The notes under the pieces: model-generated
Seen by the model: the letters and a program-made list of their open reading frames with translations, nothing else
Database searches by the model: none
What the model was told of the DNA's origin: nothing
Made by a program: the position numbers and the translations under genes
Part shown: positions 1 through 64,000 of the stretch, piece after piece
How the letters are laid out: each line of letters starts with the position of its first letter
How positions within the stretch are numbered: position 1 is the stretch's first letter
Assembly: GCA_002726235.1 (NCBI GenBank)
Contig: PBSN01000008.1
Span: 98,659 to 162,658, forward strand
Direction: 5' to 3'
DNA length: 64,000 bases
Source of the DNA: Nitrospiraceae bacterium
GTDB taxonomy: Bacteria; Nitrospirota; Nitrospiria; Nitrospirales; UBA2166

Positions 1-1167
1 CGGCCGGATTTGTTAATGAAGCGCTTTGACCGTCCATCTCGGTTCGGAGCCTTTTGCTATGAACCAATTGATATCAAGGCAGGAGTGGGGTGGAAGGAGC
101 GTGGCAATTCGCGACGATTTAAAAAGCACTATGCTTTTCAGATGTTGTTTTACTGGATGGTCTTGGAGCGGCTTCAGGGTATGGCACTTGAGGTTGGACG
201 CATTATCAACGTCGATGGTGACATCGAAGAGTTTCTAATGGATGAGTTTCGTGCGTCGTTTGCGACTGGATTGGAGGAAGTGAAACAGCTTGTTCCCGGA
301 TTGAAGACGTCAGAACCGGCTCTTGGGAGTGATTGCCATTTGTGTGGGTGGTATGGCCACTGTGAGCGCTGGGTCAATAAGCGGGCCGATCCTTCCGGAC
401 TCTTCTACGTTGGCAAACGAAAGTTTAAAATGAAGGAAGCGGGACTGCGGACAATCTCGGACATTGCGACGATGAACGTCAAAGAATATACCATTCCGCC
501 GAAAAAAATCCATGGACTCGGCGAGAAATCGTTGAAGCAAATGAAGAATCGTGCGCAGGTGATGCTTGGAGGAGAACCTGATATTCGAGCTGGATATACT
601 CTGCCACGGGGCAAGCGTGAAATTTTTTTTGATATCGAAGATGATCCCACACGCAATATAACCTATCTTTTCGGAGTACTCATCAAGGATGGTGGTGCGG
701 AATTTCCGTTTCAATATTTTGTGGCTCGCCATCCTGCTGACGAAGAGGAAACGGTTAGAGCCTTCTGGGCATTTCTCGGTGGTATGAGAGAAGCTGTGTA
801 TTATGTGTATTCCCATAAAGAGCGGACAACATTGCGCAAGCTCATGGACAGATATCAGCTTGATCACGATGTATTCGATCGGTATGTTGCATCCGAGTAC
901 GATTTGTATGCGGCTTTGGTCGTCCGGTATTCTGATTGGCCAACGCATTCATATGGCATTAAAAATATCGCAAAAATAGTTGGATTTCGGTGGGGAGATA
1001 TCGATCCATCTGGCGCAAATTCCATTGCCTGGTACGACGAGCACCTAAAGCACCCGGAAGATGAATCTTCGCTTCAACGCATCATTGCCTACAACGAAGA
1101 CGACTGTCGTGCAATGGTGGCGGTGAAGGAATTTTTTGAACGACGCACAGGAGCTACAAGAATTTAA
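1..1167 (+). CDS. RecB-like putative nuclease, TM0106 family (5' partial)
   Basis: The reading frame is open from base 1, so the start lies outside the window; the first visible residues (RPDLL) and the following EPIDIKAG resemble the RecB-type nuclease core. Next comes a cysteine cluster (CHLCGWYGHC, about residues 112-121) like the Fe-S cluster site of Cas4/AddB-type nucleases, then a helix-hairpin-helix-like stretch (GLGEKSL) and a C-terminal RNase H-like 3'-5' exonuclease region starting at FFDIEDDP and ending with YNEDDCRAM, which carries acidic catalytic residues. Family assignment is from domain order; the substrate is unknown. DNA processing or repair is the likely role. Confidence 0.7.
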   Translation, partial: RPDLLMKRFDRPSRFGAFCYEPIDIKAGVGWKERGNSRRFKKHYAFQMLFYWMVLERLQGMALEVGRIINVDGDIEEFLMDEFRASFATGLEEVKQLVPGLKTSEPALGSDCHLCGWYGHCERWVNKRADPSGLFYVGKRKFKMKEAGLRTISDIATMNVKEYTIPPKKIHGLGEKSLKQMKNRAQVMLGGEPDIRAGYTLPRGKREIFFDIEDDPTRNITYLFGVLIKDGGAEFPFQYFVARHPADEEETVRAFWAFLGGMREAVYYVYSHKERTTLRKLMDRYQLDHDVFDRYVASEYDLYAALVVRYSDWPTHSYGIKNIAKIVGFRWGDIDPSGANSIAWYDEHLKHPEDESSLQRIIAYNEDDCRAMVAVKEFFERRTGATRI

Positions 1168-1248
1168 TGTAGTGCTCTAACAAATCCTTGCGCAAGACGG
1201 CGTGTCTTTGATGCCATGCCTTGTCAAACCAGCAATAGGCAGTTTCCT

Positions 1249-1628
1249 ATGACTGCAAATAATGAGTTCGTGCAATATGTGCTTGAACTACTCGAGTCGC
1301 TGGGTAGGCTGACCGCGAAAGCGATGTTTGGGGGATTCGGAATCTTCCGCCAGGGGATCATGGTGGCGGTGATCGCTGATAATATGCTGTATCTCAAAGT
1401 GAATGATGTTAACCGACAAAACTTCGAAGTGCAGAGGGTTGAGGCATTTAAGTATCAGAAAAAAGACAAGGTGCTTGCTATGTCTTATTATCAAACCCCC
1501 TCAAGGCAACGGACGATTCTAAGTCTCTGTGCGAATGGGTAGAGGGGGTGTATGATGCCGTGATGCGTAAAGTAAAGAAAAAGGCAACGAAGCCTAGAGT
1601 AAAGAAAAAGAAATTTAAAGCGAACTGA
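1249..1628 (+). pseudogene. TfoX N-terminal-domain protein, frameshifted
   Basis: From ATG 1249 the frame encodes a TfoX N-terminal domain (KAMFGGFGIFRQG, then YLKVND and MSYYQTP). The frame then runs into unrelated sequence and stops at 1542. The expected continuation (DDSKSLCEWVEGVYDAVMRK and a lysine-rich tail) is present in another frame and ends at 1628. Restoring one C in the run of five C at 1496-1500 joins both parts cleanly. Either the gene is broken or the base was lost in sequencing. TfoX-N proteins are small, and outside gamma-proteobacterial competence their role is unclear. Confidence 0.7.
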
Positions 1629-1742
1629 CCCTGATGCCTCCTAGTGAGAAGTGCTCGAAGTAGATGAAATGATCGAATACTCACCACTTGATGGTGTGGG
1701 TAACATGATGCATAGGTGACTCATTCTGTACCGCAAAAAATG

Positions 1743-2927
1743 TTACTGTCGTTGTAGCACCAAAAGAATTCCCCCAACGATCACCACAGTAGCGGCGAGG
1801 AACATCACGTTATATCCGCCAATGTCTACTAGAAGTCCCCATAGTGGGGCACCAATCAAAAACCCGACATCGAATAGCAACGTGTAAAATGTCACGACGC
1901 TTCCTCGTGTCTCCGCATCTGCGTCCTCGATGATGATGGAGGAGAGGATGGGGAATCCATAACCATGCCCGATTCCACATAGCATGCCTGTGAGCATCAG
2001 GCCCCAGGTTGTTGGAAGGTGGACGATCATGAGGACTCCAGCAGCGAGGCATCCAAATGAAGTGCTTAACACTATCTTTTCACCAAGCCGTTGCGGTAAA
2101 CGGGCACCGAATATTCTGATGAGAACGGCAACGCTTGAGTATGTGGTGAAAAAAAATGACACGTTTGTGAGGCCAACGGTCTCGGCGAAGGGCTTGAGAA
2201 ATATGAAATAGGATGATAAGCCGAGCGAGAAAGCAAGGCTCACAATCCACAACACGACAAATCTTTGATCTTTGACGATTCCCCAAAGGTGCTGACTAGA
2301 GCCTTCTATTCCCTTAAACTCTGGTTCTGTGATCATGGCGAAAAATATTACTGCGATCGAGCTCATTACTGCGCCAGATATGAATAAGGCAGGGAACCCA
2401 CCAAACCAAATCATCCACTCCCCAAGCATGACACTGATAGATCCGGATAAGTGGCCTGCAATTCCAAAGTATGCAAATCCCTCTGTCCGGCGTTTCTCTG
2501 GGATAATGTCTGCGGCAAATGTCATGATGGCTGCGAACAGAGGCCCGACTGACAACCCGTGCATTAAGCGGATTCCATAGATTAGTGGTCCAGCCTCGTC
2601 CACTAATATATAGCCGAGGTTCACGCCGACGAAGAGAGCAGCGGCTCCGATAAGGAATGGTTTTCTCCCTCGACGATCAAGGCTGATGCCAATCCAAGGT
2701 CGAATCAGCACTCCTGAGAGAGAGGCAGTACCCATGAGGACCCCGATCATGAAGCTGTCGTAACCCAAGTTTCCAAGAAACAGAGGGAGCAGGACGTAGG
2801 GCCAAAACGCCATGCCGATGCAGAAGTGCCCTGTGAATGCCAGAAGAAAGTTCTTGGTTATGATGGGAGTCGTGGTAGGGTGGGAGTGGCTATTATTGGC
2901 GGGCAGAAGATGCCGCGATGTGCGCAT
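1743..2927 (-). CDS. MFS transporter
   Basis: A 394-residue protein with about 12 hydrophobic membrane segments. It has the major-facilitator loop motif between helices 2 and 3 (IGISLDRRGRKPFL). The two halves are similar in layout, as in typical drug or metabolite:H+ antiporters of the inner membrane. The ATG shares one base with the stop codon of the upstream dCTP deaminase gene (TAATG), so the two are probably translationally coupled. The substrate cannot be told from sequence. Confidence is high for the family and low for any specific function. Confidence 0.85.
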   Translation of the reverse strand: MRTSRHLLPANNSHSHPTTTPIITKNFLLAFTGHFCIGMAFWPYVLLPLFLGNLGYDSFMIGVLMGTASLSGVLIRPWIGISLDRRGRKPFLIGAAALFVGVNLGYILVDEAGPLIYGIRLMHGLSVGPLFAAIMTFAADIIPEKRRTEGFAYFGIAGHLSGSISVMLGEWMIWFGGFPALFISGAVMSSIAVIFFAMITEPEFKGIEGSSQHLWGIVKDQRFVVLWIVSLAFSLGLSSYFIFLKPFAETVGLTNVSFFFTTYSSVAVLIRIFGARLPQRLGEKIVLSTSFGCLAAGVLMIVHLPTTWGLMLTGMLCGIGHGYGFPILSSIIIEDADAETRGSVVTFYTLLFDVGFLIGAPLWGLLVDIGGYNVMFLAATVVIVGGILLVLQRQ

Positions 2928-4087
2928 TAATTGCGGCGAAACTGTTTACTGAGAGAGAGGCCTTGGCACTGGTATGAAGATGCGATGTTGACTCCGTAAA
3001 CCTTTTCCGATGGGGCCATCAGCCGCTCATAGATCAGCCTTCCTACGGTTTGTCCATCTTCGATGATAAACGGAACATCATGAGAACGAACTTCTAGGAC
3101 GGCATGTGAGCCTTTGATGTCGCTTTGGCCGTATCCAAATCCTGGGTCAAAAAACCCTGCGTAGTGGATGCGGAATTCTCCGATGGATGAATCATATGCA
3201 ACCATTTCCGCAGCGTAATGTGGTGGAACGCGGATCTTTTCTTTTGAGCCAAGAATATAGAAGTCATCAGGGTTTAAGATCAAACTGTTATTCTTTGGAT
3301 TCTGAATAATTTCCCAGAAATCTGTTGGCGTGTATTGATTGATCTTTCTAAAATCAATCGCCGGCGCATGTTTTTTTGCACGATATCCGATCACCTCGCT
3401 ATCTGATTTTCCTTGTAGGTTAATCGATAGTCTTAGACCGTTTCGGATTGATGCTTCGCCCGGACGATCCCCATCTTCATACACTAGAATTTCATCCTCA
3501 TCTAATTTCTGGAGCTGGCTGTCAAGAGAGAGTGGGTTTCCTCGACTGAATCTGAGCTGGTTTAAGCAGTCACCTTGCGTGAGCACGACGGGAAATGTAC
3601 GGGGAACAATTTCCGCATATAACCCACCTGTGTAGCCGTTTGGAACTTGTTCAAATTCGATGGCCCCGTCTGTGATAAGGCGTGTGAAAATATCTAATCG
3701 TCCTGCTGTGCTTTTTGGGTTAGTCTTTGCCCCAATGTCGTTGGGAAGGTTCATGCTTTCCATCAGGGGTACGATGTAGACACACCCTCGCTCGAACACT
3801 GTTGGTGTGGTGATGTCAATTTCCGCAATCATCCACTCCTGAAGTTTATTCATCACTCCGGACATGGGTCCAGGAAGGAAGCTGGCTTGGATACGGTAAG
3901 CCTTTGACCCTAGACGCAAATCAATACTTGCGGGCTGAATTTGGGTATCGGTGATTGCCACATCGGCGTGAACATAACCTTTTTCAGTAAGTTGGCCAAT
4001 GATTTGAGACGGAAGGATTCCGGTTGTGTGGAGGGTGTTCTGCTCCTTCTCGTACTCTGGGAATAATGTTTCAGTGTGCGCCTTCAT
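2927..4087 (-). CDS. dcd: 2'-deoxycytidine 5'-triphosphate deaminase, long form
   Basis: 386 residues, about twice the length of E. coli Dcd, matching the long dCTP deaminase family in which two dUTPase-like beta domains are fused. Visible features are IQPASIDLRLG in the N-terminal half, AKTNPKSTAGRLD, and a second half with FDPGFGYGQ. The reaction is dCTP to dUTP plus ammonia, feeding dTMP synthesis. It is followed directly by the MFS gene (TAATG overlap) and preceded by mlaA with a 15-base gap, so all three may be co-transcribed. There is no strong Shine-Dalgarno before ATG 4087. Confidence 0.8.
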   Translation of the reverse strand: MKAHTETLFPEYEKEQNTLHTTGILPSQIIGQLTEKGYVHADVAITDTQIQPASIDLRLGSKAYRIQASFLPGPMSGVMNKLQEWMIAEIDITTPTVFERGCVYIVPLMESMNLPNDIGAKTNPKSTAGRLDIFTRLITDGAIEFEQVPNGYTGGLYAEIVPRTFPVVLTQGDCLNQLRFSRGNPLSLDSQLQKLDEDEILVYEDGDRPGEASIRNGLRLSINLQGKSDSEVIGYRAKKHAPAIDFRKINQYTPTDFWEIIQNPKNNSLILNPDDFYILGSKEKIRVPPHYAAEMVAYDSSIGEFRIHYAGFFDPGFGYGQSDIKGSHAVLEVRSHDVPFIIEDGQTVGRLIYERLMAPSEKVYGVNIASSYQCQGLSLSKQFRRN

Positions 4088-4102
4088 TGGGGTTTAGGCT
4101 TG

Positions 4103-5020
4103 TTATTCCTTGTTAAGGACACCGCTAGGGTTTCTAAGGCCTCCTTGGTCATTGACGGCAGCCTGTCTGGCTTGGAAGTAAGCATCTTGCACAGAGATAT
4201 AAAAATCAAGCGATGCGGTCTCAATGTTCGCAAATGATTCAAGATGGAGGGATCGGGCGTTGGTTATCTCGGTACCGTATGTACCATAGCTTAGGACAGT
4301 TGGCAAAATCGGGTTTGTGACGGGTGTGTCAAAGGCAATATAGGTGAGAGGTTCAAGGGCAGTATCGAAAATCAGTCCGATGCTGTCGCGAAGGGATGAT
4401 GGTCCAAAAAACGGAAGAATAATGTATGGACCGGAGCCCATACCCCAGACAGCAAAGGTTTGTCCCGTATCCTCATTACTCGGATCGATACCAACGAATG
4501 GATGTGATGCAATGTCATATAGCCCACCGATTCCGATGCTGCTGTTGATGGCAAACCGGACGAATTCTCGAGCGGCACCATCAAGTTTTCCTTGCAATAT
4601 GCTATTGACAAAGCGTCTTGGCATGGCCAGGTTCGTAAAGACATTTTTGATATTCTGTTGTACAGAGTCTGGCATGATCCAGTCATATCCGCTTGCGAAT
4701 GGCTTAAAAATAACCCTATCGAAGTAGCGGTTGAACGCAAATGTTTTGACATTTAACGACTCCCATGGGTCGGGATGAATCGCATTTTGGTCATCCCAGT
4801 TTAGTTTCCTTGCATCGGTAAAAGAGGTTGCAAAGGGATCCTCAAAGGGATCCTCAAAGGTGGTCGGTTGAACATTGATCGCCTTCGTCGGTATTTTTGC
4901 AGAACCGGGGGTTGAGGCACATCCAGAGAAGAAGACGAGAGTGACACTCAACAGCACGATCGACCTGGTAGCGAGTGTTCTTTTTCCAACTGTGTGTTGA
5001 TATCTCATGCCGCGCCTCAT
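4103..5020 (-). CDS. mlaA: MlaA/VacJ family outer-membrane lipoprotein
   Basis: The N-terminal signal peptide ends in a lipobox (VFFSGC), so this is a lipoprotein. The MlaA core follows: DPWESLNVKTFAFNRYFD, then GKLDGAAREFVRFAINSSIGIGGLYD and GPYIILPFFGPSSLRDSIG. MlaA removes mislocalised phospholipids from the outer leaflet of the outer membrane and hands them to the Mla chain. No mlaBCDEF genes are in the window. ATG 5020 has CGGAG just upstream; ATG 5008 with GAGG is an alternative. A perfect 12-base tandem repeat near 4838-4861 encodes FEDP twice. Confidence 0.9.
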   Translation of the reverse strand: MRRGMRYQHTVGKRTLATRSIVLLSVTLVFFSGCASTPGSAKIPTKAINVQPTTFEDPFEDPFATSFTDARKLNWDDQNAIHPDPWESLNVKTFAFNRYFDRVIFKPFASGYDWIMPDSVQQNIKNVFTNLAMPRRFVNSILQGKLDGAAREFVRFAINSSIGIGGLYDIASHPFVGIDPSNEDTGQTFAVWGMGSGPYIILPFFGPSSLRDSIGLIFDTALEPLTYIAFDTPVTNPILPTVLSYGTYGTEITNARSLHLESFANIETASLDFYISVQDAYFQARQAAVNDQGGLRNPSGVLNKE

Positions 5021-5193
5021 CTCCGTTTCTCAGCGTGGGTAACGGTGAATCATTTGCGGTTGCAGAGCTATCATACCTCAATCGCTACCGAAGACTGAAG
5101 AGTCAATTTTATGATCGAGATCAAGTTTGCTTGAACCTTGCAAAGGGCCAGGTACTGTGCTAGCGTCTCCATGTTTTTTAGGTGGGGAACTGG

Positions 5194-5628
5194 ATGGCTA
5201 CTGAGGAGGAAGAAAAAGGTTTCGTTATCAAAGATCGGCGTGCGCGGTACGGCGACGATGATGAATCGGTCACATCGCAATCTGCGCAATCTGATGGTGG
5301 GGCCGCAGAGGAGACGGTCTCTGCTCCAGTGAACGATACTGCTTCTGGGACTGAAAGGGAAAAGCCAACTCAGCCTCGTGAACTGACATTTCAGTCCTTT
5401 GTCTACTCCCTCGCATCCTCGGCTCTGATGTTACTGGGAGGAGAGGCAAAAGAGGGTAGCGAACCCACACCGCCGAATCTTCAACAGGCAAGTGAGATCA
5501 TTCAGATACTGACGTTGCTTCAGGAAAAAACAAAGGGCAATCTTGAGGCGGAAGAAGATTCGTTGCTCAAAGATCTGCTCTATACCCTCCGAATTACGTA
5601 TGTCGAACGGGCCGCGCCGAAACCCTAA
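5194..5628 (+). CDS. DUF1844 domain-containing protein
   Basis: About 144 residues. The N-terminal half is charged and low in complexity (ATEEEEKGF, then a Ser/Glu/Thr-rich linker). The C-terminal half matches DUF1844: LTFQSFVYSLASSALMLLG, then NLQQASEIIQILTLLQEKTKGNL and LLYTLRITYVE. ATG 5194 is preferred over GTG 5182 because GGTGGGG sits just ahead of it. The family has no settled function. It is divergent from mlaA across a 170-base gap and 63 bases before the sensor kinase gene. Confidence 0.8.
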   Translation: MATEEEEKGFVIKDRRARYGDDDESVTSQSAQSDGGAAEETVSAPVNDTASGTEREKPTQPRELTFQSFVYSLASSALMLLGGEAKEGSEPTPPNLQQASEIIQILTLLQEKTKGNLEAEEDSLLKDLLYTLRITYVERAAPKP

Positions 5629-5691
5629 GCGACCCCGCTAAATAGTTCCTGATTAGATGCACGCGGTATGGCGTGCTGAGACCATCCCCTT

Positions 5692-7566
5692 ATGTTAGTG
5701 AAATCGCGTATCGTGGTATCTCCACAATCTAAGTTAAGCCTTCGGCCGGTCTGGATTACCATTCTGTTTCTGTTGCCATGCCTCGGGCTCACCTATGCCC
5801 TGAATGAATGGACTGGCGCCACTCCTTACATTCCAAGCAACATTCTCGTTTTGACGATGGTCAATGTCGACCTAATTCTTCTTGTTCTACTTGCATTGCT
5901 TCTCTCACGAAATTTGGTTAAGGCAGTTTTTGAGCGTCACTACGGTTCCGGGTTCCAGTCAAAACTAATCTTGGCGTTTGTTGGTTTTTCCCTGATCCCG
6001 TCAGGGCTCTTGTTTATTGTAGCTAGTGGGCTGTTGACCAACAGCGTGAATAATTGGTTTAGCATTCAGGTTGAACAGTCATTGAAAGGCGCCCTTGAAG
6101 TTGCACAATCCTATTACCAAGATCAGCAAACACACATACAGCAAAGTGGACAAGCCATTCGTGATGAGATTGTGCGCCGGAATCTCCTATTGCTACGCCG
6201 AGAAAAGGCATTGCGTGTTGCACTTGAACGGAAGCGTGTTGAACATGGCCTTGCGGCAGTCGAAGTCTGGTCTCCACACATGGAGCTTCTTGGTTCAGCA
6301 ACTGATCCGCATTTTCCAGAGGGCGAGTTAGGGCGCCCGATGGAGCCTGTATTGGAACAAGCCATTGCAGGTGTTCAGGAATTGTTGTTTGAGCCCACAT
6401 CGTTTGGGAAGCTCATGCTTATCGCTTTACCGATTACCTCTTCTTCGACGGCTGCAGTGTCAGCAACAAACACGGCAAATGCTATTGTTGTTGCCTATCG
6501 CATATTTCCAGAGTCGGTTGTCGCAAAGGGTGAAGATATTGTGAGTTCCTATGAAGATTACCGGCAACTTAAAGCGTTTAAAAACCCTATTAAAACGACA
6601 TATATTGTCTCTTTCGCTGTGATTGCGATGGCAATTCTGTTTTCGGCAACTTGGTTCGGCGTCTATCTTGCTCGTCGTATTACTGTGCCAATGGAAAAGT
6701 TAGCTGAAGGCACGAAGGCAGTTGCGGCGGGCAATCTTAGTGTCCACATTGATACGAAGGCTGACGGAGAAATGGGAACGCTTATGGAATCATTTAACAC
6801 CATGGCCAACGATTTGCGGGTCAGTAACGCTGAGTTGGTTAAAGCACAGAAAGTGGCAGTGTGGCGAGAGGTTGCCCAACGGATAGCGCATGAGATTAAG
6901 AATCCCCTCACACCGATTCAGCTCTCCGCCCAGCGACTCCGGAAAAAAGTGCTGGAGGGTGCAGATGGGATTCAAGAAACAGTCCAAGACGCGACAGGTA
7001 TTATCATCAATGAAGTGCAGAGCCTGATGCGCCTGGTGGATTCATTTTCCACTTTTGCACGAATGCCTGAACCAGTGATGGCGGAAGAATCCCTTCATGA
7101 TGTGATTCGTGATGTTAGCATGCTCTATACGACGTCTCAGCGGGATGTGGAGGTGAATCACAGTTTGGATGATGCCGTTCCCCCGATCTCAATCGATCGG
7201 GAACAGATGAAGCGCGTGTTTGTCAACTTGTTTGAGAACGCGATTGAGGCAATGGATCACAAGGGGAAAATCTGGGTACGAACGCGGTATGATGCTCAGC
7301 AACGCAAAGTGTATGTTGAGGTAGAAGATGAAGGGAAAGGGATTCGGCCTGAAGACCGGGATCGACTGTTTCTTCCGTATTTTTCAAACACGAAGAATGG
7401 AACAGGATTAGGATTAGCGATTGTCAATCGAATTATCACCGATCACCATGGCCAAATTCGAGTGTTGACTAATGTATCTGTCGGAACGACTTTTTTCATG
7501 GAACTGCTCGTAGGGAAGAATGGCGAACATGTTGCGGTTGCATCTCAAGGAGTAAACCATGGATAA
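5692..7566 (+). CDS. ntrY: NtrY-like sensor histidine kinase
   Basis: 624 residues. The N-terminus has three membrane segments (about 20-40, 50-75, 88-112), then an extracytoplasmic region and another segment near 305-325. A HAMP domain follows (RRITVPMEKLAEGTKAVAAG), then HisKA with phospho-acceptor His400 (RIAHEIKNPLTPIQ), and HATPase with N box (NLFENAIEAMD), G1 (DEGKGI) and G2 (GTGLGLAIV). Canonical NtrY has a PAS domain between HAMP and HisKA; none is evident. The last codons overlap by 8 bases a degenerate receiver-domain start, so the original partner was directly downstream. That partner, a receiver-LpxC fusion, now lies 2.7 kb away beyond a radical SAM gene. Confidence 0.88.
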   Translation: MLVKSRIVVSPQSKLSLRPVWITILFLLPCLGLTYALNEWTGATPYIPSNILVLTMVNVDLILLVLLALLLSRNLVKAVFERHYGSGFQSKLILAFVGFSLIPSGLLFIVASGLLTNSVNNWFSIQVEQSLKGALEVAQSYYQDQQTHIQQSGQAIRDEIVRRNLLLLRREKALRVALERKRVEHGLAAVEVWSPHMELLGSATDPHFPEGELGRPMEPVLEQAIAGVQELLFEPTSFGKLMLIALPITSSSTAAVSATNTANAIVVAYRIFPESVVAKGEDIVSSYEDYRQLKAFKNPIKTTYIVSFAVIAMAILFSATWFGVYLARRITVPMEKLAEGTKAVAAGNLSVHIDTKADGEMGTLMESFNTMANDLRVSNAELVKAQKVAVWREVAQRIAHEIKNPLTPIQLSAQRLRKKVLEGADGIQETVQDATGIIINEVQSLMRLVDSFSTFARMPEPVMAEESLHDVIRDVSMLYTTSQRDVEVNHSLDDAVPPISIDREQMKRVFVNLFENAIEAMDHKGKIWVRTRYDAQQRKVYVEVEDEGKGIRPEDRDRLFLPYFSNTKNGTGLGLAIVNRIITDHHGQIRVLTNVSVGTTFFMELLVGKNGEHVAVASQGVNHG

Positions 7567-7585
7567 AACCGTACTTTCGGACTGA
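7559..7585 (+). pseudogene. Remnant of a receiver-domain gene start
   Basis: Eight codons (MDKTVLSD) then a stop. They match the start of the intact receiver-LpxC gene at 10279 (MGETVLIVDD) in amino acids and in the overlap with the preceding kinase stop codon. The match is short, but its position directly after ntrY makes chance unlikely. I read it as the truncated original or duplicated start of the regulator gene, broken where the radical SAM segment begins. Confidence 0.6.
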
Positions 7586-7627
7586 ATCCGAACTTCCTTT
7601 TTCGCGGGAAACAGAAATTTACTGCGT

Positions 7628-9667
7628 TCAAGTATTCACAAGCGGTAAAGGATAGGCGCTTTCGGCAGGTACCATTTGTAAATTGCGCAGGAAGAGTGAG
7701 CCGATACTGCGGGCGTTTAAAACCTTCGATAAAGTTTTACCCTGTATGTCCAGCAAAAGATCGCATGCTTCACGCCGCTTAGGAGTTTCCACCAGCTTTA
7801 CCGCCATTCTATTGGTTGAAGGTGTAAATCTATCTATAGACTTCTTGGTCAATTCTCCGATGTTTTCCGGAAAACTTACCATTTTTTCCTTCAATTCACA
7901 GTCTAATGGGGGGAAAAGTGCTGAGGTAAAAGTGCTGACATCTTCTAATATCATTTCCGGAATACGTGCAAAAGATGCGATGCTACTTTGAATTGCTGTA
8001 TCAAAAGCGGACTTATATTCTTTTAGCAAGATAACGCTGAACAATATGTTCAACTTGTCGAATTCCTGATTGATTAAACGTTGAAAGTTGGTCTCATTGG
8101 AAAAGTAGGTTTCGATGTCTTCTGCGCTATCAAACCATTCAGCATGGGAAAGCTCATCAAACCGATTAAAAAAAACTGCTATGAGGCTCTGGTTTGCGTT
8201 TGGAGGCGAGCAAGTCCTCTGAGTGATTTCCAAAATATTGCGAAAGACATCTATAGGGTTGATGCCATAAAACTGGGCTACTTTCAGGAGCGGTTTGTAA
8301 ATATTTAAATTCCAGCAGAAATCAATTAGGAAATGCAATTTCCTAAAATAAAATAACTCTGACTCTCTCATCGTATTAGTCTCTCGTACACTCTCTTCAT
8401 ATTCGAAGGCATGCAGTGTTGACCCGTCAGAGCACCTGTATATTCCCGCGTCTCCATGGATGAGCCTAAACCGAGTTTTGAATCCAAACTCTTTGCGCGT
8501 TTGAGTCGAATTGGTTTCGGCCCCGGCAAGTAGACGGATGTTGTGGGTATATATAATATCAACGCCAATATCGAGAAGTTCTCTTAATGCGTCTTCATGA
8601 CTTTCCTTGGTTTCACCACCCATTGGAATGATCAATTCAGAAAACGTGTCCGACCCCATATTGCGAAATTTTTCATGGTAGTCAATATAGGTGTTCAAGG
8701 AGATATTAGAGCGTTTGATATTTTTCAAAACCTGCTCATTCAAACTCTGAACAGACATGAAAACTACGACCATGTCCCCGAGTATTTCACCGATCTCAAT
8801 GTTTCTTTGGCTGACGTTTTTGGCCATCCAAATATGGCATCTATGAGGATATCCCGTCGAATCCTTGACACGCCGAATAGCTCTAGCAATTTCAATATCA
8901 CGCGGGAAAATTCCAAAATTGGCATCGCAGATGATCCAGTTTTTCGCCTGAGTCCTCTGACCCACGTAATCGACTTCAGCCAAAGTAGTGTCCACATCAA
9001 AACGGCTGATTCGGTCTTTAGAAGCAGCGCCCCATGCACAGAATGTACACTTGTATGGGCAACCGCGGTTGCTTTCGAACATTGGGACCATTCCGGCTTC
9101 GAGAAATTCATCTAAATAACCATTCAGGTACGGTGAGGGAATATTGGTTATTATTTTCTTAAGAGGGCGAACTCCATTCGAAAGGATTTCTTTCCCATCA
9201 CGCCAAACAATATTTTGCGGCAAATGGTTATAGTCATGGTTGCTTTCACGCCACCAGGTAACTAGTTCGGAAAAGGGTTCCTCTCCACTATCGATAACAA
9301 GGAAATTCAAGTACTGATGCCGGTTGAGAAAAGCGAGGCGTCTTTCTTGGTCTGGATCGATATTAGGGCCTCCGGCCACAATCAGTGCATTTGGTAGAGT
9401 TTTTCTGATGTATCCGCCTACCGACCTATTCAAAGTTTCGTTCCAACCATAGTTTGAAAGCCCTACGATATCAGGGCGTTCTTCCACGATTTTGGAAAGG
9501 AGTTTTTCGGGATGCTTGAATAAGGTGATGTCGACGTTGGAGCCATGCATAGCTGTGGCATAGGATTTTATATAACCAATGTTTAGAGGGGTTAACAACG
9601 AATCGTTTTGAACGGAATGGGTGTGGGCCAAGTCAGCTAGAAAAATTTTGGTCGCTTTTTTCATCAT
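7628..9667 (-). CDS. B12-binding-type radical SAM protein
   Basis: 679 residues. The N-terminal part (about 1-145) looks like a cobalamin-binding Rossmann domain (ERPDIVGLSNYGWN, LIVAGGPNIDPD, FLVIDSGEEPF). The radical SAM domain follows with the cluster motif CPYKCTFC (Cys203, 207, 210). The C-terminal 250 residues have no recognisable domain. This architecture is used for methylations and ring or carbon-skeleton chemistry in natural-product and lipid pathways, but no substrate can be read. The gene is more AT-rich than its neighbours, opposite in strand to them, has no pathway neighbours, and is flanked by copies of the ntrY end. It was probably acquired. Confidence 0.8.
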   Translation of the reverse strand: MMKKATKIFLADLAHTHSVQNDSLLTPLNIGYIKSYATAMHGSNVDITLFKHPEKLLSKIVEERPDIVGLSNYGWNETLNRSVGGYIRKTLPNALIVAGGPNIDPDQERRLAFLNRHQYLNFLVIDSGEEPFSELVTWWRESNHDYNHLPQNIVWRDGKEILSNGVRPLKKIITNIPSPYLNGYLDEFLEAGMVPMFESNRGCPYKCTFCAWGAASKDRISRFDVDTTLAEVDYVGQRTQAKNWIICDANFGIFPRDIEIARAIRRVKDSTGYPHRCHIWMAKNVSQRNIEIGEILGDMVVVFMSVQSLNEQVLKNIKRSNISLNTYIDYHEKFRNMGSDTFSELIIPMGGETKESHEDALRELLDIGVDIIYTHNIRLLAGAETNSTQTRKEFGFKTRFRLIHGDAGIYRCSDGSTLHAFEYEESVRETNTMRESELFYFRKLHFLIDFCWNLNIYKPLLKVAQFYGINPIDVFRNILEITQRTCSPPNANQSLIAVFFNRFDELSHAEWFDSAEDIETYFSNETNFQRLINQEFDKLNILFSVILLKEYKSAFDTAIQSSIASFARIPEMILEDVSTFTSALFPPLDCELKEKMVSFPENIGELTKKSIDRFTPSTNRMAVKLVETPKRREACDLLLDIQGKTLSKVLNARSIGSLFLRNLQMVPAESAYPLPLVNT

Positions 9668-9677
9668 TTGATTAGCT

Positions 9678-9688
9678 GGGGGGGGGGG
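9678..9688. repeat. Homopolymer run of 11 G (C on the coding strand)
   Basis: Eleven consecutive G bases, the longest homopolymer I noticed in the window. It lies 11-21 bases before the radical SAM start codon, in the expected ribosome-binding region. No purine-rich Shine-Dalgarno is visible between it and the ATG. Such tracts slip during replication and can alter expression, but one sequence cannot show variation. Confidence 0.8.
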
Positions 9689-10054
9689 CTTAGGAGGAAT
9701 TTACGCTGACAGTTAGGTTTCGCGATCAAGATGCTTTGCGCTATTTTAAGCAGCCATTTTTCATTTTTTGTTAACTTAGCTTAAGTAAGGTTTTCATTGA
9801 AAAGTAAAAAATCTTTGAAGCTTGTCTCGAGTAGGAAAGTATCTCTTGAAGCTCAAACCTTTGTTCGAATTCGCGCCAAAGTATAACATTTATTTGCCTT
9901 TCTTTGAAGACACGGTTTTTTAAAAAAGAAATTTTAAATTGACTGAAAGTGTATCTATTTTGGAGAAATTTGCTCTTAGCACTGGATCAACTTTACACGC
10001 CGTGGTCTCTTTGCTACCTTCAGACTATTCCAGAATGATCCTTTGAATTCTTTT
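9689..10054. other. AT-rich non-coding segment upstream of the radical SAM gene
   Basis: No reading frame of convincing length on either strand, and clearly more AT-rich than the flanking genes, with many A and T runs. It presumably holds the promoter of the minus-strand radical SAM gene, but I could not single out a confident -35/-10 pair. It ends where the decayed ntrY copy begins. Confidence 0.5.
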
Positions 10055-10286
10055 TTCTAAACACGCTGTGATGCTCACGTAAAATGCATGTTGAGGCAGT
10101 AGGTAAAAGAAAATCGATTCGAATCAGTGATCGTCAACGGCATTATCATTAATCACCATGGTCAGATTTGAGTTTTTCTCAATGTATCGAAATGTATCGA
10201 GCAGAATGACTTTTGCGATGGGGATGCTTGTAAGGGAGAGTGGTGGATATATCACGGCTGCATCTCACGGAGTAGACCATGGGTGA
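10055..10286 (+). pseudogene. Decayed second copy of the ntrY 3' end
   Basis: This segment aligns with the end of the intact kinase gene. GATGCTCAC...TGTTGAGGCAG near 10073-10110 matches 7288-7330. GATCGTCAACGGCATTATC near 10129 matches 7419-7437, and AATCACCATGG is shared. About 70 bases covering the G1-to-G2 part of the ATPase domain are missing, and there are in-frame stops. The final codons (VDHG, then TGA at 10284-10286) match the intact end (VNHG, TAA) and overlap the start of the receiver-LpxC gene by 8 bases, as at the upstream copy. Confidence 0.75.
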
Positions 10287-11541
10287 AACCGTGCTTATTG
10301 TCGACGACGAGACCGCAATTCTGGAGTCTGTTTCCGGCATTCTACAAGACGAAGGGTTTAGTGTTGTGGCTGCGAATTGCAGTCGTGACGCCTTGGCCAT
10401 GATCAAGAAGTGTAATCCGTCACTTGTTCTCCTTGATGTCTGGATGCCAGATGAGGATGGCTTGACACTTTTAACGCGGCTCAAGACTTTGAGGCCGAAC
10501 ATGCCGGTGATCTTGATTACCGGTCATGGGACTATTGATACAGCTGTTCGTGCCATTCGACTTGGCGCTGTGGACTTTCTCGAAAAGCCTCTTTCATTAG
10601 ACGGTCTTGTTCAAGCTGTCAAAGGAGCAATTGGGAATGAAGTGACCAAGGTGGATGTGTTGCCCGTAAGCCAGACTGTCAAAAATCGCTATCGTGGTAG
10701 CAAAAGAGTATCGTCAGTGCCGCAACGAACAGTGGCTAAGAGTGTCGTGATAGGGGGAGTGGGGTTACACAGTGGTGTACGAACTGGCCTGATTTTGCAA
10801 CCACTCGGATTGAACAATGGGATTCGATTTAGCAGTCTTGCTGGTGATGGCGTGGTTGAGGCCCATCTTGATAATGTCGACTTGACTGGATATGCCACCA
10901 CGCTTCTCAAAGATGGGATGCGAGTACGCACAGTGGAACATTTCATGTCGTCGTTGCACGCTTATGGTATTACAAATCTTTTGGTGAAAGTTGAAGGAGA
11001 ACTTCCAATTCTTGATGGTTCTGCCAGCGAATTTTGCGAATTACTTGAGTCCGCTGGCATTGAAGAACAAGCGGGGACCTTGCCACAGATTGTCATCAAA
11101 GAACCAATTAGTGTGACAGACGGATTAGATGCCGAGATCTCGATTAGCCCGTATGAGGGATTTAAGATCACCTACGAACTCTCTCATCCACCTCCCGTTG
11201 GCGATCAAACATACACCTTTGAACTAGACTCACCTGCTGCCTTCTGTAACGAAATTGCCCCGGCGCGTACCTTCGGATTTTTAAATGAGGTGAGTGAATT
11301 GGAAGAAATGGGACTGGCCAAGGGGGGGAAACTCGACAACGTCATTCTCGTTTCAGATCACGGAGTGATTAATACCCCACTGCGGTTTTTAGAGGAATTT
11401 GCTCGCCACAAAATTCTCGACATCATAGGAGATTTTTATTTACTCGGACGGCCAATCAGCGGTGCAGTTCATGCACGAAAAACTGGCCATACCGAAAACA
11501 TTGCACTGCTACGAAAAATTCGAGAAACCATGAAACTCTAG
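10279..11541 (+). CDS. lpxC: Response-regulator receiver domain fused to LpxC (UDP-3-O-acyl-GlcNAc deacetylase)
   Basis: 420 residues. Residues 1-118 are a complete receiver domain: acidic pair Asp9/Asp10, phospho-acceptor Asp53 (LLDVWMPDEDG), Thr81 and Lys103. A linker of about 30 residues leads to LpxC (about 148-420), starting IGGVGLHSG. The zinc ligands His221 (TVEHF), His377 and Asp381 (RHKILDIIGD) and catalytic His404 (TGHTENI) are all in place. LpxC commits UDP-acyl-GlcNAc to lipid A. The fusion suggests that phosphorylation tunes deacetylase activity or stability; the NtrY-like kinase upstream is the natural candidate. The ATG overlaps a decayed kinase end. No DNA-binding or sigma-54 domain is present. 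Confidence 0.93.
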   Translation: MGETVLIVDDETAILESVSGILQDEGFSVVAANCSRDALAMIKKCNPSLVLLDVWMPDEDGLTLLTRLKTLRPNMPVILITGHGTIDTAVRAIRLGAVDFLEKPLSLDGLVQAVKGAIGNEVTKVDVLPVSQTVKNRYRGSKRVSSVPQRTVAKSVVIGGVGLHSGVRTGLILQPLGLNNGIRFSSLAGDGVVEAHLDNVDLTGYATTLLKDGMRVRTVEHFMSSLHAYGITNLLVKVEGELPILDGSASEFCELLESAGIEEQAGTLPQIVIKEPISVTDGLDAEISISPYEGFKITYELSHPPPVGDQTYTFELDSPAAFCNEIAPARTFGFLNEVSELEEMGLAKGGKLDNVILVSDHGVINTPLRFLEEFARHKILDIIGDFYLLGRPISGAVHARKTGHTENIALLRKIRETMKL

Positions 11542-11830
11542 TAGAATGTTCAAATGGCAACAATGATTATTGTTCTCCGTCGCCGCAACCATCTTCTGCG
11601 AGCGTCGTACTTCACTTCGCGTTCACGAACTGCTTTGGTCCATCGCCATCATCGGAACTCACTAGGACACTTAGCGCAGGTGGTGCAGACCTTCGGCACC
11701 GTCCGGTTCTACTAAAGCTCGCTCGTCGATCCTAGTACGCACAATCTGCACAATTGATAATCCCCATAATTGCCCTTCTTAAGGGAGCGAAACGATGATA
11801 ATCGTGTCGTTGGAAAACCATCGAGTGCAA
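11542..11830. other. Intergenic region, convergent, nothing recognised
   Basis: 289 bases between the end of lpxC and the end of the minus-strand methyltransferase gene. Short frames exist on the plus strand but have no family resemblance and no ribosome-binding site. No clear terminator hairpin with a T tract was seen. Confidence 0.5.
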
Positions 11831-12481
11831 TTATCGTATCTGGTCAGATTGTTTCTCAAGTAGCATTACATCATTCTCTTCGCAGATCAGTACAGCGTGC
11901 CATTGAGTGGCTAGCCATTCAAACGTTTTGCGGGAGAAAAAACACACATGGGTTGGGTCACGCTTATAGTACCACTGAGCAAATGTGTCATGTTCTGGCA
12001 CAAGTTGGGTCATGATCCCAAGGATTCCTCCTGGTGTCAGGATTGTCCATAGACGGTCCAATTCAATTCTCGGGTAGTGAAGGTGCTCGACCACTTCGGT
12101 TGCGGTAATGAAGTCATAGGGTGCATCTAGTACCGCAGGATTTGGTGCATAGAAATGATCATAGAGTGCCATTGAATGTCCAACTTCCTCAAACATCACA
12201 GATAGTGTTGGACCGGGGCCGGAACCAAAATCGAGGCCGCGGCTTCCTGGGGCCAATCGATTTTGCATGGGAATGAATAACCGGCTGAGAAATGCTCGAT
12301 ATTTTGGATCCTCATAACTGTTCTGATGAGTATCATAACGTGCTTTTTCTTCTTCCGTCGACAGATAGTGTGCGGAGGGAACGAAGACTAATTTACATGT
12401 TTGGCATTGGAAATACTCGCGGTCTTTGTCTGTGTAGAAGAGTTTGATCGCGTCCTCTGTTTGGCACAGTGGACACATCAT
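11831..12481 (-). CDS. Zinc-ribbon class I SAM-dependent methyltransferase
   Basis: About 216 residues from ATG 12481, which overlaps the upstream DUF6122 stop as ATGA. An N-terminal zinc ribbon (CPLCQ, then CQTCKLVF) is followed by a methyltransferase fold: LDFGSGPGPT is the SAM-binding loop and TATEVVEHLHYP is the post-II acidic motif. TPGGILGIMTQL follows the usual core. This layout is common in methyltransferases acting on sugars or small molecules. It is the last gene of the def-to-methyltransferase operon. The substrate is unknown. Confidence 0.8.
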   Translation of the reverse strand: MMCPLCQTEDAIKLFYTDKDREYFQCQTCKLVFVPSAHYLSTEEEKARYDTHQNSYEDPKYRAFLSRLFIPMQNRLAPGSRGLDFGSGPGPTLSVMFEEVGHSMALYDHFYAPNPAVLDAPYDFITATEVVEHLHYPRIELDRLWTILTPGGILGIMTQLVPEHDTFAQWYYKRDPTHVCFFSRKTFEWLATQWHAVLICEENDVMLLEKQSDQIR

Positions 12482-12798
12482 ACATACCACACGCCGTTGC
12501 TTATGAAGCAATTGATTGAATCGAGGATCATGTGAATGAGCAATCCGATTCCAATGAGCCGTAGTTTTTTGGCAAAGCACAAGATTCCGTACATGGCGAT
12601 TGCGATTGGATTATGAAGAGGGTGGAATCCGACGCTGCATCGGTTGGGGTCGTAAATTGGGTCAGCGAGAAGGTGGTCAAGATCCACGAACATTGTGGAC
12701 ATCATTACGAGATAGCTGATACGCCAGGTCGTTGTAAAAGCTAGTTTCGCGACAATTGCGGGAATGATGAAATGGAGGACAAGATGTGAAATCGCAAT
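12478..12798 (-). CDS. DUF6122-like small membrane protein with apparent non-canonical start
   Basis: The conserved part (MFVDLDHLLADPIYDPNRC, GFHPLH, then GIGLLIHMILDSINC) is recognisable as a small multi-helix membrane family. The family's N-terminal helix (HLVLHFIIPAIVAKLAF) is also encoded in frame, upstream of any ATG, GTG or TTG. The frame opens after a TGA at 12802-12804, and the only plausible starts are ATT at 12798 or 12792. Starting at the first ATG (12705) would remove a membrane helix. The stop overlaps the next gene. Either an ATT start is used, or the 5' end has been mutated. Confidence 0.6.
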   Translation of the reverse strand: MAISHLVLHFIIPAIVAKLAFTTTWRISYLVMMSTMFVDLDHLLADPIYDPNRCSVGFHPLHNPIAIAMYGILCFAKKLRLIGIGLLIHMILDSINCFISNGVWYV

Positions 12799-12821
12799 CT
12801 CTCACAGAGAGGTTCAACTGT

Positions 12822-13292
12822 TCATGTTTTTATCACAATAGTTCCTGCTAGCTTGTCGTGCCATCCTTGCTTTTGTTTATCGAACGCAACCCAGAGAAGG
12901 CCGAGCATCAACGGAATGGTTGAGAAAAAGTATGCAAAGTAGCGCCAGATCAGTTTTCCTGGTGTAGGGTTACCGCATGTTCTTGCGTCTACGATTTTGA
13001 TACGTAGGATCATTTTTCCTGGAGTGGCAGCACGAAATACCCAAAAGACAATGACCACGACAGCTGGCATGACCCATGTAATCAGGAACGTTGATAGGCC
13101 TCCGGCTGTTTTCCCGGAAAGAATTAAGTCCATACTATCTGTTCCAATCAGCAACGGGGTGATGAGGAACAGTAATAGTATGGAATCAATGGTGGATGCA
13201 GCTACACGGATCAAAAACCCTGCGTACATTGGTTTCGAAGCGTTTTCGCCAGAGGCTCCATGTTGTGGAGGCTGACCTGATTGCTGGTCCAT
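12822..13292 (-). CDS. RDD family membrane protein
   Basis: 156 residues. A polar N-terminus is followed by AGFLIRVAASTIDSILL, which fits the RDD signature with Arg and Asp in the first helix, although the second motif position varies. It has three or four membrane segments and the conserved ATPGKMILRIKIVD loop. RDD proteins are small inner-membrane proteins; some act in ion exchange, but no specific role can be claimed. It lies in the def-pheT operon, 26 bases after pheT and 23 bases before the DUF6122 frame. Confidence 0.8.
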   Translation of the reverse strand: MDQQSGQPPQHGASGENASKPMYAGFLIRVAASTIDSILLLFLITPLLIGTDSMDLILSGKTAGGLSTFLITWVMPAVVVIVFWVFRAATPGKMILRIKIVDARTCGNPTPGKLIWRYFAYFFSTIPLMLGLLWVAFDKQKQGWHDKLAGTIVIKT

Positions 13293-13318
13293 TCGGTTTT
13301 CCCTGTGTCTTGCCTGAG

Positions 13319-15022
13319 TTATATGTTATCTGCTTGCAAGGCATCAAGGCGTAGCTCAAAAATCGTACATGGCATAGTGATCTGCCAATTATCAAGTACT
13401 TGTGGATGGAGTTCGCCGAGGAGGCCACATGGCTCCTGATTCAGTGTGAGTTGTCCGACACGGCCATCAATGAAAGATGGATGTGTTGTTGGTTTGACTT
13501 TGTATGATAAGCCGAGGGTGTAAAACAGTAGGTCAACGTAGGAGTGTATTTCCGAAAAGTTGGCATTTGGGTGGGCTAAGAGTGCGCCGATGGCGTTGAG
13601 TGTTCGAGTGCCGGATTCGGTGTTCGGGTCTGGTTGTACGATCTCGCCTGCTTCGAAGAGGCAATGAGGATAGAAACTATGAGAAGACGCGGCTTCTACA
13701 CGAAGTAACGAAGGAATTATCCATTGCCGGACACAGCTATAGGTGAGGGACATCACGTTGTCAACCTCGATGATGTCTGTGGTCGGGAGGTTCATCCGAA
13801 TCGCCAAGTCTTCCTGTGAGGACAAGATGTTCGAAAGGATTTCTTGAAATCCAAACCCAATCATGAGTTCGCGGACTTTGTCCGAGATTATCTCAGATTG
13901 AGAAAGGCTTCCGACGGTGAACTCGGAAGGGAGGGCGGTTGAAAAGGCGTTATACCCAGTGCTGATGGCAATGTCCTCGATGGCATCGACGGGGTGCATG
14001 AGGTCATCACGGTAGGGAGGTTGTTTCACGTAGAGAGTTTTTACGTGTGACTTGACCTGATATCCATATTCAATTAGCGCTTGTTTTCCTTCGTTCAAGG
14101 TTAGTGAGTTACCAAGGGTGGCATTGATGATCTCCTGAGGCACTTCGATCTCTGACCCACAATCATACGGCACGTGAATTGATTTCCCGAATTCTGTCGG
14201 CGCAGGATAGAGTACCTCTATGGAATCAATTTTCGCCTTACGATCGGCGAAATTAGCTGCGAGAATATTAATCGCATGCAGGACCATGCGTAGATCGGTT
14301 CCAGTCACCTCGACGAACAGGTTTTTATCGCCAACCTGCACTTCCCCAATTTCACGGCTATTGATGATTGGGGGGAAGGAAAGGATAGTCCCATTGGCAT
14401 CGGTGAGCAATGGGCAGTGTTGTTTGCCGTCTTGACCGATCAGCGTGGATTTGTACTCAATCCCTTTGGGATGGCATTCTAGGATCTCCGTCAGCGTCAT
14501 TGGCTCGTCAAATCCTAACGGAGTGAAACGCACGGTGTCAGGGTCTGCGATGGTATACGTGACGGGGAACTGTATGGGATCAAGCCGATAAATGCCGATG
14601 GACACGCTCTTTCGTTTACGTCCGAAGATATCGGCCAGTTTTTCCTGTGTTTGGATCAGTTGTGCCAATCCTCGATCTGAGAGTGTGTAGCCTGTTGCCT
14701 TAAAACCGCCAATATACTGCCTGATTACATGAAGACCGTGTCCGACCTTGATTTGATCGAGAGTCTTCTTCGCTGGTTTGAAAAACGAATAGGGGAGGAG
14801 CTTCTCATCCAGTTTTGTGCGAATTTGGCGTGCAATTCCCTCAGTACACCAGAGATCTGGACGATTGGTATCTTGAAGTTCGATCTTAAGCGTGTCCGTT
14901 GCAGGTTCATAGTCCTTGATTTCGCCCTTTGCCAGCAGTATCCATTTGTCTAATTCCTCAAGGGTGAACGTGTGCCCGATGAGTGTTTCGAGGTCTTGTT
15001 TTGGAAAATCAATCGTTGGCAT
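13319..15022 (-). CDS. pheT: Phenylalanyl-tRNA synthetase beta subunit, archaeal/eukaryotic type
   Basis: 567 residues, well short of the roughly 800-residue bacterial PheT and lacking the N-terminal tRNA-binding (EMAP-like) domain and C-terminal anticodon-binding domain. It begins MPTIDFPKQDLETLIG and contains ELQDTNRPDLWCTEGIARQI near residue 50, which are hallmarks of the archaeal/eukaryotic beta chain. A B5 domain and a catalytic-like core follow. It pairs with the pheS gene six bases upstream, also of archaeal type, so the whole enzyme belongs to that class. Product: Phe-tRNA(Phe), in the cytoplasm. Confidence 0.92.
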   Translation of the reverse strand: MPTIDFPKQDLETLIGHTFTLEELDKWILLAKGEIKDYEPATDTLKIELQDTNRPDLWCTEGIARQIRTKLDEKLLPYSFFKPAKKTLDQIKVGHGLHVIRQYIGGFKATGYTLSDRGLAQLIQTQEKLADIFGRKRKSVSIGIYRLDPIQFPVTYTIADPDTVRFTPLGFDEPMTLTEILECHPKGIEYKSTLIGQDGKQHCPLLTDANGTILSFPPIINSREIGEVQVGDKNLFVEVTGTDLRMVLHAINILAANFADRKAKIDSIEVLYPAPTEFGKSIHVPYDCGSEIEVPQEIINATLGNSLTLNEGKQALIEYGYQVKSHVKTLYVKQPPYRDDLMHPVDAIEDIAISTGYNAFSTALPSEFTVGSLSQSEIISDKVRELMIGFGFQEILSNILSSQEDLAIRMNLPTTDIIEVDNVMSLTYSCVRQWIIPSLLRVEAASSHSFYPHCLFEAGEIVQPDPNTESGTRTLNAIGALLAHPNANFSEIHSYVDLLFYTLGLSYKVKPTTHPSFIDGRVGQLTLNQEPCGLLGELHPQVLDNWQITMPCTIFELRLDALQADNI

Positions 15023-15027
15023 GGGTG

Positions 15028-16605
15028 TTAAAATGGCATTGGTTGCTGACGGATGAGGTCGAGATTGGCAGTAAAGAGATCGCGAATATCATGAATTCCC
15101 AGTGCGATCATTGCCATGCGGTCCAGTCCTAGGCCCCATGCGATGACGGGGACTTTGATGCCTAGTGGATGCGTAACTTCTGGCCGTAGCAGTCCAGCCC
15201 CTCCAAGTTCCATCCAGCCTAATTTCGGATGTTCGACATGCAGTTCAACTGAGGGTTCGGTAAATGGAAAGTATGCTGGTGCGAATTTCACCTTTGTGGT
15301 TTGCGCCATCTCCTTTGCAAAGAGTGATAAGAGTCCGAGGAGTGTCTGGAAGTTGATGGTGTTTCCAAGCACGATACCTTCTGTTTGGAAAAAGTCAGTA
15401 GCATGGGTGGCATCAATCTGGTCATAGCGAAAACAGCGTGCCATGGAAAAATATTTTCCGGGAATCTTCGGTTGTGACGCGAGAGTTCGCGATGATACTG
15501 CAGTTCCTTGGCTACGGAGGACCAGACGTCGAGTCTGTTGCTCATTGAAGGAGTAGCGCCAGCCTCGGGACCCTGTTGTCCAGCCATCACGATGGGTTTG
15601 GGAAACTCGGCTAACATAAGGTTCAGGGATAGGTTCTGAATACGCAGGACTCTTCACGAAATACACATCATGGATATCGCGGGCGGGGTGAAATTGCGGC
15701 ATGTAGAGCGTGTCCATATTCCAGAATTCACTTTCGACGATCGGACCACGCATTTCCTCGAAACCCATGCTGACCAATGTTGTTTTGACTTTGTCCAAAA
15801 ATGATCGGTAAGGATGCTTTTTTCCTGCAGTAATTCGTGGGGGACGTAGCGCGATGTTGTATGGGCGGGGGGCACGCGTTCGCCACGATCCGTCTTTCAA
15901 TATTTCAGGCGTCAGTTGTGCGTAGCCCTCTTTGACTCCAGTGGTCATCACGTTTGTGGCAATTGCTTGCCCTGCGTCAGTGAGTGCAAAGGATCGCGTG
16001 ATATGTTCATCAACCCGAAACGGTTCTTGTGAACGTCCTCGCCGTTGGGAAAAGGTATCGATGATCTTGCGTTCCGTATCAGGTCGCGTGTCGTAGCTTG
16101 CCGGACCGTGAGCGATATCTTCGATGAGCATACGGAGCGTAGACGTTAGCTCACTCACTGGTGATGTTGGTTCGAGTACTCCTCCAGGACCTATCTGAAG
16201 GGACCCTTCTGTTTTTAGCGCTCCGATGGGACCACTCAGGTCGCTTGCCTGTAGGCCTAGCGTCTCCTGAAGGGTTTTCATGGTGAGAAGGCCGCCCTGT
16301 TGCTTAGCTTCCGTGGCTCCAGTGAAAATTCGTTCTAAGAGGGATCCTTCTTCAGAAAACTTAGTGCCTACTGAGGTGAGGGAGACGACTTTTGTGAGAA
16401 CCTCTGACGTGATCGTGATGTACTGCTTGGCTTGCATCCATCCGATGCTCATGCTGACTTGTGCAGGGTCGAGGCCAGTATGTGCTGCGAGGTCAGCTTC
16501 GCTGGTGGGGGATTGTTTATGCAAGTCGCTAAGGATGGCGACTTCGAGTGGATGAAGGCTTGAGAGTTGGTGCTCCTCTAGAGGAGACGATTCTTTTTGT
16601 GTCAT
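15028..16605 (-). CDS. pheS: Phenylalanyl-tRNA synthetase alpha subunit, archaeal/eukaryotic type
   Basis: 525 residues; bacterial PheS is about 330-350. The extra N-terminal 200 residues look like winged-helix modules (HPLEVAILSDLHKQ..., SEADLAAHTGLDPAQVS), typical of archaeal/eukaryotic alpha chains. The class II core has HPARDIHDVYF (archaeal-type motif 1/2 region), FRYDQIDATHATDFFQTEG and motif 3 GLGLDRMAMIALGI. Its start overlaps the rpe stop by four bases (ATGA). Both subunits being of archaeal type in a bacterial housekeeping operon points to an old replacement by transfer. Confidence 0.93.
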   Translation of the reverse strand: MTQKESSPLEEHQLSSLHPLEVAILSDLHKQSPTSEADLAAHTGLDPAQVSMSIGWMQAKQYITITSEVLTKVVSLTSVGTKFSEEGSLLERIFTGATEAKQQGGLLTMKTLQETLGLQASDLSGPIGALKTEGSLQIGPGGVLEPTSPVSELTSTLRMLIEDIAHGPASYDTRPDTERKIIDTFSQRRGRSQEPFRVDEHITRSFALTDAGQAIATNVMTTGVKEGYAQLTPEILKDGSWRTRAPRPYNIALRPPRITAGKKHPYRSFLDKVKTTLVSMGFEEMRGPIVESEFWNMDTLYMPQFHPARDIHDVYFVKSPAYSEPIPEPYVSRVSQTHRDGWTTGSRGWRYSFNEQQTRRLVLRSQGTAVSSRTLASQPKIPGKYFSMARCFRYDQIDATHATDFFQTEGIVLGNTINFQTLLGLLSLFAKEMAQTTKVKFAPAYFPFTEPSVELHVEHPKLGWMELGGAGLLRPEVTHPLGIKVPVIAWGLGLDRMAMIALGIHDIRDLFTANLDLIRQQPMPF

Positions 16606-17294
16606 GCTCGTTGGGTTTCCACTGGCATTGCCCCTATTCCAGCTCGGCGCATCTGCCGGATAACCATGTCGTATGGTGGTGTTTTGAAAATTGCAGATCC
16701 TGCAACAAGAATTGTTGCCCCGGCTTGAACGACATCCGCAGCGTTGTCAGATGATATGCCTCCATCAACTTCGAGTTCTATCTGAAGGGCGTTGGCATCA
16801 ATGAGGTCCTTGGCCTTTCGGATTTTTGACATGACTGATGGAATAAAGGATTGACCACCAAACCCTGGATTGACGGACATAATGAGCAGGAGGTCGAGGT
16901 CTGCTAAAATCTCCTTGAGCGATTCAATGGCTGTTTCTGGATTCAGAGAAACTCCCGCTTTTGCGCCCAAGTCTTTGATGGCTTGAACGGTGAGATGGAG
17001 ATGTGGACAGGTTTCGCAATGGACGGTCAGTATGTCCGCTCCCGCGTCACGAAATGCCCCGAGATAATCGTCTGGGTTGGTCACCATCAAATGGACATCG
17101 AGTGGAAGCTTTGTGCTACGACGAATGGCTTCGACAATTGGTGGGCCGACGGTGATGTTTGGTACAAAGTGGCCATCCATCACGTCGATGTGAATCCAAT
17201 CTGCTCCACCGGCTTCGACTGCCGCCACTTCGTCTGCAAGCCGTCCAAAATCGGCAGCGAGAATTGATGGTGCAATTTTTAATGATGGCATCAT
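16602..17294 (-). CDS. rpe: Ribulose-phosphate 3-epimerase
   Basis: 230 residues, the usual length. TIM barrel with the family motifs APSILAADFGRL, WIHIDVMDGHFVPNITVGP (metal-binding His and Asp), LDVHLMV, MSVNPGFGGQSFI and ELEVDGGI. It interconverts ribulose-5-phosphate and xylulose-5-phosphate in the pentose phosphate pathway. It overlaps htpX upstream and pheS downstream by four bases each. The C-terminal 10 residues are beyond the conserved barrel. Confidence 0.95.
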   Translation of the reverse strand: MMPSLKIAPSILAADFGRLADEVAAVEAGGADWIHIDVMDGHFVPNITVGPPIVEAIRRSTKLPLDVHLMVTNPDDYLGAFRDAGADILTVHCETCPHLHLTVQAIKDLGAKAGVSLNPETAIESLKEILADLDLLLIMSVNPGFGGQSFIPSVMSKIRKAKDLIDANALQIELEVDGGISSDNAADVVQAGATILVAGSAIFKTPPYDMVIRQMRRAGIGAMPVETQRA

Positions 17295-18187
17295 GCGATG
17301 TTGGAACGGCGGAGTGCCTCGATTCGTTCCTCAATACGTGGATGGGTTGATATTAGGCTCATGAATCCGCCCGTTCTTCCCGAAATCTTCATCGTCGCCA
17401 GTGCGTCTTTCGTTCCGTAGTCAATTTGGGATTGTTGGACCCAGGTTCCAATCGCTTGTAATGCCGCGATCATGGAGTCTGGGCCATAGACTCGTGCAGC
17501 AAAGGCATCTGCGGCGAACTCACGCTTTCGTGAAAACCAGCAAATCGGGATCATTGCAAGAAATGACAATACAATCTGAAGAAAAATATACGTGGCGAAA
17601 TACAACATCGGGTTACGGTTTGCAATATGACGTGCGATGAACTGACTCAAGAAGTAGACAAAGGTGTTCATCAATCCGGCCAGAATAGTTGTGGTGAGCA
17701 TGTCCCCGTTTCGGATATGTCCCATCTCATGCGCAAGAACGGCTTGAAGCTCTCGCTCGTTAAGGTTCTGCAAGAGTCCGGTTGAAACGGCAACCATTGA
17801 GTTGTTTTTGCTCGGCCCCGTCGCAAACGCGTTCGGATCGGGGGCATCATAGATCCATACCTCTGGCATTGAGATTTCCATTCCACGGGAAATTTCTCGG
17901 ATGGAATCGAATATCACGGATTCTATTGGGGATCCGGGGCGCTCAATTCGTTGGCCGGACACCATGGCTCGCGCCATTTGCTTTGAAAAGGCCAAGCTAA
18001 TAAATGCGCCGCCAAATCCAATGACAAACGACCATAGCAACATGGTTTGGTTGATTGATCCTCGAAGATCAACGCCAAACATTGGAAGAAGGATCTCAAC
18101 CAAGACTGTAAAGGTGATCGATAACGTAACAAAGATCAGGATATTTGCAAGAAGTAGCAGGAACATTCCTTTCATTCGACTCATCAA
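17291..18187 (-). CDS. htpX: HtpX membrane zinc metalloprotease
   Basis: 298 residues, the family's usual size. Two N-terminal membrane helices, the zinc site HEMGH (in LAHEMGHIRNGD), two further helices, and the downstream glutamate region SRKREFAADAFAA. A conserved AFATGPSKNNSMVAVSTGLL precedes the zinc site. HtpX degrades damaged membrane proteins alongside FtsH; hflK and hflC, whose products modulate FtsH, lie at the far end of this window. Four-base overlaps with fmt and rpe indicate tight translational coupling. Confidence 0.94.
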   Translation of the reverse strand: MMSRMKGMFLLLLANILIFVTLSITFTVLVEILLPMFGVDLRGSINQTMLLWSFVIGFGGAFISLAFSKQMARAMVSGQRIERPGSPIESVIFDSIREISRGMEISMPEVWIYDAPDPNAFATGPSKNNSMVAVSTGLLQNLNERELQAVLAHEMGHIRNGDMLTTTILAGLMNTFVYFLSQFIARHIANRNPMLYFATYIFLQIVLSFLAMIPICWFSRKREFAADAFAARVYGPDSMIAALQAIGTWVQQSQIDYGTKDALATMKISGRTGGFMSLISTHPRIEERIEALRRSNIA

Positions 18188-19161
18188 ATCGTCTCCTCTT
18201 GGGTATTTGCTGCCAAGGGCAGAGGTGTGCTTGTCAAGGTTGATCCCGAATTAACTCTATGTCCGGATAGGTAAGCATGCGCAGTCATTCTGCGTCGTGA
18301 GGCTGGTTGAAGTTCACGAATTTCGATTGTGCCATACCCTGTTGCAACGGTGATACTGTTTCGTGTCGTGTCGAGGACAGTACCTGGAGATTGTGATGAC
18401 GGCGAATAATTTACTGATTTGACGTCCCACAGTCGCCACTTTTCAGTTCCATAATAGGTGTGTGCTCCAGGCCAAGGATCCATCCCACGCACGAGATTTG
18501 CAATCCGTGATGCGTTATTGCTCCATTGGATCATCCCATCTTGCTTTTTCAGGATTGGCGCAAGTGACGCGTGGTCTGAATTTTGTGGTTGGGGAGTGAT
18601 CGTATCGGTCTCAAGTGCCTCAAGGGTTTTGAGTATTACCTCAGCACCGATGTCTGCGAGTCGATGTGCCAGTTCTCCAGCACGTTCATTTGGTCGGATG
18701 GCAATAGGACGTTTTAACAAAATTGGTCCGGTATCCATGCCGTGGTCCATGAGCATTGACGTGACTCCAGTTTCTATCTCTCCATTGCAGATTGCCCACT
18801 GGATTGGCGCTGCGCCGCGATACTTAGGAAGTAACGAGCCATGAAGGTTTACGCATCCAAATTGAGGGACATCAAGAATTTGTCGTGGCAAGATGCGGCC
18901 AAAGGCGATGACAACACATGTATCAGGTTTCCACTGGTGCAACGTCTCAAGAAGTGTCGAGTCTTTCACACTCTCGGGTTGCAGAACCTGGATATTTTCA
19001 CGTAAGGCAAAGACTTTTACCGCTGACATACTCATCCGGTGGCCGCGTCCTTTCGGTTCGTCAGGCTGTGTGACCACTCCGAGAATATGGTGCCTAGAAT
19101 GTGATAGGGCGGTCAGTGTGGGAACCGCAAATTCTGGTGTCCCGAAAAACACAATCCGCAT
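18184..19161 (-). CDS. fmt: Methionyl-tRNA formyltransferase
   Basis: 325 residues. It starts MRIVFFGTPEFAVPTL, has the folate and catalytic region NLHGSLLPKYRGAAPIQWAI and the following TGVTSMLMDHGMDTGPIL, and a C-terminal OB-like domain. It formylates initiator Met-tRNA using 10-formyl-THF. It follows def by five bases and overlaps htpX. The def-fmt pairing is widespread, so the assignment is secure. Confidence 0.96.
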   Translation of the reverse strand: MRIVFFGTPEFAVPTLTALSHSRHHILGVVTQPDEPKGRGHRMSMSAVKVFALRENIQVLQPESVKDSTLLETLHQWKPDTCVVIAFGRILPRQILDVPQFGCVNLHGSLLPKYRGAAPIQWAICNGEIETGVTSMLMDHGMDTGPILLKRPIAIRPNERAGELAHRLADIGAEVILKTLEALETDTITPQPQNSDHASLAPILKKQDGMIQWSNNASRIANLVRGMDPWPGAHTYYGTEKWRLWDVKSVNYSPSSQSPGTVLDTTRNSITVATGYGTIEIRELQPASRRRMTAHAYLSGHRVNSGSTLTSTPLPLAANTQEETI

Positions 19162-19166
19162 GGGGG

Positions 19167-19697
19167 TTAGCCCACGGCTGCGTGTTCATGTGCACGATTC
19201 TTTTCGAGTTTTTTGATACGCTTGATGTAGAGACTTCGTTTTAATGGACTGAGTCGATCCAGCATCAAGACTCCTTGCACATGATCATATTCGTGCTGCA
19301 TCGCACGAGCCAATAGCCCGTTGCCTTCAAGCGTGGATGGCTTGCCATTCCGGTCGAGGCCGGCCATCGTGATGCTTGCGGCACGTTTGACATGGTCAAC
19401 ATATTGAGGAAGGCTTAAGCAACCTTCCTCGTCGATAACCTCGCCCTCTTGGGAGAGAATGCTTGGGTTAGCCATGACGATGATGGGGTGGTCGGGGTCT
19501 TGCACTGCACCATCGATAATGAAGAGCTGCAGTGGCAGACCAATTTGGTGGGCGGCAAGTCCAATTCCAGGCGCTGCGTACATTGTCTCGATCATGTCAT
19601 CAATAAGACGCTGAAACTTGGCGTCAAATACTGTAACCGTTTCGCCCTTTTGTGCTAGAACCGGATTGGGATAATGCCGAATTTCTCGAATTGCCAA
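19167..19697 (-). CDS. def: Peptide deformylase
   Basis: 176 residues. All three metal-site motifs are present: GIGLAAHQIG, EEGCLSLP (Cys ligand) and QHEYDHVQGVL (two His ligands and the catalytic Glu). It removes the formyl group from nascent proteins. The start is TTG at 19697: it is immediately preceded in frame by TAA, and no ATG or GTG fits. AAGGG lies upstream as a plausible ribosome-binding site. It is the first gene of a nine-gene minus-strand operon reaching 11831, with gaps of at most 26 bases and several overlaps. Confidence 0.95.
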   Translation of the reverse strand: MAIREIRHYPNPVLAQKGETVTVFDAKFQRLIDDMIETMYAAPGIGLAAHQIGLPLQLFIIDGAVQDPDHPIIVMANPSILSQEGEVIDEEGCLSLPQYVDHVKRAASITMAGLDRNGKPSTLEGNGLLARAMQHEYDHVQGVLMLDRLSPLKRSLYIKRIKKLEKNRAHEHAAVG

Positions 19698-20160
19698 TTA
19701 TCTGCCCTTATCTTCCACACCTACTTAATGTTTGATCGTGAAACATCACTCACCGCTAGCTGTTTTGTAGCATCCTGCAGGGCGCAAAATCAAGATTCTC
19801 CCACATAATCAGGCTTCTAGCGGACTGTGGGAATTCCTAATTAGTTCGCGAGGGATCCTGTTCTTCCGAGGTATGGCGCGATCCTCAGAATGCTCTACAG
19901 GATGTTCTTGGTGCAACTCATGAACCATGCAGTGGGGATCTAGATAGTTGCCTGTCGTTGTGAGATGAAACGCAAAATTTGGTGAACTTTGCGTCCCAGC
20001 TGTTCCGTCTTCTCTCGCAAATACACATATGCGGGTGTTGATTCGTGATCAAGTGCCGTTCCCTTTGAATTTGATTGTCGGAAATGTAGTGTCATGACGT
20101 GATGGGACTGTGGCTGTTATAATCCGACAGTTTTGTAACGACGATGTCAATGGAGGAACT
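19698..20160. other. Divergent intergenic region
   Basis: 463 bases between def (minus) and the next plus-strand gene. It should contain the promoters of both. Two inverted repeats are visible: TCCCACA...TGTGGGA with a loop of about 20 bases (near 19798-19830) and ACGCAAA...TTTGCGT (near 19970-19995). Neither is followed by a T tract, so they are not obvious terminators. No coding frame is convincing. Confidence 0.5.
20094..20123 (+). promoter_or_regulatory. Candidate sigma-70 promoter
   Basis: A perfect -10 box TATAAT at 20118-20123 with a weak -35 (ATGACG, 20094-20099) at 18-base spacing. Transcription would start near 20130, just before the Shine-Dalgarno and GTG start at 20161, which supports that start choice. 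Only consensus matching was used. Confidence 0.4.
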
Positions 20161-21288
20161 GTGGAATCTTTTGGGGAACAACACCACAGATCAAATATGA
20201 AGTTTCTGAAACAGGATGGTGCCTATGGTCATGACGTGAACGCAGAAGTCGAGCGGCGCACTCTTCTGGTGAAATCAATTGGGGTGATGGTAGGCACTGC
20301 TTCTGTGTGTGTGGCTGGATCTGTTGGCATTTTCCTTATTCTGGCAAATCTTGGAAATGGAATCAAAGGGGTCAAACTCGGATGGTTTATTCTTACCCAC
20401 CCGTCAAAGTGGCTTTCAGTAAGCACAGTTGTGGGTATGCCGGTGTGGGAAGCTCTTTCGATTTCCAGTGTATTGCTTGGCGGTGTGCTGATCTACGGGA
20501 TGATTCGACTTGTCCGCCGACCTCTCTCTAGTCAAATAACTCGTCTGAAAAAAATCTTGATGGGCTGTTTCCTGCTGGGTGCTGTGCCACTTCTTACGTT
20601 TTTGGCAGATACAGGCCAATGGTGGGTGATGAAACATGCATTTGACTATGAGACAAAAATGCATGTGCTTACAGGTGTGCAGAATGACTATGAGCGATGG
20701 TTTCGCAAGACATTTTCTTCGGTCAGCGAAAAGGAAGTCCAACGCGATCTCTTGACAGGCTTCAGAAACCACTTTCGTGACAATGAGCTGGAGATATTAG
20801 ACGACGATGTTGCCGCACATACGCAAAAAGTTGATTGGTGGTATGTGGAATATCCCGATTTCATTGAGGTGATTACGAAAAGTCCGCATCGAACGTTAGC
20901 TACTAGTTATCGTGCGGGATTGCTGGGCGATCGTCAAGGACAGCTCAAAACCTCCATTGGAACGGACGGAAGGGTCGTGCTTCAATTGGTGTTGAGTATT
21001 GAAGGATCGTTGTCTGATAAGGTGAATGCATCCCAGGTGACGACGGTCATAAGGGATACTGACCGTGATGGCATTCCGGATGAGTTTCAAACCATTCCTG
21101 CAATGGAACGAGGCTATACCGGCCCTGTGACCTTGGAAGGCTTTATTCCATTAAAGCGGAATACAGGTTTTGATGATGTGTATAGCTTGTGGTCGCAGGG
21201 AATAGGCTATGCGGTCAATTTTTTCTTGCATGGATATGACTCAACACTACCTCGCGGTCTTTTCCCGGGTGAGGATCAGGAAACTTAG
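20161..21288 (+). CDS. Hypothetical membrane protein with a TSP3-like calcium motif
   Basis: About 375 residues from GTG 20161, chosen because GGAGG lies 5-9 bases upstream; a GTG at 20110 has no such site. Three membrane segments (about residues 35-60, 80-105 and 120-145) are followed by a large soluble part. Near the C-terminus DTDRDGIPDEFQ matches a thrombospondin type 3/EF-hand-like calcium-binding loop. No family was recognised. It starts a probable operon with two more uncharacterised genes and a D-amino-acid transaminase. Confidence 0.7.
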   Translation: MESFGEQHHRSNMKFLKQDGAYGHDVNAEVERRTLLVKSIGVMVGTASVCVAGSVGIFLILANLGNGIKGVKLGWFILTHPSKWLSVSTVVGMPVWEALSISSVLLGGVLIYGMIRLVRRPLSSQITRLKKILMGCFLLGAVPLLTFLADTGQWWVMKHAFDYETKMHVLTGVQNDYERWFRKTFSSVSEKEVQRDLLTGFRNHFRDNELEILDDDVAAHTQKVDWWYVEYPDFIEVITKSPHRTLATSYRAGLLGDRQGQLKTSIGTDGRVVLQLVLSIEGSLSDKVNASQVTTVIRDTDRDGIPDEFQTIPAMERGYTGPVTLEGFIPLKRNTGFDDVYSLWSQGIGYAVNFFLHGYDSTLPRGLFPGEDQET

Positions 21289-21332
21289 TAGAGACTGGCT
21301 ATAACATAACAGAGGAGGCATCTTAGAAAAAT

Positions 21333-21770
21333 ATGATTGCGAAGATGTATAGCATTATCTGTGTAAGTATTGTGGGATGGTTTTTTCTTTTTCCTCTCAG
21401 CGGAGTAGCTGAAGAGAAAGGAACAACACAGGTCACGTCCGAAATGCACGGGGTAGAAAAAATCTGTGGTGTATGGGAGATGCACATTCATAATATGTTG
21501 AATCACCAAGAATATCAGTACATGTTGCATGTTCCTCCGTCTCCGGATGCAGGCGTTCCTTTTACGAGTCAGCACGTCGTCCCTTCCCAATTGCTCGTCA
21601 ATGGACAGACGGTATACATTCGATGGGATTTCCCCGAGGGATTTTCTGAGGATAGCCTGTTGCTTCGGCGTGGAGGAAAGGCGATGGACGGGACATTTAT
21701 GAATTTCGCTGGGGCTCGTGGGGCCGTATCCGGAAAACTGATTCGCCCGTGTGCTACGAATGATGAATGA
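21333..21770 (+). CDS. Hypothetical exported protein
   Basis: 145 residues. A clear signal peptide (IICVSIVGWFFLFPLSGVAEE) predicts export. The mature part has two cysteines (near KICGVWEMHI and LIRPC, possibly a disulfide) and a beta-rich, lipocalin-like look: GVWEMHI, then GTFMNFAGARGAVSGKLI. No family can be named with confidence. GAGGAGG is 14 bases before the ATG, longer than usual. It overlaps the following small gene by about 11 bases. Confidence 0.6.
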   Translation: MIAKMYSIICVSIVGWFFLFPLSGVAEEKGTTQVTSEMHGVEKICGVWEMHIHNMLNHQEYQYMLHVPPSPDAGVPFTSQHVVPSQLLVNGQTVYIRWDFPEGFSEDSLLLRRGGKAMDGTFMNFAGARGAVSGKLIRPCATNDE

Positions 21771-22062
21771 CCAATATGACAAAATAATTACCGCAAAAGT
21801 GCGAGAAGAATTTAAGATTTGTCTTTGGGAAGATCGGACTCGTGGGGAATTGTGGGTATCGACCTATGATTCTGATCAGCTTGCGCTTATTGATGATGCT
21901 TTTCAGCGGAAGACGGGTGGGACTATCAATGATTCAGGAATGCGGATATTTCGGTTTCAGGCTGATCATCCAGGGAAATATGGACTGGTATTTGAGAAGA
22001 GGTTGGGCTGGAGATTTACATCCATCAAGCGGCGGGACTACATTGTCTCCGTCGAACCGTAG
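21760..22062 (+). CDS. Chagasin/I42-like small protein (tentative)
   Basis: About 100 residues from ATG 21760; GTG 21751 is also possible. The order of features resembles chagasin-type cysteine protease inhibitors: a short loop, a strand ending in LALIDDAFQRKTGG, then MRIFRFQADHPGKYGLVFEKRLGW and a final YIVSVEP strand. The chagasin NPTTGY loop is not conserved (EDRTRGELW in its place) and RPW is replaced by RLGW, so inhibitory function is doubtful. There is no signal peptide, although the family is often exported. This is a fold-level guess. Confidence 0.45.
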   Translation: MMNDQYDKIITAKVREEFKICLWEDRTRGELWVSTYDSDQLALIDDAFQRKTGGTINDSGMRIFRFQADHPGKYGLVFEKRLGWRFTSIKRRDYIVSVEP

Positions 22063-22073
22063 AATCAAACGGC

Positions 22074-22913
22074 ATGTCTGACATTGCCTACCTAAATGGT
22101 GAATTCACAAAACTTGCTGAAGCCTTTGTTTCGGTTGAGGATCGAGGGTTCCAGTTTGGTGATGGGGTCTATGAAGTCATCCGAGTGTATGACGCGACAC
22201 CACACTTATTGCGAGAACATATCAATCGACTCAAGCTCAGCGCGGCATCAATACATTTGGATGATCGTCTGTCGTATGACGAGTGGGAAAGCATCGTTCG
22301 GGAAGGTATCGATCGAAGCGGATACACTGCAGCCAAGGTCTATATTCAGTTAACGCGCGGTGTGTCGCCGCGTGATCATCGTTTTCCTGTCACGGCACCT
22401 CTCACTAGGGTTATGACGGTACGCGAAATCGAGCCTGATGATCTACAGTTGCGGGAAACCGGGGTTCCTGCGATCACCGTCAAGGATATTCGATGGAATC
22501 GCTGTGATATTAAATCGCTGAACTTGCTTCCGAACATCCTTGCGAAGCAGCAGGCGACACAAGTTGGGGCGTTCGAGGCTTTGTTCGTCAAGGGCGAGTT
22601 GGTGTTTGAGGGCTCAAGTAGCACTGTGATGGTGGTATCCGATGGTGTTGTACATACGCCACCGGAAGGGCCTCGCATCTTGTCCGGAATTACACGTGAC
22701 TGGGTGCTGAACGTAGCCCGCGCGAGCGAAATCACAGTTGTTGAAGAACCCGTATCAGTGGAGACGATGCTTAGTGCCAAAGAGGTTCTGCTTACCGGGA
22801 CGATTATTGAGATTATGCCTGTGGTTAAAGTAGACGAATATCAAATTGGCGATGGGAGACCAGGGAAAATATATCATCGCTTATATCAGAAGTTCCTCGC
22901 TTCGATTTCCTAA
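22074..22913 (+). CDS. dat: D-amino-acid transaminase (class IV aminotransferase)
   Basis: 279 residues. Class IV PLP fold: YLNGEFTKLAEAFVSVEDRGFQFGDGVYE, then the D-amino-acid transaminase signature VYIQLTRGVSPRDHRFP. The PLP lysine falls in DIKSLNLLPNILAKQQA. Branched-chain aminotransferases share the fold, but the QLTRGV...H element favours D-alanine transaminase, which supplies D-Glu or D-Ala for peptidoglycan. It lies 11 bases after the chagasin-like gene. Confidence 0.85.
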   Translation: MSDIAYLNGEFTKLAEAFVSVEDRGFQFGDGVYEVIRVYDATPHLLREHINRLKLSAASIHLDDRLSYDEWESIVREGIDRSGYTAAKVYIQLTRGVSPRDHRFPVTAPLTRVMTVREIEPDDLQLRETGVPAITVKDIRWNRCDIKSLNLLPNILAKQQATQVGAFEALFVKGELVFEGSSSTVMVVSDGVVHTPPEGPRILSGITRDWVLNVARASEITVVEEPVSVETMLSAKEVLLTGTIIEIMPVVKVDEYQIGDGRPGKIYHRLYQKFLASIS

Positions 22914-22980
22914 TTGCTCCAAACGTCCAGGTTGAATCGCTATAGGTGGTCTTTTCCGTTGTTTGTGGCATCTGCTCTGA

Positions 22981-23012
22981 CACTGTGCTCAGGATGACAG
23001 TGCCTCTGTTTT
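22981..23012. terminator. Possible terminator between convergent genes
   Basis: A six-base stem CACTGT/ACAGTG with a loop of about 10 bases, followed on the plus strand by CCTCTGTTTTT. It sits between dat (plus) and the ABC transporter operon (minus). The stem is short and the T run is offset, so this is tentative. Confidence 0.3.
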
Positions 23013-23063
23013 TGCAGTGCTGTTGAGTCAGTTAGTGCAGTGTGGTTTTGTCACTGATCTACT

Positions 23064-24056
23064 CTACAAGTGGCACCATACTTGGTGTCGCATTTTCCCT
23101 TCACCAATTTGAACCAGCGGAGGGTTCGTCGTTTTACAGTGGTCCATTACTTGGGGACAGCGGGTGTGGAAACGGCATCCCGTTGGAGGATTGAGTGGGG
23201 ATGGTACGTCCCCTTGGAGAGGAATACGCTTTGTCTGTATTGTTGGGTCGGGGATGGGATTTGCTGAGATCAAGGCTTGGGTATAGGGGTGTTTGGGTTC
23301 GCGAAACAGTGCATCAACAGAAGCCACTTCTGCGAGTTTTCCGAGGTACATGACCGCAACTCGATTCGCAATGTGTTGCACCACATGAAGATCGTGGGAG
23401 ATGAATAGGTAAGACAGGTTGTGTTCTTCCTTAAGATCTTGAAGCAGGTTCAAGATCTGGGCTTGGATTGACACATCCAGAGCTGATACGGCTTCATCGC
23501 ATACAATAAACTTAGGTTTCAAGGCGAGGGCTCGCGCGATTCCGATCCGTTGTCGTTGTCCTCCTGAAAATTCATGAGGGTAGCGGGATTGATAGGTTGG
23601 AGAAAGACCAACGTTCTCGAGTAATGCGGCGACTTTTTGTGTTGTTGCCAGGCCATTGGTGAGTCCATGAATGTTCATGGCTTCGCCAATAATTGACCCG
23701 ACGGTCATGCGAGGGTTCAGCGAGCTATATGGGTCTTGAAAGATGACCTGCATGTGTGGGCGCGTGTGCCGAAGTTGTGCCGCATTCATCGCTGTGATGT
23801 TTTTGCCATCAAAGACGACAGTTCCGGATGTTGGCTCCATGAGGCGAAGGAGGGTTCTCCCTGCGGTAGTCTTTCCACATCCTGATTCGCCAACCAGTCC
23901 GAGTGTCTCGCCCGCATAAATCTCAAATGATATATCGTCAACAGCTTTGACCCATCCAGCAATTTTTGAAAACACGCCATGGCGAACGGGAAAGTGTTTT
24001 TTGAGATTGCGTACGTCGAGAAGTACGGTCTTGGATAATGGGGCTTGAGTTATCAC
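23064..24056 (-). CDS. Oligopeptide/dipeptide ABC transporter ATP-binding protein (OppF/DppF type)
   Basis: 330 residues. Walker A GESGCGKTT, Q-loop region IFQDPYSSLNPRM, signature FSGGQRQRIGIARAL, Walker B FIVCDEAVSALD, switch His (LFISHDLHVV), and the C-terminal oligopeptide-transporter extension with its cysteine-bearing GCRFHTRCPQVMD. It is the second ATPase of a PepT-type importer. It is last in the operon, 28 bases after the OppD-type gene. Confidence 0.92.
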   Translation of the reverse strand: MITQAPLSKTVLLDVRNLKKHFPVRHGVFSKIAGWVKAVDDISFEIYAGETLGLVGESGCGKTTAGRTLLRLMEPTSGTVVFDGKNITAMNAAQLRHTRPHMQVIFQDPYSSLNPRMTVGSIIGEAMNIHGLTNGLATTQKVAALLENVGLSPTYQSRYPHEFSGGQRQRIGIARALALKPKFIVCDEAVSALDVSIQAQILNLLQDLKEEHNLSYLFISHDLHVVQHIANRVAVMYLGKLAEVASVDALFREPKHPYTQALISANPIPDPTIQTKRIPLQGDVPSPLNPPTGCRFHTRCPQVMDHCKTTNPPLVQIGEGKMRHQVWCHL

Positions 24057-24084
24057 GGCGTAGGTTTAGCTCAACGGTTCGATA

Positions 24085-25074
24085 TCATCCGGCTTCTGAC
24101 TTCTCGCACAGCCAGCAGGCTGTCTCATGCGCAGGCTCGGTTTGAATTAACGATGGGTTCTGATCCATACAGTGGTCGAGTCGATCTTTGCAACGAGGCG
24201 CAAAGTGGCAGCCTTGAGGGTAGAGCAATGGGGAGGGAACCATGCCGTCAATTGATGCGAGACGGGTAGACGGGTGGTCTGGTCGAGGGAGTGCATTGAG
24301 TAGGGCTTTCGTATAAGGATGCTGAGGGTTCTTGAAGAGCGTCATCACGTCAGTTTGTTCTACGATTTTACTTGCGTACATGACCACCACGTTACGTGCA
24401 AATTGTGCAACGATGCCAAGATTATGCGTGATCAAGAGGATGGCCATTCCCATTTCAGACTGCAAGGTTCTTACTAGGTCGAGAATTTGAGCTTGGATGG
24501 TCACATCGAGGGCTGTGGTTGGCTCATCCGCGATAAGAAGGTCGGGGCTGCAGGCGAGGGCCATGGCGATCATGACTCGCTGCTTCATTCCACCTGAAAG
24601 CTCATGGGGATATTGGTCGATTCGTCTCTTGGATGAGGGAATTTCTACTCGGTCCAATAATCGTAAGGATTCGGTTCTTGACTGTTCTTTGGTAAAACCC
24701 TTGTGTGTGAACAATGCTTCTCCAATTTGTTCGCCGATTCTGAATACCGGATTGAGTGATGTCATGGGTTCCTGGAAGATCATTCCGATCTTGTTTCCAC
24801 GAATATTTCGGAGCTCGTGGTCGGTAGTTTTCGTCAGGTCTTGGCCATTGAAGATGATTTGGCCGTTGACAACTTTTCCTGGATAATCAAGCAATTGCAT
24901 AATCGAGAGCGCCGTCACCGATTTTCCACATCCGGACTCTCCAACTAGGGCAAGGGTTTCTCCAGGCAGGATCTGAAAACTCACATCTTGCACAGCGCCG
25001 ACTTCACCTTTCTCGGTAAAAAATGACGTGGAGAGATTTCTCACATCAAGTAATGGAGTGTTTGGCTTGCTCAC
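24085..25074 (-). CDS. Oligopeptide/dipeptide ABC transporter ATP-binding protein (OppD/DppD type)
   Basis: 329 residues. Walker A GESGCGKSV, Q-loop MIFQEPMTSLNPV, signature LSGGMKQRVMIAMAL, Walker B LLIADEPTTALD, and the C-terminal peptide-transporter extension with GCHFAPRCKDRLDHC. It is the first ATPase of the importer. Its start is directly adjacent to the end of the OppC-type permease gene. Confidence 0.92.
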   Translation of the reverse strand: MSKPNTPLLDVRNLSTSFFTEKGEVGAVQDVSFQILPGETLALVGESGCGKSVTALSIMQLLDYPGKVVNGQIIFNGQDLTKTTDHELRNIRGNKIGMIFQEPMTSLNPVFRIGEQIGEALFTHKGFTKEQSRTESLRLLDRVEIPSSKRRIDQYPHELSGGMKQRVMIAMALACSPDLLIADEPTTALDVTIQAQILDLVRTLQSEMGMAILLITHNLGIVAQFARNVVVMYASKIVEQTDVMTLFKNPQHPYTKALLNALPRPDHPSTRLASIDGMVPSPLLYPQGCHFAPRCKDRLDHCMDQNPSLIQTEPAHETACWLCEKSEAG

Positions 25075-26058
25075 TTATCTTCTTCTCAGTTTTGGGTTTA
25101 GCGCTTCTCGTAAGCCTTCTCCAAAAAGATTGAACGCGAGGACGACGATGAGAATGGCAAATCCGGGGATGAAAAATAGCCATGGGGCATCAAAAATAAA
25201 TCCCTTTCCGTCGGAAAGGATATTCCCCCATGTTGCAAATGGCGGTTGTACTCCAAATCCCAAAAAACTCAGGCCTGATTCGGTCAGAATAGCCGATGCG
25301 ACACCAATGGTGGCTGAGACAAGGACTGGAGCCATCGCGTTGGGTATCATGTGGCGGAAAATAATTCGGTGTTCTGGCAATCCCAACGCCTTTGCCGCAA
25401 CGACAAAATCCTGTTCTCTCAATGACAAGAATTCTGCGCGAACGAATCGCGCGGTACCCATCCAACTGGTCACTCCGATCACGATCATGATGTTGTAGAT
25501 ACTTGGTGGGAGGAGTGCAACGACCGTAAGGATCAAGAAGAATGTTGGAAAGCAGAGCATGACATCAGTAAAACGCATGATCAGAGTATCGACGGTGATG
25601 AAACCAAGTTTGACGTTGCCGTAGTACCCAGACAGACCCCCAAGCAAGATTCCAATTGCCACTGATATTCCAACTGCGATAAATCCTATTGAAAGAGAGA
25701 CAAATGACCCTTGAAGCATGCGAGCGAAGACATCACGCCCCAGCTCATCGGTTCCGCATAGGTAGACTCCAAATACCGGACGGTCTTCACTAGGAATGAG
25801 ATTGGTAGACGATTCCGACATAGGAGGAAGGAACTTGTCTGGAAGGCGTACGGTTGAAGGATCGAAGATCACGACCCATTCGGTGGTGAACTTGGCTACG
25901 ATTGCCAGCATCAATAGTAGACCCAACACGATCATGCCAAAGATCGCGAGACGATCTTTCTTCAGTATTCGCCAAAATTCCTGCAGTTGGGTTTCAGGCG
26001 GAGGGAGTTGGGCTATTTCCTGCTGGGTGCTCATCGCTGATTCGTTTGTTGCCATCAC
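25075..26058 (-). CDS. Oligopeptide/dipeptide ABC transporter permease (OppC/DppC type)
   Basis: 327 residues. The N-terminal OppC_N helix (LAIFGMIVLGLLLMLAI) precedes the transport domain with five further helices and the EAA loop (AAKALGLPEHRIIFRHMIPNA). The segment YLCGTDELGRDVFARML is characteristic of the C-type permease. It forms the channel with the OppB-type protein. Its start overlaps the OppB-type stop. Confidence 0.92.
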   Translation of the reverse strand: MMATNESAMSTQQEIAQLPPPETQLQEFWRILKKDRLAIFGMIVLGLLLMLAIVAKFTTEWVVIFDPSTVRLPDKFLPPMSESSTNLIPSEDRPVFGVYLCGTDELGRDVFARMLQGSFVSLSIGFIAVGISVAIGILLGGLSGYYGNVKLGFITVDTLIMRFTDVMLCFPTFFLILTVVALLPPSIYNIMIVIGVTSWMGTARFVRAEFLSLREQDFVVAAKALGLPEHRIIFRHMIPNAMAPVLVSATIGVASAILTESGLSFLGFGVQPPFATWGNILSDGKGFIFDAPWLFFIPGFAILIVVLAFNLFGEGLREALNPKLRRR

Positions 26059-27017
26059 TGTAACCGTATTCGAGGATCCACCACTGCATACAACAGGTCG
26101 GAAACCAATGTTCCTACAAGCGTGAGCACGGCAGCGATAAAGTTGATGGTGAGAATCACGGGGAAATCGCGTGCAAGAATGGCTTCATATCCAAGCCGTC
26201 CGAGTCCTGGCCAGGCAAAAATCTGTTCGAAAATAACCGAGCCCCCGATAAGAGCCGGAAGTAGGAATCCAAACATGGTGACGAACGGAAGCAATGCGTT
26301 CTGAAGTGCATGGCGGTAGATGACGTTATCTTCTGAGAGCCCTTTGGCGCGTGCAGTTCGAACATAGTCCTGCCCCACCACCTCCAACATTTGTGAACGG
26401 ACATAGCGTGAAAGAACCGCGATGCCACCGATGGCGGACATGAGAGATGGGATCACTAAGTGCCAGAGGCGGTCCATTGATCTGAATACCATGTCAGCAT
26501 CTTCCATGCCAAACGTTTTCATCCCAATGACGGGTACATTAAAGGTGTTGACCACCCACAAGATCATGATGTACGACAGGAAAAAACCGGGGATTGAGAT
26601 CAGTGCATAGGCAGTGAAGGTTGTTGTCCGGTCGTACGTTGAGCCTCTTCGAATCGCCGCATGAATGCCTGTAGGAAACGAGAGACTCCATATGATAAGG
26701 GTTGCACAGATCAGTAAGGGGAGTGAATTGAGAAAACGCTGCCAGATTTTTGGAAGGACAGGCTGGTTATCTTTGAAGGACTTCAATTCTCCAGTGAAGA
26801 GATCCCGCATCCAATACACATACTGAACGTGCAGTGGGTCATCGAGATGAAAGGCAGCCCGGATATTTTCTATGTCGGATGGCTTCATTCTTGGGTTTGA
26901 CGGATCAACCTGACTTGGCTCGCCAGGAGCAAGGTGTATGACCGAATGTGCCACGATGGAAACAATGATCAACGTGACGATGCGTTGGAGGATGTTTCGA
27001 GCGATGTAGGTCCACAT
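26055..27017 (-). CDS. Oligopeptide/dipeptide ABC transporter permease (OppB/DppB type)
   Basis: About 320 residues from ATG 27017 (MWTYIARNILQRIV), which lies two bases after the stop of the binding-protein gene. A farther upstream in-frame start would overlap that gene and add an unlikely polar leader. Six membrane helices, the B-type features LGEDNVI-like EAA loop (TARAKGLSEDNVIYRHALQNA) and GSVIFEQIFAWPGLG. Inner-membrane half of the importer channel. Confidence 0.92.
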   Translation of the reverse strand: MWTYIARNILQRIVTLIIVSIVAHSVIHLAPGEPSQVDPSNPRMKPSDIENIRAAFHLDDPLHVQYVYWMRDLFTGELKSFKDNQPVLPKIWQRFLNSLPLLICATLIIWSLSFPTGIHAAIRRGSTYDRTTTFTAYALISIPGFFLSYIMILWVVNTFNVPVIGMKTFGMEDADMVFRSMDRLWHLVIPSLMSAIGGIAVLSRYVRSQMLEVVGQDYVRTARAKGLSEDNVIYRHALQNALLPFVTMFGFLLPALIGGSVIFEQIFAWPGLGRLGYEAILARDFPVILTINFIAAVLTLVGTLVSDLLYAVVDPRIRLQ

Positions 27018-27019
27018 AA

Positions 27020-29152
27020 TCAGAATGCTGGCGTATGTTCCAGTTTTCGCCACTTATTAAAGTAGAATTGGATGGCTCCATGCTTGAGCGGATAGATTTT
27101 TTTATAGCGCTCGGTTCCATCAGGCTGGGGCTCCACGATTACGATCTTTTTGTCGAGAATGCGAGTCCCCTTACTCGCATAGAGGAATGTATATGGCTGA
27201 TCTTCGTGAATAATTTTGTGTAGTTTATGTGTCAATGTGCGCTGTTGGACACGATCATATTCTTGTCGAATGCGGACGATCAGTTTATCAACTTGTGGGT
27301 TGTTGTATCCGACAAAATTTAGCTGTTGAGGACCGGCTTGGGACGAATGCCATATTTGATAAAGGTCTGGGTCGATACCCATACTCCATCCAAGTACTGT
27401 CGCATCAAAATCTCCGGTATTAATAAAGTCTTTGAGAAATACCGCCCACTCAAAGTATTGCGTATTACATTTGATTCCGATTTTCTTCCAAGCGTTTTGC
27501 GCGATCGACATAATGTTTTTGCGAATAGAATTGCCGCTATTTGTGACCATGTTAAATTCGAAAATATTTCCATCTTTTTCGAGCCACCCCTCAGTATTTT
27601 TTTCCCACCCGAGGGATGCAAGTAGTGTGCGTGCACCCTCTGGATCGTAGGGAACTGGCTGAATTGACTCGTCATACCACTCTGTGATTTTGGGAAAGGG
27701 CCCGGTTACTCGCTCCGCCTCGTTGTACATAATATATTCGATAATCTCATCGACATTAATGGCCATGCTCATTGCTCGACGGACTTGAGGGTTGGCAAAG
27801 AGTGGTTTGCGGTTGTTGTACCCGATATAGACGTAGCCGAATCCAAGGTTCGAGAAGTTTTGATATCTGTCGTCCTCACGATAGCGTGCGACTTGGTGTG
27901 GGAGGGTAGAGTAAAAGTCAATTGCGCCTGTTCGAAACTCGACTTCTTGTATTAGACTATCTGGGATAATTCGAACGATATACTGCTCGTATTCTGGCGC
28001 ACCCTCCCAGTAGTCCTCGTTTCGATCAAGCTTGATAAACTGGTCGCCCTGCCATTCGACAAAACGAAACGGTCCAACTCCGATCGGATTACGATTGAAC
28101 GTGCTATCACGCATGCCGAATGTTTCTCGCGTCACTTCTGAGAGGTTGCGCTCATCCATTTCTTTTTGCATGGCGGTATCATTAAGGAGATGCTCTGGAA
28201 GGATACCCATCGTCCACGCCGAGATAGCAGGTGAGTACAGCCGTTTATAAATTATTTTTATGGTGTGGGAGTCAAGAATTTCAATGGCCTTGATGGGTTC
28301 GAAGTCTGAAGTCCGGGGCGAAATGTTTCTGGGGTTCATAATCGAGGCATAGGTAAATTTGACATCGGTAGCGTCGAACTCTTGTCCATCGTGGAATCGC
28401 ACTCCTTGGCGAAGATGAAACAAAATCTCTGGATTATGCTCGGTAACATTGAGGAGTGATGGGAGTTGCGCTTTGACCTGCGCCACAATGTTGTCATCCA
28501 CTGAATCTACATTGTTGAGGTACTTGTTGTGTCGAAAATGGGTACCGTATTGATTTCCGATGACCGGTGTTAAGCGATCGAAAAAGTCTTGATCAACTCG
28601 ATTAAGCGTAAATGCAAGGCGTTCGGGGATAGTGATTGATATCGCAACTGATGTCGTTTTCGGTTTATTCTTGCCATCCCGAGTTCGAACGTCGATAGTC
28701 GTGGTCTGCAATTCCGAAGGTATCCTGCGCATACCAAGTAAGATGCTATTCAACTCAGGAAAGGCTTTGGTGTCGAGCGCATACTGTATTCGTTGTTCAA
28801 TACGTGCACTGGTTGCTGGCTTTCCATCAGGAAGTTGAGAGTCTGGGTCGACGAGTAAATAGGCCTGCTCTGTAATGGCCCAGTTGGTCGCCAGGCGGCC
28901 ACGAAGTGCAAGGTTCTCATCTAGATCCACTAGACCCTCGAAGACCATACCGACGATAGTGCTGCTTGCACTATCTGCATTCAAAATCGGGTTCAAAATC
29001 TTCGCATCACCACTTGAGGCTTCAATGTATTTTAGAAGTCGTTTTGGGTTTCCCTTCGTCTGCGTCTCATAGGTGGGAACCCAGAAGTAAGACTGTAGCA
29101 AGAGAGCGGCTAGGAGCAGTGGAACGAGAATCAGGAGGCGCTTAATCCACAT
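27020..29152 (-). CDS. ABC transporter substrate-binding protein, family 5, enlarged
   Basis: 710 residues; family 5 binding proteins are usually 500-600. A single N-terminal membrane helix (LLILVPLLLAALLL) with no lipobox suggests a membrane anchor or an uncleaved signal. Family features: PILNADSASSTIVGMVFEGLVDLD near the start, GVRFHDGQEFDATDVKFTYASIMNP, and VRRAMSMAINVDEII. A stretch of about 130 residues between the first and second family blocks (around residues 120-240) is extra. Substrate is probably a peptide or a similar small molecule. Confidence 0.88.
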   Translation of the reverse strand: MWIKRLLILVPLLLAALLLQSYFWVPTYETQTKGNPKRLLKYIEASSGDAKILNPILNADSASSTIVGMVFEGLVDLDENLALRGRLATNWAITEQAYLLVDPDSQLPDGKPATSARIEQRIQYALDTKAFPELNSILLGMRRIPSELQTTTIDVRTRDGKNKPKTTSVAISITIPERLAFTLNRVDQDFFDRLTPVIGNQYGTHFRHNKYLNNVDSVDDNIVAQVKAQLPSLLNVTEHNPEILFHLRQGVRFHDGQEFDATDVKFTYASIMNPRNISPRTSDFEPIKAIEILDSHTIKIIYKRLYSPAISAWTMGILPEHLLNDTAMQKEMDERNLSEVTRETFGMRDSTFNRNPIGVGPFRFVEWQGDQFIKLDRNEDYWEGAPEYEQYIVRIIPDSLIQEVEFRTGAIDFYSTLPHQVARYREDDRYQNFSNLGFGYVYIGYNNRKPLFANPQVRRAMSMAINVDEIIEYIMYNEAERVTGPFPKITEWYDESIQPVPYDPEGARTLLASLGWEKNTEGWLEKDGNIFEFNMVTNSGNSIRKNIMSIAQNAWKKIGIKCNTQYFEWAVFLKDFINTGDFDATVLGWSMGIDPDLYQIWHSSQAGPQQLNFVGYNNPQVDKLIVRIRQEYDRVQQRTLTHKLHKIIHEDQPYTFLYASKGTRILDKKIVIVEPQPDGTERYKKIYPLKHGAIQFYFNKWRKLEHTPAF

Positions 29153-29170
29153 GGTATACGTGGATGAGGT

Positions 29171-29602
29171 TTAGGCTGAAGGAGGGCCTTTGATATTCGG
29201 TTCGTAGAGGACTTGTATGGTATTGCCATCGGGATCAGCGATGTAGAACGAATAACTTCCATCACGGTGTGTCTTCGGTGCCTTCGTGATTGGTATCTCA
29301 CATTGTTCAATCCATCTCAGCATCTCGTCGACGGCTTCGGGGTTTTCCATGAGAAAGCCAAAGTGGTCCAGTGAGGTTGAGCTTGGTTGCGGGTATATCG
29401 TGGGGTGTTCTGCAATTTGATGTAAGGCCAAATTATCTGCACCAGAACTGAGGTAACTGTTCAATGGATCTGGCTCCCATACGGGATACATCCCGAAGAC
29501 GCGCAGGTAAAATGCTTTTGATTGTTGAATATCGCCCACACGAAGGGCAAGGTGTCTAATGCCGAGTGAATGTGGTGATTGTTTCACGGTGTTTTCAGCC
29601 AT
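29171..29602 (-). CDS. VOC (glyoxalase/dioxygenase) superfamily protein
   Basis: 143 residues with two beta-alpha-beta-beta-beta modules: GIRHLALRVGDIQQSKAFY in the first, TSLDHFGFLMENPEAVDEML in the second, and the terminal YIADPDGNTIQVLYEP. Conserved His and Glu positions fit a metal-binding VOC site. It precedes the ABC importer genes by 18 bases on the same strand, so it may be co-transcribed. The substrate is unknown. Confidence 0.85.
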   Translation of the reverse strand: MAENTVKQSPHSLGIRHLALRVGDIQQSKAFYLRVFGMYPVWEPDPLNSYLSSGADNLALHQIAEHPTIYPQPSSTSLDHFGFLMENPEAVDEMLRWIEQCEIPITKAPKTHRDGSYSFYIADPDGNTIQVLYEPNIKGPPSA

Positions 29603-29731
29603 CGCGAGTTCTGCCTATGGGGTTAAGAAATGAGAGCAAAACTTATCACGAACCGATGTGACTGGGCAACGGACCCCGATAGATTCAACGAGGCGTTGTT
29701 TGGTTTGGTATTGGCCATTACGTATAGGGCT

Positions 29732-29758
29732 TTGAAGTTCGGCGAAGTCCCGTATAAT
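29732..29758 (+). promoter_or_regulatory. Candidate sigma-70 promoter of the NHL-repeat gene
   Basis: A perfect TATAAT at 29753-29758 with TTGAAG at 29732-29737 (15-base spacing) or TTTGAA at 29731 (16-base spacing). Predicted start of transcription is about 30 bases before ATG 29795. Consensus match only. Confidence 0.45.
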
Positions 29759-29794
29759 TACGTTGGGAATACGAATACGAAATGGAGGGAAAGC

Positions 29795-30697
29795 ATGATT
29801 TTTAGATCATATCTGATTGGCGTCTTTCTTGTTGTGATCGTGATGCTGAGTTATCACCTAGTGTATGCCTTTGGCGATGAGGCGATGTTTCTCAAGGCTT
29901 CCTCTGGAACATTTAACCATCCGCACGATCTAACCCTCGACCCGAGCAGTCAGTATCTGTACGTTGCAGATGTGGGGAGTCACGTGGTTAAGGTTCTCGA
30001 TCCCTTTTCCCTCAAGATACTTGGTGTGATTGGGAAGGGAGAGCTGTCGGCTCCGCACGATGTAGCCTTTGATCGTATGGGTCGATTGCTTGTGGCTGAC
30101 AGTGGGAACGATCGGATTGTGATCTACAAGGTCAATGGTGTGAATGCGACATATGAGGGAGAGTTGAGTAGTAACTTGGGAAGCCCTGAGGGAGTCACGT
30201 CGGATTCGCGTGGCGTCATTTATGTGACCAATGCGCGATTGCACAACGTTGTAATGTTTAAAGATGGAAAGAGTATTGGTGTTCTCGGTTCTCATGGGGC
30301 AGGGGCGCGTCAGTTCGTTCGACCACACGATATTGAGCTTTCCTACGATAGCCAACTCTATGTTGCCGATCCTGGGAATAATCGAATTCAAGTCGTGAGT
30401 CCGAGTCTTGACGTGCTCGGAACATTTGAGGGTGATAGGACGGATTTTCACGAACCAAAATATATCGCTATAGACGAAGGTAATTGGCTATACGTTGCGG
30501 ATCAGTACAATCATCAAGTAAAGGTGTTCAATGAAGCTAGGAAGTATTTAGCAACGATAGGGACAGGCAAAGCTGGACAAGAGATTGATCAACTCAATGG
30601 GCCGGAAGGTGTTGAGGCACGTAGCGGGCAGATCTGGATTGCCGACACGCATAACGATCGGATTGTGTTGTATAAGTGGAAGATGTTCGAGCCATAA
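29795..30697 (+). CDS. NHL-repeat beta-propeller protein, exported
   Basis: About 300 residues from ATG 29795, chosen because GGAGGGA precedes it and a signal-like helix (YLIGVFLVVIVMLSYHLVYA) follows. The rest is a run of five or six NHL repeats, each with a core like LYVADVGSHVVKVLD, LLVADSGNDRIVIY or LYVADPGNNRIQVV. This predicts a single beta-propeller, likely outside the inner membrane. NHL propellers bind proteins, RNA or other ligands, and some are enzymes, so no activity is claimed. It is followed after 116 bases by ttuB. Confidence 0.85.
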   Translation: MIFRSYLIGVFLVVIVMLSYHLVYAFGDEAMFLKASSGTFNHPHDLTLDPSSQYLYVADVGSHVVKVLDPFSLKILGVIGKGELSAPHDVAFDRMGRLLVADSGNDRIVIYKVNGVNATYEGELSSNLGSPEGVTSDSRGVIYVTNARLHNVVMFKDGKSIGVLGSHGAGARQFVRPHDIELSYDSQLYVADPGNNRIQVVSPSLDVLGTFEGDRTDFHEPKYIAIDEGNWLYVADQYNHQVKVFNEARKYLATIGTGKAGQEIDQLNGPEGVEARSGQIWIADTHNDRIVLYKWKMFEP

Positions 30698-30795
30698 AAG
30701 ATATTGGCGATTTGATATTACGCCCCGATCGGCATGCCCGGGACAGAGTGTGTTATATTTCGCGGCAGACAATCAAACAACTGTATGCATTGATT

Positions 30796-30811
30796 TTTAG
30801 ACATGTCTAAA
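30796..30811. promoter_or_regulatory. Perfect 16-base palindrome before ttuB
   Basis: TTTAGACATGTCTAAA reads the same on both strands and ends two bases before the ttuB ATG. It occupies the place of the ribosome-binding site, and no other Shine-Dalgarno is visible. It could be a dimeric repressor operator or an RNA hairpin that masks the start. Confidence 0.5.
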
Positions 30812-30813
30812 CG

Positions 30814-31011
30814 ATGAAAATTCATCTCTCTCAGCCTGATCGAACTCTCGAGCTTCAAGGTCCCAAACAGGTTAAGGCGATTCTGAAAAACCTTGATATT
30901 ATTCCGGCGACTGTACTTGTCATTCGCGACGGTGGGCTTCTTACCGAAGATGAGATGGTTCGTGATGTGGACAGCATTGAGATTCGATCGGTGATCTCCG
31001 GGGGCATATAG
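30814..31011 (+). CDS. ttuB: MoaD/ThiS-type sulfur carrier, probable TtuB
   Basis: 65 residues with a beta-grasp pattern: MKIHLSQPDRTLEL, then VKAILKNLDIIPATVLVIRDG, and the C-terminal ISGGI. Such proteins carry sulfur as a thiocarboxylate on a C-terminal Gly-Gly; here one Ile follows the pair. The gene abuts a TtuA-type thiolase gene (TAG then ATG with no gap), which supports TtuB rather than ThiS or MoaD. An exposed Gly-Gly would need removal of the Ile. Confidence 0.8.
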   Translation: MKIHLSQPDRTLELQGPKQVKAILKNLDIIPATVLVIRDGGLLTEDEMVRDVDSIEIRSVISGGI

Positions 31012-31944
31012 ATGAAATGTCGTAAATGTTTAGACAAAGCGGTGTTGTCGATTCCCCGGCACAATACCGCGCTATGTGGTCCGTGTCTGACTGAGTATGC
31101 GCAAATTCAAGTGGAACGTGCGATCGGACGAGAGAAAATGTGTACAAAGGAGAACAAAATTCTCGTTGCAGTATCTGGAGGGAAGGACAGTCTGGCATTA
31201 TGGGATATTTTGCTGAAGTTGGGGTACTACGTAGATGGACTGTATGTGAACTTAGGCATCGGTCAGTATTCGGTTCGATCACGGCAAAAAGTGGAAGCGT
31301 TTGCGGAGTTGCGTAACGCAATGTTGTTCACAAAAGATGCCGCCAACGATGAGGGTATTGGCATTCGTGAGTTAGCCGATCTTGTGCGCCGTCCCACCTG
31401 TGCAGCGTGTGGGTGTATCAAACGCTACCAGTTCAATCGAGTGGCTGTTGATCAGAACTATGATGTTCTTGCCACAGGACACAATCTTGATGATGAAGCC
31501 GCTCGATTAATGGGAAATGTGCTGCGTTGGAACCAGGAGTTTCTTGAAAAGCAGGGGCCTGTTCTGCCCGCCTCGATGGAAGGTTTCGCGAAAAAGATCA
31601 AGCCCCTCTATCGTCTGACCGAACGAGAAATTGCAGCCTACTGTGTGGTGAACGGTATTGACTACATCGTTGAGGATTGTCCCATGGCGACGGGATCGCG
31701 ACTTCTTGTCTACAAGGAAGCACTGGATGTGATCGAGCAAGCTTCACCCGGGTCAAAACAGAGTTTTTATTGGGGTTTTCTTGTTCAGCAAGGGGCAAAA
31801 GCACAATTGGATCACCAATCGATGTCTGACCGAGACATCGCGATACTTCATCCCTGCGAAGAGTGTGGGCAGCCAACCTCTGCAGCAATGTGTAGCTACT
31901 GTAAGCTTATGGCGAAGGCGCAAATCCATCAAAAAGTCTCATAA
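31012..31944 (+). CDS. ttuA: tRNA 2-thiolation enzyme, TtuA type
   Basis: 310 residues. N-terminal zinc site (CRKC, then CGPC), PP-loop ATP site VAVSGGKDSLALWD, central cysteines TCAACGCIKRY and DCPMATGS that would hold the catalytic Fe-S cluster, and a C-terminal zinc site (CEECGQ, then CSYC). This is the TtuA/Ncs6 group. TtuA makes 2-thio-ribothymidine at tRNA position 54, using TtuB as sulfur donor; Ncs6-type relatives thiolate the wobble U34. The adjacent beta-grasp gene favours TtuA. Confidence 0.85.
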   Translation: MKCRKCLDKAVLSIPRHNTALCGPCLTEYAQIQVERAIGREKMCTKENKILVAVSGGKDSLALWDILLKLGYYVDGLYVNLGIGQYSVRSRQKVEAFAELRNAMLFTKDAANDEGIGIRELADLVRRPTCAACGCIKRYQFNRVAVDQNYDVLATGHNLDDEAARLMGNVLRWNQEFLEKQGPVLPASMEGFAKKIKPLYRLTEREIAAYCVVNGIDYIVEDCPMATGSRLLVYKEALDVIEQASPGSKQSFYWGFLVQQGAKAQLDHQSMSDRDIAILHPCEECGQPTSAAMCSYCKLMAKAQIHQKVS

Positions 31945-31946
31945 CC

Positions 31947-32699
31947 TTGTCACAACACAATCACTCGCTTCTCTCCGTTGTCATCCCGATTCATAACGAG
32001 CGTGACAATGTTTCTCCATTGACCGAACAGATTATTCGTGTTCTGTCAGACGCGCAGGAACCCTATGAGATTATTTTTATTGATGATGCAAGTACTGATG
32101 GGGGCGATGTCATTCTTGACAAACTCGACGCAGCGCACGAGGGTGTGCGGGTATTTCATTTTGCACAACGTTGTGGCCAGACTGCGGCGTTTGATGCTGG
32201 CTTTAAACAGGCTAGAGGCGATCATGTTGTCACGCTTGATGGGGACTTGCAATATGATCCCGCAGATATTCTTCGCTTGCTTCCCTTAAGTAAGAATTTT
32301 GACCTTGTGTGCGGAAGGCGAGCGACACGAAATGATGATGCGATTCGAGGATTCTCTTCTCGACTGGCTAATGAGGTTCGGAATTTTGTAACCCGTGATC
32401 ATGTGCATGATACGGGGTGTTCGTTGAAAATATTCAGTCGAAATCTAGTCGATCGATTGCAGCTTTTTGACGGAATGCATCGATTTTTTCCAGCACTTGC
32501 AAAGATGCATGGCTGTACTGTAACCGAGTGTGATGTCCAGCATTTTCCGCGTGTCCACGGAGAATCGAAGTATGGCATCTGGAATCGATTGTGGCGTGGG
32601 CTTGTGGATTTATGTGCGGTGTGGTGGATGAACAGGCGTTGTCTGCGATATGAGTATCGATTCTCGGCAGCAACTCAAACGAAAAAGGAGTCACCATGA
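31947..32699 (+). CDS. Glycosyltransferase family 2
   Basis: 250 residues. GT-A fold start LLSVVIPIHNERDNVSPL, DXD-like TLDGDLQYDPADI, and IIFIDDASTDGG. It resembles dolichyl/undecaprenyl-phosphate sugar transferases but has no C-terminal membrane pair. No ATG is near the fold start; the frame begins with TTG at 31947, without a visible ribosome-binding site, so the start is uncertain. The stop overlaps the next gene by four bases. Confidence 0.82.
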   Translation: MSQHNHSLLSVVIPIHNERDNVSPLTEQIIRVLSDAQEPYEIIFIDDASTDGGDVILDKLDAAHEGVRVFHFAQRCGQTAAFDAGFKQARGDHVVTLDGDLQYDPADILRLLPLSKNFDLVCGRRATRNDDAIRGFSSRLANEVRNFVTRDHVHDTGCSLKIFSRNLVDRLQLFDGMHRFFPALAKMHGCTVTECDVQHFPRVHGESKYGIWNRLWRGLVDLCAVWWMNRRCLRYEYRFSAATQTKKESP

Positions 32700-32962
32700 G
32701 TGAAGCCGTCTGGCTCTCAATAGGATTTCTCGGGCAGATAGCGTTTTTTTCCAGATGGTTGGTGCAGTGGATTTATTCGGAACGGCGGAAAAAAATGGGC
32801 GTTCCCGTCGCATTTTGGTATTTGAGCCTTGCCGGCGGACTGATTACGCTTTCCTATGCCATACACCGGATGGATCCGGTATTTATTACCGGCCAAGCCG
32901 TTGGGGCGGCTGTTTATATTCGTAACCTGATGCTTATTGACAAGGATCCCCAAGCGTCATGA
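32696..32962 (+). CDS. LAB_N domain membrane protein
   Basis: 88 residues and about three membrane helices, matching the lipid A biosynthesis N-terminal (LAB_N) domain: GFLGQIAFFSRWLVQWIYSE, then VPVAFWYLSLAGGLITLSYAI. It overlaps the glycosyltransferase by four bases (ATGA). Together they look like a polyprenyl-phosphate or lipid-linked sugar modification pair, probably for the cell envelope. This combined role is inference. Confidence 0.85.
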   Translation: MSEAVWLSIGFLGQIAFFSRWLVQWIYSERRKKMGVPVAFWYLSLAGGLITLSYAIHRMDPVFITGQAVGAAVYIRNLMLIDKDPQAS

Positions 32963-33096
32963 GCTGAGGTGACTGTCTTGTGTAGTGAGGGGGCATGGAA
33001 TAGAATAGCCGCCCGTTAGAAGTCTTCCAGAGACGGAAGGATCCTTTATGGAGGATCTCCACCATCATTTTTTATAAGTAAGGAGGAGTAAAGATT

Positions 33097-33564
33097 ATGG
33101 CAGTAGATGTTAATTCAAAGGCCCCTGTTTTCAATCTGTTGAATACCAAGCGAGAATCTGTGACTCTTGGTGATTTGAAAGGGAAAAAAGCGGTACTCGC
33201 GTTTTTTCCCGCAGCCTTTACAGGGGTATGTGCGAAAGAACTGTGTACATTTCAAGATTCAATGGCGGAATTGAATGGTTTGAATGCGGTGGTGGTTGGT
33301 ATCAGCGCGGATTCGCCATTTGCCAATGGGGCGTTTGCCGAAAAGAACAAGCTGGAATACCCTATCCTATCAGACTACAATCGTGCGGCTATCAATGCGT
33401 ATGGCGTAGGTCATGACGATTTCGTAGGTATGGCTGGATATACGGCGGCCAAGCGATCGATCTTTGTTCTTAATACCGAGGGTACCGTTATCTATAAATG
33501 GGTATCTGATGATCCTGGTAAAGAACCGCTGTATGACGAAATCAAGGCAGTGCTAGCGAAGTGA
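33097..33564 (+). CDS. Peroxiredoxin (AhpE/thioredoxin-peroxidase type)
   Basis: 155 residues. The active-site block FFPAAFTGVCAKELCTFQD holds the peroxidatic cysteine in the TxxC position and a second cysteine five residues on. The C-terminal half (YTAAKRSIFVLNTEGTVIY) is typical. It has the strongest ribosome-binding site seen in the window (AAGGAGGAG, about 8 bases before ATG). The leader 32963-33096 has a partly self-complementary stretch (GGATCCTTTATGGAGGATCTCC). A second peroxiredoxin follows at once, so the pair likely works in peroxide defence. Confidence 0.9.
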   Translation: MAVDVNSKAPVFNLLNTKRESVTLGDLKGKKAVLAFFPAAFTGVCAKELCTFQDSMAELNGLNAVVVGISADSPFANGAFAEKNKLEYPILSDYNRAAINAYGVGHDDFVGMAGYTAAKRSIFVLNTEGTVIYKWVSDDPGKEPLYDEIKAVLAK

Positions 33565-33583
33565 CCTAGGGAACTATTGATTG

Positions 33584-34045
33584 ATGCTTCAGGTAGGGAA
33601 ACGAGCTCCGGCATTTAATCTAGCGTCTGATTCAGGGATAAAAGTTTCTCTTGCCTCTTTGCGTGGAAACCGGGTGGTGTTGTACTTCTATCCAAAGGAT
33701 GATACCCCTGGTTGTACGCAGGAATCCTGTGATTTTCGCGATAATCTGTCCCGTATTGAATCACAAGACGCTGTTGTATTTGGGGTGAGCAAAGATAGTG
33801 TCAGTTCCCACCAAAAGTTCAAGGAAAAATTTTCGTTGCCTTTTCCGCTGTTGAGTGATCCGGCATACGCCATGTTGGAGAAATATGGCGTGTGGAAAGA
33901 AAAAAAACTTTATGGGCGATCTTATATGGGTATTGAACGCACAACCGTCATTATCGATGAGTATGGCAAAGTCGCACAGATCTTTTCGAAAGTTAAAGTC
34001 AAGGGCCATGTCGAGAGCGTCATCGAGGCTCTTCAGGAAATGTAG
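33584..34045 (+). CDS. bcp: Peroxiredoxin, BCP/PrxQ type
   Basis: About 153 residues from ATG 33584. FYPKDDTPGCTQESCDFRD contains the peroxidatic Cys and, five residues later, the resolving Cys typical of alpha-type PrxQ. SYMGIERTTVIID follows. It reduces hydrogen and organic peroxides with thioredoxin. It is 19 bases after the other peroxiredoxin gene and probably in the same operon. Confidence 0.92.
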   Translation: MLQVGKRAPAFNLASDSGIKVSLASLRGNRVVLYFYPKDDTPGCTQESCDFRDNLSRIESQDAVVFGVSKDSVSSHQKFKEKFSLPFPLLSDPAYAMLEKYGVWKEKKLYGRSYMGIERTTVIIDEYGKVAQIFSKVKVKGHVESVIEALQEM

Positions 34046-34047
34046 GT

Positions 34048-34085
34048 AGGGTCTGTCATAAGTCATTGCCTTCAAGTTGGCAATG
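34048..34085. repeat. Half copy of the short inverted repeat family
   Basis: AGGGTCTGT, ATAAGTCA and TTCAAGTTGGCAA occur in the same order and spacing as in the reverse complement of the element at 42969-43054 (AGGGTCTGT, ATAAGTCA, TTCAAATTGGCAA). It begins three bases after bcp. Only one arm and the inner part are present. Confidence 0.5.
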
Positions 34086-34144
34086 TTATTCCTGTGTGCC
34101 TATGAGTGATTTTCCATCTACGTTGAACGATCTGGTGGTTTGAC

Positions 34145-36151
34145 GTGAAACCATATGTCTTAACGCCAAGTCAGGATAGTTTCCTTCAGCCTGCATCCCG
34201 TATCGATTACGAAGGTGCGCTAAACGCTGCGCAGCTTGAAGTCGTCTTTTCTCTTGATGGCCCGCTTCTCGTTATTGCTGGTGCTGGAAGCGGGAAAACG
34301 CAGACGTTGGTCTATCGTGTCGCGCGTCTCATCGAACAAGGCGTCCATCCGTCGCATATTCTTCTTTTGACCTTTACACGTAGAGCCGCCCAGGAAATGC
34401 TTCAACGTGTTGGACTACTCGTTGGTGGTCGGAGCGATCAGGTGCGTGGTGGCACCTTTCATTCGGTCGGGAATATCCTTCTTCGCCGCTACGGACAGTC
34501 GATTGGTCTGGATTCAAGTTTTACCATCATGGACCGATCAGATGCAGAAGACGTCATTCATCTTCTTCGTAGTGAGTACGGGCTTCATGAAAAAGGGCGA
34601 CGCGTTCCCAGAAAAAACACAATTGCAGAAATGTTTAGCAAGACAGTCAACACCCTCCGGGCTTTAGATGATGTGATTTTTGGTGACTACGCGCATTTTG
34701 TTGAGCTTATTGATGACCTGAACCATCTTCAGAAGGCCTATCAGAATTACAAGGCCAAGCACTCGTTGGTCGATTTCGATGATCTATTGGTAAAGCTTGA
34801 TGAGTTATTAGACAGTGAGGCAGCATTGCACGAAGAAATCTCAAAAGCCTTTCGGTACATGCTTGTTGATGAATATCAGGACACCAATTTTCTTCAGGCG
34901 AGGATTCTTCAGAAGCTGGCGTCGCCGCATAACAATATTATGGCAGTGGGTGACGAAGCGCAGTCAATCTACTCATTTCGCGGGGCAACATTTCGAAACA
35001 TCATGGATTTTCCTAATCAGTTTCCTGGGACGCGTGTGATTAAGCTTGAAGAAAATTACCGGAGTACGCAGCCAATCCTGAATCTCGCGAACGAGGTCAT
35101 TCGTGGAGCAGAAGAATCCTATGATAAACGCCTTTTTTCGCGGCGAGCCGAAGGGGCGATGCCTGTCCTTGTTCGAGCGGAAGATGAAAATGCGCAGTCG
35201 CGGTTCGTTGTACAGCGCATCCTCGAATTGCGTGAAGAAGGGACGGCGCTGAATGATATTGCTGTTCTCGTGCGTTCAAGCTATCAGGCATTTGATCTCG
35301 AAATAGAACTTGGAAAACGGGGGATTTCCTTTATTAAGCGTGGAGGCATGCGATTGATGGAAACGGCGCATGTGAAAGACCTGCTCGCACATCTCCGCGT
35401 GGTGGAAAATCCTCATGATGCGGTGAGTTGGAATCGTATTCTAATGCTGATTGAAGGCATTGGACCGAAGAAAAGCGCGCAGATCGTCGCGCAGGTGGTC
35501 CAGGAGGCTTCGCCGGGGCCATGGCTCGTAGAGGTGGCGCGGCGGATGCGATCTACCGGCCTTGCTGCATTCGCCGGGTGCGTGGAACAACTCAACGAAA
35601 CGCCGACGTCATCGCCGGCAGATCTTCTGAGCCTTGCCTCGGCCTATTATTTGCCAATTCTAAAACAGCGCTATGACGATTATCCAAAACGGATTCGGGA
35701 TCTCGATCATATTCAGATGATCGCGATACGTTACGATTTACTCCAAGTGTTTCTCTCAGACATGACTCTTGACCCACCGAATGAATCAGTCGTTGATAGT
35801 GAAGGTGAATTGCTCGACAATGAGCGACTCGTTTTGTCAACTATCCATTCTGCCAAAGGTCTTGAATGGTCGTGTGTATTTCTTTTGTGGCTGCTTGATG
35901 GCAAGTTTCCCTCAAGCTATTCGATTTTTTCGAATCACGAGCTTGAGGAGGAGCGGAGGTTGTTCTACGTGGCGCTAACTCGTGCGAAGCATCTGTTGTA
36001 CTTGAATTACCCGATTAATATTTATGATCGACAGGCAGGCGCGGTATTGTCGCGACCGTCCCGATTTCTCGATGATGTGTCGTCAACCCTTCTTGATTCC
36101 TGGGTATTGGTCGACGGAGGAATGTCAGAGTATGGCATCAATGATATCTAG
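34145..36151 (+). CDS. UvrD/Rep-type ATP-dependent DNA helicase
   Basis: 668 residues. Superfamily 1A motifs in order: Q-motif region LNAAQLEVV, Walker A AGAGSGKTQTL, Ia LLTFTRRAAQEM, II MLVDEYQDTN, III GDEAQSIYSFRGA, IV ENYRSTQPI, V STIHSAKGLEW and VI FYVALTRAKH. It unwinds DNA 3'-5' in repair or replication restart. It is slightly shorter than UvrD (about 720) and lacks a long C-terminal tail. The start is a GTG at 34145. It converges with uvrB across 148 bases. Confidence 0.92.
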   Translation: MKPYVLTPSQDSFLQPASRIDYEGALNAAQLEVVFSLDGPLLVIAGAGSGKTQTLVYRVARLIEQGVHPSHILLLTFTRRAAQEMLQRVGLLVGGRSDQVRGGTFHSVGNILLRRYGQSIGLDSSFTIMDRSDAEDVIHLLRSEYGLHEKGRRVPRKNTIAEMFSKTVNTLRALDDVIFGDYAHFVELIDDLNHLQKAYQNYKAKHSLVDFDDLLVKLDELLDSEAALHEEISKAFRYMLVDEYQDTNFLQARILQKLASPHNNIMAVGDEAQSIYSFRGATFRNIMDFPNQFPGTRVIKLEENYRSTQPILNLANEVIRGAEESYDKRLFSRRAEGAMPVLVRAEDENAQSRFVVQRILELREEGTALNDIAVLVRSSYQAFDLEIELGKRGISFIKRGGMRLMETAHVKDLLAHLRVVENPHDAVSWNRILMLIEGIGPKKSAQIVAQVVQEASPGPWLVEVARRMRSTGLAAFAGCVEQLNETPTSSPADLLSLASAYYLPILKQRYDDYPKRIRDLDHIQMIAIRYDLLQVFLSDMTLDPPNESVVDSEGELLDNERLVLSTIHSAKGLEWSCVFLLWLLDGKFPSSYSIFSNHELEEERRLFYVALTRAKHLLYLNYPINIYDRQAGAVLSRPSRFLDDVSSTLLDSWVLVDGGMSEYGINDI

Positions 36152-36299
36152 AGTCGCTTTGTCCGTCGATGGATGTGGAAGACACTTGAGCGTGAGTACA
36201 GACTAGGAGCAGAAAAGGAAATTGTGGGAAGATGCCTGGCTGTTGTAAGAGTGGCAGACTCGTACTGTGATGTGAAACCTGAAAATATGATTTGGTAGG

Positions 36300-38336
36300 T
36301 TATGGGCTAGGGGGGAGGGAGATTTCCAGTTCCTGCTCCTGAAGTCGCTTGATCTGATCACGTAAATCTGTTGCTCGTTCGAACGCCAAGGCTTTCGCTG
36401 CTGCCTTCATTTCTCTTTCCAAACGTGTGATGGTTTTGTGCCTATCTTCAGTTGTCTGATCCGAGGCGTATAGCTCGGCAGTGAGTGGAGTGGTCGTACA
36501 GGCATTACTTTGTGTGGCATAGGGAACGGGTAACAGACTCTTCACTACAGATCGGGGGGTAATGCCATGTTTTTTGTTATATCTGTCCTGAATTTTTCGT
36601 CGTCTATTGGTTTCATCGAGAGTTTTCTTCATTGACTGTGTTACCACATCGCCGTAGAGAATAGCTTCGCCTGAAACATGGCGTGCGGCACGACCGACGG
36701 TTTGGATCAGTGAACCGTGTGATCGCAGAAACCCTTCCTTATCCGCGTCTAAAATCGCGACAAGCGATACCTCAGGAATGTCAAGACCTTCGCGGAGGAG
36801 ATTGACACCAATTAAGGTGTCAAACAATCCACTGCGGAGATTACGAATGATCTCGATGCGTTCGAGTGTATCGATATCTGAATGTACATAGCGGACTTTG
36901 AGGCCTAGGTCGTGATAATACTCACAGAGATCCTCAGCCATTCGCTTTGTTAATGTGGTCACAAGAACACGTTCGTTGTTCGCCACACGATTTCGAATTT
37001 TGCCGAGCAGATCATCAACTTGCCCCTTGGCCGGCGCAATTGTAATCAGTGGATCCATAAGCCCGGTTGGCCGTAGAATTTGTTCAACGACTTTACCTTT
37101 GACACGTTCCAGCTCATAGGGCCCAGGAGTTGCGGAAACATAAATGACCTGATGAATCTTCTGCTCGAATTCCTCAAAGGTGAATGGGCGATTGTCAATG
37201 GCAGACGGCAATCTGAAGCCAAAGTCCACGAGGCTTTTTTTTCTGGAATGGTCGCCGGAATACATGCCGCGAACCTGAGGAGTGGTCACGTGACTTTCAT
37301 CGATAATCAGCAAAAAATCTTTTGGGAAATAGTCAAACAGGGTTGGCGGCGGCTCGCCGGGCTGTCTGCCACTGAGGTGACGGGAATAATTCTCGATGCC
37401 GTGGCAATATCCGACGGAACGAATCATTTCAAGATCAAATCGCGTGCGTTGTTCGATACGTTGAGCCTCAACGAGGAGATTGGCGTTCTGAAAATATCGA
37501 ATTCGTTCCTCAAGCTCTTTTTCAATTGCTTTCAATGCCTGCTCCTGGCGATCTGGCGCGATGACGTAGTGTGTCGTCGGGTAAATTGAGAGCGACGGGA
37601 GGTGGCCGAGGATGTTGCCGGTGAGCGGATCCATCTCCGTAATTGATTCAATCGTGTCGTCGAATAGTTCGACACGGAAACTTCGATCTTCAAACGCGGC
37701 AGGGTAGATGTCAATGACATTGCCACGAACACGAAACGTTCCGCGATTGAAATCGACATCATTGCGTTGATAGCGAATCTTGACGAGTTTCGACATAATT
37801 CTCTCGCGGCTTATTTTGTGCCCTTTAGTCAGCAGAAGGAGCATGCCACGGTACACGTCTGGGGAACCCAGCCCATAAATACATGAAACTGATGACACAA
37901 TAATGACGTCGTTTCGCTCGAGGAGGGCTGAAGTGGCAGCATGGCGCATGCGATCAATCGCATCGTTGATGCTGGCGTCTTTTGCGATGTAGGTATCGGT
38001 CTGCGGAAGGTATGCCTCTGGTTGGTAATAGTCGTAATAGCTGACAAAATATTCGACAGCGTTGTGGGGGAAAAAAGCTTTGAATTCAGCATATAGCTGT
38101 GCTGCCAGTGTTTTGTTATGGACCATAACCAAGGTTGGTTTTTGAACCTGATCAATCACTCCAGCCATGGTGAATGTTTTGCCTGAACCTGTTACGCCAA
38201 GGAGCACGTGGTGGCGTGCACTTTGGGTGAGACCATCAACCAATGCCGTAATCGCCTGGCTTTGATCTCCCTTTGGGGTATAATTTGCTGTCAGTGTGAA
38301 GAGTCGTTGGTTGGTATGATAGTGTTCCGTGTTCAT
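36300..38336 (-). CDS. uvrB: Excinuclease ABC subunit B
   Basis: 678 residues, the normal length. Walker [12 protein letters not shown], beta-hairpin region [12 protein letters not shown], then DEE-like LIIDESHVT, helicase motifs V/VI ([19 protein letters not shown] and QTVGRAARH), and the C-terminal UVR domain ([23 protein letters not shown]) that binds UvrC. It loads onto damaged DNA with UvrA. Divergent from the TolC-type gene. Confidence 0.97.
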
Positions 38337-38446
38337 GACGATTGCATGGGCAGGTGATGCCCATTGTACCCAAAGTGTTCATGCTCGTCATAGGGCTGGG
38401 CCTTTCCATTCATCCTATATATTTAATTTTATCGCGGAGGCTACTA

Positions 38447-40042
38447 ATGGGATTGATTTCTAAGTACAAACATTGGGTGGTGGTCGTGGGCATTGCAAGC
38501 GTTTTCAGTGTTTTGCAATGGTCTGATCAGGCGCTCGCTCAGGATACTGGGAAGTTACGAACCGCAGTTGATGAAACGCGACAACATGAACTGCCCTCCA
38601 TGCTGCAACTCTCCTTGAAGGAGAGTATCATGTTGGCGCTTGAAAACAACTTGGACGTGAAAGTGGACAAGTTGAACAAAGACGTTCGCCTCACGGATAT
38701 TGTGTTTGAATTGGCGAAATTTGACCCAACGATTGAAGCCAATGTCAATCACCAACAGCGAGCATTTCCGCTGAACTCAACCATCGATCCGATCACCTTC
38801 CAGGAAACAGAGGAGACGCCGCTGAGTCAAGTGAGTGGGCAGAATTTTGGTGTGGAGTTGCAGAAACGTCTACAGACTGGGACTGACATTGAGGTTGAGA
38901 TCGAAAATGAGCGAACAGATCTGCTTTTCTTTAACCAGTCCCCTGGAGGACGACTTGATCCTGAATATCGAAGCAACGTGAACTTCAGCATTGCCCAGCC
39001 GTTGCTGAGAAACTTTGGTATCGATATCAATAAAACGTTTATCAACGTAGCGAAAAATAACATGGCAATCGAAGAGCATATCTTCGAAGGGGAGCTGATG
39101 GAGTTGGTTGAAGATGTTACCTCAACCTATTGGGATCTCGTGTTGAGCATTGAACTGCTCAAGGTCGAGCAGGAATCCCTTAGAGCAGCTCAAAGCTTAT
39201 TGGAGCATAATCGTGCACAAGTTAAAGCAGGGGTTTTGCCTTCAATTGAGATTCTCGTTGCCGAGGCGGATGTTGCTTCTCGAGAAGAAGACGTGCTTGT
39301 TATGGCACAGGACATCGAAGATGATGAAGATGAGTTGCGACGGCTCCTGAATTTGCCAAACATGCCATTGATAGAGAAGTTGACGGTCATTCCGGTGGAT
39401 TTACCCAGATTGACAACTGACCAAATTTCTCTACAGGATGCAATTGAAACGGCATTTCGGAAGCGGCCTGATATCAAAGAGAGAAAACGAGATCTCACAA
39501 ATCGTGGGCTAGAGGTCAATCATGCAAAAAACCAGTTGCTTCCCGATCTGTCCTTAGAGGGCGGCATGGGCTTATTCGGGTTAGGGGGGGATTTTAAAGA
39601 TGACTTTGCCGGGCTAAGAAATAATGATTCCTTTCACTATCAAGCAGGCCTTGTCTTAAGCGTCCCACTTGGCAATCGGTCGGCGAAGAGTACGTACAAT
39701 AAGCGGCGGATCGAAGCAGAGACGGCATTACTCACATTAAAGAACCTTGAGTTGGATATCACGGTTGAGGTGAAAAAGGCGCTGCGTGAGATTAATACTG
39801 ATCTGAAGCGAATCAAGGTTGCTCAACTTTCGACAAAGCTTGCGCAGCGAAAAGCAATGGAAGAAGAACAGCGCTACAAAGCGGGTTTGAGCACGAGTCA
39901 TGACGTGTTGATGTTTCAGCGTGATTTGGCTGAAGCCCAGGGTCGAGAAATTGAGGCCATTATTGATTTTAATAAGGCACTTGTCTATGCACAGCACGTC
40001 TTGGGGACTATCCTGGAGGATGCTGATATTACGATGGCATGA
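38447..40042 (+). CDS. TolC family outer-membrane efflux protein
   Basis: About 531 residues from ATG 38447, preferred because GCGGAGG lies just upstream and a signal peptide follows (VVVGIASVFSVLQWSDQALA). A longer frame from 38342 exists but has no such support. Two outer-membrane-factor repeats with long helices and coiled-coil stretches (ELMELVEDVTSTYWDLVLS, VEQESLRAAQSLLEHNRAQV, ERKRDLTNRGLEVNHAKNQL). It would form the outer-membrane exit duct of an efflux or secretion system; no matching inner-membrane pump is in the window. Confidence 0.88.
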   Translation: MGLISKYKHWVVVVGIASVFSVLQWSDQALAQDTGKLRTAVDETRQHELPSMLQLSLKESIMLALENNLDVKVDKLNKDVRLTDIVFELAKFDPTIEANVNHQQRAFPLNSTIDPITFQETEETPLSQVSGQNFGVELQKRLQTGTDIEVEIENERTDLLFFNQSPGGRLDPEYRSNVNFSIAQPLLRNFGIDINKTFINVAKNNMAIEEHIFEGELMELVEDVTSTYWDLVLSIELLKVEQESLRAAQSLLEHNRAQVKAGVLPSIEILVAEADVASREEDVLVMAQDIEDDEDELRRLLNLPNMPLIEKLTVIPVDLPRLTTDQISLQDAIETAFRKRPDIKERKRDLTNRGLEVNHAKNQLLPDLSLEGGMGLFGLGGDFKDDFAGLRNNDSFHYQAGLVLSVPLGNRSAKSTYNKRRIEAETALLTLKNLELDITVEVKKALREINTDLKRIKVAQLSTKLAQRKAMEEEQRYKAGLSTSHDVLMFQRDLAEAQGREIEAIIDFNKALVYAQHVLGTILEDADITMA

Positions 40043-40131
40043 ATCTGAAGATTTGAGTTGTGTACGCGGAATCTGAGACATGGTATGATCACCTTGCAAT
40101 CTTACCCCTGCTTTGTTAGGGTCCACGCGTT

Positions 40132-40953
40132 ATGACAATGTGTCGTACCATACAATTTGGCAACTCCATTTTCGCCTGTGTTGTCCTCCTTCTTATCATG
40201 AGCGGCTGTGCCGGATCGGGCCAAAAGAAGGTGGGTGAAGGGATCGACCATGCGGCTGTTGATGAGGCGGTGTTTGATCCTGACTTAACCCGTGTCGCCT
40301 ACGATCCGACGATTATTATGAAACGAGCGGAGGGATTCTTTGAACGCAAAGAGTTTGCCGAAGCCGTTGTTGAATATGATCACTTTCTTGATCTTCACAA
40401 GGATCATCGACTTACCCCCTATGCGTTGTATAAGACGGCGTTGAGTTATGTTAACCAAGTTCAAACGATCGATCGAGATCCTGAACCCGTGATCAAGGCG
40501 CGTAGGTCGTTAGAGAGGCTCTTCACAAATTTTCCAGGGAGCCGATATGAAGCCGATGCACGAGCGATTCACAAAACCTGCTATGGGCTGATGGCAAAAC
40601 AAGAAGTGTATGTCGGTCGGTTCTATTTCCGAACAGGAGGCTACCTTGCCGCATTGCATCGCTTGGAAGATGTGATAAAGGAATATCCTGATGCCCCGGA
40701 AGCCATAGCTGACGCTCTCTATTATCTCGTTCTGACCTATCGCAAAATCGATGACTTGGGTCTTGCGACAGAATACGCGCAGAAATTACTTGAAGGGTAT
40801 CCGACCTCTGAGCATCACGAAGAAACGACGCTAATGCTTGCCGAGTTACGAGAGGAAGCTCTCCCGCCACAGCAACAGCCAACCACCAGAATCGCAAAGC
40901 GCTCAACAGACTGGGTCAAGTCACTACGATCCATGTTGACATTTACTCGCTAA
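40132..40953 (+). CDS. bamD: Outer-membrane assembly lipoprotein BamD
   Basis: 273 residues. Lipoprotein signal ending LLIMSGC. TPR-like repeats follow: MKRAEGFFERKEFAEAVVEYDHFL, LTPYALYKTALSYVNQV, EVYVGRFYFRTGGYLAALHRLEDVI. These fit BamD/YfiO, the essential partner of BamA in inserting beta-barrels. The C-terminus after residue 250 is polar and variable. It is 89 bases after the TolC-type gene and probably co-oriented with it in function at the envelope. Confidence 0.9.
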   Translation: MTMCRTIQFGNSIFACVVLLLIMSGCAGSGQKKVGEGIDHAAVDEAVFDPDLTRVAYDPTIIMKRAEGFFERKEFAEAVVEYDHFLDLHKDHRLTPYALYKTALSYVNQVQTIDRDPEPVIKARRSLERLFTNFPGSRYEADARAIHKTCYGLMAKQEVYVGRFYFRTGGYLAALHRLEDVIKEYPDAPEAIADALYYLVLTYRKIDDLGLATEYAQKLLEGYPTSEHHEETTLMLAELREEALPPQQQPTTRIAKRSTDWVKSLRSMLTFTR

Positions 40954-40954
40954 C

Positions 40955-41030
40955 AGGACGTTGAAAACGCTTACCAGCGGTGTTTTGAATCGCTGTCGTG
41001 CACACGTGCTTTGAGTGTTCAACTGTTCAC
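40955..41030. repeat. Short inverted repeat element, diverged copy
   Basis: It starts AGGACGTTGAAAAC and has the internal TACCAGCGGTGTTTT, then ends GTGTTCAACTGTTC. The ends form an imperfect inverted repeat (GTTGAAAAC against GTGTTCAAC). The first 40 bases match the start of the element at 42969 (GGGGCTGTTGAAAA, GCCAGCGGCGTTCT). It lies between the converging bamD and rsmA. Confidence 0.6.
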
Positions 41031-41033
41031 CCC

Positions 41034-41894
41034 TCAAGACAATCTTCCTCGTCGGTTGGGGGGAGGTTCAATCGGTATTGGAATTGTCGTAAAGGCGTGA
41101 GCGAGGGATGCGAATTCCTCAATGGTCAGTGTCTCTGCGCGTCGAGTAGACGTGATCTGTGACTTCGATAATGCATTCATGACCTCCTGTTTATCTAGAC
41201 CTCCTTGGCACAATGCTCCCACCAATGTTTTCCGACGGTACGCAAAGGCCCGTCGCACGATATCTAGAAAATGGGATTCGTTGCCGACTGCAATCGGGGG
41301 TTTCGAACGCACCCGAAGGCTGATCACAGCCGAATTCACCCTAGGTGGAGGAATAAAACACGTAGGAGGGACAGTAAATCCAATCTTTGCTTCAGTGAAT
41401 AACTGAGCGGCGACAGACAACTGTCCGTATGCTTTCATTCCAGGGCTTGCGGTAATACGATCTGCTAGTTCCTTCTGAAACATAAGGGTGAGGCGTGTGA
41501 CCTTTGTTCGTAAAGCCAAAAATCGAAATAAGAGAGGAGTTGCGATGTTGTAGGGCAAGTTGGAGACGACTACAATCTTCCCTGGAATGCTCTCGTAGTC
41601 AAATGACAGCGCATTCGCGTGGATGATCTCAAGATTAGAATATGTGCTCAGTCGGTCTTTGAGTGTGGTCACTAATGAGGCATCAATTTCGATGGCAATG
41701 ACGTGTTGCGCGCGTTCAGCGAGTGGCTTTGTCAGAATGCCATGTCCCGGACCCACTTCCACAAACGTTTCGTCACCTTGCCCTGAAGTGGGGGGAGTGT
41801 ACCCTTTTGGAAGGCCAACAACGGCAAGGATTTTTTCAGCCACACCTCGATTTACGAGGAAGTGTTGGCCAAGTGATTTTTTCGGTCGTCTCAT
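41034..41894 (-). CDS. rsmA: 16S rRNA (adenine1518/1519-N6) dimethyltransferase
   Basis: 286 residues. KKSLGQHFLVNRGVAEKI is the family start; SAM motif VEVGPGHGILTKPL; catalytic NLPYNIATPLL; and PPPRVNSAVISL near the C-terminal domain. It dimethylates two adjacent adenines in helix 45 during small-subunit maturation (KsgA). Its ATG overlaps the stop of the putative aminopeptidase upstream by four bases. Confidence 0.95.
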   Translation of the reverse strand: MRRPKKSLGQHFLVNRGVAEKILAVVGLPKGYTPPTSGQGDETFVEVGPGHGILTKPLAERAQHVIAIEIDASLVTTLKDRLSTYSNLEIIHANALSFDYESIPGKIVVVSNLPYNIATPLLFRFLALRTKVTRLTLMFQKELADRITASPGMKAYGQLSVAAQLFTEAKIGFTVPPTCFIPPPRVNSAVISLRVRSKPPIAVGNESHFLDIVRRAFAYRRKTLVGALCQGGLDKQEVMNALSKSQITSTRRAETLTIEEFASLAHAFTTIPIPIEPPPNRRGRLS

Positions 41895-42958
41895 GATGCA
41901 TCGTATTTCGCGGGATATTCTAGAAGTTTATCTCGCTCAGTTTTCGGTTTGTGCCCAAGAACTCTGACCGCCTCGTAAAACGCTGAGAGGTCGTATTGAT
42001 GGTCGGCAAGCAACGTTTGAAATACTGGGACATAGTGATAATAGGTTCCGGTTGATGCAAAATGGGCATTGTTAAGGTTGCGGCTCATCCACGCATCGTA
42101 CGTTGAGTCTCCGTTCCATTGATGTTTGAGCTTCTTGTACTCTTTTTTGAAGTGGCCAAAAAGTATTTGTTTCTGCGCTCGCTTCCAATCGTCGGGTTGA
42201 TTGGCACCAAAGATTTCTGAGAGGAGGTCTCTGTAGTTCATGATAAGTGAGATGAAGGTTTGCTGCCGCCGTTTTTTTGTTTGGTAAGGGATAATGGCAT
42301 CGGGATGGCCGGTGTTTTCAAGCCATCGGCGGGTCCCTTCTTGTTCTACGACGGTCGCAAATGATTCGTTGAATATAGAGTCGTCGGAGATGTAGATCAT
42401 CTGGTGCGACAATTCGTGAAAAATGAGGCTGGCCAGTTCAGGGTCGGAGTAGTGAATAACAGTGTTCAGAATAGGATCTTTAAACCAGCCAAGCGTTGAG
42501 TAGGCTCGAACACCGGTTATTGCAACATCATATCCACGCTGTCGAAGGGTGTGCGCAAATAATTTTGCCTTTTCATGCGAAAAATATCCGCGATAGCTCA
42601 CGCAACCTGCAATGGGAAAGCACCAGGTCTTTGGTATCATTGAAAGTTCCGGCGTAGCCACCACATTCCAGACCACATAGGGTCGATCGACGTCTGTATA
42701 ACCGGTATAGCTTCCATTATCTGGAAGCCCAAGCTCTTGGGTTGCAAATTTTCGGATTTGAAGTACACGAGACAGTTTTTGTTTGAGGTTTTTTGGTGTT
42801 TCAGGTTGCTCAATGAGCATGGCAATAGGCTTTCTATGGGAAATGATATCAAGGTGCCCAGCGACAGCTTGTATGTAGTATTCAAGGGTGGAACAGCCGG
42901 TAATGGAAAGGGCTAGCAGAAGACTTGCGAGGCAAGAGTAGCGAGTCGCGTTACGCAT
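41891..42958 (-). CDS. Putative aminopeptidase lipoprotein (PF10023-like)
   Basis: 355 residues. Signal peptide with lipobox (SITGC), then a protein with the HELSHQ zinc motif (near residue 185, SLIFHELSHQMIYI) and a downstream NESFATVVEQEG, where the Glu would be the third ligand. This is the pattern of the putative aminopeptidase family, gluzincin-like. Expected location is the periplasmic face of a membrane. It is co-transcribed with rsmA. Confidence 0.8.
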   Translation of the reverse strand: MRNATRYSCLASLLLALSITGCSTLEYYIQAVAGHLDIISHRKPIAMLIEQPETPKNLKQKLSRVLQIRKFATQELGLPDNGSYTGYTDVDRPYVVWNVVATPELSMIPKTWCFPIAGCVSYRGYFSHEKAKLFAHTLRQRGYDVAITGVRAYSTLGWFKDPILNTVIHYSDPELASLIFHELSHQMIYISDDSIFNESFATVVEQEGTRRWLENTGHPDAIIPYQTKKRRQQTFISLIMNYRDLLSEIFGANQPDDWKRAQKQILFGHFKKEYKKLKHQWNGDSTYDAWMSRNLNNAHFASTGTYYHYVPVFQTLLADHQYDLSAFYEAVRVLGHKPKTERDKLLEYPAKYDAS

Positions 42959-42968
42959 GTTTTAATCA

Positions 42969-43054
42969 AGGGGCTGTTGAAAAGAAGGCTGCCAGCGGCG
43001 TTCTCTGCCCATTGTTGCCAATTTGAATCTTTTTTGACTTATTCAACAGACCCT
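42969..43054. repeat. Short inverted repeat element (REP/MITE-like)
   Basis: Terminal arms GGGGCTGTTGAA (42970 on) and TTCAACAGACCCT (to 43054) are nearly perfect inverted repeats about 60 bases apart. The inside carries GCCAGCGGCGTTCTC. Related copies are at 40955-41030 and 34048-34085. The element overlaps the end of the PanE-fusion gene: the stop codon TGA of that gene lies in the element's arm (GTCTGTTGA). Confidence 0.75.
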
Positions 43055-44383
43055 CGATGGTCTGGTATCTCGGCCGGGGCTATGCGTAATCTCCATGCGA
43101 ACGAGGTGTTTGACGTTCGCGCATAGATCGCCTAGGCCAGGTGTGGTAAGGCGAAAAGGCCCGCCTTTTTCGATAGGAATGGGTAGATCATCGAGTTCGT
43201 AGATTACGATGCCATAAGCTCGGGCTTGTTCTAGCGTGAGGCTGGCAGAAAACTTACCATCGGAGGAATGAAAAGTGATATGGTCGGCTTCTGCATCAAC
43301 GGTTAACAAATCCAGGATCTTCTTCAATCTCACGCCTTTCCCTTGTGATTGTGCAACGATAGTACTTGAATCCATTACCTGTGCTTCAGTGGGAAGACGG
43401 GCAAGCGCGGCGCGGTCAAACGTGAATGGTGTAGTCAGTTGTCCATTAATGTGAAGAGTGGCTTTTTTTGTGGAAGGGCGTGCCATTTTGGCCTTCACAA
43501 GGCGGTAGAGGGTTTCATTGACAGGCACAGGCACGCCAAAAGTTTGAGCATGACGAACGAGATAGCCATTGAGATGCTCGATTTCTGTTTGACGGCCTGC
43601 TTTCCAATCATCAAACATCGACGTATGGATATTGCGCACGGCTTTGGTAGTCGTCACGACAGTTTCCGGTGTCTCTGGTGGAAGAACAACCCCAAACTTC
43701 TCAGCCACGATGATGGTTTCTTTCACAATATCTGTGGTTAGGGCGAGAGTGTCATCGTGATCCAATGCCTTGGCCACGTTGTCGTCGAGAAGAACCGTTA
43801 ACGGATTAAATACGACGTTCCAGCACATCTTTTCCCACTTGGCCTTAGTAATGTTTCTTGATATTTTGCACGGAATGGGGGTTTTCGCGAAGAGGTCACG
43901 GAGCGCGGTAATTCGTGGAGTATTGGTGTTGCCGGAGAGCTCCCCAATCGTTACGCTGCCTCGTGCGAAGTGGTCGATCACTCCAGGTTCTGCGATTTTT
44001 GTATAGATATAGATGATCCCGGCTACGATATGGTGGCTTTCGAATGTTGCCATCAAGCGCTCTTCGGTATCGACACCATTTTGAAAGGTTAAAATGACGG
44101 TATCTTTTTTGAGAATTTTACCAATTTGCCAGATGACCTGATCGAGGTCATAACATTTTATGCCAAGCATGATAACGTCTGGAGTAGCGAGCTTGCTGGG
44201 ATCAGTGGCAACTGGCGGATGGACAGTGAACGACGTGTTTCCACTTCGCAAAGTCAGTCCACGCGATCGGACGGCCTCATACGTACGAGGCCGAAGGAGA
44301 AACGACACATCGACGCCAGCATGTGCTAGATGTGCTCCAATGAATCCACCGACAGAACCTGCACCGACCATTAAAATGCGCAT
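43043..44383 (-). CDS. Ketopantoate reductase-like protein fused to a molybdopterin-oxidoreductase-like domain
   Basis: About 446 residues from ATG 44383 (MRILMVGAGSVGGFIGAHL, a Rossmann NADP-binding start). Residues 1-315 are an ApbA/PanE-type reductase, with WEKMCWNVVFNPLTVL and the C-terminal helical domain. The last 120 residues (INGQLTTPFTFDRAALARLP, LKKILDLL, GKFSASLTLEQA, GGPFRLTTPGL) match the sulfite-oxidase-type molybdopterin fold, but the cofactor-binding Cys is absent. Ordinary PanE is about 300 residues. The role of the fusion is unknown, and pantothenate synthesis is only one option. Confidence 0.75.
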   Translation of the reverse strand: MRILMVGAGSVGGFIGAHLAHAGVDVSFLLRPRTYEAVRSRGLTLRSGNTSFTVHPPVATDPSKLATPDVIMLGIKCYDLDQVIWQIGKILKKDTVILTFQNGVDTEERLMATFESHHIVAGIIYIYTKIAEPGVIDHFARGSVTIGELSGNTNTPRITALRDLFAKTPIPCKISRNITKAKWEKMCWNVVFNPLTVLLDDNVAKALDHDDTLALTTDIVKETIIVAEKFGVVLPPETPETVVTTTKAVRNIHTSMFDDWKAGRQTEIEHLNGYLVRHAQTFGVPVPVNETLYRLVKAKMARPSTKKATLHINGQLTTPFTFDRAALARLPTEAQVMDSSTIVAQSQGKGVRLKKILDLLTVDAEADHITFHSSDGKFSASLTLEQARAYGIVIYELDDLPIPIEKGGPFRLTTPGLGDLCANVKHLVRMEITHSPGRDTRPSRVC

Positions 44384-44506
44384 AGTCTTCCTCGTTGTGA
44401 TGGAGAGTAGCAATAGAAATCAGTATCGAAAGCATCTCCATTCTACCCGAAGCCTATCAGGCTTCAAAAGGGGTCTGCTTGCCGCTCCGCAACTGTTGGG
44501 TTGCCG

Positions 44507-45736
44507 ATGATCACCATGCATTGTTTATCTATGCGAGCCCCGTCATTTCTTGCCGGAAGTGCTCTCATCATTTTAGTCATGATGAATCTCATGGGTTGTC
44601 AACACCAACCGTATGCTGAGCATCTCCCTCACCCGAAAGTGTCAGCGGATTGTGAAGCGATACGGAGTCATCTCGATATTGATGATCGCATTGGCACGCT
44701 GAGAAATATTACGCATGCGTTCAATCAGGCATGTTACGACGTGGTTCTTGAGTACGGAAGCCGTGCGCAAACGGATTATCGGTATAAGCAATTCTCGATA
44801 GTCAAGGAAACCAGCAGTATTTTTTTACCCGATGGAATGTTGACGGAATATGTCCTTGAGAGTTACGAAAGGGGGTTTTTGACCTTCCTTCTTTCAGCGA
44901 GTCATTACCAGTTGAACAATTTCGATGGATCTAAGGTTGAATTGCGACGCTTGGATCATGAAATTATTACTCCGCTATATAATTATGGGGAGGATCCTAT
45001 CAATATTCTTCTAAGCGCAGTTATGTGGGAAACGTTGGACCAATCTGATGAATCATGGGTGGATTGGAATCGTTTGAGTACTCAACAGGAGAGACATGCG
45101 CTTGTCTCAGAATTCGCGTCTCGTCGGATGAGAGCTATCGATGAAGGTCAAGGAGTGGTTGGACCGTGGAGTATCTACACGGGGGGAACCTTTCCGGATA
45201 TCGATTGGGACTTACAATTTACCGGTTCCAACAACGGATACTTTTCCGTCAAACCCAAACAACGCTTTGGAGAAGATTGTGTGTCTGACACGGGCGTTCG
45301 AATATCGACACGGCCATGGTTTGCAAAGATCGCGTTGCGGCACAACGATGGTTATCATCCCATTCTCAACGTGCAGAGTTGGATGCGGCTTCCGTTTGGC
45401 GTGGCCTATAGCATCACCACGTTTGCCTCTGGAGCGAGTATTGCCATTGGGGGTTGCGCTCTCGATGTTTACACGCAAGCAGAGGGAGCTCTTTGTGAGG
45501 TTTTCTTAAATGGGGGGACCGCCCTTATCAGAAAATCACCAAAAGTCCTCAGGCATGTTCTACAGCCAGATTTACGGCACTGGGACAATGTGCCAATACA
45601 TTTTCTTTTTACCACAGCTTCCACTGTTGAAGATGAAGAATGTTTTTCAAATTTATCAAGGCAGGAGCAAAGACAAACAAAAAAACTCTTTGATGCCAAT
45701 CGTGTCGTGAAGAGCAATGGAGCTATTGATGACTAA
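44507..45736 (+). CDS. Hypothetical lipoprotein
   Basis: About 400 residues. Starts at 44507, 44516 or 44531 are all possible and none has a clear ribosome-binding site; all keep the signal peptide with lipobox NLMGC. The middle (YVLESYERGFLTFLLSASHYQL, then VELRRLDHEI) recalls the helical repeats of COG3014-type lipoproteins. The C-terminal half includes a possible beta-rich region (MRLPFGVAYSITTFASGASIAIGG). The function is unknown. The stop overlaps the sirtuin gene start. Confidence 0.65.
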   Translation: MITMHCLSMRAPSFLAGSALIILVMMNLMGCQHQPYAEHLPHPKVSADCEAIRSHLDIDDRIGTLRNITHAFNQACYDVVLEYGSRAQTDYRYKQFSIVKETSSIFLPDGMLTEYVLESYERGFLTFLLSASHYQLNNFDGSKVELRRLDHEIITPLYNYGEDPINILLSAVMWETLDQSDESWVDWNRLSTQQERHALVSEFASRRMRAIDEGQGVVGPWSIYTGGTFPDIDWDLQFTGSNNGYFSVKPKQRFGEDCVSDTGVRISTRPWFAKIALRHNDGYHPILNVQSWMRLPFGVAYSITTFASGASIAIGGCALDVYTQAEGALCEVFLNGGTALIRKSPKVLRHVLQPDLRHWDNVPIHFLFTTASTVEDEECFSNLSRQEQRQTKKLFDANRVVKSNGAIDD

Positions 45737-46475
45737 TGAATCGGTCATCAAAAAGGTGCAGCACAAGCTATGCAGTGCCAAGTTCGTTGCGGTCTTAACC
45801 GGTGCGGGGATATCAGCTGACAGTGGTGTGCCGACATTTCGTGGAGCGGAGGGGTTGTGGAAACAGCATCGAGCGGAGGATTTGGCCTCTCCCCACGCCT
45901 TTGCGCATGATCCAAAGCTTGTTTGGGAGTGGTACTCTTGGCGACGTGAGCTAATTGCGACAAAGGTTCCAAATCTTGCACACGAAGCTTTAGCGACAAT
46001 GGCGGGGAGATTTTCTTCTTTTGTATTGATGACACAAAATGTAGATGGTCTTCATGGTATGGCTGGTAGTCAGGATTGTTTGGAGATGCACGGCAATATT
46101 TGGAAAGTGCGATGCACCAAGTGCTTCACTGTTACGGAAAATCGCGATCTCCCGATCGTATTCCCCCCCCAATGTTCGGCATGCGGAGGGTTGCTTCGGC
46201 CGCATATCGTGTGGTTTGGTGAGCCGTTAGATCCTCCGGTCTTGGATCGGTGTATGCATGCACTGCAATCCTGTGATGTGTTGCTGGTAATTGGCACATC
46301 TGGTGTCGTACAACCCGCTGCCTCTTTCGCGATGATGGTGAAATCGGCTGGAGGCTACACCGTTGAGATAAATCTCGACCCTACGCCTTCATCTGGAAGC
46401 ATAGATATCGTGATCACTGGTAAGGCAAAAGATGTGGTGCCGTTACTTTGCGAAAACAGTATTCAAGACGTATAG
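45717..46475 (+). CDS. cobB: NAD-dependent protein deacylase (sirtuin, class III type)
   Basis: 252 residues. GAGISADSGVPTFRG (NAD pocket), TQNVDGLH, catalytic His in EMHGNIWKVRC, zinc cysteines CTKC and CSAC, and GTSGVVQPA. The segment WYSWRRE supplies the Tyr-x-x-Arg pair that in class III sirtuins (SIRT5, bacterial CobB) recognises succinyl or malonyl lysine. It removes acyl groups from lysines with NAD+. ATG 45717 overlaps the preceding gene by 20 bases; ATG 45729 is an alternative. Confidence 0.92.
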   Translation: MELLMTNESVIKKVQHKLCSAKFVAVLTGAGISADSGVPTFRGAEGLWKQHRAEDLASPHAFAHDPKLVWEWYSWRRELIATKVPNLAHEALATMAGRFSSFVLMTQNVDGLHGMAGSQDCLEMHGNIWKVRCTKCFTVTENRDLPIVFPPQCSACGGLLRPHIVWFGEPLDPPVLDRCMHALQSCDVLLVIGTSGVVQPAASFAMMVKSAGGYTVEINLDPTPSSGSIDIVITGKAKDVVPLLCENSIQDV

Positions 46476-46671
46476 TCGGCACTTGGCAGTGATATCAATC
46501 ATTCATTGATGTATTTTTTGATAAAAAAATATACGTAACAACTGAAGACTCATGGGTTTGGTTTCACCAAAACGTCCAGATCTCTTGTGTTGACAAGGGT
46601 TAAGAGCGTATGCCACTGTAGTCCCACAGGATCAAGTATTGCAGTGGTGTTTATGAGCAGTGAGGTGTCAT

Positions 46672-47232
46672 ATGCTATGGAGGGGTAGACGCATACGAAG
46701 AGCAGTTGTCTTAGCAATATTGGTGATAGTCTGTGGTGGTTTGCTTCTTGGCGTTCCTACCTTGAGTGTTGCGCAAAGTGGATTTGGGGTATCAAAAGGG
46801 CTTCCTAAACATCATCAGGCTCCTGATTTTCATCTTCAAACCATTGATGGTAAAGACGTAAGTAAGCGTGCTCTGAAAGGCCAGCCGACGCTGATGATGT
46901 TTTGGGCTCCCTGGTGCCACGTATGCCAAGTTGAGCTTCCCAGGATTCACGATTTTCATGAAGCGGTAAAACTGTATGGACTTCAGGTGCTATCGATTGG
47001 ATTTGCCGATGCGAAAGAGAATGTTCTCGGATATATTCATGGGCACTCAGATGTTTTTACATTTCCAAGCGCGTACGATGCAGATAACATCGTAGCAGCA
47101 GATTTTAGGATTCGTGCGACCCCGACATTTATCCTTCTCGATGCAGATGGATCTGTCCGGCTTGTCCACCCAGGAGCAGGGGTCCTTCATAATCCAAAAC
47201 TATTGGCCTTTATCGAAGACCTTGTTTCGTAA
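46672..47232 (+). CDS. TlpA-like exported thioredoxin-fold protein
   Basis: About 186 residues from ATG 46672, which has GAGG six bases upstream. Signal peptide or anchor (VVLAILVIVCGGLLLGVPTL), then a redoxin domain with the active site WAPWCHVCQVELP (CHVC) and cis-Pro motif IRATPTFILLD. It is likely a periplasmic thiol-disulfide protein, perhaps for cytochrome c or envelope maturation. The 196-base gap before it shows no other gene. Confidence 0.85.
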   Translation: MLWRGRRIRRAVVLAILVIVCGGLLLGVPTLSVAQSGFGVSKGLPKHHQAPDFHLQTIDGKDVSKRALKGQPTLMMFWAPWCHVCQVELPRIHDFHEAVKLYGLQVLSIGFADAKENVLGYIHGHSDVFTFPSAYDADNIVAADFRIRATPTFILLDADGSVRLVHPGAGVLHNPKLLAFIEDLVS

Positions 47233-47301
47233 CGCGATTGGACTTTCGTAGTTGGTAGATTAGGCTTCTGGTAGGTTTCTTGAGTTATCCTGTCGCTGTT
47301 C

Positions 47302-47333
47302 TTGCGGCAATGTGGACAAACTCCCGATATAAT
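47302..47333 (+). promoter_or_regulatory. Possible promoter with perfect -10 box
   Basis: TATAAT at 47328-47333, with TTGCGG at 47302 but an over-long 20-base spacing. It lies about 110 bases before the lipoprotein gene at 47446 and the trpFBA genes after it. Weak evidence. Confidence 0.3.
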
Positions 47334-47445
47334 CTTCATCGCGGATGTTGTGGTACGCAATGATGATCGTGGCGATAGTCACGGAGCAGTTCTAGTATTG
47401 CAACGCGGGGAGCGTGGATATCATGCAGGGTGCTTTGCTCGAGAG

Positions 47446-47793
47446 ATGATGCGCCGATATGAGCCCAGTTTGAAGAGAACGCGAATAAAGGTCATTAGTG
47501 TGGCGGCAACAGCGCTCCTTTTCCTCGTCTCTTGCATGGGAAAGAACCCTTTTCTGGAAACTGCCCTTGATCCTGCGAAAACGCGTGGGGAGACGCAATC
47601 CTGGTTTGAAAAGGAATGGGGAACGCCTTCCTCGAAAGATTCGCGTTGGCTAGGAGGTGAGGTCTGGACGTATATGCGTATTGCTGGAGGGCAGAAAACT
47701 CTTCTCGGAAATCTCGATCCGCTTACATGCAAAATCACGCTGAAATTTGATGATGAGGGAAAACTCTCCTCGTACAAATATTCCGGATGTTAA
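47446..47793 (+). CDS. Small hypothetical lipoprotein, SmpA/BamE-like in outline
   Basis: About 115 residues from ATG 47446 (or 47449). Lipobox LFLVSC is at the end of a short signal. The mature part has SWFEKEWGTPSSKDSRW followed by [33 protein letters not shown], a pattern like small SmpA/OmlA-type lipoproteins where a loop precedes a Gly-x-Pro. This is a resemblance, not an assignment. An upstream in-frame extension to 47302 crosses the predicted promoter and lacks signal features. The stop overlaps trpF. Confidence 0.6.
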   Translation: MMRRYEPSLKRTRIKVISVAATALLFLVSCMGKNPFLETALDPAKTRGETQSWFEKEWGTPSSKDSRWLGGEVWTYMRIAGGQKTLLGNLDPLTCKITLKFDDEGKLSSYKYSGC

Positions 47794-48404
47794 GAGTAAA
47801 AATCTGTGGCATTACCAATGTAGACGATGCTCTTCACGCCGTGAATGCCGGTGCGGACGCGTTGGGGTTTATTTTCTACCCCGAGAGTCCGAGATATGTT
47901 ACGCCGGAGACTGTACGAATCATCATAGAGCGACTTCCACCGTTTACCACATCTGTTGGTGTTTTCGTCAATGAAGACCGTGATGCTATTCAGCGGGTTA
48001 TACAGGAATGCGGGTTATCGCTGGTTCAGTTGCATGGTGATGAGTCTCCAGGCGATTGTTTCACGTTGGGGCATCCCGTGATTAAGGCTATCCGGTTGCG
48101 GTCTCGAGATGACATTGTTCTCATGGGAAGGTACGCCGTTAGGGGGTTTGTGCTTGATGCATCCGTTGCTGGAGTCTGGGGAGGGACTGGAGAAACGATT
48201 GATTGGAGGCTTGCGCGGGAGGCGACACGACAGGGTCCTGCAATTCTTGCTGGGGGGCTGACGCCAGACAATGTTGGACGAGCTGTTGCCGAGGTGGAGC
48301 CCTTCGGAGTTGACGTCAGCAGTGGCGTAGAGATTTCGCCAGGCAAGAAGGATCACGAAAAAGTTCGCCGGTTTATTTTGGCGGCAAGAAACGGTGATGG
48401 ATGA
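47787..48404 (+). CDS. trpF: Phosphoribosylanthranilate isomerase
   Basis: 205 residues. [35 protein letters not shown] is split as the usual N-terminal barrel (catalytic Cys in KICG); later [19 protein letters not shown] and [12 protein letters not shown] barrel for the fourth step of tryptophan synthesis. It overlaps the lipoprotein gene by 7 bases and trpB by 4 bases. Confidence 0.95.
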
Positions 48405-49591
48405 ATCGGGTTCCGAATAAGAAGGGTCGTTTTGGTGTGTATGGTGGTCGGTATGTTCCTGAAACCCTGGTGCCTGCGCTGGAAGAATTGGAGCGAACGT
48501 ATACAGAGGCGAAACGAGACCCTGTTTTTCGTAACACGTTGCGGGCATATTTGAACCAGTATGTTGGACGTCCGACTCCATTGTATTTTGCCAAGCGGCT
48601 CACCGAACATCTTGGAGGAGCGAAGATTTATCTCAAACGTGAGGACCTCTGTCATACCGGAGCTCACAAGATTAATAACACCCTTGGGCAAGCGTTATTG
48701 GCTACACGCATGGGGAAGCGACGTGTCATCGCGGAAACTGGTGCTGGGCAACATGGAGTCGCGGTCGCGACGGTTGCCGCGATGTTCGGGCTTGAATGCG
48801 ATGTCTATATGGGAACAGAAGATATGGAACGCCAGGCACCCAATGTCGTTCGAATGAAGTTGCTTGGTGCGAGAGTATGTGCTATCGATACTGGGAGTCG
48901 AACACTCAAAGATGCTATCAGTGAGGCACTTCGGGATTGGACAACACATGTTGGGAATACACACTATATTCTTGGGTCGGTCTTGGGTCCGCATCCGTAT
49001 CCGACGATTGTGCGGGACTTTCAATCCGTCATCGGACGTGAAGCGAAATGGCAGCTCCGGAAGTGTGAAGGCCTGTTGCCTCACGTCCTGATTGCATGTG
49101 TTGGTGGGGGGAGTAACGCCCTTGGACTATTTTCCGCGTTTGTGAACGACGACGTGGAGATGATTGGTGTTGAAGCTGGTGGATTGGGTGTCACGACGGA
49201 GAAGCATGCTGCCCGTTTCGCTGGGGGATCTGTGGGGGTCCTCCATGGGACGATGACATACCTGGTTCAAGATGATGATGGGCAAATCCGGCTGACGCAT
49301 TCGATATCTGCCGGGCTGGATTACGCTGCCGTTGGGCCAGAGCATAGCTATTATCACGATCTGAAACGTATCCGCTATACATCGGCAACGGATGATGAGG
49401 CGTTATCAGCTTTTGATCTTCTCACGCGGATTGAAGGGATTATGCCGGCTCTTGAAAGCGCACACGCTCTTGCGGAAGTAGTGAAGTTAGCACCTAGATT
49501 GGATAGAGAAAAAGTGATTGTTGTGAGCCTTTCGGGGCGCGGTGACAAGGATGTTCACCATGTGGCGCAGTTGCGTGGCGATCATCTCTAG
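48401..49591 (+). CDS. trpB: Tryptophan synthase beta chain
   Basis: 396 residues. [19 protein letters not shown] lysine in [11 protein letters not shown] (the Lys of HKIN); [20 protein letters not shown] (phosphate loop); and the C-terminal SGRGDKDV. It condenses indole with serine. It is of the normal (TrpB1) type, consistent with the adjacent trpA. Confidence 0.97.
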
Positions 49592-49599
49592 GGGCGTGA

Positions 49600-50394
49600 G
49601 TGGGACGAATTCACTCGACATTTTCACAACTTCGCGTGAAGAAGCAGAAAGCGCTTATCCCCTACCTGATGGCAGGCGATCCGTCGTTGGAGATGACGGA
49701 GGCGTTGGTACTTGAGATCGAACGTGCTGGTGCAGATATCGTGGAACTTGGAGTGCCGTTCTCTGATCCAATTGCTGATGGACCTGTCATTCAAGGGGCT
49801 GCCCAACGTTCGCTGAAGGCTGGAACATCGTTAAACAGTATCTTTCAACTTGTTCAGACACTTCGCACTCGCACACAGATTCCGTTAGTCCTGATGTGTT
49901 ATTACAATTCAATATTGGCATGTGGAGAGAAACAGTTTTGTTCTACTGCTGTAGAAGCCGGAGTTGACGGGATCATCATCCCGGATCTTCCAGTCGAGGA
50001 GGGGAAGAGTTTGAGAAAGATGGCTCGGATGTTGGGCTTGGATGTGATTCTTCTTCTTGCGCCTACCAGCACTGCTGAGCGTATCGGGAAAACTGTGAAG
50101 GATTCAAAAGGCTTTATCTATTACGTCTCACTCACCGGCGTGACTGGTGCACAATTGATTCATAGTCGCGATATTGAAGAGAAAGTTCGGGAGATACGGC
50201 ACGTTTCTAAATTGCCTGTTGCCGTTGGGTTTGGTATTTCAAGTCCCTCCGAGGCCGCCACTGTTGCCTCGTTTGCTGATGGGGTGATCGTTGGAAGTGC
50301 CCTCGTGAAGATTATTGCGGAACCTACTACTCACTCTGCTGTGTTACGTCGAGTCAGTACCTTTGTTCATGACCTCAGGCAAGCGGTATGTTGA
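49600..50394 (+). CDS. trpA: Tryptophan synthase alpha chain
   Basis: 264 residues from GTG 49600. LIPYLMAGDPSLEMTEAL, catalytic Glu in IVELGVPFSDPIADGPVIQ, Asp in DGIIIPDLPVEE, and SLTGVTGA and VGFGISSP. It cleaves indole-glycerol phosphate and channels indole to TrpB. Eight bases follow trpB. The trp genes before trpF are not here. Confidence 0.96.
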   Translation: MGRIHSTFSQLRVKKQKALIPYLMAGDPSLEMTEALVLEIERAGADIVELGVPFSDPIADGPVIQGAAQRSLKAGTSLNSIFQLVQTLRTRTQIPLVLMCYYNSILACGEKQFCSTAVEAGVDGIIIPDLPVEEGKSLRKMARMLGLDVILLLAPTSTAERIGKTVKDSKGFIYYVSLTGVTGAQLIHSRDIEEKVREIRHVSKLPVAVGFGISSPSEAATVASFADGVIVGSALVKIIAEPTTHSAVLRRVSTFVHDLRQAVC

Positions 50395-50415
50395 AAATAT
50401 CAGGAGAGTGAAGTG

Positions 50416-52887
50416 ATGACGACCCAATACGCCTCTGTGTTATCGCGATGTCTGCGCTTATATCTCGCCTTCATCCTCGTTAGTCTGCTGTGGCCATCTG
50501 CAGTTCTTAGTCAAAACGTTGCGGGGTCTGGGTTGTTTGGTCTTGGAACATCATCAGAGTCAGGAAGCAGTAGAAGCAGTAAAAGAGAGAGAATCGGAAG
50601 ATCACCAAGATCCCAATCGGAAGACGATGAAGCCTCGTCGAACGACGCGAGGAGCGGTAAAACATTACAGAGAGGCGGGAAAGAGAAGGGATTGTCGTTG
50701 AGCAAAGATGCGAAAGAAGATAATGCCGCACGGAAAGCGATCGAAGATGCTAACGACTTGCTTTTGCAAGCTGGAGACCTGAACCCTACTCTGGTGGACG
50801 GCAAACGCTTTCGTGATGTGAAGGAAACCATTCGTGAAGCTGAAACTGCCTATGAAAGTGAGAATTTTTCTCTGGCCAGGCAGAAGGCTCTGGCTGCGAA
50901 GCGGACCATTGTCTCCCTAGTCCCAGAGCTAAGTCCAGAGGAAGCCATTGGGATGGCTACAAAAGAGACAGGCCCCTCAGTGATTGAGGCTAGTTTTGCT
51001 TCAGAAGAGGTTGATCCCGATATTTCTCGTCAGCTCACACAGTTTGGATATGATATTTTCGGTTCGCCAGCATCGACATTTGCTCCAGTATTAGACGTTC
51101 CGGTGGGGCCTGACTATACCCTGGGTCCAGACGACACTCTACGGATTTTGGTCTGGGGATTGGTTGATGGCGAGATAGAAGTCATGGTTGATCGGGAGGG
51201 TAAGATCTTTCTTCAGAATATTGGGACGATTTTCGTGTGGGGGCTGACCTTTAAGGAGGCGAAAGCAGTCATAACGAAGCACTTGAGCCAGTTTTACCAG
51301 GAGTTTGAAGTGGATATTACTCTTGGGTCTCTGAGAACAATTAAGGTGTATGTGGTGGGAGATGTAGCGCAGCCTGGAGGATACTCCTTAAGTAGCCTGT
51401 CCACCGTGACCAATGCCTTGTATGCCGCTGGTGGTCCGAAGAAGTCAGGGTCCATGAGACAAGTAAGCCTAATCCGCGATGAAAAAGTTCAAGGGGTTGT
51501 TGATCTGTATGACTATTTATTGCTGGGAAATAAGCGCAATGATTTTAGGTTGCAATCAGGGGATACCGTGTTCGTCCCTCCAATAGGTCCAGTTGTAGGT
51601 GTCGCAGGATTCATCAAGCGACCGGCTATCTATGAACTCAATGAACCTATGAGGATCTTGGATGGTTTAAGTCTGGCGGGCGGGGTTTTGCCGATTGCAT
51701 ACTTGCGACAAATACAGGTGGAGCGAATTAAAAATCATCGCGAGAAGGTTCTTCTTGATCTTGATTTAACCGAGCAGCCATCAAAGGGTAAGGATTCAAC
51801 GCAGAACGTGTTGCTACAGGATGGCGATTTCATCAAAGTGTTACCAATTTACTCACGAACATATGAGTCAGTGATGCTTGAGGGCTTTGTTAAACATCCA
51901 GGTAAATATGAACTCAGGCCTAAGATGCGTCTAAGCGAGTTTCTCCAGGTGGACGATATCGTTCCCGAGACCAACCTAAAGCGTGGGGAAGTGGTCCGAA
52001 TGGATAAAGTGACCCTTCTCCATGAAATCATTCCTTTTGTTCCACACCTTCTGTTTGAAGGGGATCGCTCTCAGGACTTTCGGCTACAACCGGAGGATAA
52101 GGTTATCCTATATTCTGAGTTCAAGGAGCCAGAAAAAATATCCTTGGGAGGCGAGTTTATGCGTCCCGGCGTCTATACCATCGAGGAGAGCGAACGACTA
52201 TCTTCCGTGATTAGCAGGGCGGGCGGGTTTACGCGGCAAGCTTATCCGAAGGCTGGGGTGTTTTTGCGGGAGGCGATTAAAGAGCGACAAGAACAACAAA
52301 TGACACGTATGACAAGTGTTCAAGCGCAGCGTATGGCCGTTCAGCAGGCGGCGTTAGCTGCGGGTGCGGTTGCGACGGGTATTGCTGCTGATGCATCTGC
52401 GGAGGGGATAGATTTAGCGGTTATGGGTGAGCAAATGGTACTGGAGGAGGCCGCGTTACAGGTTACGATGGGGCGCTTAGTGATTAACGTGACCGATTTA
52501 GACTCACTCGTAGGGTCCCCTGCCGATATCCCTCTACAAGATGGGGACTCATATCATATTCCACAGACACCAGTTTCAGTGGCGGTGTTGGGAGCCGTGA
52601 AAAATCCGACTGCGGTATTGCATGCCGCTGGACATCTACTCCCGTATTATATTCAACGAGCCGGAGGATACACGAACGACGCTGACAAAGGTGAAATGTA
52701 TATTCTTCGGGCCGACGGGGATGCGGTTTCAGGATCGATTAAACGATATCTGCTTGAACCGGGTGACGCGGTTGTAATCCCGCCGAGGATTAAAGCGAAG
52801 ATTCAGCCCTTACCATTTTGGTCATCCTTATTGACTATTGTTGGCAACGCAGCAATTGGCATTAGTGCCATGTTCCTCCTGTTCTGA
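50416..52887 (+). CDS. SLBB-domain polysaccharide export protein
   Basis: About 823 residues from ATG 50416 (AGGAG nine bases upstream). Signal peptide (LYLAFILVSLLWPSAVLS), then a Ser/Arg/Lys-rich low-complexity stretch (about residues 30-100). The polysaccharide export core (DYTLGPDDTLRILVWG) is at about residue 235. SLBB modules follow: VYVVGDVAQPGGYSL, VAGFIKRPAIYEL, MLEGFVKHPGKYEL, LGGEFMRPGVYTI and VLGAVKNPTAVL, so five are visible. The last residues form a membrane helix (LLTIVGNAAIGISAMFLL). It resembles Wza-type outer-membrane exporters, enlarged by extra SLBB domains. The Wzz-type gene follows. Confidence 0.85.
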   Translation: MTTQYASVLSRCLRLYLAFILVSLLWPSAVLSQNVAGSGLFGLGTSSESGSSRSSKRERIGRSPRSQSEDDEASSNDARSGKTLQRGGKEKGLSLSKDAKEDNAARKAIEDANDLLLQAGDLNPTLVDGKRFRDVKETIREAETAYESENFSLARQKALAAKRTIVSLVPELSPEEAIGMATKETGPSVIEASFASEEVDPDISRQLTQFGYDIFGSPASTFAPVLDVPVGPDYTLGPDDTLRILVWGLVDGEIEVMVDREGKIFLQNIGTIFVWGLTFKEAKAVITKHLSQFYQEFEVDITLGSLRTIKVYVVGDVAQPGGYSLSSLSTVTNALYAAGGPKKSGSMRQVSLIRDEKVQGVVDLYDYLLLGNKRNDFRLQSGDTVFVPPIGPVVGVAGFIKRPAIYELNEPMRILDGLSLAGGVLPIAYLRQIQVERIKNHREKVLLDLDLTEQPSKGKDSTQNVLLQDGDFIKVLPIYSRTYESVMLEGFVKHPGKYELRPKMRLSEFLQVDDIVPETNLKRGEVVRMDKVTLLHEIIPFVPHLLFEGDRSQDFRLQPEDKVILYSEFKEPEKISLGGEFMRPGVYTIEESERLSSVISRAGGFTRQAYPKAGVFLREAIKERQEQQMTRMTSVQAQRMAVQQAALAAGAVATGIAADASAEGIDLAVMGEQMVLEEAALQVTMGRLVINVTDLDSLVGSPADIPLQDGDSYHIPQTPVSVAVLGAVKNPTAVLHAAGHLLPYYIQRAGGYTNDADKGEMYILRADGDAVSGSIKRYLLEPGDAVVIPPRIKAKIQPLPFWSSLLTIVGNAAIGISAMFLLF

Positions 52888-52900
52888 TGCAGATGCGATT

Positions 52901-54139
52901 ATGACTACCGGGACTGAGGGACCTCCTGACAAGCATCTAGTGCATTCACTGCGTGCACCAGAAGTAATATATCCGTATGAGGATGAAGTCAGCTTCATCG
53001 ACTATCTTAAGATTGTCTGGAAGTGGCGTTGGATGATTGTTGCCTTGTGTGTGTTTGCTATGTTTTCGGCGATGATACTGTCGATCAAGGCGCCAAGAGT
53101 TTATGAAGCTAAGGTTACAATGATGTTACCTGCACAGACTGGGGGCGTTAATTTATCCGGTCTATTTGGGGGTGGCGGGGGTGGCTCTGTGCTTCAAATG
53201 CTCGGAGGTGGAGGAGATTCCTCTGCTTCCCAAATGGTCTTAGCATTATTGAGATCGCGGACAATGGCTGAAAAAATTGCCAAAGATTTTGACCTTGTGA
53301 CCCGATTTGGAGTGACGACGATACAGAGTGCCGCTGGCCAATTGAAAGGCATGACGGAAATTGACAGTGAGAGTGGGATTATCTCGATTATCGTTGAATC
53401 TCAGGAGCCGAAATTATCTGCAGAGCTGGCTAATCACTATGTTGTTGTTTTGAACCGTATCAATCAGTCGATGAGTCTTACCGCCGCGAAACGAAACCGG
53501 ATGTTTGTTGAGGAGCGTATGAACGACAACTTCAGGGAGTTGAAGCGGACTGAGGACGACATTAAGAATTTCCAGCTGGCCAATATGTCAGTTTTTCTTG
53601 AGTCGCAAGTGGCTGGATCCATGGGCGAGGCCGAAGAGATTCAGAACAAAATCAACCTCCTTGAAATGGAGTTGAAGGTTCGCGGAGCATCTCTCCAGGC
53701 CGAGCATCCAGACCTTAGGAAGTTAGATATTGAGTTGGAGTATTTGCAGAAAAGATTAAATAGCGTTGAGGTGGGGCCAACTGGGAAGGGGCTACTGCCT
53801 GGAAAACGGATATACCCTGCGTGGAGCAGTGTTCCTGACCTTTCGGTGCAGCTTAGGCATTACAATCGTGAGCTCGAAGTCAGAGAAGAAGTCTACATTC
53901 TTTTAGCGGGGCAGCTCGAACAGGCAAAAATCGAGGAAATCAAGGATGACCCAACGGTTCAGGTTCTCGATTCTGCAATTGCTCCAACTGGGGCGAGTAA
54001 CCGACCGACGGAACAAGTCGTGCTGGGCGCAGGCATCCTCGCATTCTTGCTTGGGGTGTTTCTTGCGTTTCTCGTTAACTCTATAGCTAACTTTCTAGCG
54101 CAGCAGGCGCAGCGCCAGAAAGGTACTGCGGTAGCATAG
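52901..54139 (+). CDS. Chain-length determinant / Wzz-GumC-type protein
   Basis: About 412 residues. N-terminal helix (WMIVALCVFAMFSAMILS) and C-terminal helix (VVLGAGILAFLLGVFLAFLV) flank a periplasmic region with long coiled coils (ERMNDNFRELKRTEDDIKNF, EEIQNKINLLEMELKVRG). Near residue 85 there is a glycine-rich stretch (GLFGGGGGGSVLQMLGGGG). There is no cytoplasmic kinase domain, so it is a PCP-type protein without a BY-kinase. Works with the SLBB exporter 13 bases upstream. Its stop directly abuts the queF stop on the other strand. Confidence 0.85.
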   Translation: MTTGTEGPPDKHLVHSLRAPEVIYPYEDEVSFIDYLKIVWKWRWMIVALCVFAMFSAMILSIKAPRVYEAKVTMMLPAQTGGVNLSGLFGGGGGGSVLQMLGGGGDSSASQMVLALLRSRTMAEKIAKDFDLVTRFGVTTIQSAAGQLKGMTEIDSESGIISIIVESQEPKLSAELANHYVVVLNRINQSMSLTAAKRNRMFVEERMNDNFRELKRTEDDIKNFQLANMSVFLESQVAGSMGEAEEIQNKINLLEMELKVRGASLQAEHPDLRKLDIELEYLQKRLNSVEVGPTGKGLLPGKRIYPAWSSVPDLSVQLRHYNRELEVREEVYILLAGQLEQAKIEEIKDDPTVQVLDSAIAPTGASNRPTEQVVLGAGILAFLLGVFLAFLVNSIANFLAQQAQRQKGTAVA

Positions 54140-54541
54140 TCATTGTGGTGCGGGGTGGGACGCAGTGATGACGCTTCGCATTCCACCGCGAACGGTGAAT
54201 TCTCCCACAACGGTTGCTTGGGATGGATTACAGGCCGCAACGACATCTTTGAGAACTCGATTGACGGCGTTTTCATAGAAGATGCCAAGGTTTCGGTATG
54301 AATGAATATAGGCTTTGAGCGATTTGAGTTCGAGGCAGAGACGATCTGGAATGTAAGTGATGGTGAGAGTCCCGAAGTCAGGGAGGCCAGTACGTGGACA
54401 AATTGAAGTGTATTCTGGAATTGAAATGGCAATCTCGTATGCGGAAAACTGATTGGGCCATGTGTCAATAGTTGGCAGAGGAGAGGCAATGCCGCTTTCG
54501 GCATGCTTGTCCGTGTAAGTCGTCACACCTGTCGCATCCAT
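54140..54541 (-). CDS. queF: 7-cyano-7-deazaguanine reductase
   Basis: 133 residues, the single-domain YkvM type. Catalytic Cys in EYTSICPRTGLPDFGTL; substrate-binding ELKSLKAYIHSYRN; FTVRGGM near the end. It reduces preQ0 to preQ1 with NADPH in queuosine synthesis. It overlaps the small upstream MTHFR-C-like gene by about 19 bases. No other que gene is in the window. Confidence 0.95.
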   Translation of the reverse strand: MDATGVTTYTDKHAESGIASPLPTIDTWPNQFSAYEIAISIPEYTSICPRTGLPDFGTLTITYIPDRLCLELKSLKAYIHSYRNLGIFYENAVNRVLKDVVAACNPSQATVVGEFTVRGGMRSVITASHPAPQ

Positions 54542-54825
54542 TCAAGCCTTCCTATCTTCTCCAGTTCACTATACATGGTGAACCAAGGGCATGTCATTGT
54601 GGGGTAAACCTCACAGAATCCGCCTGCGCGCACTCCACCACATGGACCATGACTCATGAATTTTGGGCACTCCTCGTTTGCCGCCGGATCAGGCATCTGT
54701 GGCCGTAGATGAACGCCGTGTGTTTTTGGAAGGTAGCGTATGGACATCGTTACTTCGATCGCATAAATCATCACCGTCGTGTTTTCAGGATTATAGCTGG
54801 CATCTATAGCAGTGGAAAGTCCCAT
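54523..54825 (-). CDS. Small MTHFR C-terminal-domain-like cysteine protein
   Basis: About 100 residues; the start is uncertain (ATG 54825 has GGTGAG upstream; later ATGs are possible). The recognisable part is CPKFMSHGPCGGVRAGGFC followed by EVYPTMTC and PWFTMY, the cysteine pattern of the methylenetetrahydrofolate reductase C-terminal domain, which usually sits next to or on MetF/MetV and may carry Fe-S or zinc. Here it stands alone, divergent from the oxidoreductase operon. A folate or one-carbon link is possible but unproven. Confidence 0.6.
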   Translation of the reverse strand: MGLSTAIDASYNPENTTVMIYAIEVTMSIRYLPKTHGVHLRPQMPDPAANEECPKFMSHGPCGGVRAGGFCEVYPTMTCPWFTMYSELEKIGRLEWMRQV

Positions 54826-54937
54826 GTAGATGCTCACCAAAAAGTTATTTTGGCATAGGGCTTTTGGGGGATTCCTGAGGCGTCTATTTCTAAATGAAAT
54901 TGGGGTAAATAACAACACATATTGGGGCGAATTCGGT

Positions 54938-54967
54938 TTGACACTTTTGGAATCCCTTTGATAGAGT
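54938..54967 (+). promoter_or_regulatory. Candidate promoter of the oxidoreductase operon
   Basis: TTGACA at 54938-54943 and TAGAGT at 54962-54967 with an 18-base spacer. Transcription would begin near 54974, leaving a leader of about 110 bases. Three copies of ATTGGGG (54899, 54921, 55001) flank it. The surrounding 260 bases hold no other gene. Confidence 0.55.
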
Positions 54968-55084
54968 GCTTGCTGTGCTTTGAAGTGGCAGTGTATGTAT
55001 ATTGGGGTACGGATGGATCACGATAACACTCGGCTAGGTGTTGCAATCAAGAGCTGAGTGTTTCGTTTTTTGGAGGATAGAAAA

Positions 55085-55972
55085 ATGAGTCTTGAGTATG
55101 TCAAGTTCACTCCAGGGTTTGCGAAGTTTATGCCGAAAGAATATCGGGACATGGTCGACCATGGTCCGTTTGGAAGGAAAACAACGGTCGCTCAGACGGG
55201 GCAGTTCAAGGAGATTCTTGAAGAGCATCCAATGTGTGCGGGATGTGCCATGACGCTATTCATCCGACTGGCCTTCATTGCATTGCCCAATCCTGAAGAC
55301 ACTGTTATGGTCGGGACAGCTGGTTGTGGCCGTCTCGCGATATCCCAAGCAGCCATTCAATTTGTATACGGCAACTATGGGGATACCAATGCCGTTGCAT
55401 CCGGGTTGACTCGCGGTCTTAAACTCAGGTTTGGAGATAAACCGAAGGATGTTGTGGTCATGGCTGGCGATGGCGGACTAGCCGATATTGGGTTTGGAAA
55501 CACGCTCCATTCTTGGTTTAGGAAGGAAAAGTTTACGACGGTTATGCTTGATAATGAGATCTATGGGAATACCGGTGGGCAAGAGAGTGGTATGACGAAT
55601 AAAGGCCAGGTGTTAAAAATGGCGCCACTAGGGAAAAAGTTTGAGAAAATGGATATGCTGGGTATGGCAAAGGTTGCGGGGTGTGCGTACGTCGCTTCCG
55701 TCATCCCCAATAATCCAAAACGAGTGGAGAGCGTGATAAAGAAAGCTGTTTTGGTTGCGCGTGAAGTTGGACCGACCTACATTCAAGCGTATACCTCCTG
55801 CAATATTGAATACGGTATTCCAACCGAGCAGGTGATGCAGGATGCCAAGGATGTTGAAAAAGAGCGATATGCATTTTCGGAGTATATTACCGATGACGCA
55901 AAAGAATATTTGGCAACTCAGCATGGCTACAAACAATATCTTCCGAAGCCAGCACCTGCCAGTGTGAGTTGA
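55085..55972 (+). CDS. porB: 2-oxoacid:ferredoxin oxidoreductase beta subunit
   Basis: About 295 residues from ATG 55085 (GGAGG about 10 bases upstream). Thiamine diphosphate motif GDGGLADIGFGNTL with the metal-binding continuation DNEIYGNTGGQ. Fe-S cysteines CAGCAM and GTAGCGR. Catalyses pyruvate or 2-oxoglutarate synthesis/cleavage with CoA and ferredoxin; which 2-oxoacid is used cannot be told. First gene of beta-gamma-delta-alpha order, fitting the separate-subunit enzymes used in the reductive TCA cycle. Confidence 0.9.
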   Translation: MSLEYVKFTPGFAKFMPKEYRDMVDHGPFGRKTTVAQTGQFKEILEEHPMCAGCAMTLFIRLAFIALPNPEDTVMVGTAGCGRLAISQAAIQFVYGNYGDTNAVASGLTRGLKLRFGDKPKDVVVMAGDGGLADIGFGNTLHSWFRKEKFTTVMLDNEIYGNTGGQESGMTNKGQVLKMAPLGKKFEKMDMLGMAKVAGCAYVASVIPNNPKRVESVIKKAVLVAREVGPTYIQAYTSCNIEYGIPTEQVMQDAKDVEKERYAFSEYITDDAKEYLATQHGYKQYLPKPAPASVS

Positions 55973-56022
55973 CGAACACATGAGTGAGTCTGAAAGAGAT
56001 AGGTATGTAAGCGAGGGATCTG

Positions 56023-56727
56023 ATGGCAAAACGGTTTAATATTCGCATGGCGGGTCTCGGAGGGCAGGGCGTCGTCACTGCCTCCCATATTTTCAGTACA
56101 GCTGTTCTCGGATTCGGTGGTGAAAGCACCATTGTCCCATTCTATGGATCAGAAAAACGGATGGCTCCAGTTGAGAGTTATGTGCGGGTTTCGAATGAAC
56201 CGATTTATGAGATTGGGGAAATTACCTTTCCTCACATCATTATGATTTTTCATCCCCAGGTGATCACGCACGGCAAGTCATATACCATGCCGTTCTACTT
56301 TGGGCTGAAACAGGATGGCGTGTGTTTGATCAACGCCGATGCTCCCATGTCTCTTCCGCCCGACGAGACACGGGAACTTAAGGAAAAAAATATCAGCTTG
56401 TATTACATCCCAGCCTATACCATGGCGCTGGATGTTGCTGGGACGGATTTGGCCACCAATATGGCAATGGTTGGTGCGATCGGTGCGATTACAGGGCTTG
56501 CAGACCTTGACTCTATGGCGGAGGCTGTGAAAGAGCGGTTTCTTGGGAAAGGTTTCGTGGTATCTGGAGGCACCGCTGCTCTTGACAGTGTCGTCGAAAA
56601 GAAGTTCAAGAAAAAGCAGGACTTGATTGATAAAAACATTGATGTTCTCAGAGCCGCGTATCAGTACGCTGATGAGCATGGTTGGAGGCCGGAAGGCGTG
56701 CAACAGCCAACGAAAGCTCTCGCATAG
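56023..56727 (+). CDS. porG: 2-oxoacid:ferredoxin oxidoreductase gamma subunit
   Basis: 234 residues. Start FNIRMAGLGGQGVVTASHIF is the typical gamma opening (GxGGQG). VPFYGSEKRMAPVESYVRVSN and the following half are characteristic. It contacts CoA and the alpha-beta core. 50 bases after beta and 10 before delta, so part of one operon. The C-terminal 40 residues are rather charged. Confidence 0.9.
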   Translation: MAKRFNIRMAGLGGQGVVTASHIFSTAVLGFGGESTIVPFYGSEKRMAPVESYVRVSNEPIYEIGEITFPHIIMIFHPQVITHGKSYTMPFYFGLKQDGVCLINADAPMSLPPDETRELKEKNISLYYIPAYTMALDVAGTDLATNMAMVGAIGAITGLADLDSMAEAVKERFLGKGFVVSGGTAALDSVVEKKFKKKQDLIDKNIDVLRAAYQYADEHGWRPEGVQQPTKALA

Positions 56728-56737
56728 GAGCAATGAA

Positions 56738-57067
56738 ATGTATCTTGTCGCAGACATAGATCAGGATATTTGTTCGGGTACTAGCTGTAAGTTGTGTACA
56801 CAATATTGCCCTGAGGCCAATACGATTCAGTATGACGAGGGGCTTGGTGCGGAAGGTTCGAAGTATGGTTCTGCCTACGTGTCTGTGGATCGCTGTAAGG
56901 GGTGTGCGATTTGTGTGTGGGTCTGTGACACCATGGCAAAACACCATGCGATTAAGCTAGAGATGATTGATAAAATACCAGAAATTGCCACGACACTTGG
57001 GATGCAGTACACCGCAACTGGGGTGGTTGCCGAGAGAATAAAATCTGAAGTTCTGTCCGAGGGTTAA
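56738..57067 (+). CDS. porD: 2-oxoacid:ferredoxin oxidoreductase delta subunit (2x[4Fe-4S])
   Basis: 109 residues from ATG 56738, with AGGAG upstream. Two ferredoxin-type cluster sites: CSGTSCKLCTQYCPE and CKGCAICVWVCDT. It passes electrons between the core and ferredoxin. The spacing in the first site (C-x4-C-x2-C-x3-C) is slightly wider than the standard site. It ends three bases before the alpha gene. Confidence 0.9.
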   Translation: MYLVADIDQDICSGTSCKLCTQYCPEANTIQYDEGLGAEGSKYGSAYVSVDRCKGCAICVWVCDTMAKHHAIKLEMIDKIPEIATTLGMQYTATGVVAERIKSEVLSEG

Positions 57068-57069
57068 TT

Positions 57070-58359
57070 ATGACTGAAAAGCGAGAAGGCGAGGCGAAAA
57101 CGAATCCACAAGGTGATCCCGTTACAAGTGTTGTTGCTGAGGGGAAGATTGATCCTCATGGGGAGGCAAAACAACAGAGGGTCGTCACGCCCCATCACAT
57201 GTTTTTTGAGGCGGAACGGAAACGTGAGTTTATTACTGGAAGTGAAGCTGCCAAAGAGGCTGTTCGACGTTCCAATATTGACTTTTCAGTAGCGTATCCC
57301 ATCACGCCGCAAAGCGAGACGATGCAATTGGTTGGCGTGCTGTATGGTGAAGGATACATCAAAGATTACTACCGTGGAGAAGAGGAATATGGGGTCATGT
57401 CGGCGATGGCGGGAGCATCACGGGCCGGTGTCAGATGTTTTACCGCGACCGCAGGCCCTGGCACCATCAGAGGGCTTGAGCCAATCGTTTCCTGGCCAGG
57501 GCATCGCTTGCCGGCAGTTGCGATGTTCACCTGTCGTGTCGTCAATGCGCCTCTTGCAATTCAGCCTGATAATGTTGAAATTGCCTACCTGTTGAATTGT
57601 GGGATGATTGTGTTTCATGCGGAGAATCAAAACGATCTTTTTAACTACATAATGAAGGGTTTTATTATTGGCGAGCACAATGAAATTACGCTTCCGGTTG
57701 GCGTGTGCTGTGATGGATTTTTCGTCACGCATGCTCGTGGCTATGTGTATACGACGCCGCGGGAATTAAAACTGCCGCCACGGGATCCCTATGGAGGTGC
57801 GGTTCCTGTACTGGATGCCGAAAACCCTCCGGCGCGTCTTTCGCGCGATGCTCCTGTTCAGAAGAGTAACTTTATGGCGTATAACATCCACGCAGTGTGG
57901 CAACAGGAGATATGGGCCGCCGTCGAACGATCGAGAAAGTATATTCACCGCTACATGGGTGGTCTCATCGAAACCGAGAATGAAGATAGAGATATACTCT
58001 TTATTGCCTCGGGAAGTGCTGCGGCGCAATCTCGAGAGGCCGTCAGGTTGTGTGCTGAGGAAGGGATTGAGACTGGTTTTGTGAAGATCGCGTCGTTGCG
58101 TCCGTTCCCAACTGAAGAACTCAGGAAAATCTGTAAACATACGAAGATCATTGTCGTTCCGGAGTTCAACTATATTGGCTGGCTGGCCAAGGATATCGCT
58201 GCTGCGATTAGTGGCTACTCTGATGCCAAGGTTATCTACGGGCCGCATGTCTATGGTGGCATGTCGATGCCGGTAGAAATGATTCGCGATGAGGTTGTGA
58301 GGGCACTAAAAGAGAAGTCAACGATTATTGTTTCCAAGGCAAAGATGACGAAGAAATAG
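57070..58359 (+). CDS. porA: 2-oxoacid:ferredoxin oxidoreductase alpha subunit
   Basis: 429 residues. A polar N-terminal extension of about 50 residues precedes FITGSEAAKEAVRRSNIDFSVAYPITPQSE, the alpha opening. EEEYGVMSAMAGASRAGVR and FTATAGPGTIRGLEPI follow. The C-terminal domain has SASAAAQS-like FIASGSAAAQSREAV. It is the last gene of the operon and is followed by a strong terminator. No fifth small subunit, as in ForE-type complexes, was found next to it. Confidence 0.92.
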   Translation: MTEKREGEAKTNPQGDPVTSVVAEGKIDPHGEAKQQRVVTPHHMFFEAERKREFITGSEAAKEAVRRSNIDFSVAYPITPQSETMQLVGVLYGEGYIKDYYRGEEEYGVMSAMAGASRAGVRCFTATAGPGTIRGLEPIVSWPGHRLPAVAMFTCRVVNAPLAIQPDNVEIAYLLNCGMIVFHAENQNDLFNYIMKGFIIGEHNEITLPVGVCCDGFFVTHARGYVYTTPRELKLPPRDPYGGAVPVLDAENPPARLSRDAPVQKSNFMAYNIHAVWQQEIWAAVERSRKYIHRYMGGLIETENEDRDILFIASGSAAAQSREAVRLCAEEGIETGFVKIASLRPFPTEELRKICKHTKIIVVPEFNYIGWLAKDIAAAISGYSDAKVIYGPHVYGGMSMPVEMIRDEVVRALKEKSTIIVSKAKMTKK

Positions 58360-58422
58360 TTAGTCCAACGGCTGTCGGGCACTTTATGCAAAACAGTTAA
58401 GCTAGTAAATATTCTCCTACTA

Positions 58423-58464
58423 AAAAATGAGCCCATCCGTTAGTTTTCGGGTGGGCTCATTTTT
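58423..58464 (+). terminator. Rho-independent terminator of the oxidoreductase operon
   Basis: A nearly perfect 17-base stem (AATGAGCCCATCCG against CGGGTGGGCTCATT) with an 8-base loop, followed by TTTTTG. The A run on the other side lets it serve the minus-strand zinc-ribbon gene as well, which ends 28 bases away. Confidence 0.92.
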
Positions 58465-58491
58465 GTTGAGAACTGAGAGCAGTGTGTTTTT

Positions 58492-58860
58492 TTACTCGTA
58501 TGCCTCCATTGCCGCGCGTTCGACAAATGAATGCGTACAGTGTGAACATGTGACAAGGTAGTACGAATCTCTGACGGAGGACTGCACCCGGCAGTGGAGT
58601 GTAGCCCCAAGTTTTTCGCATATCGGGCATGTAACTGATTTAAACCATCCTATCATGTCCGGCTGGCTTTCTAGATATAGAGCGACATCTGTGTAGAGTG
58701 GAAATGAGTATCGGCATTTCCGGCATTGGACTTTGTGTATATCGCCGCTTTGATCGGTGCGAGGGTCAACATGAAATGAATGTTCAGCGCAGATTGGACA
58801 GGAAATATCGTGTAAGCGCGATTCGATATCTTTGATATTGCGTGAATTCAACTCGCACAC
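58492..58860 (-). CDS. Tandem zinc-ribbon protein, function unknown
   Basis: 122 residues from GTG 58860. Two ribbons: CPICAEHSF...VQCRKCRYSF and CPICEKLGA...VTCSHCTHSF, each with two CxxC knuckles. Upstream of the GTG the frame stays open (HCRVCELN contains another CxxC) until a TGA, but no start codon is found. A transposase remnant begins just upstream, so the 5' end may have been damaged. A nucleic-acid or metal-binding role is possible. Confidence 0.65.
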   Translation of the reverse strand: MCELNSRNIKDIESRLHDISCPICAEHSFHVDPRTDQSGDIHKVQCRKCRYSFPLYTDVALYLESQPDMIGWFKSVTCPICEKLGATLHCRVQSSVRDSYYLVTCSHCTHSFVERAAMEAYE

Positions 58861-58919
58861 TCTACAGTGGGGGAAGGGGGGAAGCTTACAGTATCACTGC
58901 GGCGTGATCTCACCAACCC

Positions 58920-59132
58920 AAGGAAGAAGAGCCCTTCAAAGGGTATACGCAACTGGTCCAAGAGGAACGGGACGAGATTTACATGCTGCAAAGCTTCGGA
59001 TGTTATTGGATCAGGATTGCCAAAATGCTGGCCCACACAACCCCCTCATCTATCGGCCGTGAGATTCGGCAGAATCATGGGTTTGCGAGGGTATCGGCTT
59101 CGGTAGGGCTCTCTGAAATCCGTAAATTCTAG
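58920..59132 (+). pseudogene. IS30-type transposase N-terminal remnant
   Basis: The frame with YTQLVQEERDEIYMLQSFG, RIAKMLAHTTPSSIGREIRQN reproduces the N-terminal helix-turn-helix of IS30 transposases (TQEER...IA..L....STI.RE..RN). Shortly after, GLRGYRLR continues the family match in a shifted frame. There is no catalytic domain and no start. A dead fragment. The sequence 59133-59270 shows nothing else recognisable. Confidence 0.65.
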
Positions 59133-59270
59133 GGGAAGGTCTCAAATAATCCATGCTGGTTTGTGGTATAGGAGTCCGTCTCACAATCAAATCTCAGAGT
59201 CGCTATTTTCCTTCGTGCGAGGGGAATGGTTCCGATACTTCATTTTCAGTGTTCCTGCATTGTTCCGCTA

Positions 59271-59990
59271 TTATTTAGGGGATACTATCCCGGCTTCTTC
59301 AAGACAGGCCAGCGGCGACAGTGATTCCATTCCATTGTTTGCGGAGCTTTGTGTTGTTGTAAGACGGATAGTTTTCCCATCTGTTGGCAGCGTGATTCCC
59401 AGTTCCTGCCGAACCCTCCGGATAATCTTAATCATATGATCAAATTTTTGCACATCTAAATCCTGTGCACTCAACATGGCATCTTCATGGATATCATGAC
59501 ACCATCCAATCGTTAGGCAATTGGTACCCATCCGCACCATACGAAGTCCGAGGTTCGCGTAATGGCAATGAATGCCGATGAATAAAGCAACTTCGATTTT
59601 ATTGGTGTTAATCGTTAAATTGGGATGATTTGGATTAATTGCTTCTTCCGGGTCGATCTTCGGATACTTCGGACGATAATCTGGCATTGGAATAATTGAT
59701 ACTCCGGGAATTTCCGCGGCAAGTCGTAACATTGCCTGTGCCTTTGCCATCCATTCGTTATTCCATGCCCACAGATACAATGGACCGGGGAAAATAGTGG
59801 GATTTTTGCGCGTAAGAAGTTGTCGCGCCATTTCCTCAAGCACTGTGTCTTCCGGTGCGTGATGCCCATATAGAAGCCCAAATCCTGAATCTGGATGAGT
59901 CACCCCCATCGACATCGCTGATGGTACTAAAAACCCGGCAGGCCCAACATCTATTATTCGATCTGATGTATTTTTTTGAGCAGTAGTCAC
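59271..59990 (-). CDS. CO dehydrogenase beta / ACS epsilon-like protein (tentative)
   Basis: 239 residues from GTG 59990, with AGGGGA seven bases upstream. Features: FPGPLYLWAWNNEWMAKAQAMLRLA, IEVALFIGIHCHYANLGLRM, NCLTIGWCHDIHEDAMLS. I associate this with the carbon-monoxide dehydrogenase beta subunit family (a nucleotide-binding-like fold), but this is from memory of the pattern. No other CO dehydrogenase or acetyl-CoA synthase genes are here. Proximity to the 2-oxoacid oxidoreductase may reflect related redox carbon chemistry. Confidence 0.45.
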   Translation of the reverse strand: MTTAQKNTSDRIIDVGPAGFLVPSAMSMGVTHPDSGFGLLYGHHAPEDTVLEEMARQLLTRKNPTIFPGPLYLWAWNNEWMAKAQAMLRLAAEIPGVSIIPMPDYRPKYPKIDPEEAINPNHPNLTINTNKIEVALFIGIHCHYANLGLRMVRMGTNCLTIGWCHDIHEDAMLSAQDLDVQKFDHMIKIIRRVRQELGITLPTDGKTIRLTTTQSSANNGMESLSPLACLEEAGIVSPK

Positions 59991-60481
59991 GTCTACATCC
60001 CCTTCCTCTGAAGCTCTATCACAGTTGAACCTTTCTCAATAAAACTCACCGAGAGAATATATCATTACGTGCTAACGAAATTCAAACATGGGGGAGTTGC
60101 TACTTTACGCAAGTGATCCCAAGCTGTAGTATGTGCGGCCGAGGAAGACAAGTCGTGCTATGTCGGGGCAATTGATTACCTCGGACGTATTAGGAATTCG
60201 AGCGGTGGTTTGTTGATGGAGTTGCCTGTTGCAGTGATTGCTTTTCAGTTGCGCTGGCCAGAAAGATTTCAATGTCCGCGGTGCGGGAAAAACAATTATG
60301 GTTAGCGTTGTTGAGGTTCACTCAGAAGGGATGTGGGGATTTTTGGATGAGCGCAAATGCGCGTATTGCTTACGCTTTGATAGCATCCCATCTGTTGCCT
60401 AGTACGTTGAATCTAGGTTGTCGAACAGGGGGCGTTTGACTACAATTTTGTGTGATCTGTGGCATAGAGGAACTCGAGTAC
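59991..60481. other. Intergenic region with transposase-like debris
   Basis: 490 bases without an intact gene. It includes the promoter region of the minus-strand gene at 59990 and, at 60216-60402, a short zinc-ribbon fragment described separately. The rest shows nothing I can name. Confidence 0.5.
60216..60402 (+). pseudogene. Zinc-ribbon remnant resembling IS1595-type transposase N-terminus
   Basis: FQLRWPERFQCPRCGKNN is close to the N-terminal zinc ribbon of IS1595-family transposases (LRWPxGFxCPRCG). The frame stops at 60305. A second frame continues with ERKCAYCLRF, which would be the second CxxC knuckle, ending at 60402. The catalytic domain is absent. It may also be a broken zinc-ribbon gene of another kind. 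Confidence 0.45.
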
Positions 60482-60733
60482 ATGAAAAAGGCTAATTATC
60501 ATGATTTGTCGTTGGACATTGTCGATACGTCTTGCGTGGTATGTAGGAAACCCTTTTATCGGCGAATTACGTTCTTCACCGGAGGATGGTCGAGGTGTTC
60601 TATATGCGATCAGTTCGTCCACTACGCATGTCTAGCTTCAAGCTCGTTCAAGTATTTTAAACGGCGGCCACGGGTGTGTCAGCATTGTGTGGAGTGTGCA
60701 GGAACACGTCAGTCTGCTGAACGTCATGCATGA
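60482..60733 (+). CDS. Small C4HC3 (PHD/RING-like) zinc-finger protein
   Basis: 83 residues from ATG 60482, which has GAGGA upstream. Eight metal ligands follow the C4HC3 order: C-x2-C (18, 21), C-x2-C (39, 42), His47, Cys50, C-x2-C (66, 69). The spacing equals that of PHD fingers, though the usual Trp before the last pair is missing. PHD fingers are rare in bacteria. The gene overlaps a membrane-protein gene. The function is unknown, and a plain treble-clef or double zinc ribbon is an alternative. Confidence 0.6.
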   Translation: MKKANYHDLSLDIVDTSCVVCRKPFYRRITFFTGGWSRCSICDQFVHYACLASSSFKYFKRRPRVCQHCVECAGTRQSAERHA

Positions 60734-61061
60734 GGCATATCGACGAGTCATCTGTCGTGCCTCGACTAGCATTTGTTCTAAGACAGTAATGTTAAATAAA
60801 GCTTTCATTGGTGTGATCATGATCGTTCACTGGGTGAGCGGGTATTGGATTGCTGTCGTTATTGCAGGGGAGGTGTTGTCGTGGCCGCAAGTAGCACGAG
60901 TGCTACTCTACAGTCTGATAAACCTGATTCTTGCATATGAATTTGTGTATAAACCTGCAAAGGATTGTAATCCGAGTCGCGCGATCGGGCATGTTTTTGG
61001 CGTAAGTCTGATCCCATTTTGTCTTGGGATTGCGTGTGTCATCATTCTGTTCGTGTTGTGA
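60726..61061 (+). CDS. Small hypothetical membrane protein
   Basis: About 111 residues from ATG 60726, overlapping the zinc-finger gene end by 8 bases; ATG 60789 is an alternative start. Three membrane helices: AFIGVIMIVHWVSGYWIAVV, VLLYSLINLILAYEFV and VSLIPFCLGIACVIILFVL. No family recognised. The coupling with the C4HC3 gene suggests a shared function. Confidence 0.55.
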   Translation: MHEAYRRVICRASTSICSKTVMLNKAFIGVIMIVHWVSGYWIAVVIAGEVLSWPQVARVLLYSLINLILAYEFVYKPAKDCNPSRAIGHVFGVSLIPFCLGIACVIILFVL

Positions 61062-61132
61062 GAATTAAGAACAAGGAGTGATGCCTTGTCGTGCAGTCCC
61101 ACAAGCCTCATCCAGTAGCTTGAGGTTGTAGC

Positions 61133-62095
61133 TCAGGCTACGACTGAGTGAGTGGCCTTGCCTTGCAGTGCTGCGAGCGCATTTTCCGCAGACATCTGAG
61201 CTTGTCGCTGTACTGTTTCTTCTGTGCGAGATCCCGCGCGTGCTGTCATAATCACATTATCCAATTCAAGGAATAAGTGGCCAAGCGGTGGTTCTGGTGT
61301 GTGGATGTCAAAGGCCACACCGCGGATTCGTTTGGCCTTGAGTGCTTCATAAACCGCATCTTCGTCAATAAACTCCAAGCTAGAGGCATTAATCAAAAAT
61401 GCACCTGGTTTCATGCGATGAACACGTTCCCGGGTGAGAAACCCAACTGTATCGGGTCCAAGGTTAAGGTGTATGGTGACGAAATCGGATTCTTTCAGGA
61501 GTTGATTTGCAAGGACATATTCAATGCCATGCTGCTCTGCAAACTTCTCATCTGGGCGATGGTCAAACCCCTGTACGTTCATACCGATTGCCACGGCTCG
61601 TTTTGCAACCTCTTTCCCGCATCGTCCGACGCCAATAATTCCTAGGGTTTTCCCCATAACCTCGATTCCCGTGGGTTGTGTCCATTTTTGTCTTCGAATA
61701 TCAAGGTCCATGCGAGGGACGTTTCGTGCAAGACCCAACATGAGAGCGATTGTCAATTCTGCCACCGATATCTGATGGACTCCAGGAGTAAATGTCACCA
61801 CGATTCCGCGTTCCCTTGCCATATCCATATCAATACTGTCGACGGAGACTCCAAACTTTGAAATCACCTTGAGGTCTCTGGCCTGCTCGATAATCCGGCG
61901 ACTGATCGGTTCTTCTCCTGCGATCAATGCAATTGCGCCATCGAGAAGAGCAACGATTTCATCTTCACTGAGATCTCGGCGCAACGAGTTCTGAACAATC
62001 TCATACCCGGCTGCTTGGAGTACTTGGATTGGTTTATCACCCGCTTCGGTGAAGAGAGCTGGCAGAATGACAATTCTATTTGCGAGTGTGGTCAT
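61133..62095 (-). CDS. D-2-hydroxyacid dehydrogenase family protein lacking catalytic Arg and His
   Basis: 320 residues, SerA-like. NAD site LGIIGVGRCGKEV and the N-terminal ISKFGVSVDSID are normal. Catalytic positions are not: the Arg of NxSRG is replaced (NASSLEF, Ser239), and the His of the TPHIG motif is replaced (MTARAGSRT, Arg286). Glu268 (HTPEPP) is kept. Both sides are in one open frame, so this is not a frameshift artefact. It may bind NAD or substrate without the usual reaction, or use another mechanism. Annotating it as 3-phosphoglycerate dehydrogenase would be unsafe. Confidence 0.8.
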   Translation of the reverse strand: MTTLANRIVILPALFTEAGDKPIQVLQAAGYEIVQNSLRRDLSEDEIVALLDGAIALIAGEEPISRRIIEQARDLKVISKFGVSVDSIDMDMARERGIVVTFTPGVHQISVAELTIALMLGLARNVPRMDLDIRRQKWTQPTGIEVMGKTLGIIGVGRCGKEVAKRAVAIGMNVQGFDHRPDEKFAEQHGIEYVLANQLLKESDFVTIHLNLGPDTVGFLTRERVHRMKPGAFLINASSLEFIDEDAVYEALKAKRIRGVAFDIHTPEPPLGHLFLELDNVIMTARAGSRTEETVQRQAQMSAENALAALQGKATHSVVA

Positions 62096-62435
62096 ACGAA
62101 TTCAAACTCCTTTCCGATATACTCTAAGGCGCCACGGCAACGGCTTAGGACTGCCCATATGCGTTCTTTACACACCACACCGGCTCTAAGTCTATAACCG
62201 CTTCCGACTAGTGAGCCTGTTAGTATGCCGGGGCTGTCTTCCTAAGCCGAAAACCAGTAAGAACAGCCTCTCAACACGTAATGGAGGGCGCGCAATGGCC
62301 CAGTATAGAGCATTCCAGGGAGAACCTCAACGAAATCTTCCCAGTGCTAGGACCTCTTGCTTGTAAGAGGAACCGCATTTTGCTATGTTGAAGTCTCACT
62401 AGAGCGTTAATACGCGGTGAAAAGGAGGATTCTGT
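62096..62435. other. Divergent intergenic region
   Basis: 340 bases between the dehydrogenase (minus) and hflK (plus). It contains GGGCTGTCTT...AAGAACAGCCT near 62253-62272, an imperfect inverted repeat reminiscent of the short elements elsewhere, but too short to assign. No coding frame was accepted. AAGGAGG is present before hflK. Confidence 0.45.
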
Positions 62436-63461
62436 ATGGCGTGGCAGCAGGGTGATCAATGGGGACAGTCCGATAACCCATTACAGGACATTTTTAAGAA
62501 AGTTGAACGTCTTTTTGGTGGTGGAGGTGGACCTGTTAAGGGGCTGAAAACCATCATTGCATTGGGGTTAATCATTCTATTTTTTGTGTCTGCTTTTTAT
62601 ACCGTGGCACCAGACGAGCAAGGCGTTGTCAAGCGTTTTGGCAAGGTGGTACGAGTCACAAATCCTGGACCGCATTTCCGTGTGCCCGTCATCGAAACAG
62701 TCTATAAACCGCAAGTGACCAAGGTTCATCCCGTTGCCATAGGGTTTCGTCGAGATCCTAGCGGGCGTGCACAGGTGCTGCCACGAGAAGCTTTGATGCT
62801 CACCGGCGATGAAAATATTTTGCAGGTTGAAACGGTCGTCCAATATCGGATTCAGGATGCTGAAGCCTATCTGTTTAACGTTGCGAACGTTGAATCAACC
62901 ATAAAAAAGGGGAGTGAAGCCGCAATTCGTGAAGTGTTAGGAAAAACTCACGTCGATGATGCTCTGACGACTGGGAAACAGGAGATCCAAACCAAAACTC
63001 AGGACATTGCCCAAAAGATCTTGGATAGTTATTCCGCTGGGGTTGAAATTACGACTGTTCAGTTGAAGGATGTCTCGCCGCCCAAGGAAGTTGTTGCAGC
63101 GTTTAAGGATGTAGCCAGCGCAAAGGAGGATCGTGAGCGGCTGATTCGTCAGGCGCAAAGTTATGAAAACGATATTATCCCAAAAGCGAAGGGCCAGGCA
63201 GCTCAAACGGTCAACGAGGCTGAGGCTTTTGCTCAGGCGAGGGTGCAGCGTGCCAAGGGCGAGGGGGATCGATTCGTAAAACAGCTTAAGGAGTACCGTC
63301 GTGGAAAGGATGTGATCCGAAAACGCATCTATATCGAAACGATGGAAGCAATATTACCGAGGATGGACAAAGTCATTATCGAAGGGAAAGTTGCGGATGG
63401 CATCCTTCCCTATCTTCCACTTGGACAAGGGGTGCGAGCGAAAGGTAATGTCGGACAATGA
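62436..63461 (+). CDS. hflK: HflK, FtsH protease modulator
   Basis: 341 residues. Gly-rich N-terminus (GGGGGPVKG), one membrane helix (TIIALGLIILFFVSAFYTV), then a band-7/SPFH domain (DEQGVVKRFGKVVRVTNPGPHF). Family HflK, shorter than E. coli HflK (about 420). With HflC it forms a cage around FtsH that controls degradation of membrane proteins. AAGGAGG lies 11 bases before ATG. Overlaps hflC by four bases. Confidence 0.95.
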   Translation: MAWQQGDQWGQSDNPLQDIFKKVERLFGGGGGPVKGLKTIIALGLIILFFVSAFYTVAPDEQGVVKRFGKVVRVTNPGPHFRVPVIETVYKPQVTKVHPVAIGFRRDPSGRAQVLPREALMLTGDENILQVETVVQYRIQDAEAYLFNVANVESTIKKGSEAAIREVLGKTHVDDALTTGKQEIQTKTQDIAQKILDSYSAGVEITTVQLKDVSPPKEVVAAFKDVASAKEDRERLIRQAQSYENDIIPKAKGQAAQTVNEAEAFAQARVQRAKGEGDRFVKQLKEYRRGKDVIRKRIYIETMEAILPRMDKVIIEGKVADGILPYLPLGQGVRAKGNVGQ

Positions 63462-64000
63462 GTGTGCAGAATATAATTCTTGGCGTTGTTGTAGCCGTCG
63501 TTGTGCTGTTGATGCTGGGAGCCTCACCGTTTTTCGTTGTGGATCTCACCGAGACTGCGATCGTCGTTCGTTTGGGAAAACCGGTCAATACGATCATCGA
63601 GCCTGGGTTAAAGTTTAAGATTCCGTTTGTTGAGGAGGTGCACTATTTTGATAAGCGTCTTCTTGATTACGATGTTCCTCCTCAAGATGTGATTACCCTC
63701 GATAAGAAGACAATTAGGATCGATAACTACGGGAAATGGACGATCCGTGATCCGTTGAAGGTGTATGAAGCATTTCGGACACAACGGAGAGCGCTCAATC
63801 GGCTTGATGATATTATCTATTCTGAGCTTCGCGTTGAGCTTGGGAAACATACGTTGACAGAGATTGTTTCGGAAAGCCGGACTGATCTTATGGCGAAAGT
63901 GACACATGCTGCAGGTGCGAAGGCCTCAGCATATGGCATTGACATTCTTGATGTGCGGATTAAGCGTGCTGATCTCCCAGATCAGAACGAAAAAGCAGTA
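63458..64000 (+). CDS. hflC: HflC, FtsH protease modulator (3' partial)
   Basis: 181 residues are visible; the gene runs off the window end. N-terminal helix (IILGVVVAVVVLLMLGASPFFVV), then SPFH domain (DLTETAIVVRLGKPVN, EPGLKFKIPF). DIRIKRADLP-like DVRIKRADLPDQ near the cut is characteristic. Starts within the last bases of hflK (ATGA). Confidence 0.95.
   Translation, partial: MSVQNIILGVVVAVVVLLMLGASPFFVVDLTETAIVVRLGKPVNTIIEPGLKFKIPFVEEVHYFDKRLLDYDVPPQDVITLDKKTIRIDNYGKWTIRDPLKVYEAFRTQRRALNRLDDIIYSELRVELGKHTLTEIVSESRTDLMAKVTHAAGAKASAYGIDILDVRIKRADLPDQNEKAV

Follow-up and report, generated by a model that had tools for sequence, protein, structure and literature searches.

LpxC, the enzyme at the start of lipid A synthesis, is under tight control. 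A literature search found no paper on control of LpxC by a fused receiver domain. Among described two-component systems the nearest to the locus reported here is NtrY-NtrX. In Rhodobacter, deletion of ntrYX raised lpxC transcripts 8.8-fold (PMC7240162), an indirect link between the pair and LpxC in another lineage. In other families of the order to which the present genome belongs, an ordinary NtrX gene follows ntrY and LpxC is encoded separately. A literature search on insertion between overlapping genes returned nothing on point.

The window (64,000 nt of contig PBSN01000008.1) comes from a Nitrospirales metagenome-assembled genome (MAG) of 1.87 Mb, hereafter G000. Here ntrY is followed by a gene fusing a receiver domain to LpxC, and the end of ntrY (~290 nt) together with the start of the receiver gene (~18 nt) is present twice in direct orientation (Table 1). 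A radical SAM gene lies between the two copies on the opposite strand. Three genomes of the same genus completed the set of four: G001 (UWMA-0026), G002 (OFTM238; the locus is a 5.4-kb contig of a MAG 73% complete) and G003 (UBA2166). Trees placed G000 and G003 together, apart from G001 and G002 (bootstrap 99 for codons, 73 for positions 1+2, and 64 for protein). We consider it likely that a tandem duplication across the overlapping junction provided ntrY with an end and receiver-lpxC with a start of its own, and that the spacer so opened took in different genes.

Table 1. Features of the ntrY to receiver-lpxC locus (window positions).
Feature	Position	Strand	Basis
Intact sensor histidine kinase of ntrY type, with copy A at its 3' end	5692..7566	+	Pfam HAMP, HisKA, HATPase_c, NtrY_N
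Copy A of junction, ending in truncated ORF MDKTVLSD*	7279..7576	+	Direct repeats, local alignment
Terminator-like hairpin with T-run, at end of receiver homology	7576..7592	+	Consensus scan
Inserted segment, edges estimated	7577..9991	.	Comparison with G001 spacer
B12-binding radical SAM protein, 679 aa, class-B methyltransferase type	7628..9667	-	Pfam B12-binding, Radical_SAM
Candidate radical SAM promoter, in segment best conserved with G003	9880..9908	-	Consensus match only
Conserved spacer element, core TGGTCTCTTTGCTA; candidate receiver-lpxC start region	9992..10022	+	Common to G001 and G003
Copy B of junction: decayed ntrY tail into intact receiver-lpxC start and ribosome-binding region	10060..10296	+	Repeats, alignment
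Receiver domain (5-115) fused to LpxC deacetylase (149-414)	10279..11541	+	Pfam domains, predicted structure

Structure of the Duplicated Junction

The diverged direct repeats comprised 73 nt at 74%, 106 nt at 75%, and 45 nt at 76% identity, at offsets of 2710-2775. Local alignment of 7406-7576 with 10116-10296 scored 152 against a maximum of 39 for shuffled spacer (n = 300), a control that used the spacer minus its last ~60 nt and in which the same spacer, unshuffled, still scored 96. The boundaries were refined to near 7265-7281 at the 5' end and near 7576 at the 3' end. An earlier note on this DNA, made from the letters alone, had described one intact and one decayed junction around a radical SAM gene, each keeping an 8-base overlap of kinase stop and regulator start; the alignment bears out this description, with the overlap at 7559-7566 (ATGGATAA) and at 10279-10286 (ATGGGTGA).

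Copy A is intact for ntrY. The truncated receiver start that the same note had proposed is real: it stops after eight codons, and receiver homology ends at ~7576. Compared with copy A, copy B lacks ~65 nt that correspond to the kinase ATP-lid region, has ~10 nt extra, and contains stops in the ntrY frame. Its last bases, covering the ribosome-binding region and the receiver-lpxC start, are intact, and copy B probably could decay because only these were needed.

Occupation of the Site in Related Genomes

In G003 the order of ntrY, radical SAM gene, and receiver-lpxC was the same as in G000, with DNA 83% identical. The G001 site was almost empty, with two junction copies, a short spacer, and no radical SAM gene. 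Its ntrY was followed by a start-like remnant, the spacer, a pilin-type N-terminal fragment, the last ~70 nt of copy B, and receiver-lpxC. The first 64 nt of the G001 spacer (2039-2102) were homologous to G000 9992-10055 (0 of 300 shuffles as good). The duplication can thus exist without the gene, and the earlier note's proposal that recombination brought in the radical SAM segment was only half right: G001 has both copies and the homologous spacer without the gene. The pilin fragment, of type IV (GFTLIELMVVVV; L048:2126-2263), is stranded between the two G001 junction copies.

Besides a piece of copy B (1702-1799) and the final ~50 nt of the junction, the G002 site contained a 139-aa ORF, an RsmE-type methyltransferase, and a 256-aa ORF. 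The methyltransferase and the 256-aa ORF, whose family is unassigned, lie within the decayed copy (L047:1946-3539), and a search of the other three genus genomes found no close relative of either. By alignment, the G002 spacer showed no homology to those of G000, G001, or G003.

Beyond the genus, ntrY and receiver-lpxC were found next to each other with no insert, the outcome of a comparison that the earlier note had proposed, and this adjacency is ancestral. They overlap by 4 nt (ATGA) in G226, from another Nitrospirota family, and lie ~28 nt apart in DP_36, a Deltaproteobacteria MAG.

On the 3' side of receiver-lpxC, G001 carries a gene for a 181-aa methyltransferase (L048:3659-4204), which is also present in G002 at the cut contig end. 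G003 keeps only a diverged remnant of it (62/94; 0 of 200 shuffles as good), and the G000 match (54/84) is at chance level.

Proposed History of the Locus

In the ancestor, ntrY would have overlapped receiver-lpxC by 8 bases, and the end of ntrY would have contained the ribosome-binding region of receiver-lpxC. Where genes overlap, entry of DNA breaks one of them unless the overlap is repeated, and a junction duplication lifts this barrier. A ~300-nt segment across the junction would have been duplicated, possibly with a short spacer. From then on ntrY would have ended in copy A and receiver-lpxC started in copy B, leaving the DNA between them free to change. The ancestor of G000 and UBA2166 would have captured the radical SAM gene together with a promoter for it, and other lineages other genes. 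Copy B would have decayed up to its ribosome-binding region and start. The kinase gene and receiver-lpxC, its presumed target, would have lost their translational coupling, so that receiver-lpxC would have to use its own promoter. From the anatomy of the locus, such a barrier would explain why the repeat spans exactly a gene end and a gene start, and why only the end of copy B was kept.

One duplication may have served the whole genus, or there may have been several. A single event accounts for G000 and G003, and from the shared spacer G001 would seem to have had the duplication too. Close to the start codon, the copies of G001 and those of G002 each resembled one another most (4 exclusive matches with its own copy A in G001, 11 in G002), a pattern more in keeping with repeated independent duplications or gene conversion than with a single event. 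The junction may instead have been duplicated separately in at least G002, and perhaps G001, at each entry of DNA between the overlapping genes. Repeats would then accompany every entry, since an insertion that does not repeat the overlap would put at least one of the two genes out of action. We place this reading slightly short of an even chance. The tail copies of G002 share a lineage-specific 15-nt string (GGTCAGCCGCTCGCG) besides the 11 exclusive matches, and the G001 copies have in common an 18-nt string that includes the new stop of that genome. In addition, a copy made before the G002 split should by now be unrecognisable, since dS to G002 is saturated. However, homology of the G001 and G000 spacers means that one event suffices for G000, G001, and G003, and the pattern could be imitated by gene conversion, the copies lying a few hundred bases to 3 kb from each other. 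The pattern in G002 points either to a duplication of its own or to gene conversion at a later time.

Origin of Copy B

Differences between copies A and B were spread evenly over codon positions 1, 2, and 3 (28, 26, and 30%, over 212 aligned sites in all; chi-square p = 0.87). Over the same region, orthologous ntrY tails differed by about 12-13, 9-10, and 43-44% (p = 3e-9 for G001). The G000 copy B was closest to its own copy A (72%, vs 66% for G001, 65% for G003, and 59% for G002); it aligned to the G003 copy B and grouped with it (bootstrap 71). A tree built from every A and B copy had mostly weak supports (33-71), the exception being 100 for the G002 pair.

The even differences indicate that copy B derives from the local gene and not from a diverged functional relative. 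Judged by this pattern it is a local self-duplicate that afterwards drifted freely without selection. Of the two origins offered in the earlier note, partial duplication thus holds, and recombination with a diverged relative is unneeded and disfavoured. A diverged donor of copy B was rejected, since in that case, with a functional copy imported, the differences would fall mostly at third positions.

Integration of the Campbell type, in which circular DNA from a diverged relative, bearing junction and radical SAM gene, would have deposited a junction copy on each side, is unlikely. Direct repeats bracketing a gene are its expected outcome, and the radical SAM gene, present in 6 of 295 Nitrospirota genomes, has a patchy distribution that suggests transfer. 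Even codon positions and the best match to the genome's own copy A oppose a diverged functional donor, though not a close-relative donor, and G001 carries the repeats without the gene.

The Inserted Radical SAM Gene

The G003 orthologue of the radical SAM protein was 87% identical and at the same place; ntrY orthologues in the three other genus members had 84-88% amino acid identity. Between G000 and G003, dS was 0.77 for the radical SAM gene, 0.74 for ntrY, and 0.82 for receiver-lpxC, and dN/dS was 0.09, 0.09, and 0.07, respectively. Since the radical SAM dS equals that of its flanks, the gene entered before G000 and G003 split. The duplication likewise predates this split and is old, which the earlier note had offered as one possibility. 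By its dN/dS, the gene is under purifying selection. No family is assigned to its C-terminal ~280 residues.

Insertion of a mobile element with a long target-site duplication is very improbable. The insert is indeed flanked by direct repeats, but ~300 nt far exceeds usual target duplications. Near the insert a search for an integrase, transposase, recombinase, or tRNA saw none, and viral contigs held no relative by the patterns used; with recombinase, tRNA, and viral relative all missing, this candidate was rejected. An assembly artefact can practically be set aside: the window does derive from a MAG, but the independently assembled UBA2166 has the same order, so no assembly error is involved, and the copies differ by ~28%.

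The favored reading, junction duplication followed by gene capture, would leave receiver-lpxC with a separate promoter, and the spacer element at 9992..10022 would be the region that holds it. A terminator consensus scan found 4 matches where 2.6 were expected. The candidate promoter and terminator elements, consensus matches no better than shuffles, hint at separate transcription. The copying mechanism itself was presumably tandem. Together, the almost empty site and the dated insert show how a gene can enter harmlessly between overlapping genes: the overlap is copied first.

The Receiver-LpxC Fusion

The LpxC domain is complete (TIGR00325 above cut-off). Across nine aligned fusions, LpxC residues E220, H221, H377, D381, D385, and H404 were invariant, which we take to be the zinc-site and catalytic residues of known LpxC. 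The receiver phospho-acceptor set D9, D10, D53, and K103 was likewise invariant. The predicted structure (mean pLDDT 80) has two folded domains and, between them, a disordered linker (residues 120-144, pLDDT below 50). In all four genus members, whose genomes are incomplete, this fusion was the only LpxC detected. Similar fusions were found in Nitrospirota families f17 and f38, in DP_36, and in an Aminicenantes MAG.

NtrY presumably phosphorylates the receiver, and phosphorylation may control LpxC. The fuller statement, that NtrY phosphorylates a receiver on the only LpxC of the cell and so sets lipid A synthesis through the enzyme itself, and that in this genus the overlapping pair was repeatedly split by junction duplication and capture, has in our judgment about an even chance of being right. 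The output of this two-component system appears to be LpxC itself. The fusion deserves experiments more than the duplication, which by itself is nothing unusual in evolution, though its setting is instructive.

Comparison With Known Systems

The system resembles NtrY-NtrX in that the kinase carries NtrY_N, HAMP, HisKA, and HATPase domains, and in that NtrX, the gene that follows ntrY in relatives of the order, is the best long match of the receiver. It differs in three respects. The phospho-acceptor set of NtrX is present, but the AAA+ sigma-54 domain and HTH DNA-binding output are absent and replaced by LpxC; the kinase is without a stretch between HAMP and HisKA, probably PAS, that the order's other families have, and matches their proteins as two pieces; and an insert splits the pair. 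The idea that NtrX changed through loss of sigma-54 was rejected, rpoN and sigma-54 activators being present in the genus.

Compared with other LpxC proteins, the fusion adds the N-terminal receiver and the 25-residue disordered linker, and none of the listed solved structures covers the receiver part. The radical SAM protein shares with the KedN5 type a B12-binding domain, a radical SAM core, and a CxxxCxxC-type cluster motif (CPYKCTFC), but it scores 175 bits against the NF033712 cut-off of 700, and membership in that family was rejected.

The locus is most like tandem partial duplications with gene capture, in which direct repeats of a gene end surround a foreign gene and the redundant copy decays. 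Here, by difference, an overlapping gene pair is spanned, so that duplication keeps both genes intact, and the site is filled differently in different species.

Follow-up and report, generated by a model that had tools for sequence, protein, structure and literature searches.

An NtrX-type receiver domain fused to LpxC and its candidate NtrY-type sensor kinase in a Nitrospiraceae bacterium

The receiver-LpxC gene and its surroundings

The window referred to here is the whole 64,000-nucleotide stretch of DNA that we analyzed, which comes from a Nitrospiraceae bacterium (assembly GCA_002726235.1, contig PBSN01000008.1, forward-strand positions 98,659 to 162,658). The main features at the locus, given in window positions, were as follows.

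5182 to 5628, plus strand: DUF1844 protein, a marker of the native ntrY locus (Pfam DUF1844; synteny)
5692 to 7566, plus strand: NtrY-type membrane sensor histidine kinase of 624 amino acids with His400, the proposed partner kinase (Pfam NtrY_N, HAMP, HisKA, and HATPase_c)
7628 to 9667, minus strand: B12-binding radical SAM protein, between ntrY and the fusion (Pfam)
10279 to 11541, plus strand: receiver-LpxC (REC-LpxC) fusion gene, a single uninterrupted open reading frame with an ATG start and 420 codons for amino acids (Pfam/NCBIfam; orthologues in three other genomes of the genus)
10291 to 10623, plus strand: NtrX-type receiver domain, residues 5 to 115 (Pfam Response_reg, E value 2e-31), with the acidic pair D9/D10, the phospho-acceptor D53, T81, and K103
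10636 to 10704, plus strand: flexible linker, residues 120 to 142, predicted to be disordered (AlphaFold2 pLDDT <50)
10723 to 11520, plus strand: predicted LpxC deacetylase domain, residues 149 to 414 (Pfam LpxC, E value 1.6e-82; TIGR00325 above cut-off)

The first-pass annotation had described a full receiver domain (Asp53, Thr81, and Lys103) joined to a complete LpxC with intact zinc and catalytic residues, and both halves of this description held. Receiver residues D9, D10, D53, T81, and K103 and LpxC residues E220, H221, D246, H377, K378, D381, D385, and H404 were all verified by position in the window protein; H221, H377, and D381 are the zinc ligands of the fused LpxC, and E220 and H404 are the catalytic residues. 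The fusion scored 243 bits against TIGR00325, the curated lpxC model, which has a cut-off of 187, and the best NCBIfam equivalog for the receiver was NtrX. However, Response_reg and LpxC were the only domains that Pfam detected, with no σ54-type AAA+ domain or helix-turn-helix found, which indicated that the window protein was not an NtrX.

No chain in the solved structures spanned both a receiver and an LpxC. An AlphaFold2 model of the fusion, built with 54 fusion sequences as input, had a mean pLDDT of 86.5 and a pTM of 0.81; linker residues 120 to 142 were the sole segment reported below 50, and the LpxC half matched Aquifex LpxC with a TM score of 0.95. Across the REC-LpxC proteins, the linker was 25 to 66 amino acids long.

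In the window, ntrY and the fusion gene are 2,712 bp apart, and the radical SAM gene lies between them on the opposite strand. The same gene was found between ntrY and the fusion in another locus (L032), but not in that of a close relative (L034), where ntrY directly adjoins the fusion. The earlier description of the kinase as being next door thus holds for the close relative and needs a qualification for the window, where an opposing gene separates the two. A PAS domain between HAMP and HisKA was not detected by Pfam in the window NtrY and was detected in that of locus L201.

Two other features of the window are recorded here as side observations. An MlaA-like gene (4103 to 5020, minus strand), whose product resembles an outer-membrane lipid-asymmetry lipoprotein with a match below the curated cut-off, is divergent from DUF1844-ntrY, and an MlaA-like gene also adjoins DUF1844-ntrY in L032, so that a gene for envelope lipids adjoins the proposed locus of LpxC control. 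Farther along (13319 to 16605, minus strand), the two subunits of phenylalanyl-tRNA synthetase belong to the archaeal type, which is unusual in a bacterium: PheT scored 464 bits against the archaeal model TIGR00471 and 115 bits against the bacterial model, and PheS (525 amino acids) has an N-terminal extension.

Distribution and ancestry of the fusion family

A full-length fusion was present in all four genomes of the window genus, the other three proteins being 83 to 91% identical to the window protein, so the gene is neither an assembly error nor a chance open reading frame. Outside the genus, a survey of whole genomes with a profile built from six fusions found the REC-LpxC arrangement that the first-pass annotation had proposed looking for: 91 of 395 genomes in the deltaproteobacterial phylum carried a fusion, as did 4 of 199 in the Aminicenantes phylum; in the phylum of the window itself, the count was 15 of 396, from four families. 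One metagenome-assembled deltaproteobacterial genome encoded a fusion with 53% identity and had ntrY directly upstream, and an Aminicenantes one encoded a fusion with 43% identity. The REC-LpxC fusion therefore occurs in at least three bacterial groups, and with dozens of examples elsewhere in addition to the four in the genus, an assembly or frameshift artifact was ruled out.

About 71 of the 91 deltaproteobacterial-phylum genomes had REC-LpxC, and in the remaining 20 the LpxC domain ended a frame of approximately 630 to 820 residues. The domain order of this long form in Pfam was Response_reg, Sigma54_activat, AAA lid, and LpxC, which amounts to an NtrX that carries LpxC as its last domain. 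The GAFTGA loop is the σ54 contact. All 18 of the NtrX-LpxC proteins analyzed had kept Walker A and lost the GAFTGA loop, whereas the loop was kept in the separate NtrX of all 20 sister-genus loci, each of which lay directly downstream of ntrY. With the GAFTGA loop lost or the ATPase absent and the receiver and LpxC intact, the transcriptional machinery is decayed or missing in the fusion family. On a combined tree, the switch between NtrX-LpxC and REC-LpxC needed a single change, which may have run in either direction; our first reading, in which a full NtrX-LpxC had lost its ATPase repeatedly, was dropped as unproven.

When 161 LpxC domains were placed in a maximum-likelihood tree, the fused ones formed a single clade (support 96) apart from 74 stand-alone LpxCs, and repeated independent fusions were thus unsupported. 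The 74 include the stand-alone LpxCs of the sister genera (support 99). No un-fused LpxC of the fusion clade was seen at the survey thresholds, at which well-conserved ones would be expected to show, except in L213, where the receiver is in a separate, overlapping frame beside a fusion-clade LpxC; this split is probably a frameshift. Separate genes at homologous loci, which the first-pass annotation had taken as the sign of an assembly error, were therefore not a feature of the fusion LpxC clade. In the sister genera, ntrX and lpxC are indeed separate genes, but the LpxC encoded there falls in another clade.

In the combined REC and LpxC tree, the window fusion nested within deltaproteobacterial-phylum sequences, which indicated that the genus had replaced the LpxC of its order with a fusion-clade one. 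Two origins of the window receiver, from the native NtrX or by arrival with the foreign LpxC, were both compatible with the data.

Residues of both domains were strongly conserved. Equivalents of D9, D10, and D53 were kept in 85 of 86 different fusion proteins and those of K103 and T81 (T or S at the latter position) in at least 85 of 86, the single exception to receiver conservation being L240, in which the receiver is broken; the LpxC catalytic and zinc residues were kept in all 86. Thus, phosphorylation and catalysis both appear to be under selection.

The window genome has no LpxC other than REC-LpxC, and the same was true of 70 of the 80 fusion genomes checked; of the others, nine carried a stand-alone LpxC as well, and G634 carried two fusions. 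Because REC-LpxC is the only copy, basal activity must be retained, and because all four genomes of the window genus encode LpxB, the lipid A pathway exists there. From the status of the fused LpxC as sole LpxC in an LpxB-bearing genome, we infer that it is a deacetylase.

Fusion and stand-alone LpxC occurred together in groups f18, f23, and G449/G493 and in G040 and G288. The fusions of f18, f23, and G449/G493 (L244 to L250, L191, L220, and L255) make up a divergent REC-LpxC subgroup on a long branch. Most of the genomes checked in this subgroup also keep a stand-alone LpxC, and G649 and G678 showed the fusion only; in this subgroup, the fused enzyme may have an accessory role. In G634, which has no stand-alone LpxC, a short gene of approximately 230 residues, starting MKK and similar in the two cases, lies before each of the REC-LpxC genes (L232, 6072 to 7487; L233, 3757 to 5184).

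The candidate kinase and possible modes of control

The first-pass annotation had suggested that links between the fusions and ntrY-type kinases be examined, and a link was found. An ntrY gene lay within 500 bp upstream of the fusion in 28 of the 82 loci with enough flanking sequence and was not adjacent in the other 54. Among 19 unlinked fusion genomes, 18 had an ntrY with no receiver gene beside it, based on an NtrY_N search and a reading of the neighborhoods; the exception was G172, in which a receiver-AAA+ gene lies 2 kb from ntrY. In one unlinked genome (G373; L345, 135 to 4767), the ntrY without a neighboring regulator forms part of a gene run that also holds two lipid A genes, waaA (Kdo transferase) and lpxK.

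The window ntrY is native to its genus. Its product grouped with the NtrY of the sister genera (support 100), and an AU test rejected a joint transfer of ntrY and the fusion into the genus (p = 1e-43). A DUF1844 gene lies upstream of ntrY in the window, as it does in 17 of 20 sister-genus loci, a set that was chosen by NtrX and is thus biased toward ntrY with a neighboring ntrX. The window genus has retained the DUF1844-ntrY locus and has a fusion-clade LpxC downstream, where the sister genera have ntrX. Loss of σ54 as the cause of the ntrX loss was ruled out, as each of the four genomes of the genus encodes RpoN.

The window genome encodes six receiver domains and three recognizable histidine kinases; the sizes of two further HATPase matches (828 and 629 residues) suggest GyrB and MutL. 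NtrY was the only one of the three kinases without a neighboring regulator gene, since the other two each adjoin their own, and none of the six receiver proteins was NtrX-like in this assembly, which is about 91% complete. Subject to that completeness, NtrY and REC-LpxC would be partners by elimination.

The single origin of the family, the conservation of both active sites, the pairing with ntrY, and the usual absence of another LpxC support the suggestion in the first-pass annotation that the enzyme itself could be the output of a response regulator served by an NtrY kinase. We consider it probable, on these comparative grounds, that NtrY phosphorylates Asp53 and that the receiver directly controls LpxC output in cis. 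NtrY would sense an envelope-related signal at the membrane and autophosphorylate on His400, the phosphate would pass to Asp53, and the phosphorylation state of the receiver would set, in cis, the amount of lipid A precursor that is deacetylated. The simplest route would be an inhibitory contact between receiver and LpxC that is relieved or imposed across the flexible linker, as in CheB. In this lineage, such an arrangement would have taken the place of two older controls, one being transcription through NtrX and the other the tail at the C terminus of stand-alone LpxC.

In Rhodobacter sphaeroides, loss of NtrYX raised lpxC mRNA 8.8-fold and increased LPS (PMC7240162), so NtrY is already linked to LpxC in other bacteria. 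By analogy, the lowering of lpxC expression by NtrYX in that species is a hint that the system, in one of its states, may act as a restraint. We infer phosphotransfer from NtrY and an effect on activity, which may be of either sign. The main uncertainty is whether the receiver acts on the stability or location of LpxC instead of on its catalytic rate, and these are live alternatives.

In the case of stability, phosphorylation would alter the delivery of LpxC to a protease, and the receiver would replace the lost degradation tail. Regulators of the RssB/CpdR kind gate proteolysis by a receiver. In E. coli, FtsH controls LpxC by way of a degron in the C-terminal tail, according to a 2025 review (PMC12444477). 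Of 130 stand-alone LpxCs in our surveys, 123 extended past the core by at least 21 residues, some of them into FabZ, but all fusions ended 0 to 14 residues after the LpxC core and thus lacked the tail carried by the stand-alone LpxCs of the sister genera. The window fusion reaches its C terminus 6 residues past the core, and a tail of the FtsH-type, degron-bearing kind is absent. The missing tail fits the replacement of one control by another, as a correlation. The window also encodes an HflK homologue, a modulator of the FtsH protease (62436 to 63461, plus strand), approximately 51 kb from the fusion. Nonetheless, no sequence mark of the receiver as a protease adaptor was found, and tail loss may also mean that turnover control was simply given up; we regard control by proteolysis as doubtful.

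In the case of location, the receiver would tether LpxC to NtrY at the inner membrane, and phosphorylation would control binding and not catalysis. NtrY is a membrane protein, the later lipid A steps take place at the inner membrane, and Neisseria Ght is proposed, in the same review, to promote LPS synthesis by placing LpxC at the membrane (PMC12444477). However, the near-absolute conservation of the phospho-acceptor Asp would be unneeded for docking unless binding depended on phosphorylation, and we judge this reading unlikely.

It seemed more improbable still that another kinase or small phosphodonors, and not NtrY, drive the receiver. The 54 loci without an adjacent ntrY would agree with such a donor, as would the 13 of 38 fusion genomes in which NtrY_N was not detected, although this model is insensitive and also missed the ntrY-bearing genomes G002 and G620. 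The solitary NtrY in 18 of the 19 unlinked genomes, the NtrX type of the receiver, and the lack of any other unpaired kinase in the window genome argue against it. Finally, unrelated neighbors do fuse, and ntrY-ntrX loci and lpxC were possibly once neighbors, but a passive fusion in which LpxC is unaffected by the receiver is very improbable, given that the phospho-acceptor residues are kept in 85 of 86 proteins across three groups while the σ54 loop decays or the ATPase is absent and that the split-frame locus is the only un-fused member of the clade seen.

Significance and relation to known systems

The step catalyzed by LpxC commits the cell to lipid A synthesis and is the most closely regulated one of the pathway; the enzyme is also an antibiotic target. 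Phosphorylation switches such as the receiver ordinarily serve bacteria in turning on genes. The known controls of LpxC are breakdown, partner binding, and transcription. If NtrY does act on LpxC through the fused receiver, the fusion would provide a direct, fast, and reversible control that is wired to a membrane sensor, and lipid A synthesis may be set by that sensor without gene switching. The system would also offer a handle on what NtrY, whose role is debated, senses, as the downstream enzyme has a measurable product. In addition, separate NtrX, NtrX-LpxC with a decayed ATPase, and REC-LpxC make up a natural series for studying the switch from transcription factor to enzyme.

Regulators with enzyme outputs and two-component control of lpxC transcription are already known (PMC7240162; PMC3333781). 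We found no published description of a receiver-LpxC fusion, and an earlier listing in surveys of output domains is possible; a term search of the 2025 review of LpxC control found no mention of a fused receiver (PMC12444477).

One of the closest known systems is NtrY-NtrX, which shares with the fusion the NtrY-family kinase, the NtrX-type receiver, the DUF1844-ntrY-regulator position of the locus in the window genus, and, in Rhodobacter, an effect on lpxC and LPS (PMC7240162). NtrX, however, is a DNA-binding AAA+ regulator, and the output of the fusion is the LpxC enzyme, with no DNA-binding domain. In the case of DVU2934 of Desulfovibrio vulgaris, a two-component regulator likewise has lpxC as its single mapped target (PMC3333781), but it works on the transcription of a stand-alone lpxC. 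Stand-alone LpxC under FtsH/LapB (E. coli) or MurA (Pseudomonas) has the same enzyme fold and active site, but is controlled through a degron, an adaptor, or MurA binding, where the fusion has a receiver and is missing the tail. The bifunctional LpxC-FabZ proteins of Verrucomicrobia, which were seen in our surveys, also hold LpxC within a fusion protein, but there the C terminus of LpxC is joined to a second lipid enzyme and not to a signaling domain. In general layout, the fusion resembles the enzyme-output response regulators CheB, a methylesterase, and PleD and RpfG, which are c-di-GMP enzymes, in that a receiver is N-terminal to a catalytic domain and there is no DNA binding; to our knowledge, none of the enzyme-output regulators has the anabolic, committed-step enzyme of lipid A synthesis as its output.

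Follow-up and report, generated by a model that had tools for sequence, protein, structure and literature searches.

Known Sulfur Carrier Systems

The closest described counterpart of the locus analyzed here is the TtuA–TtuB system of Thermus thermophilus (PDB 5gha, 5ztb, and 5b4e), with which it shares, on the enzyme side, the PP-loop, the three cluster cysteines, K137, and the zinc fingers, and, on the carrier side, a beta-grasp protein bearing an ISGG motif in a genome that also encodes TrmFO. It differs in that GG closes the Thermus TtuB sequence in the PDB alignment, whereas our TtuB continues with an Ile and belongs to a lineage that is not known as thermophilic. The archaeal and eukaryotic NcsA–Ncs6 systems, with SAMP2/Urm1, likewise rely on a homologous enzyme and carrier but act at U34, and our TtuA matches them with much lower scores. 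Carriers with residues after GG that are associated with a JAMM protease are found in QbsE/QbsD and HcyS/HcyD; these serve other pathways, and in our genome TtuB and JAMM lie on different contigs (our literature search returned no text on QbsE/QbsD). In Deinococcus, according to the available part of PMC8832034, a JAMM protease (DRJAMM) cuts a MoaD–MoaE fusion to a C-terminal Gly. The likeness lies in a carrier extended past Gly-Gly and a JAMM in the genome, our source genome having a MoaD–MoaE fusion as well, but here TtuB serves tRNA thiolation, the tail is a single residue, and cleavage is only predicted. Finally, deletion of the Thermus JAMM is described, in the available part of PMC3980101, as giving aberrant TtuB conjugates and about half of the thiouridine.

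A ttuB–ttuA Pair with an Extended Carrier

The window, by which we mean the whole 64,000-nucleotide stretch analyzed, lies on contig C8 of a Nitrospirales genome (1.87 Mb, 27 contigs, 90.7% complete). By ORF reading it carries, on the forward strand, ttuB (30814-31011), which encodes 65 aa with the C-terminus ...EIRSVISGGI, and ttuA (31012-31944), which encodes 310 aa and whose ATG stands immediately 3' of the ttuB TAG. The TtuB–TtuA pair that the initial annotation placed at 30814-31944 is thereby confirmed, both ORFs being found there with Thermus TtuA and TtuB as best PDB relatives, and so is its observation that the carrier ends in GGI rather than GG. The neighbors are an NHL-repeat protein gene upstream and, three bases past ttuA, an ORF for a family-2 glycosyltransferase (31947-32699, +) with no apparent functional link to the pair. 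Both ttuB and ttuA are retained in two further genomes of the same genus, where TtuB ends in GGV and GGA.

Thermus TtuB was the nearest PDB match of TtuB with a single sequence (2e-7) as well as with a 20-sequence profile (1.5e-12), and the AlphaFold2 model (mean pLDDT 89) is, as read from the order of its elements, of the beta-grasp fold. Residues 63-65 fall below 50 and are thus disordered in this model; they comprise Gly63-Gly64 (codons at 31000-31005, +) and the extra Ile65 (31006-31008, +), which we predict to be trimmed. The Pfam ThiS model gave 22.4 bits against a cut-off of 22.5, and TtuB was absent from the listing of the genome-wide ThiS search.

For TtuA, the nearest PDB match was Thermus TtuA (1e-79, 272 bits), followed by Pyrococcus TtuA (4e-69). 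With 252.7 bits it falls under the cut-off of 450 of the NCBIfam equivalog NF049949, named for Pyrococcus TtuA, and is therefore not filed as that equivalog. The functional elements located in it, all encoded on the forward strand, are an N-terminal zinc finger (31018-31086; Pfam TtuA_LIM_N) in which C3, C6, and C22 are shared by all of 11 aligned TtuAs and C25 by nearly all; the PP-loop SGGKDS (S55-S60, 31174-31191), which does not vary in this alignment; C130 and C133, putative ligands of a [4Fe-4S] cluster by homology and alignment to Thermus TtuA, together with K137 (31399-31422); C223, by homology the third cluster cysteine (31678-31680); and a C-terminal zinc finger (C282, C285, C294, and C297, 31855-31902). 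The same alignment shows no variation at S55, D59, C130, C133, K137, D161, C223, or the C-terminal zinc cysteines, and S55, D59, K137, and D161 are essential in Thermus TtuA, as stated in the accessible portion of PMC7138817.

An Invariant Gly-Gly Followed by a Variable Tail

Gly-Gly occurs without exception in 20 aligned TtuBs, and relatives either end exactly there or carry 1-19 variable residues after it, the observed ends being GG, GGA, GGV, GGN, GGS, longer tails, and a full fusion. Regarding the question raised initially of whether relatives share the GGI end, tails are thus common but GGI itself is not fixed. At 44 of the 50 TtuA loci of the order set, a TtuB was detected nearby (25 with an exact GG and 19 tailed), while the named loci, that is the best 80 of at least 494 relatives, comprised 14 with exact GG, 47 tailed, 6 fused, and 13 without TtuB. 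The two sets overlap in part, and these counts rest on a profile search, an earlier pattern search having missed some TtuB copies. Some of the loci without TtuB beside TtuA (6/50 in the order set, 13/80 in the named set) are cut short upstream. The 13 named loci with no TtuB in the fetched flanks are all titled Nitrospira, Nitrospirae, or Nitrospirales, and include L088 from Nitrospira moscoviensis.

Many of the named loci (among the best 80 of at least 494) have a two-residue tail because the TGA of ttuB overlaps the ATG of ttuA. A quick tree of 89 TtuAs (128 before removal of near-copies) required at least 13 changes among the three tail states, only one of which (support 84) concerned the fused state. 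Since Gly-Gly is invariant and the tail state has often changed, the tail looks, on sequence grounds, like a freely changing extension in this lineage.

The fused state corresponds to an in-frame TtuB–TtuA fusion in 6 of the 80 named loci (L111, L120, L122, L135, L140, and L150; about 1797-2985 of each locus), all from Actinomycetota and several titled Nitriliruptoria. Profiles recognized both domains, Gly-Gly is kept in 6/6, and five fusions lack any start codon in the segment from Gly-Gly to the first zinc cysteine; L111 has an ATG in that segment and could hence be two overlapping genes. A fusion that retains Gly-Gly inside it is difficult to account for unless it is cut after GG. The fetched flanks of the six loci held no JAMM motif. 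Iyer and colleagues anticipated that JAB proteases would cut ThiS/MoaD fusions (PMC1779556, available text), but a TtuB–TtuA fusion is mentioned neither in the available text of that article nor in that of PMC2948915, and none was found in our literature search.

Proposed Maturation of TtuB and Competing Explanations

We regard it as likely that the locus encodes a TtuA–TtuB tRNA thiolation pair whose carrier is opened by proteolysis. TtuB would be made as a pro-protein ending in ISGG-Ile, from which Ile would most likely be removed by the JAMM/JAB protease, whose gene neighbors those of two MoeB-like E1 enzymes on contig C13. An E1 would then adenylate the exposed Gly, a sulfur donor would convert this Gly to a thiocarboxylate, and TtuA, using [4Fe-4S] and ATP, would move the sulfur to U54/m5U54 of tRNA, the 5-methyl group being made by TrmFO. 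Tail removal, the enzyme in charge, the relay, and position 54 are the steps that we infer; the gene pair, the conserved catalytic residues, Gly-Gly and its tail, the JAMM, the two E1s, TrmFO (652 bits), MnmA (402 bits), and the relatives' fusions are read in the sequences themselves. In one Actinomycetota clade, the extension after Gly-Gly is TtuA itself. That a carrier-maturing peptidase is retained probably explains why the tail is tolerated. As to TrmI (PF08704), it was not found in the source genome (90.7% complete), but the idea of a missing m1A58 determinant was dropped: 54/57 genomes of the order set have a TrmI match, so a gap in this genome is likelier.

The sole PF14464 (JAMM) match of the whole genome (4e-26, over the cut-off) lies on contig C13, which agrees with the initial statement that the window holds no JAMM protease gene and answers its call for a genome-wide search. 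This protein has the metal site HSHx7SxxD, and its best PDB match was 2kks; PfJAMM1, present together with SAMP2 in entry 5lda, was matched at 1e-5. Its gene neighbors a SAMP1/MoaD-like carrier ending in AGG-N, a NIL-domain protein, and an E1, the same block of contig C13 also including threonine synthase, the second E1, and a ThiS–CysK fusion. JAMM was detected in 54/57 genomes of the order set (E < 1e-14); G003, of the same genus, with a GGV tail and 96% complete, gave no JAMM match.

None of the genome's five ubiquitin-fold sulfur carriers stops at Gly-Gly, and two are fusion proteins. In the first (L046:8362-9477, contig C13, adjoining an E1), a ThiS domain precedes the cysteine synthase CysK (FYMGGG-QGTVDV), in what looks like a carrier-enzyme pro-protein. 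The second is a MoaD–MoaE fusion (PPFAGG-AGTLSV; L047:2260-2964, contig C8), common in the order, some relatives having a separate MoaD with a short tail. A stand-alone ThiS (L048:2213-2446, contig C7) has 11 residues after GGG, and the ThiS of sampled relatives is tailed too. Among the relatives' ThiS, MoaD, and SAMP1-like carrier loci (89 readable out of 90 fetched), 7 end exactly at Gly and 82 are longer, including 15 MoaD–MoaE fusions; for carriers ending in GGG, which Gly is the mature one is uncertain. Two genomes of the same order, G019 and G022, encode a further ThiS-family carrier ending in ALSGG, an exact Gly-Gly end (L199 and L202).

The co-occurrence of tail and JAMM was considered as a test of the trimming enzyme and set aside. 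The order itself offers no contrast, JAMM occurring almost throughout (54/57). In a comparison of 49 genomes, a strong JAMM match was found in 25/36 with a tailed TtuB versus 11/13 with an exact GG, that is, no association (Fisher p 0.47). These 49 genomes stand for 49 of the 55 named loci (from the best 80 of at least 494) with a TtuB by pattern search, six tailed loci, mostly near-copies, having been left out and the six fused loci not being part of it; a 50th genome searched, that of N. moscoviensis, without adjacent TtuB, has a strong JAMM match. Among the 13 JAMM-lacking genomes, 8 have an E1, and 7 of these 8 have a tailed TtuB. E1 was missing in 5/13 JAMM-lacking versus 2/17 JAMM-bearing genomes (p 0.19), which suggests that assembly or MAG gaps explain part of the pattern. 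The E1 of G065, for instance, lies at the edge of a 3.2-kb contig, but in G070 no JAMM motif occurs in about 1.5 kb past the E1 on a 46-kb contig. Given this lack of association, a JAMM can be proposed, rather than asserted, as the trimming enzyme: the initial suggestion that such a protease trims the carrier is plausible, even though genomes with a tailed TtuB are not those in which JAMM is preferentially found.

The same data leave some room, in our opinion a rather small one, for the same thiolation system with a tail removed by another peptidase or carboxypeptidase, JAMM serving other carriers or freeing TtuB from conjugates. The absent association and the eight genomes with an E1 and no detected JAMM point in that direction, as does the action of the Thermus JAMM on TtuB conjugates (PMC3980101, available part); against it stand the presence of JAMM in 54/57 set genomes, its clustering here with E1 and a carrier, and the precedent of JAMM cutting carrier fusions (PMC8832034, available part). 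It seems improbable to us that TtuB acts, chiefly or in addition, as a modifier attached to TtuA, E1, or other proteins and released from them by JAMM as a deconjugase. Conjugates of TtuB with TtuA and TtuC do occur in Thermus (PMC3980101, available part), and our JAMM matches the NCBIfam desampylase NF041370 with 75 bits, albeit under the cut-off of 130, but the tight ttuB–ttuA linkage and the TtuB–TtuA fusions indicate that thiolation is what TtuB mainly serves.

Thiolation of another tRNA position, for example U34, would be suggested by the homology of TtuA to NcsA/Ncs6, NcsA acting at U34. We nevertheless deem it very unlikely, as TtuA scores far higher against the TtuA type (253 bits against the NCBIfam TtuA model versus 94 bits against the NcsA model; NcsA 6scy was matched in the PDB at 4e-23, with 86 bits) and as the genome encodes both MnmA, so that s2U34 is served separately, and TrmFO. 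Lastly, use of TtuB-GGI without trimming, on the grounds that the tail is a single residue and that the available literature yielded no study of such a pro-form, is in our view extremely unlikely, since length and sequence vary after Gly-Gly but Gly-Gly itself does not, the Thermus thiocarboxylate forms on a C-terminal Gly (PMC3980101, available part), and full TtuA fusions, which keep Gly-Gly, cannot be activated uncut; the initial claim that the residue after Gly-Gly needs removal is thereby largely supported.

Possible Position-54 Thiolation outside Thermophiles

Full-length TtuA (E < 1e-100) is encoded in 49/57 genomes of the order set, one more copy being cut at a contig end, and is therefore normal in the order. 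Its closest named relatives, among the matches listed, come from Nitrospira, other Nitrospirales MAGs, and N. moscoviensis. The best 80 of at least 494 relatives span Nitrospirota, many Actinomycetota, and a few Rokubacteria, Myxococcota, Chloroflexota, Bacillota, and Armatimonadota, with taxa taken from record titles, some of which are plainly wrong for the organism. The words palsa, fen, and Chersky in several titles presumably denote cold sites. The composition of 56 mechanical window ORFs gave a crude temperature estimate of ~42 degrees C.

The thiolated nucleoside m5s2U54 is stated to be absent from mesophiles (PMC6313347) and exclusive to thermophiles (PMC5372745), at least in the available parts of these articles, and our literature search found no paper on TtuA in Nitrospira. 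The mesophile context that the initial annotation singled out is accordingly notable in that reviews confine the product to thermophiles, among which this lineage is not known to count, but it is not peculiar to this genome, TtuA being encoded in 49/57 genomes of the order set and in many Actinomycetota MAGs. In other words, this is a known pathway, standard in Nitrospirales yet little noticed there, and the interesting part lies in the pro-TtuB, the fused TtuB–TtuA, and the order-wide presence outside thermophiles. If m5s2U/s2T54 were present in these groups, the accepted role in heat adaptation would need widening, and the complete genome of N. moscoviensis, which has TtuA, makes s2T54 outside thermophiles testable. 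The TtuB–TtuA fusion and the all-tailed carrier set further suggest that, as with ubiquitin precursors, proteolytic maturation may be the point at which sulfur transfer is controlled in common. More tentatively still, non-thermophilic Nitrospirota and Actinomycetota might possess a standing position-54 thiolation, with the flow of sulfur into tRNA, thiamine, molybdopterin, and cysteine passing through one proteolytic gate, every carrier being a pro-protein opened by a single JAMM; we see this as less likely than not.

Elsewhere in the window, we observed an unusual pairing of a response-regulator receiver domain fused to the lipid A deacetylase LpxC (10279-11541, +), as well as 2-oxoacid:ferredoxin oxidoreductase-like subunits (TPP enzyme, POR, and POR_N; 55058-58359, +) that would fit a reverse TCA cycle.
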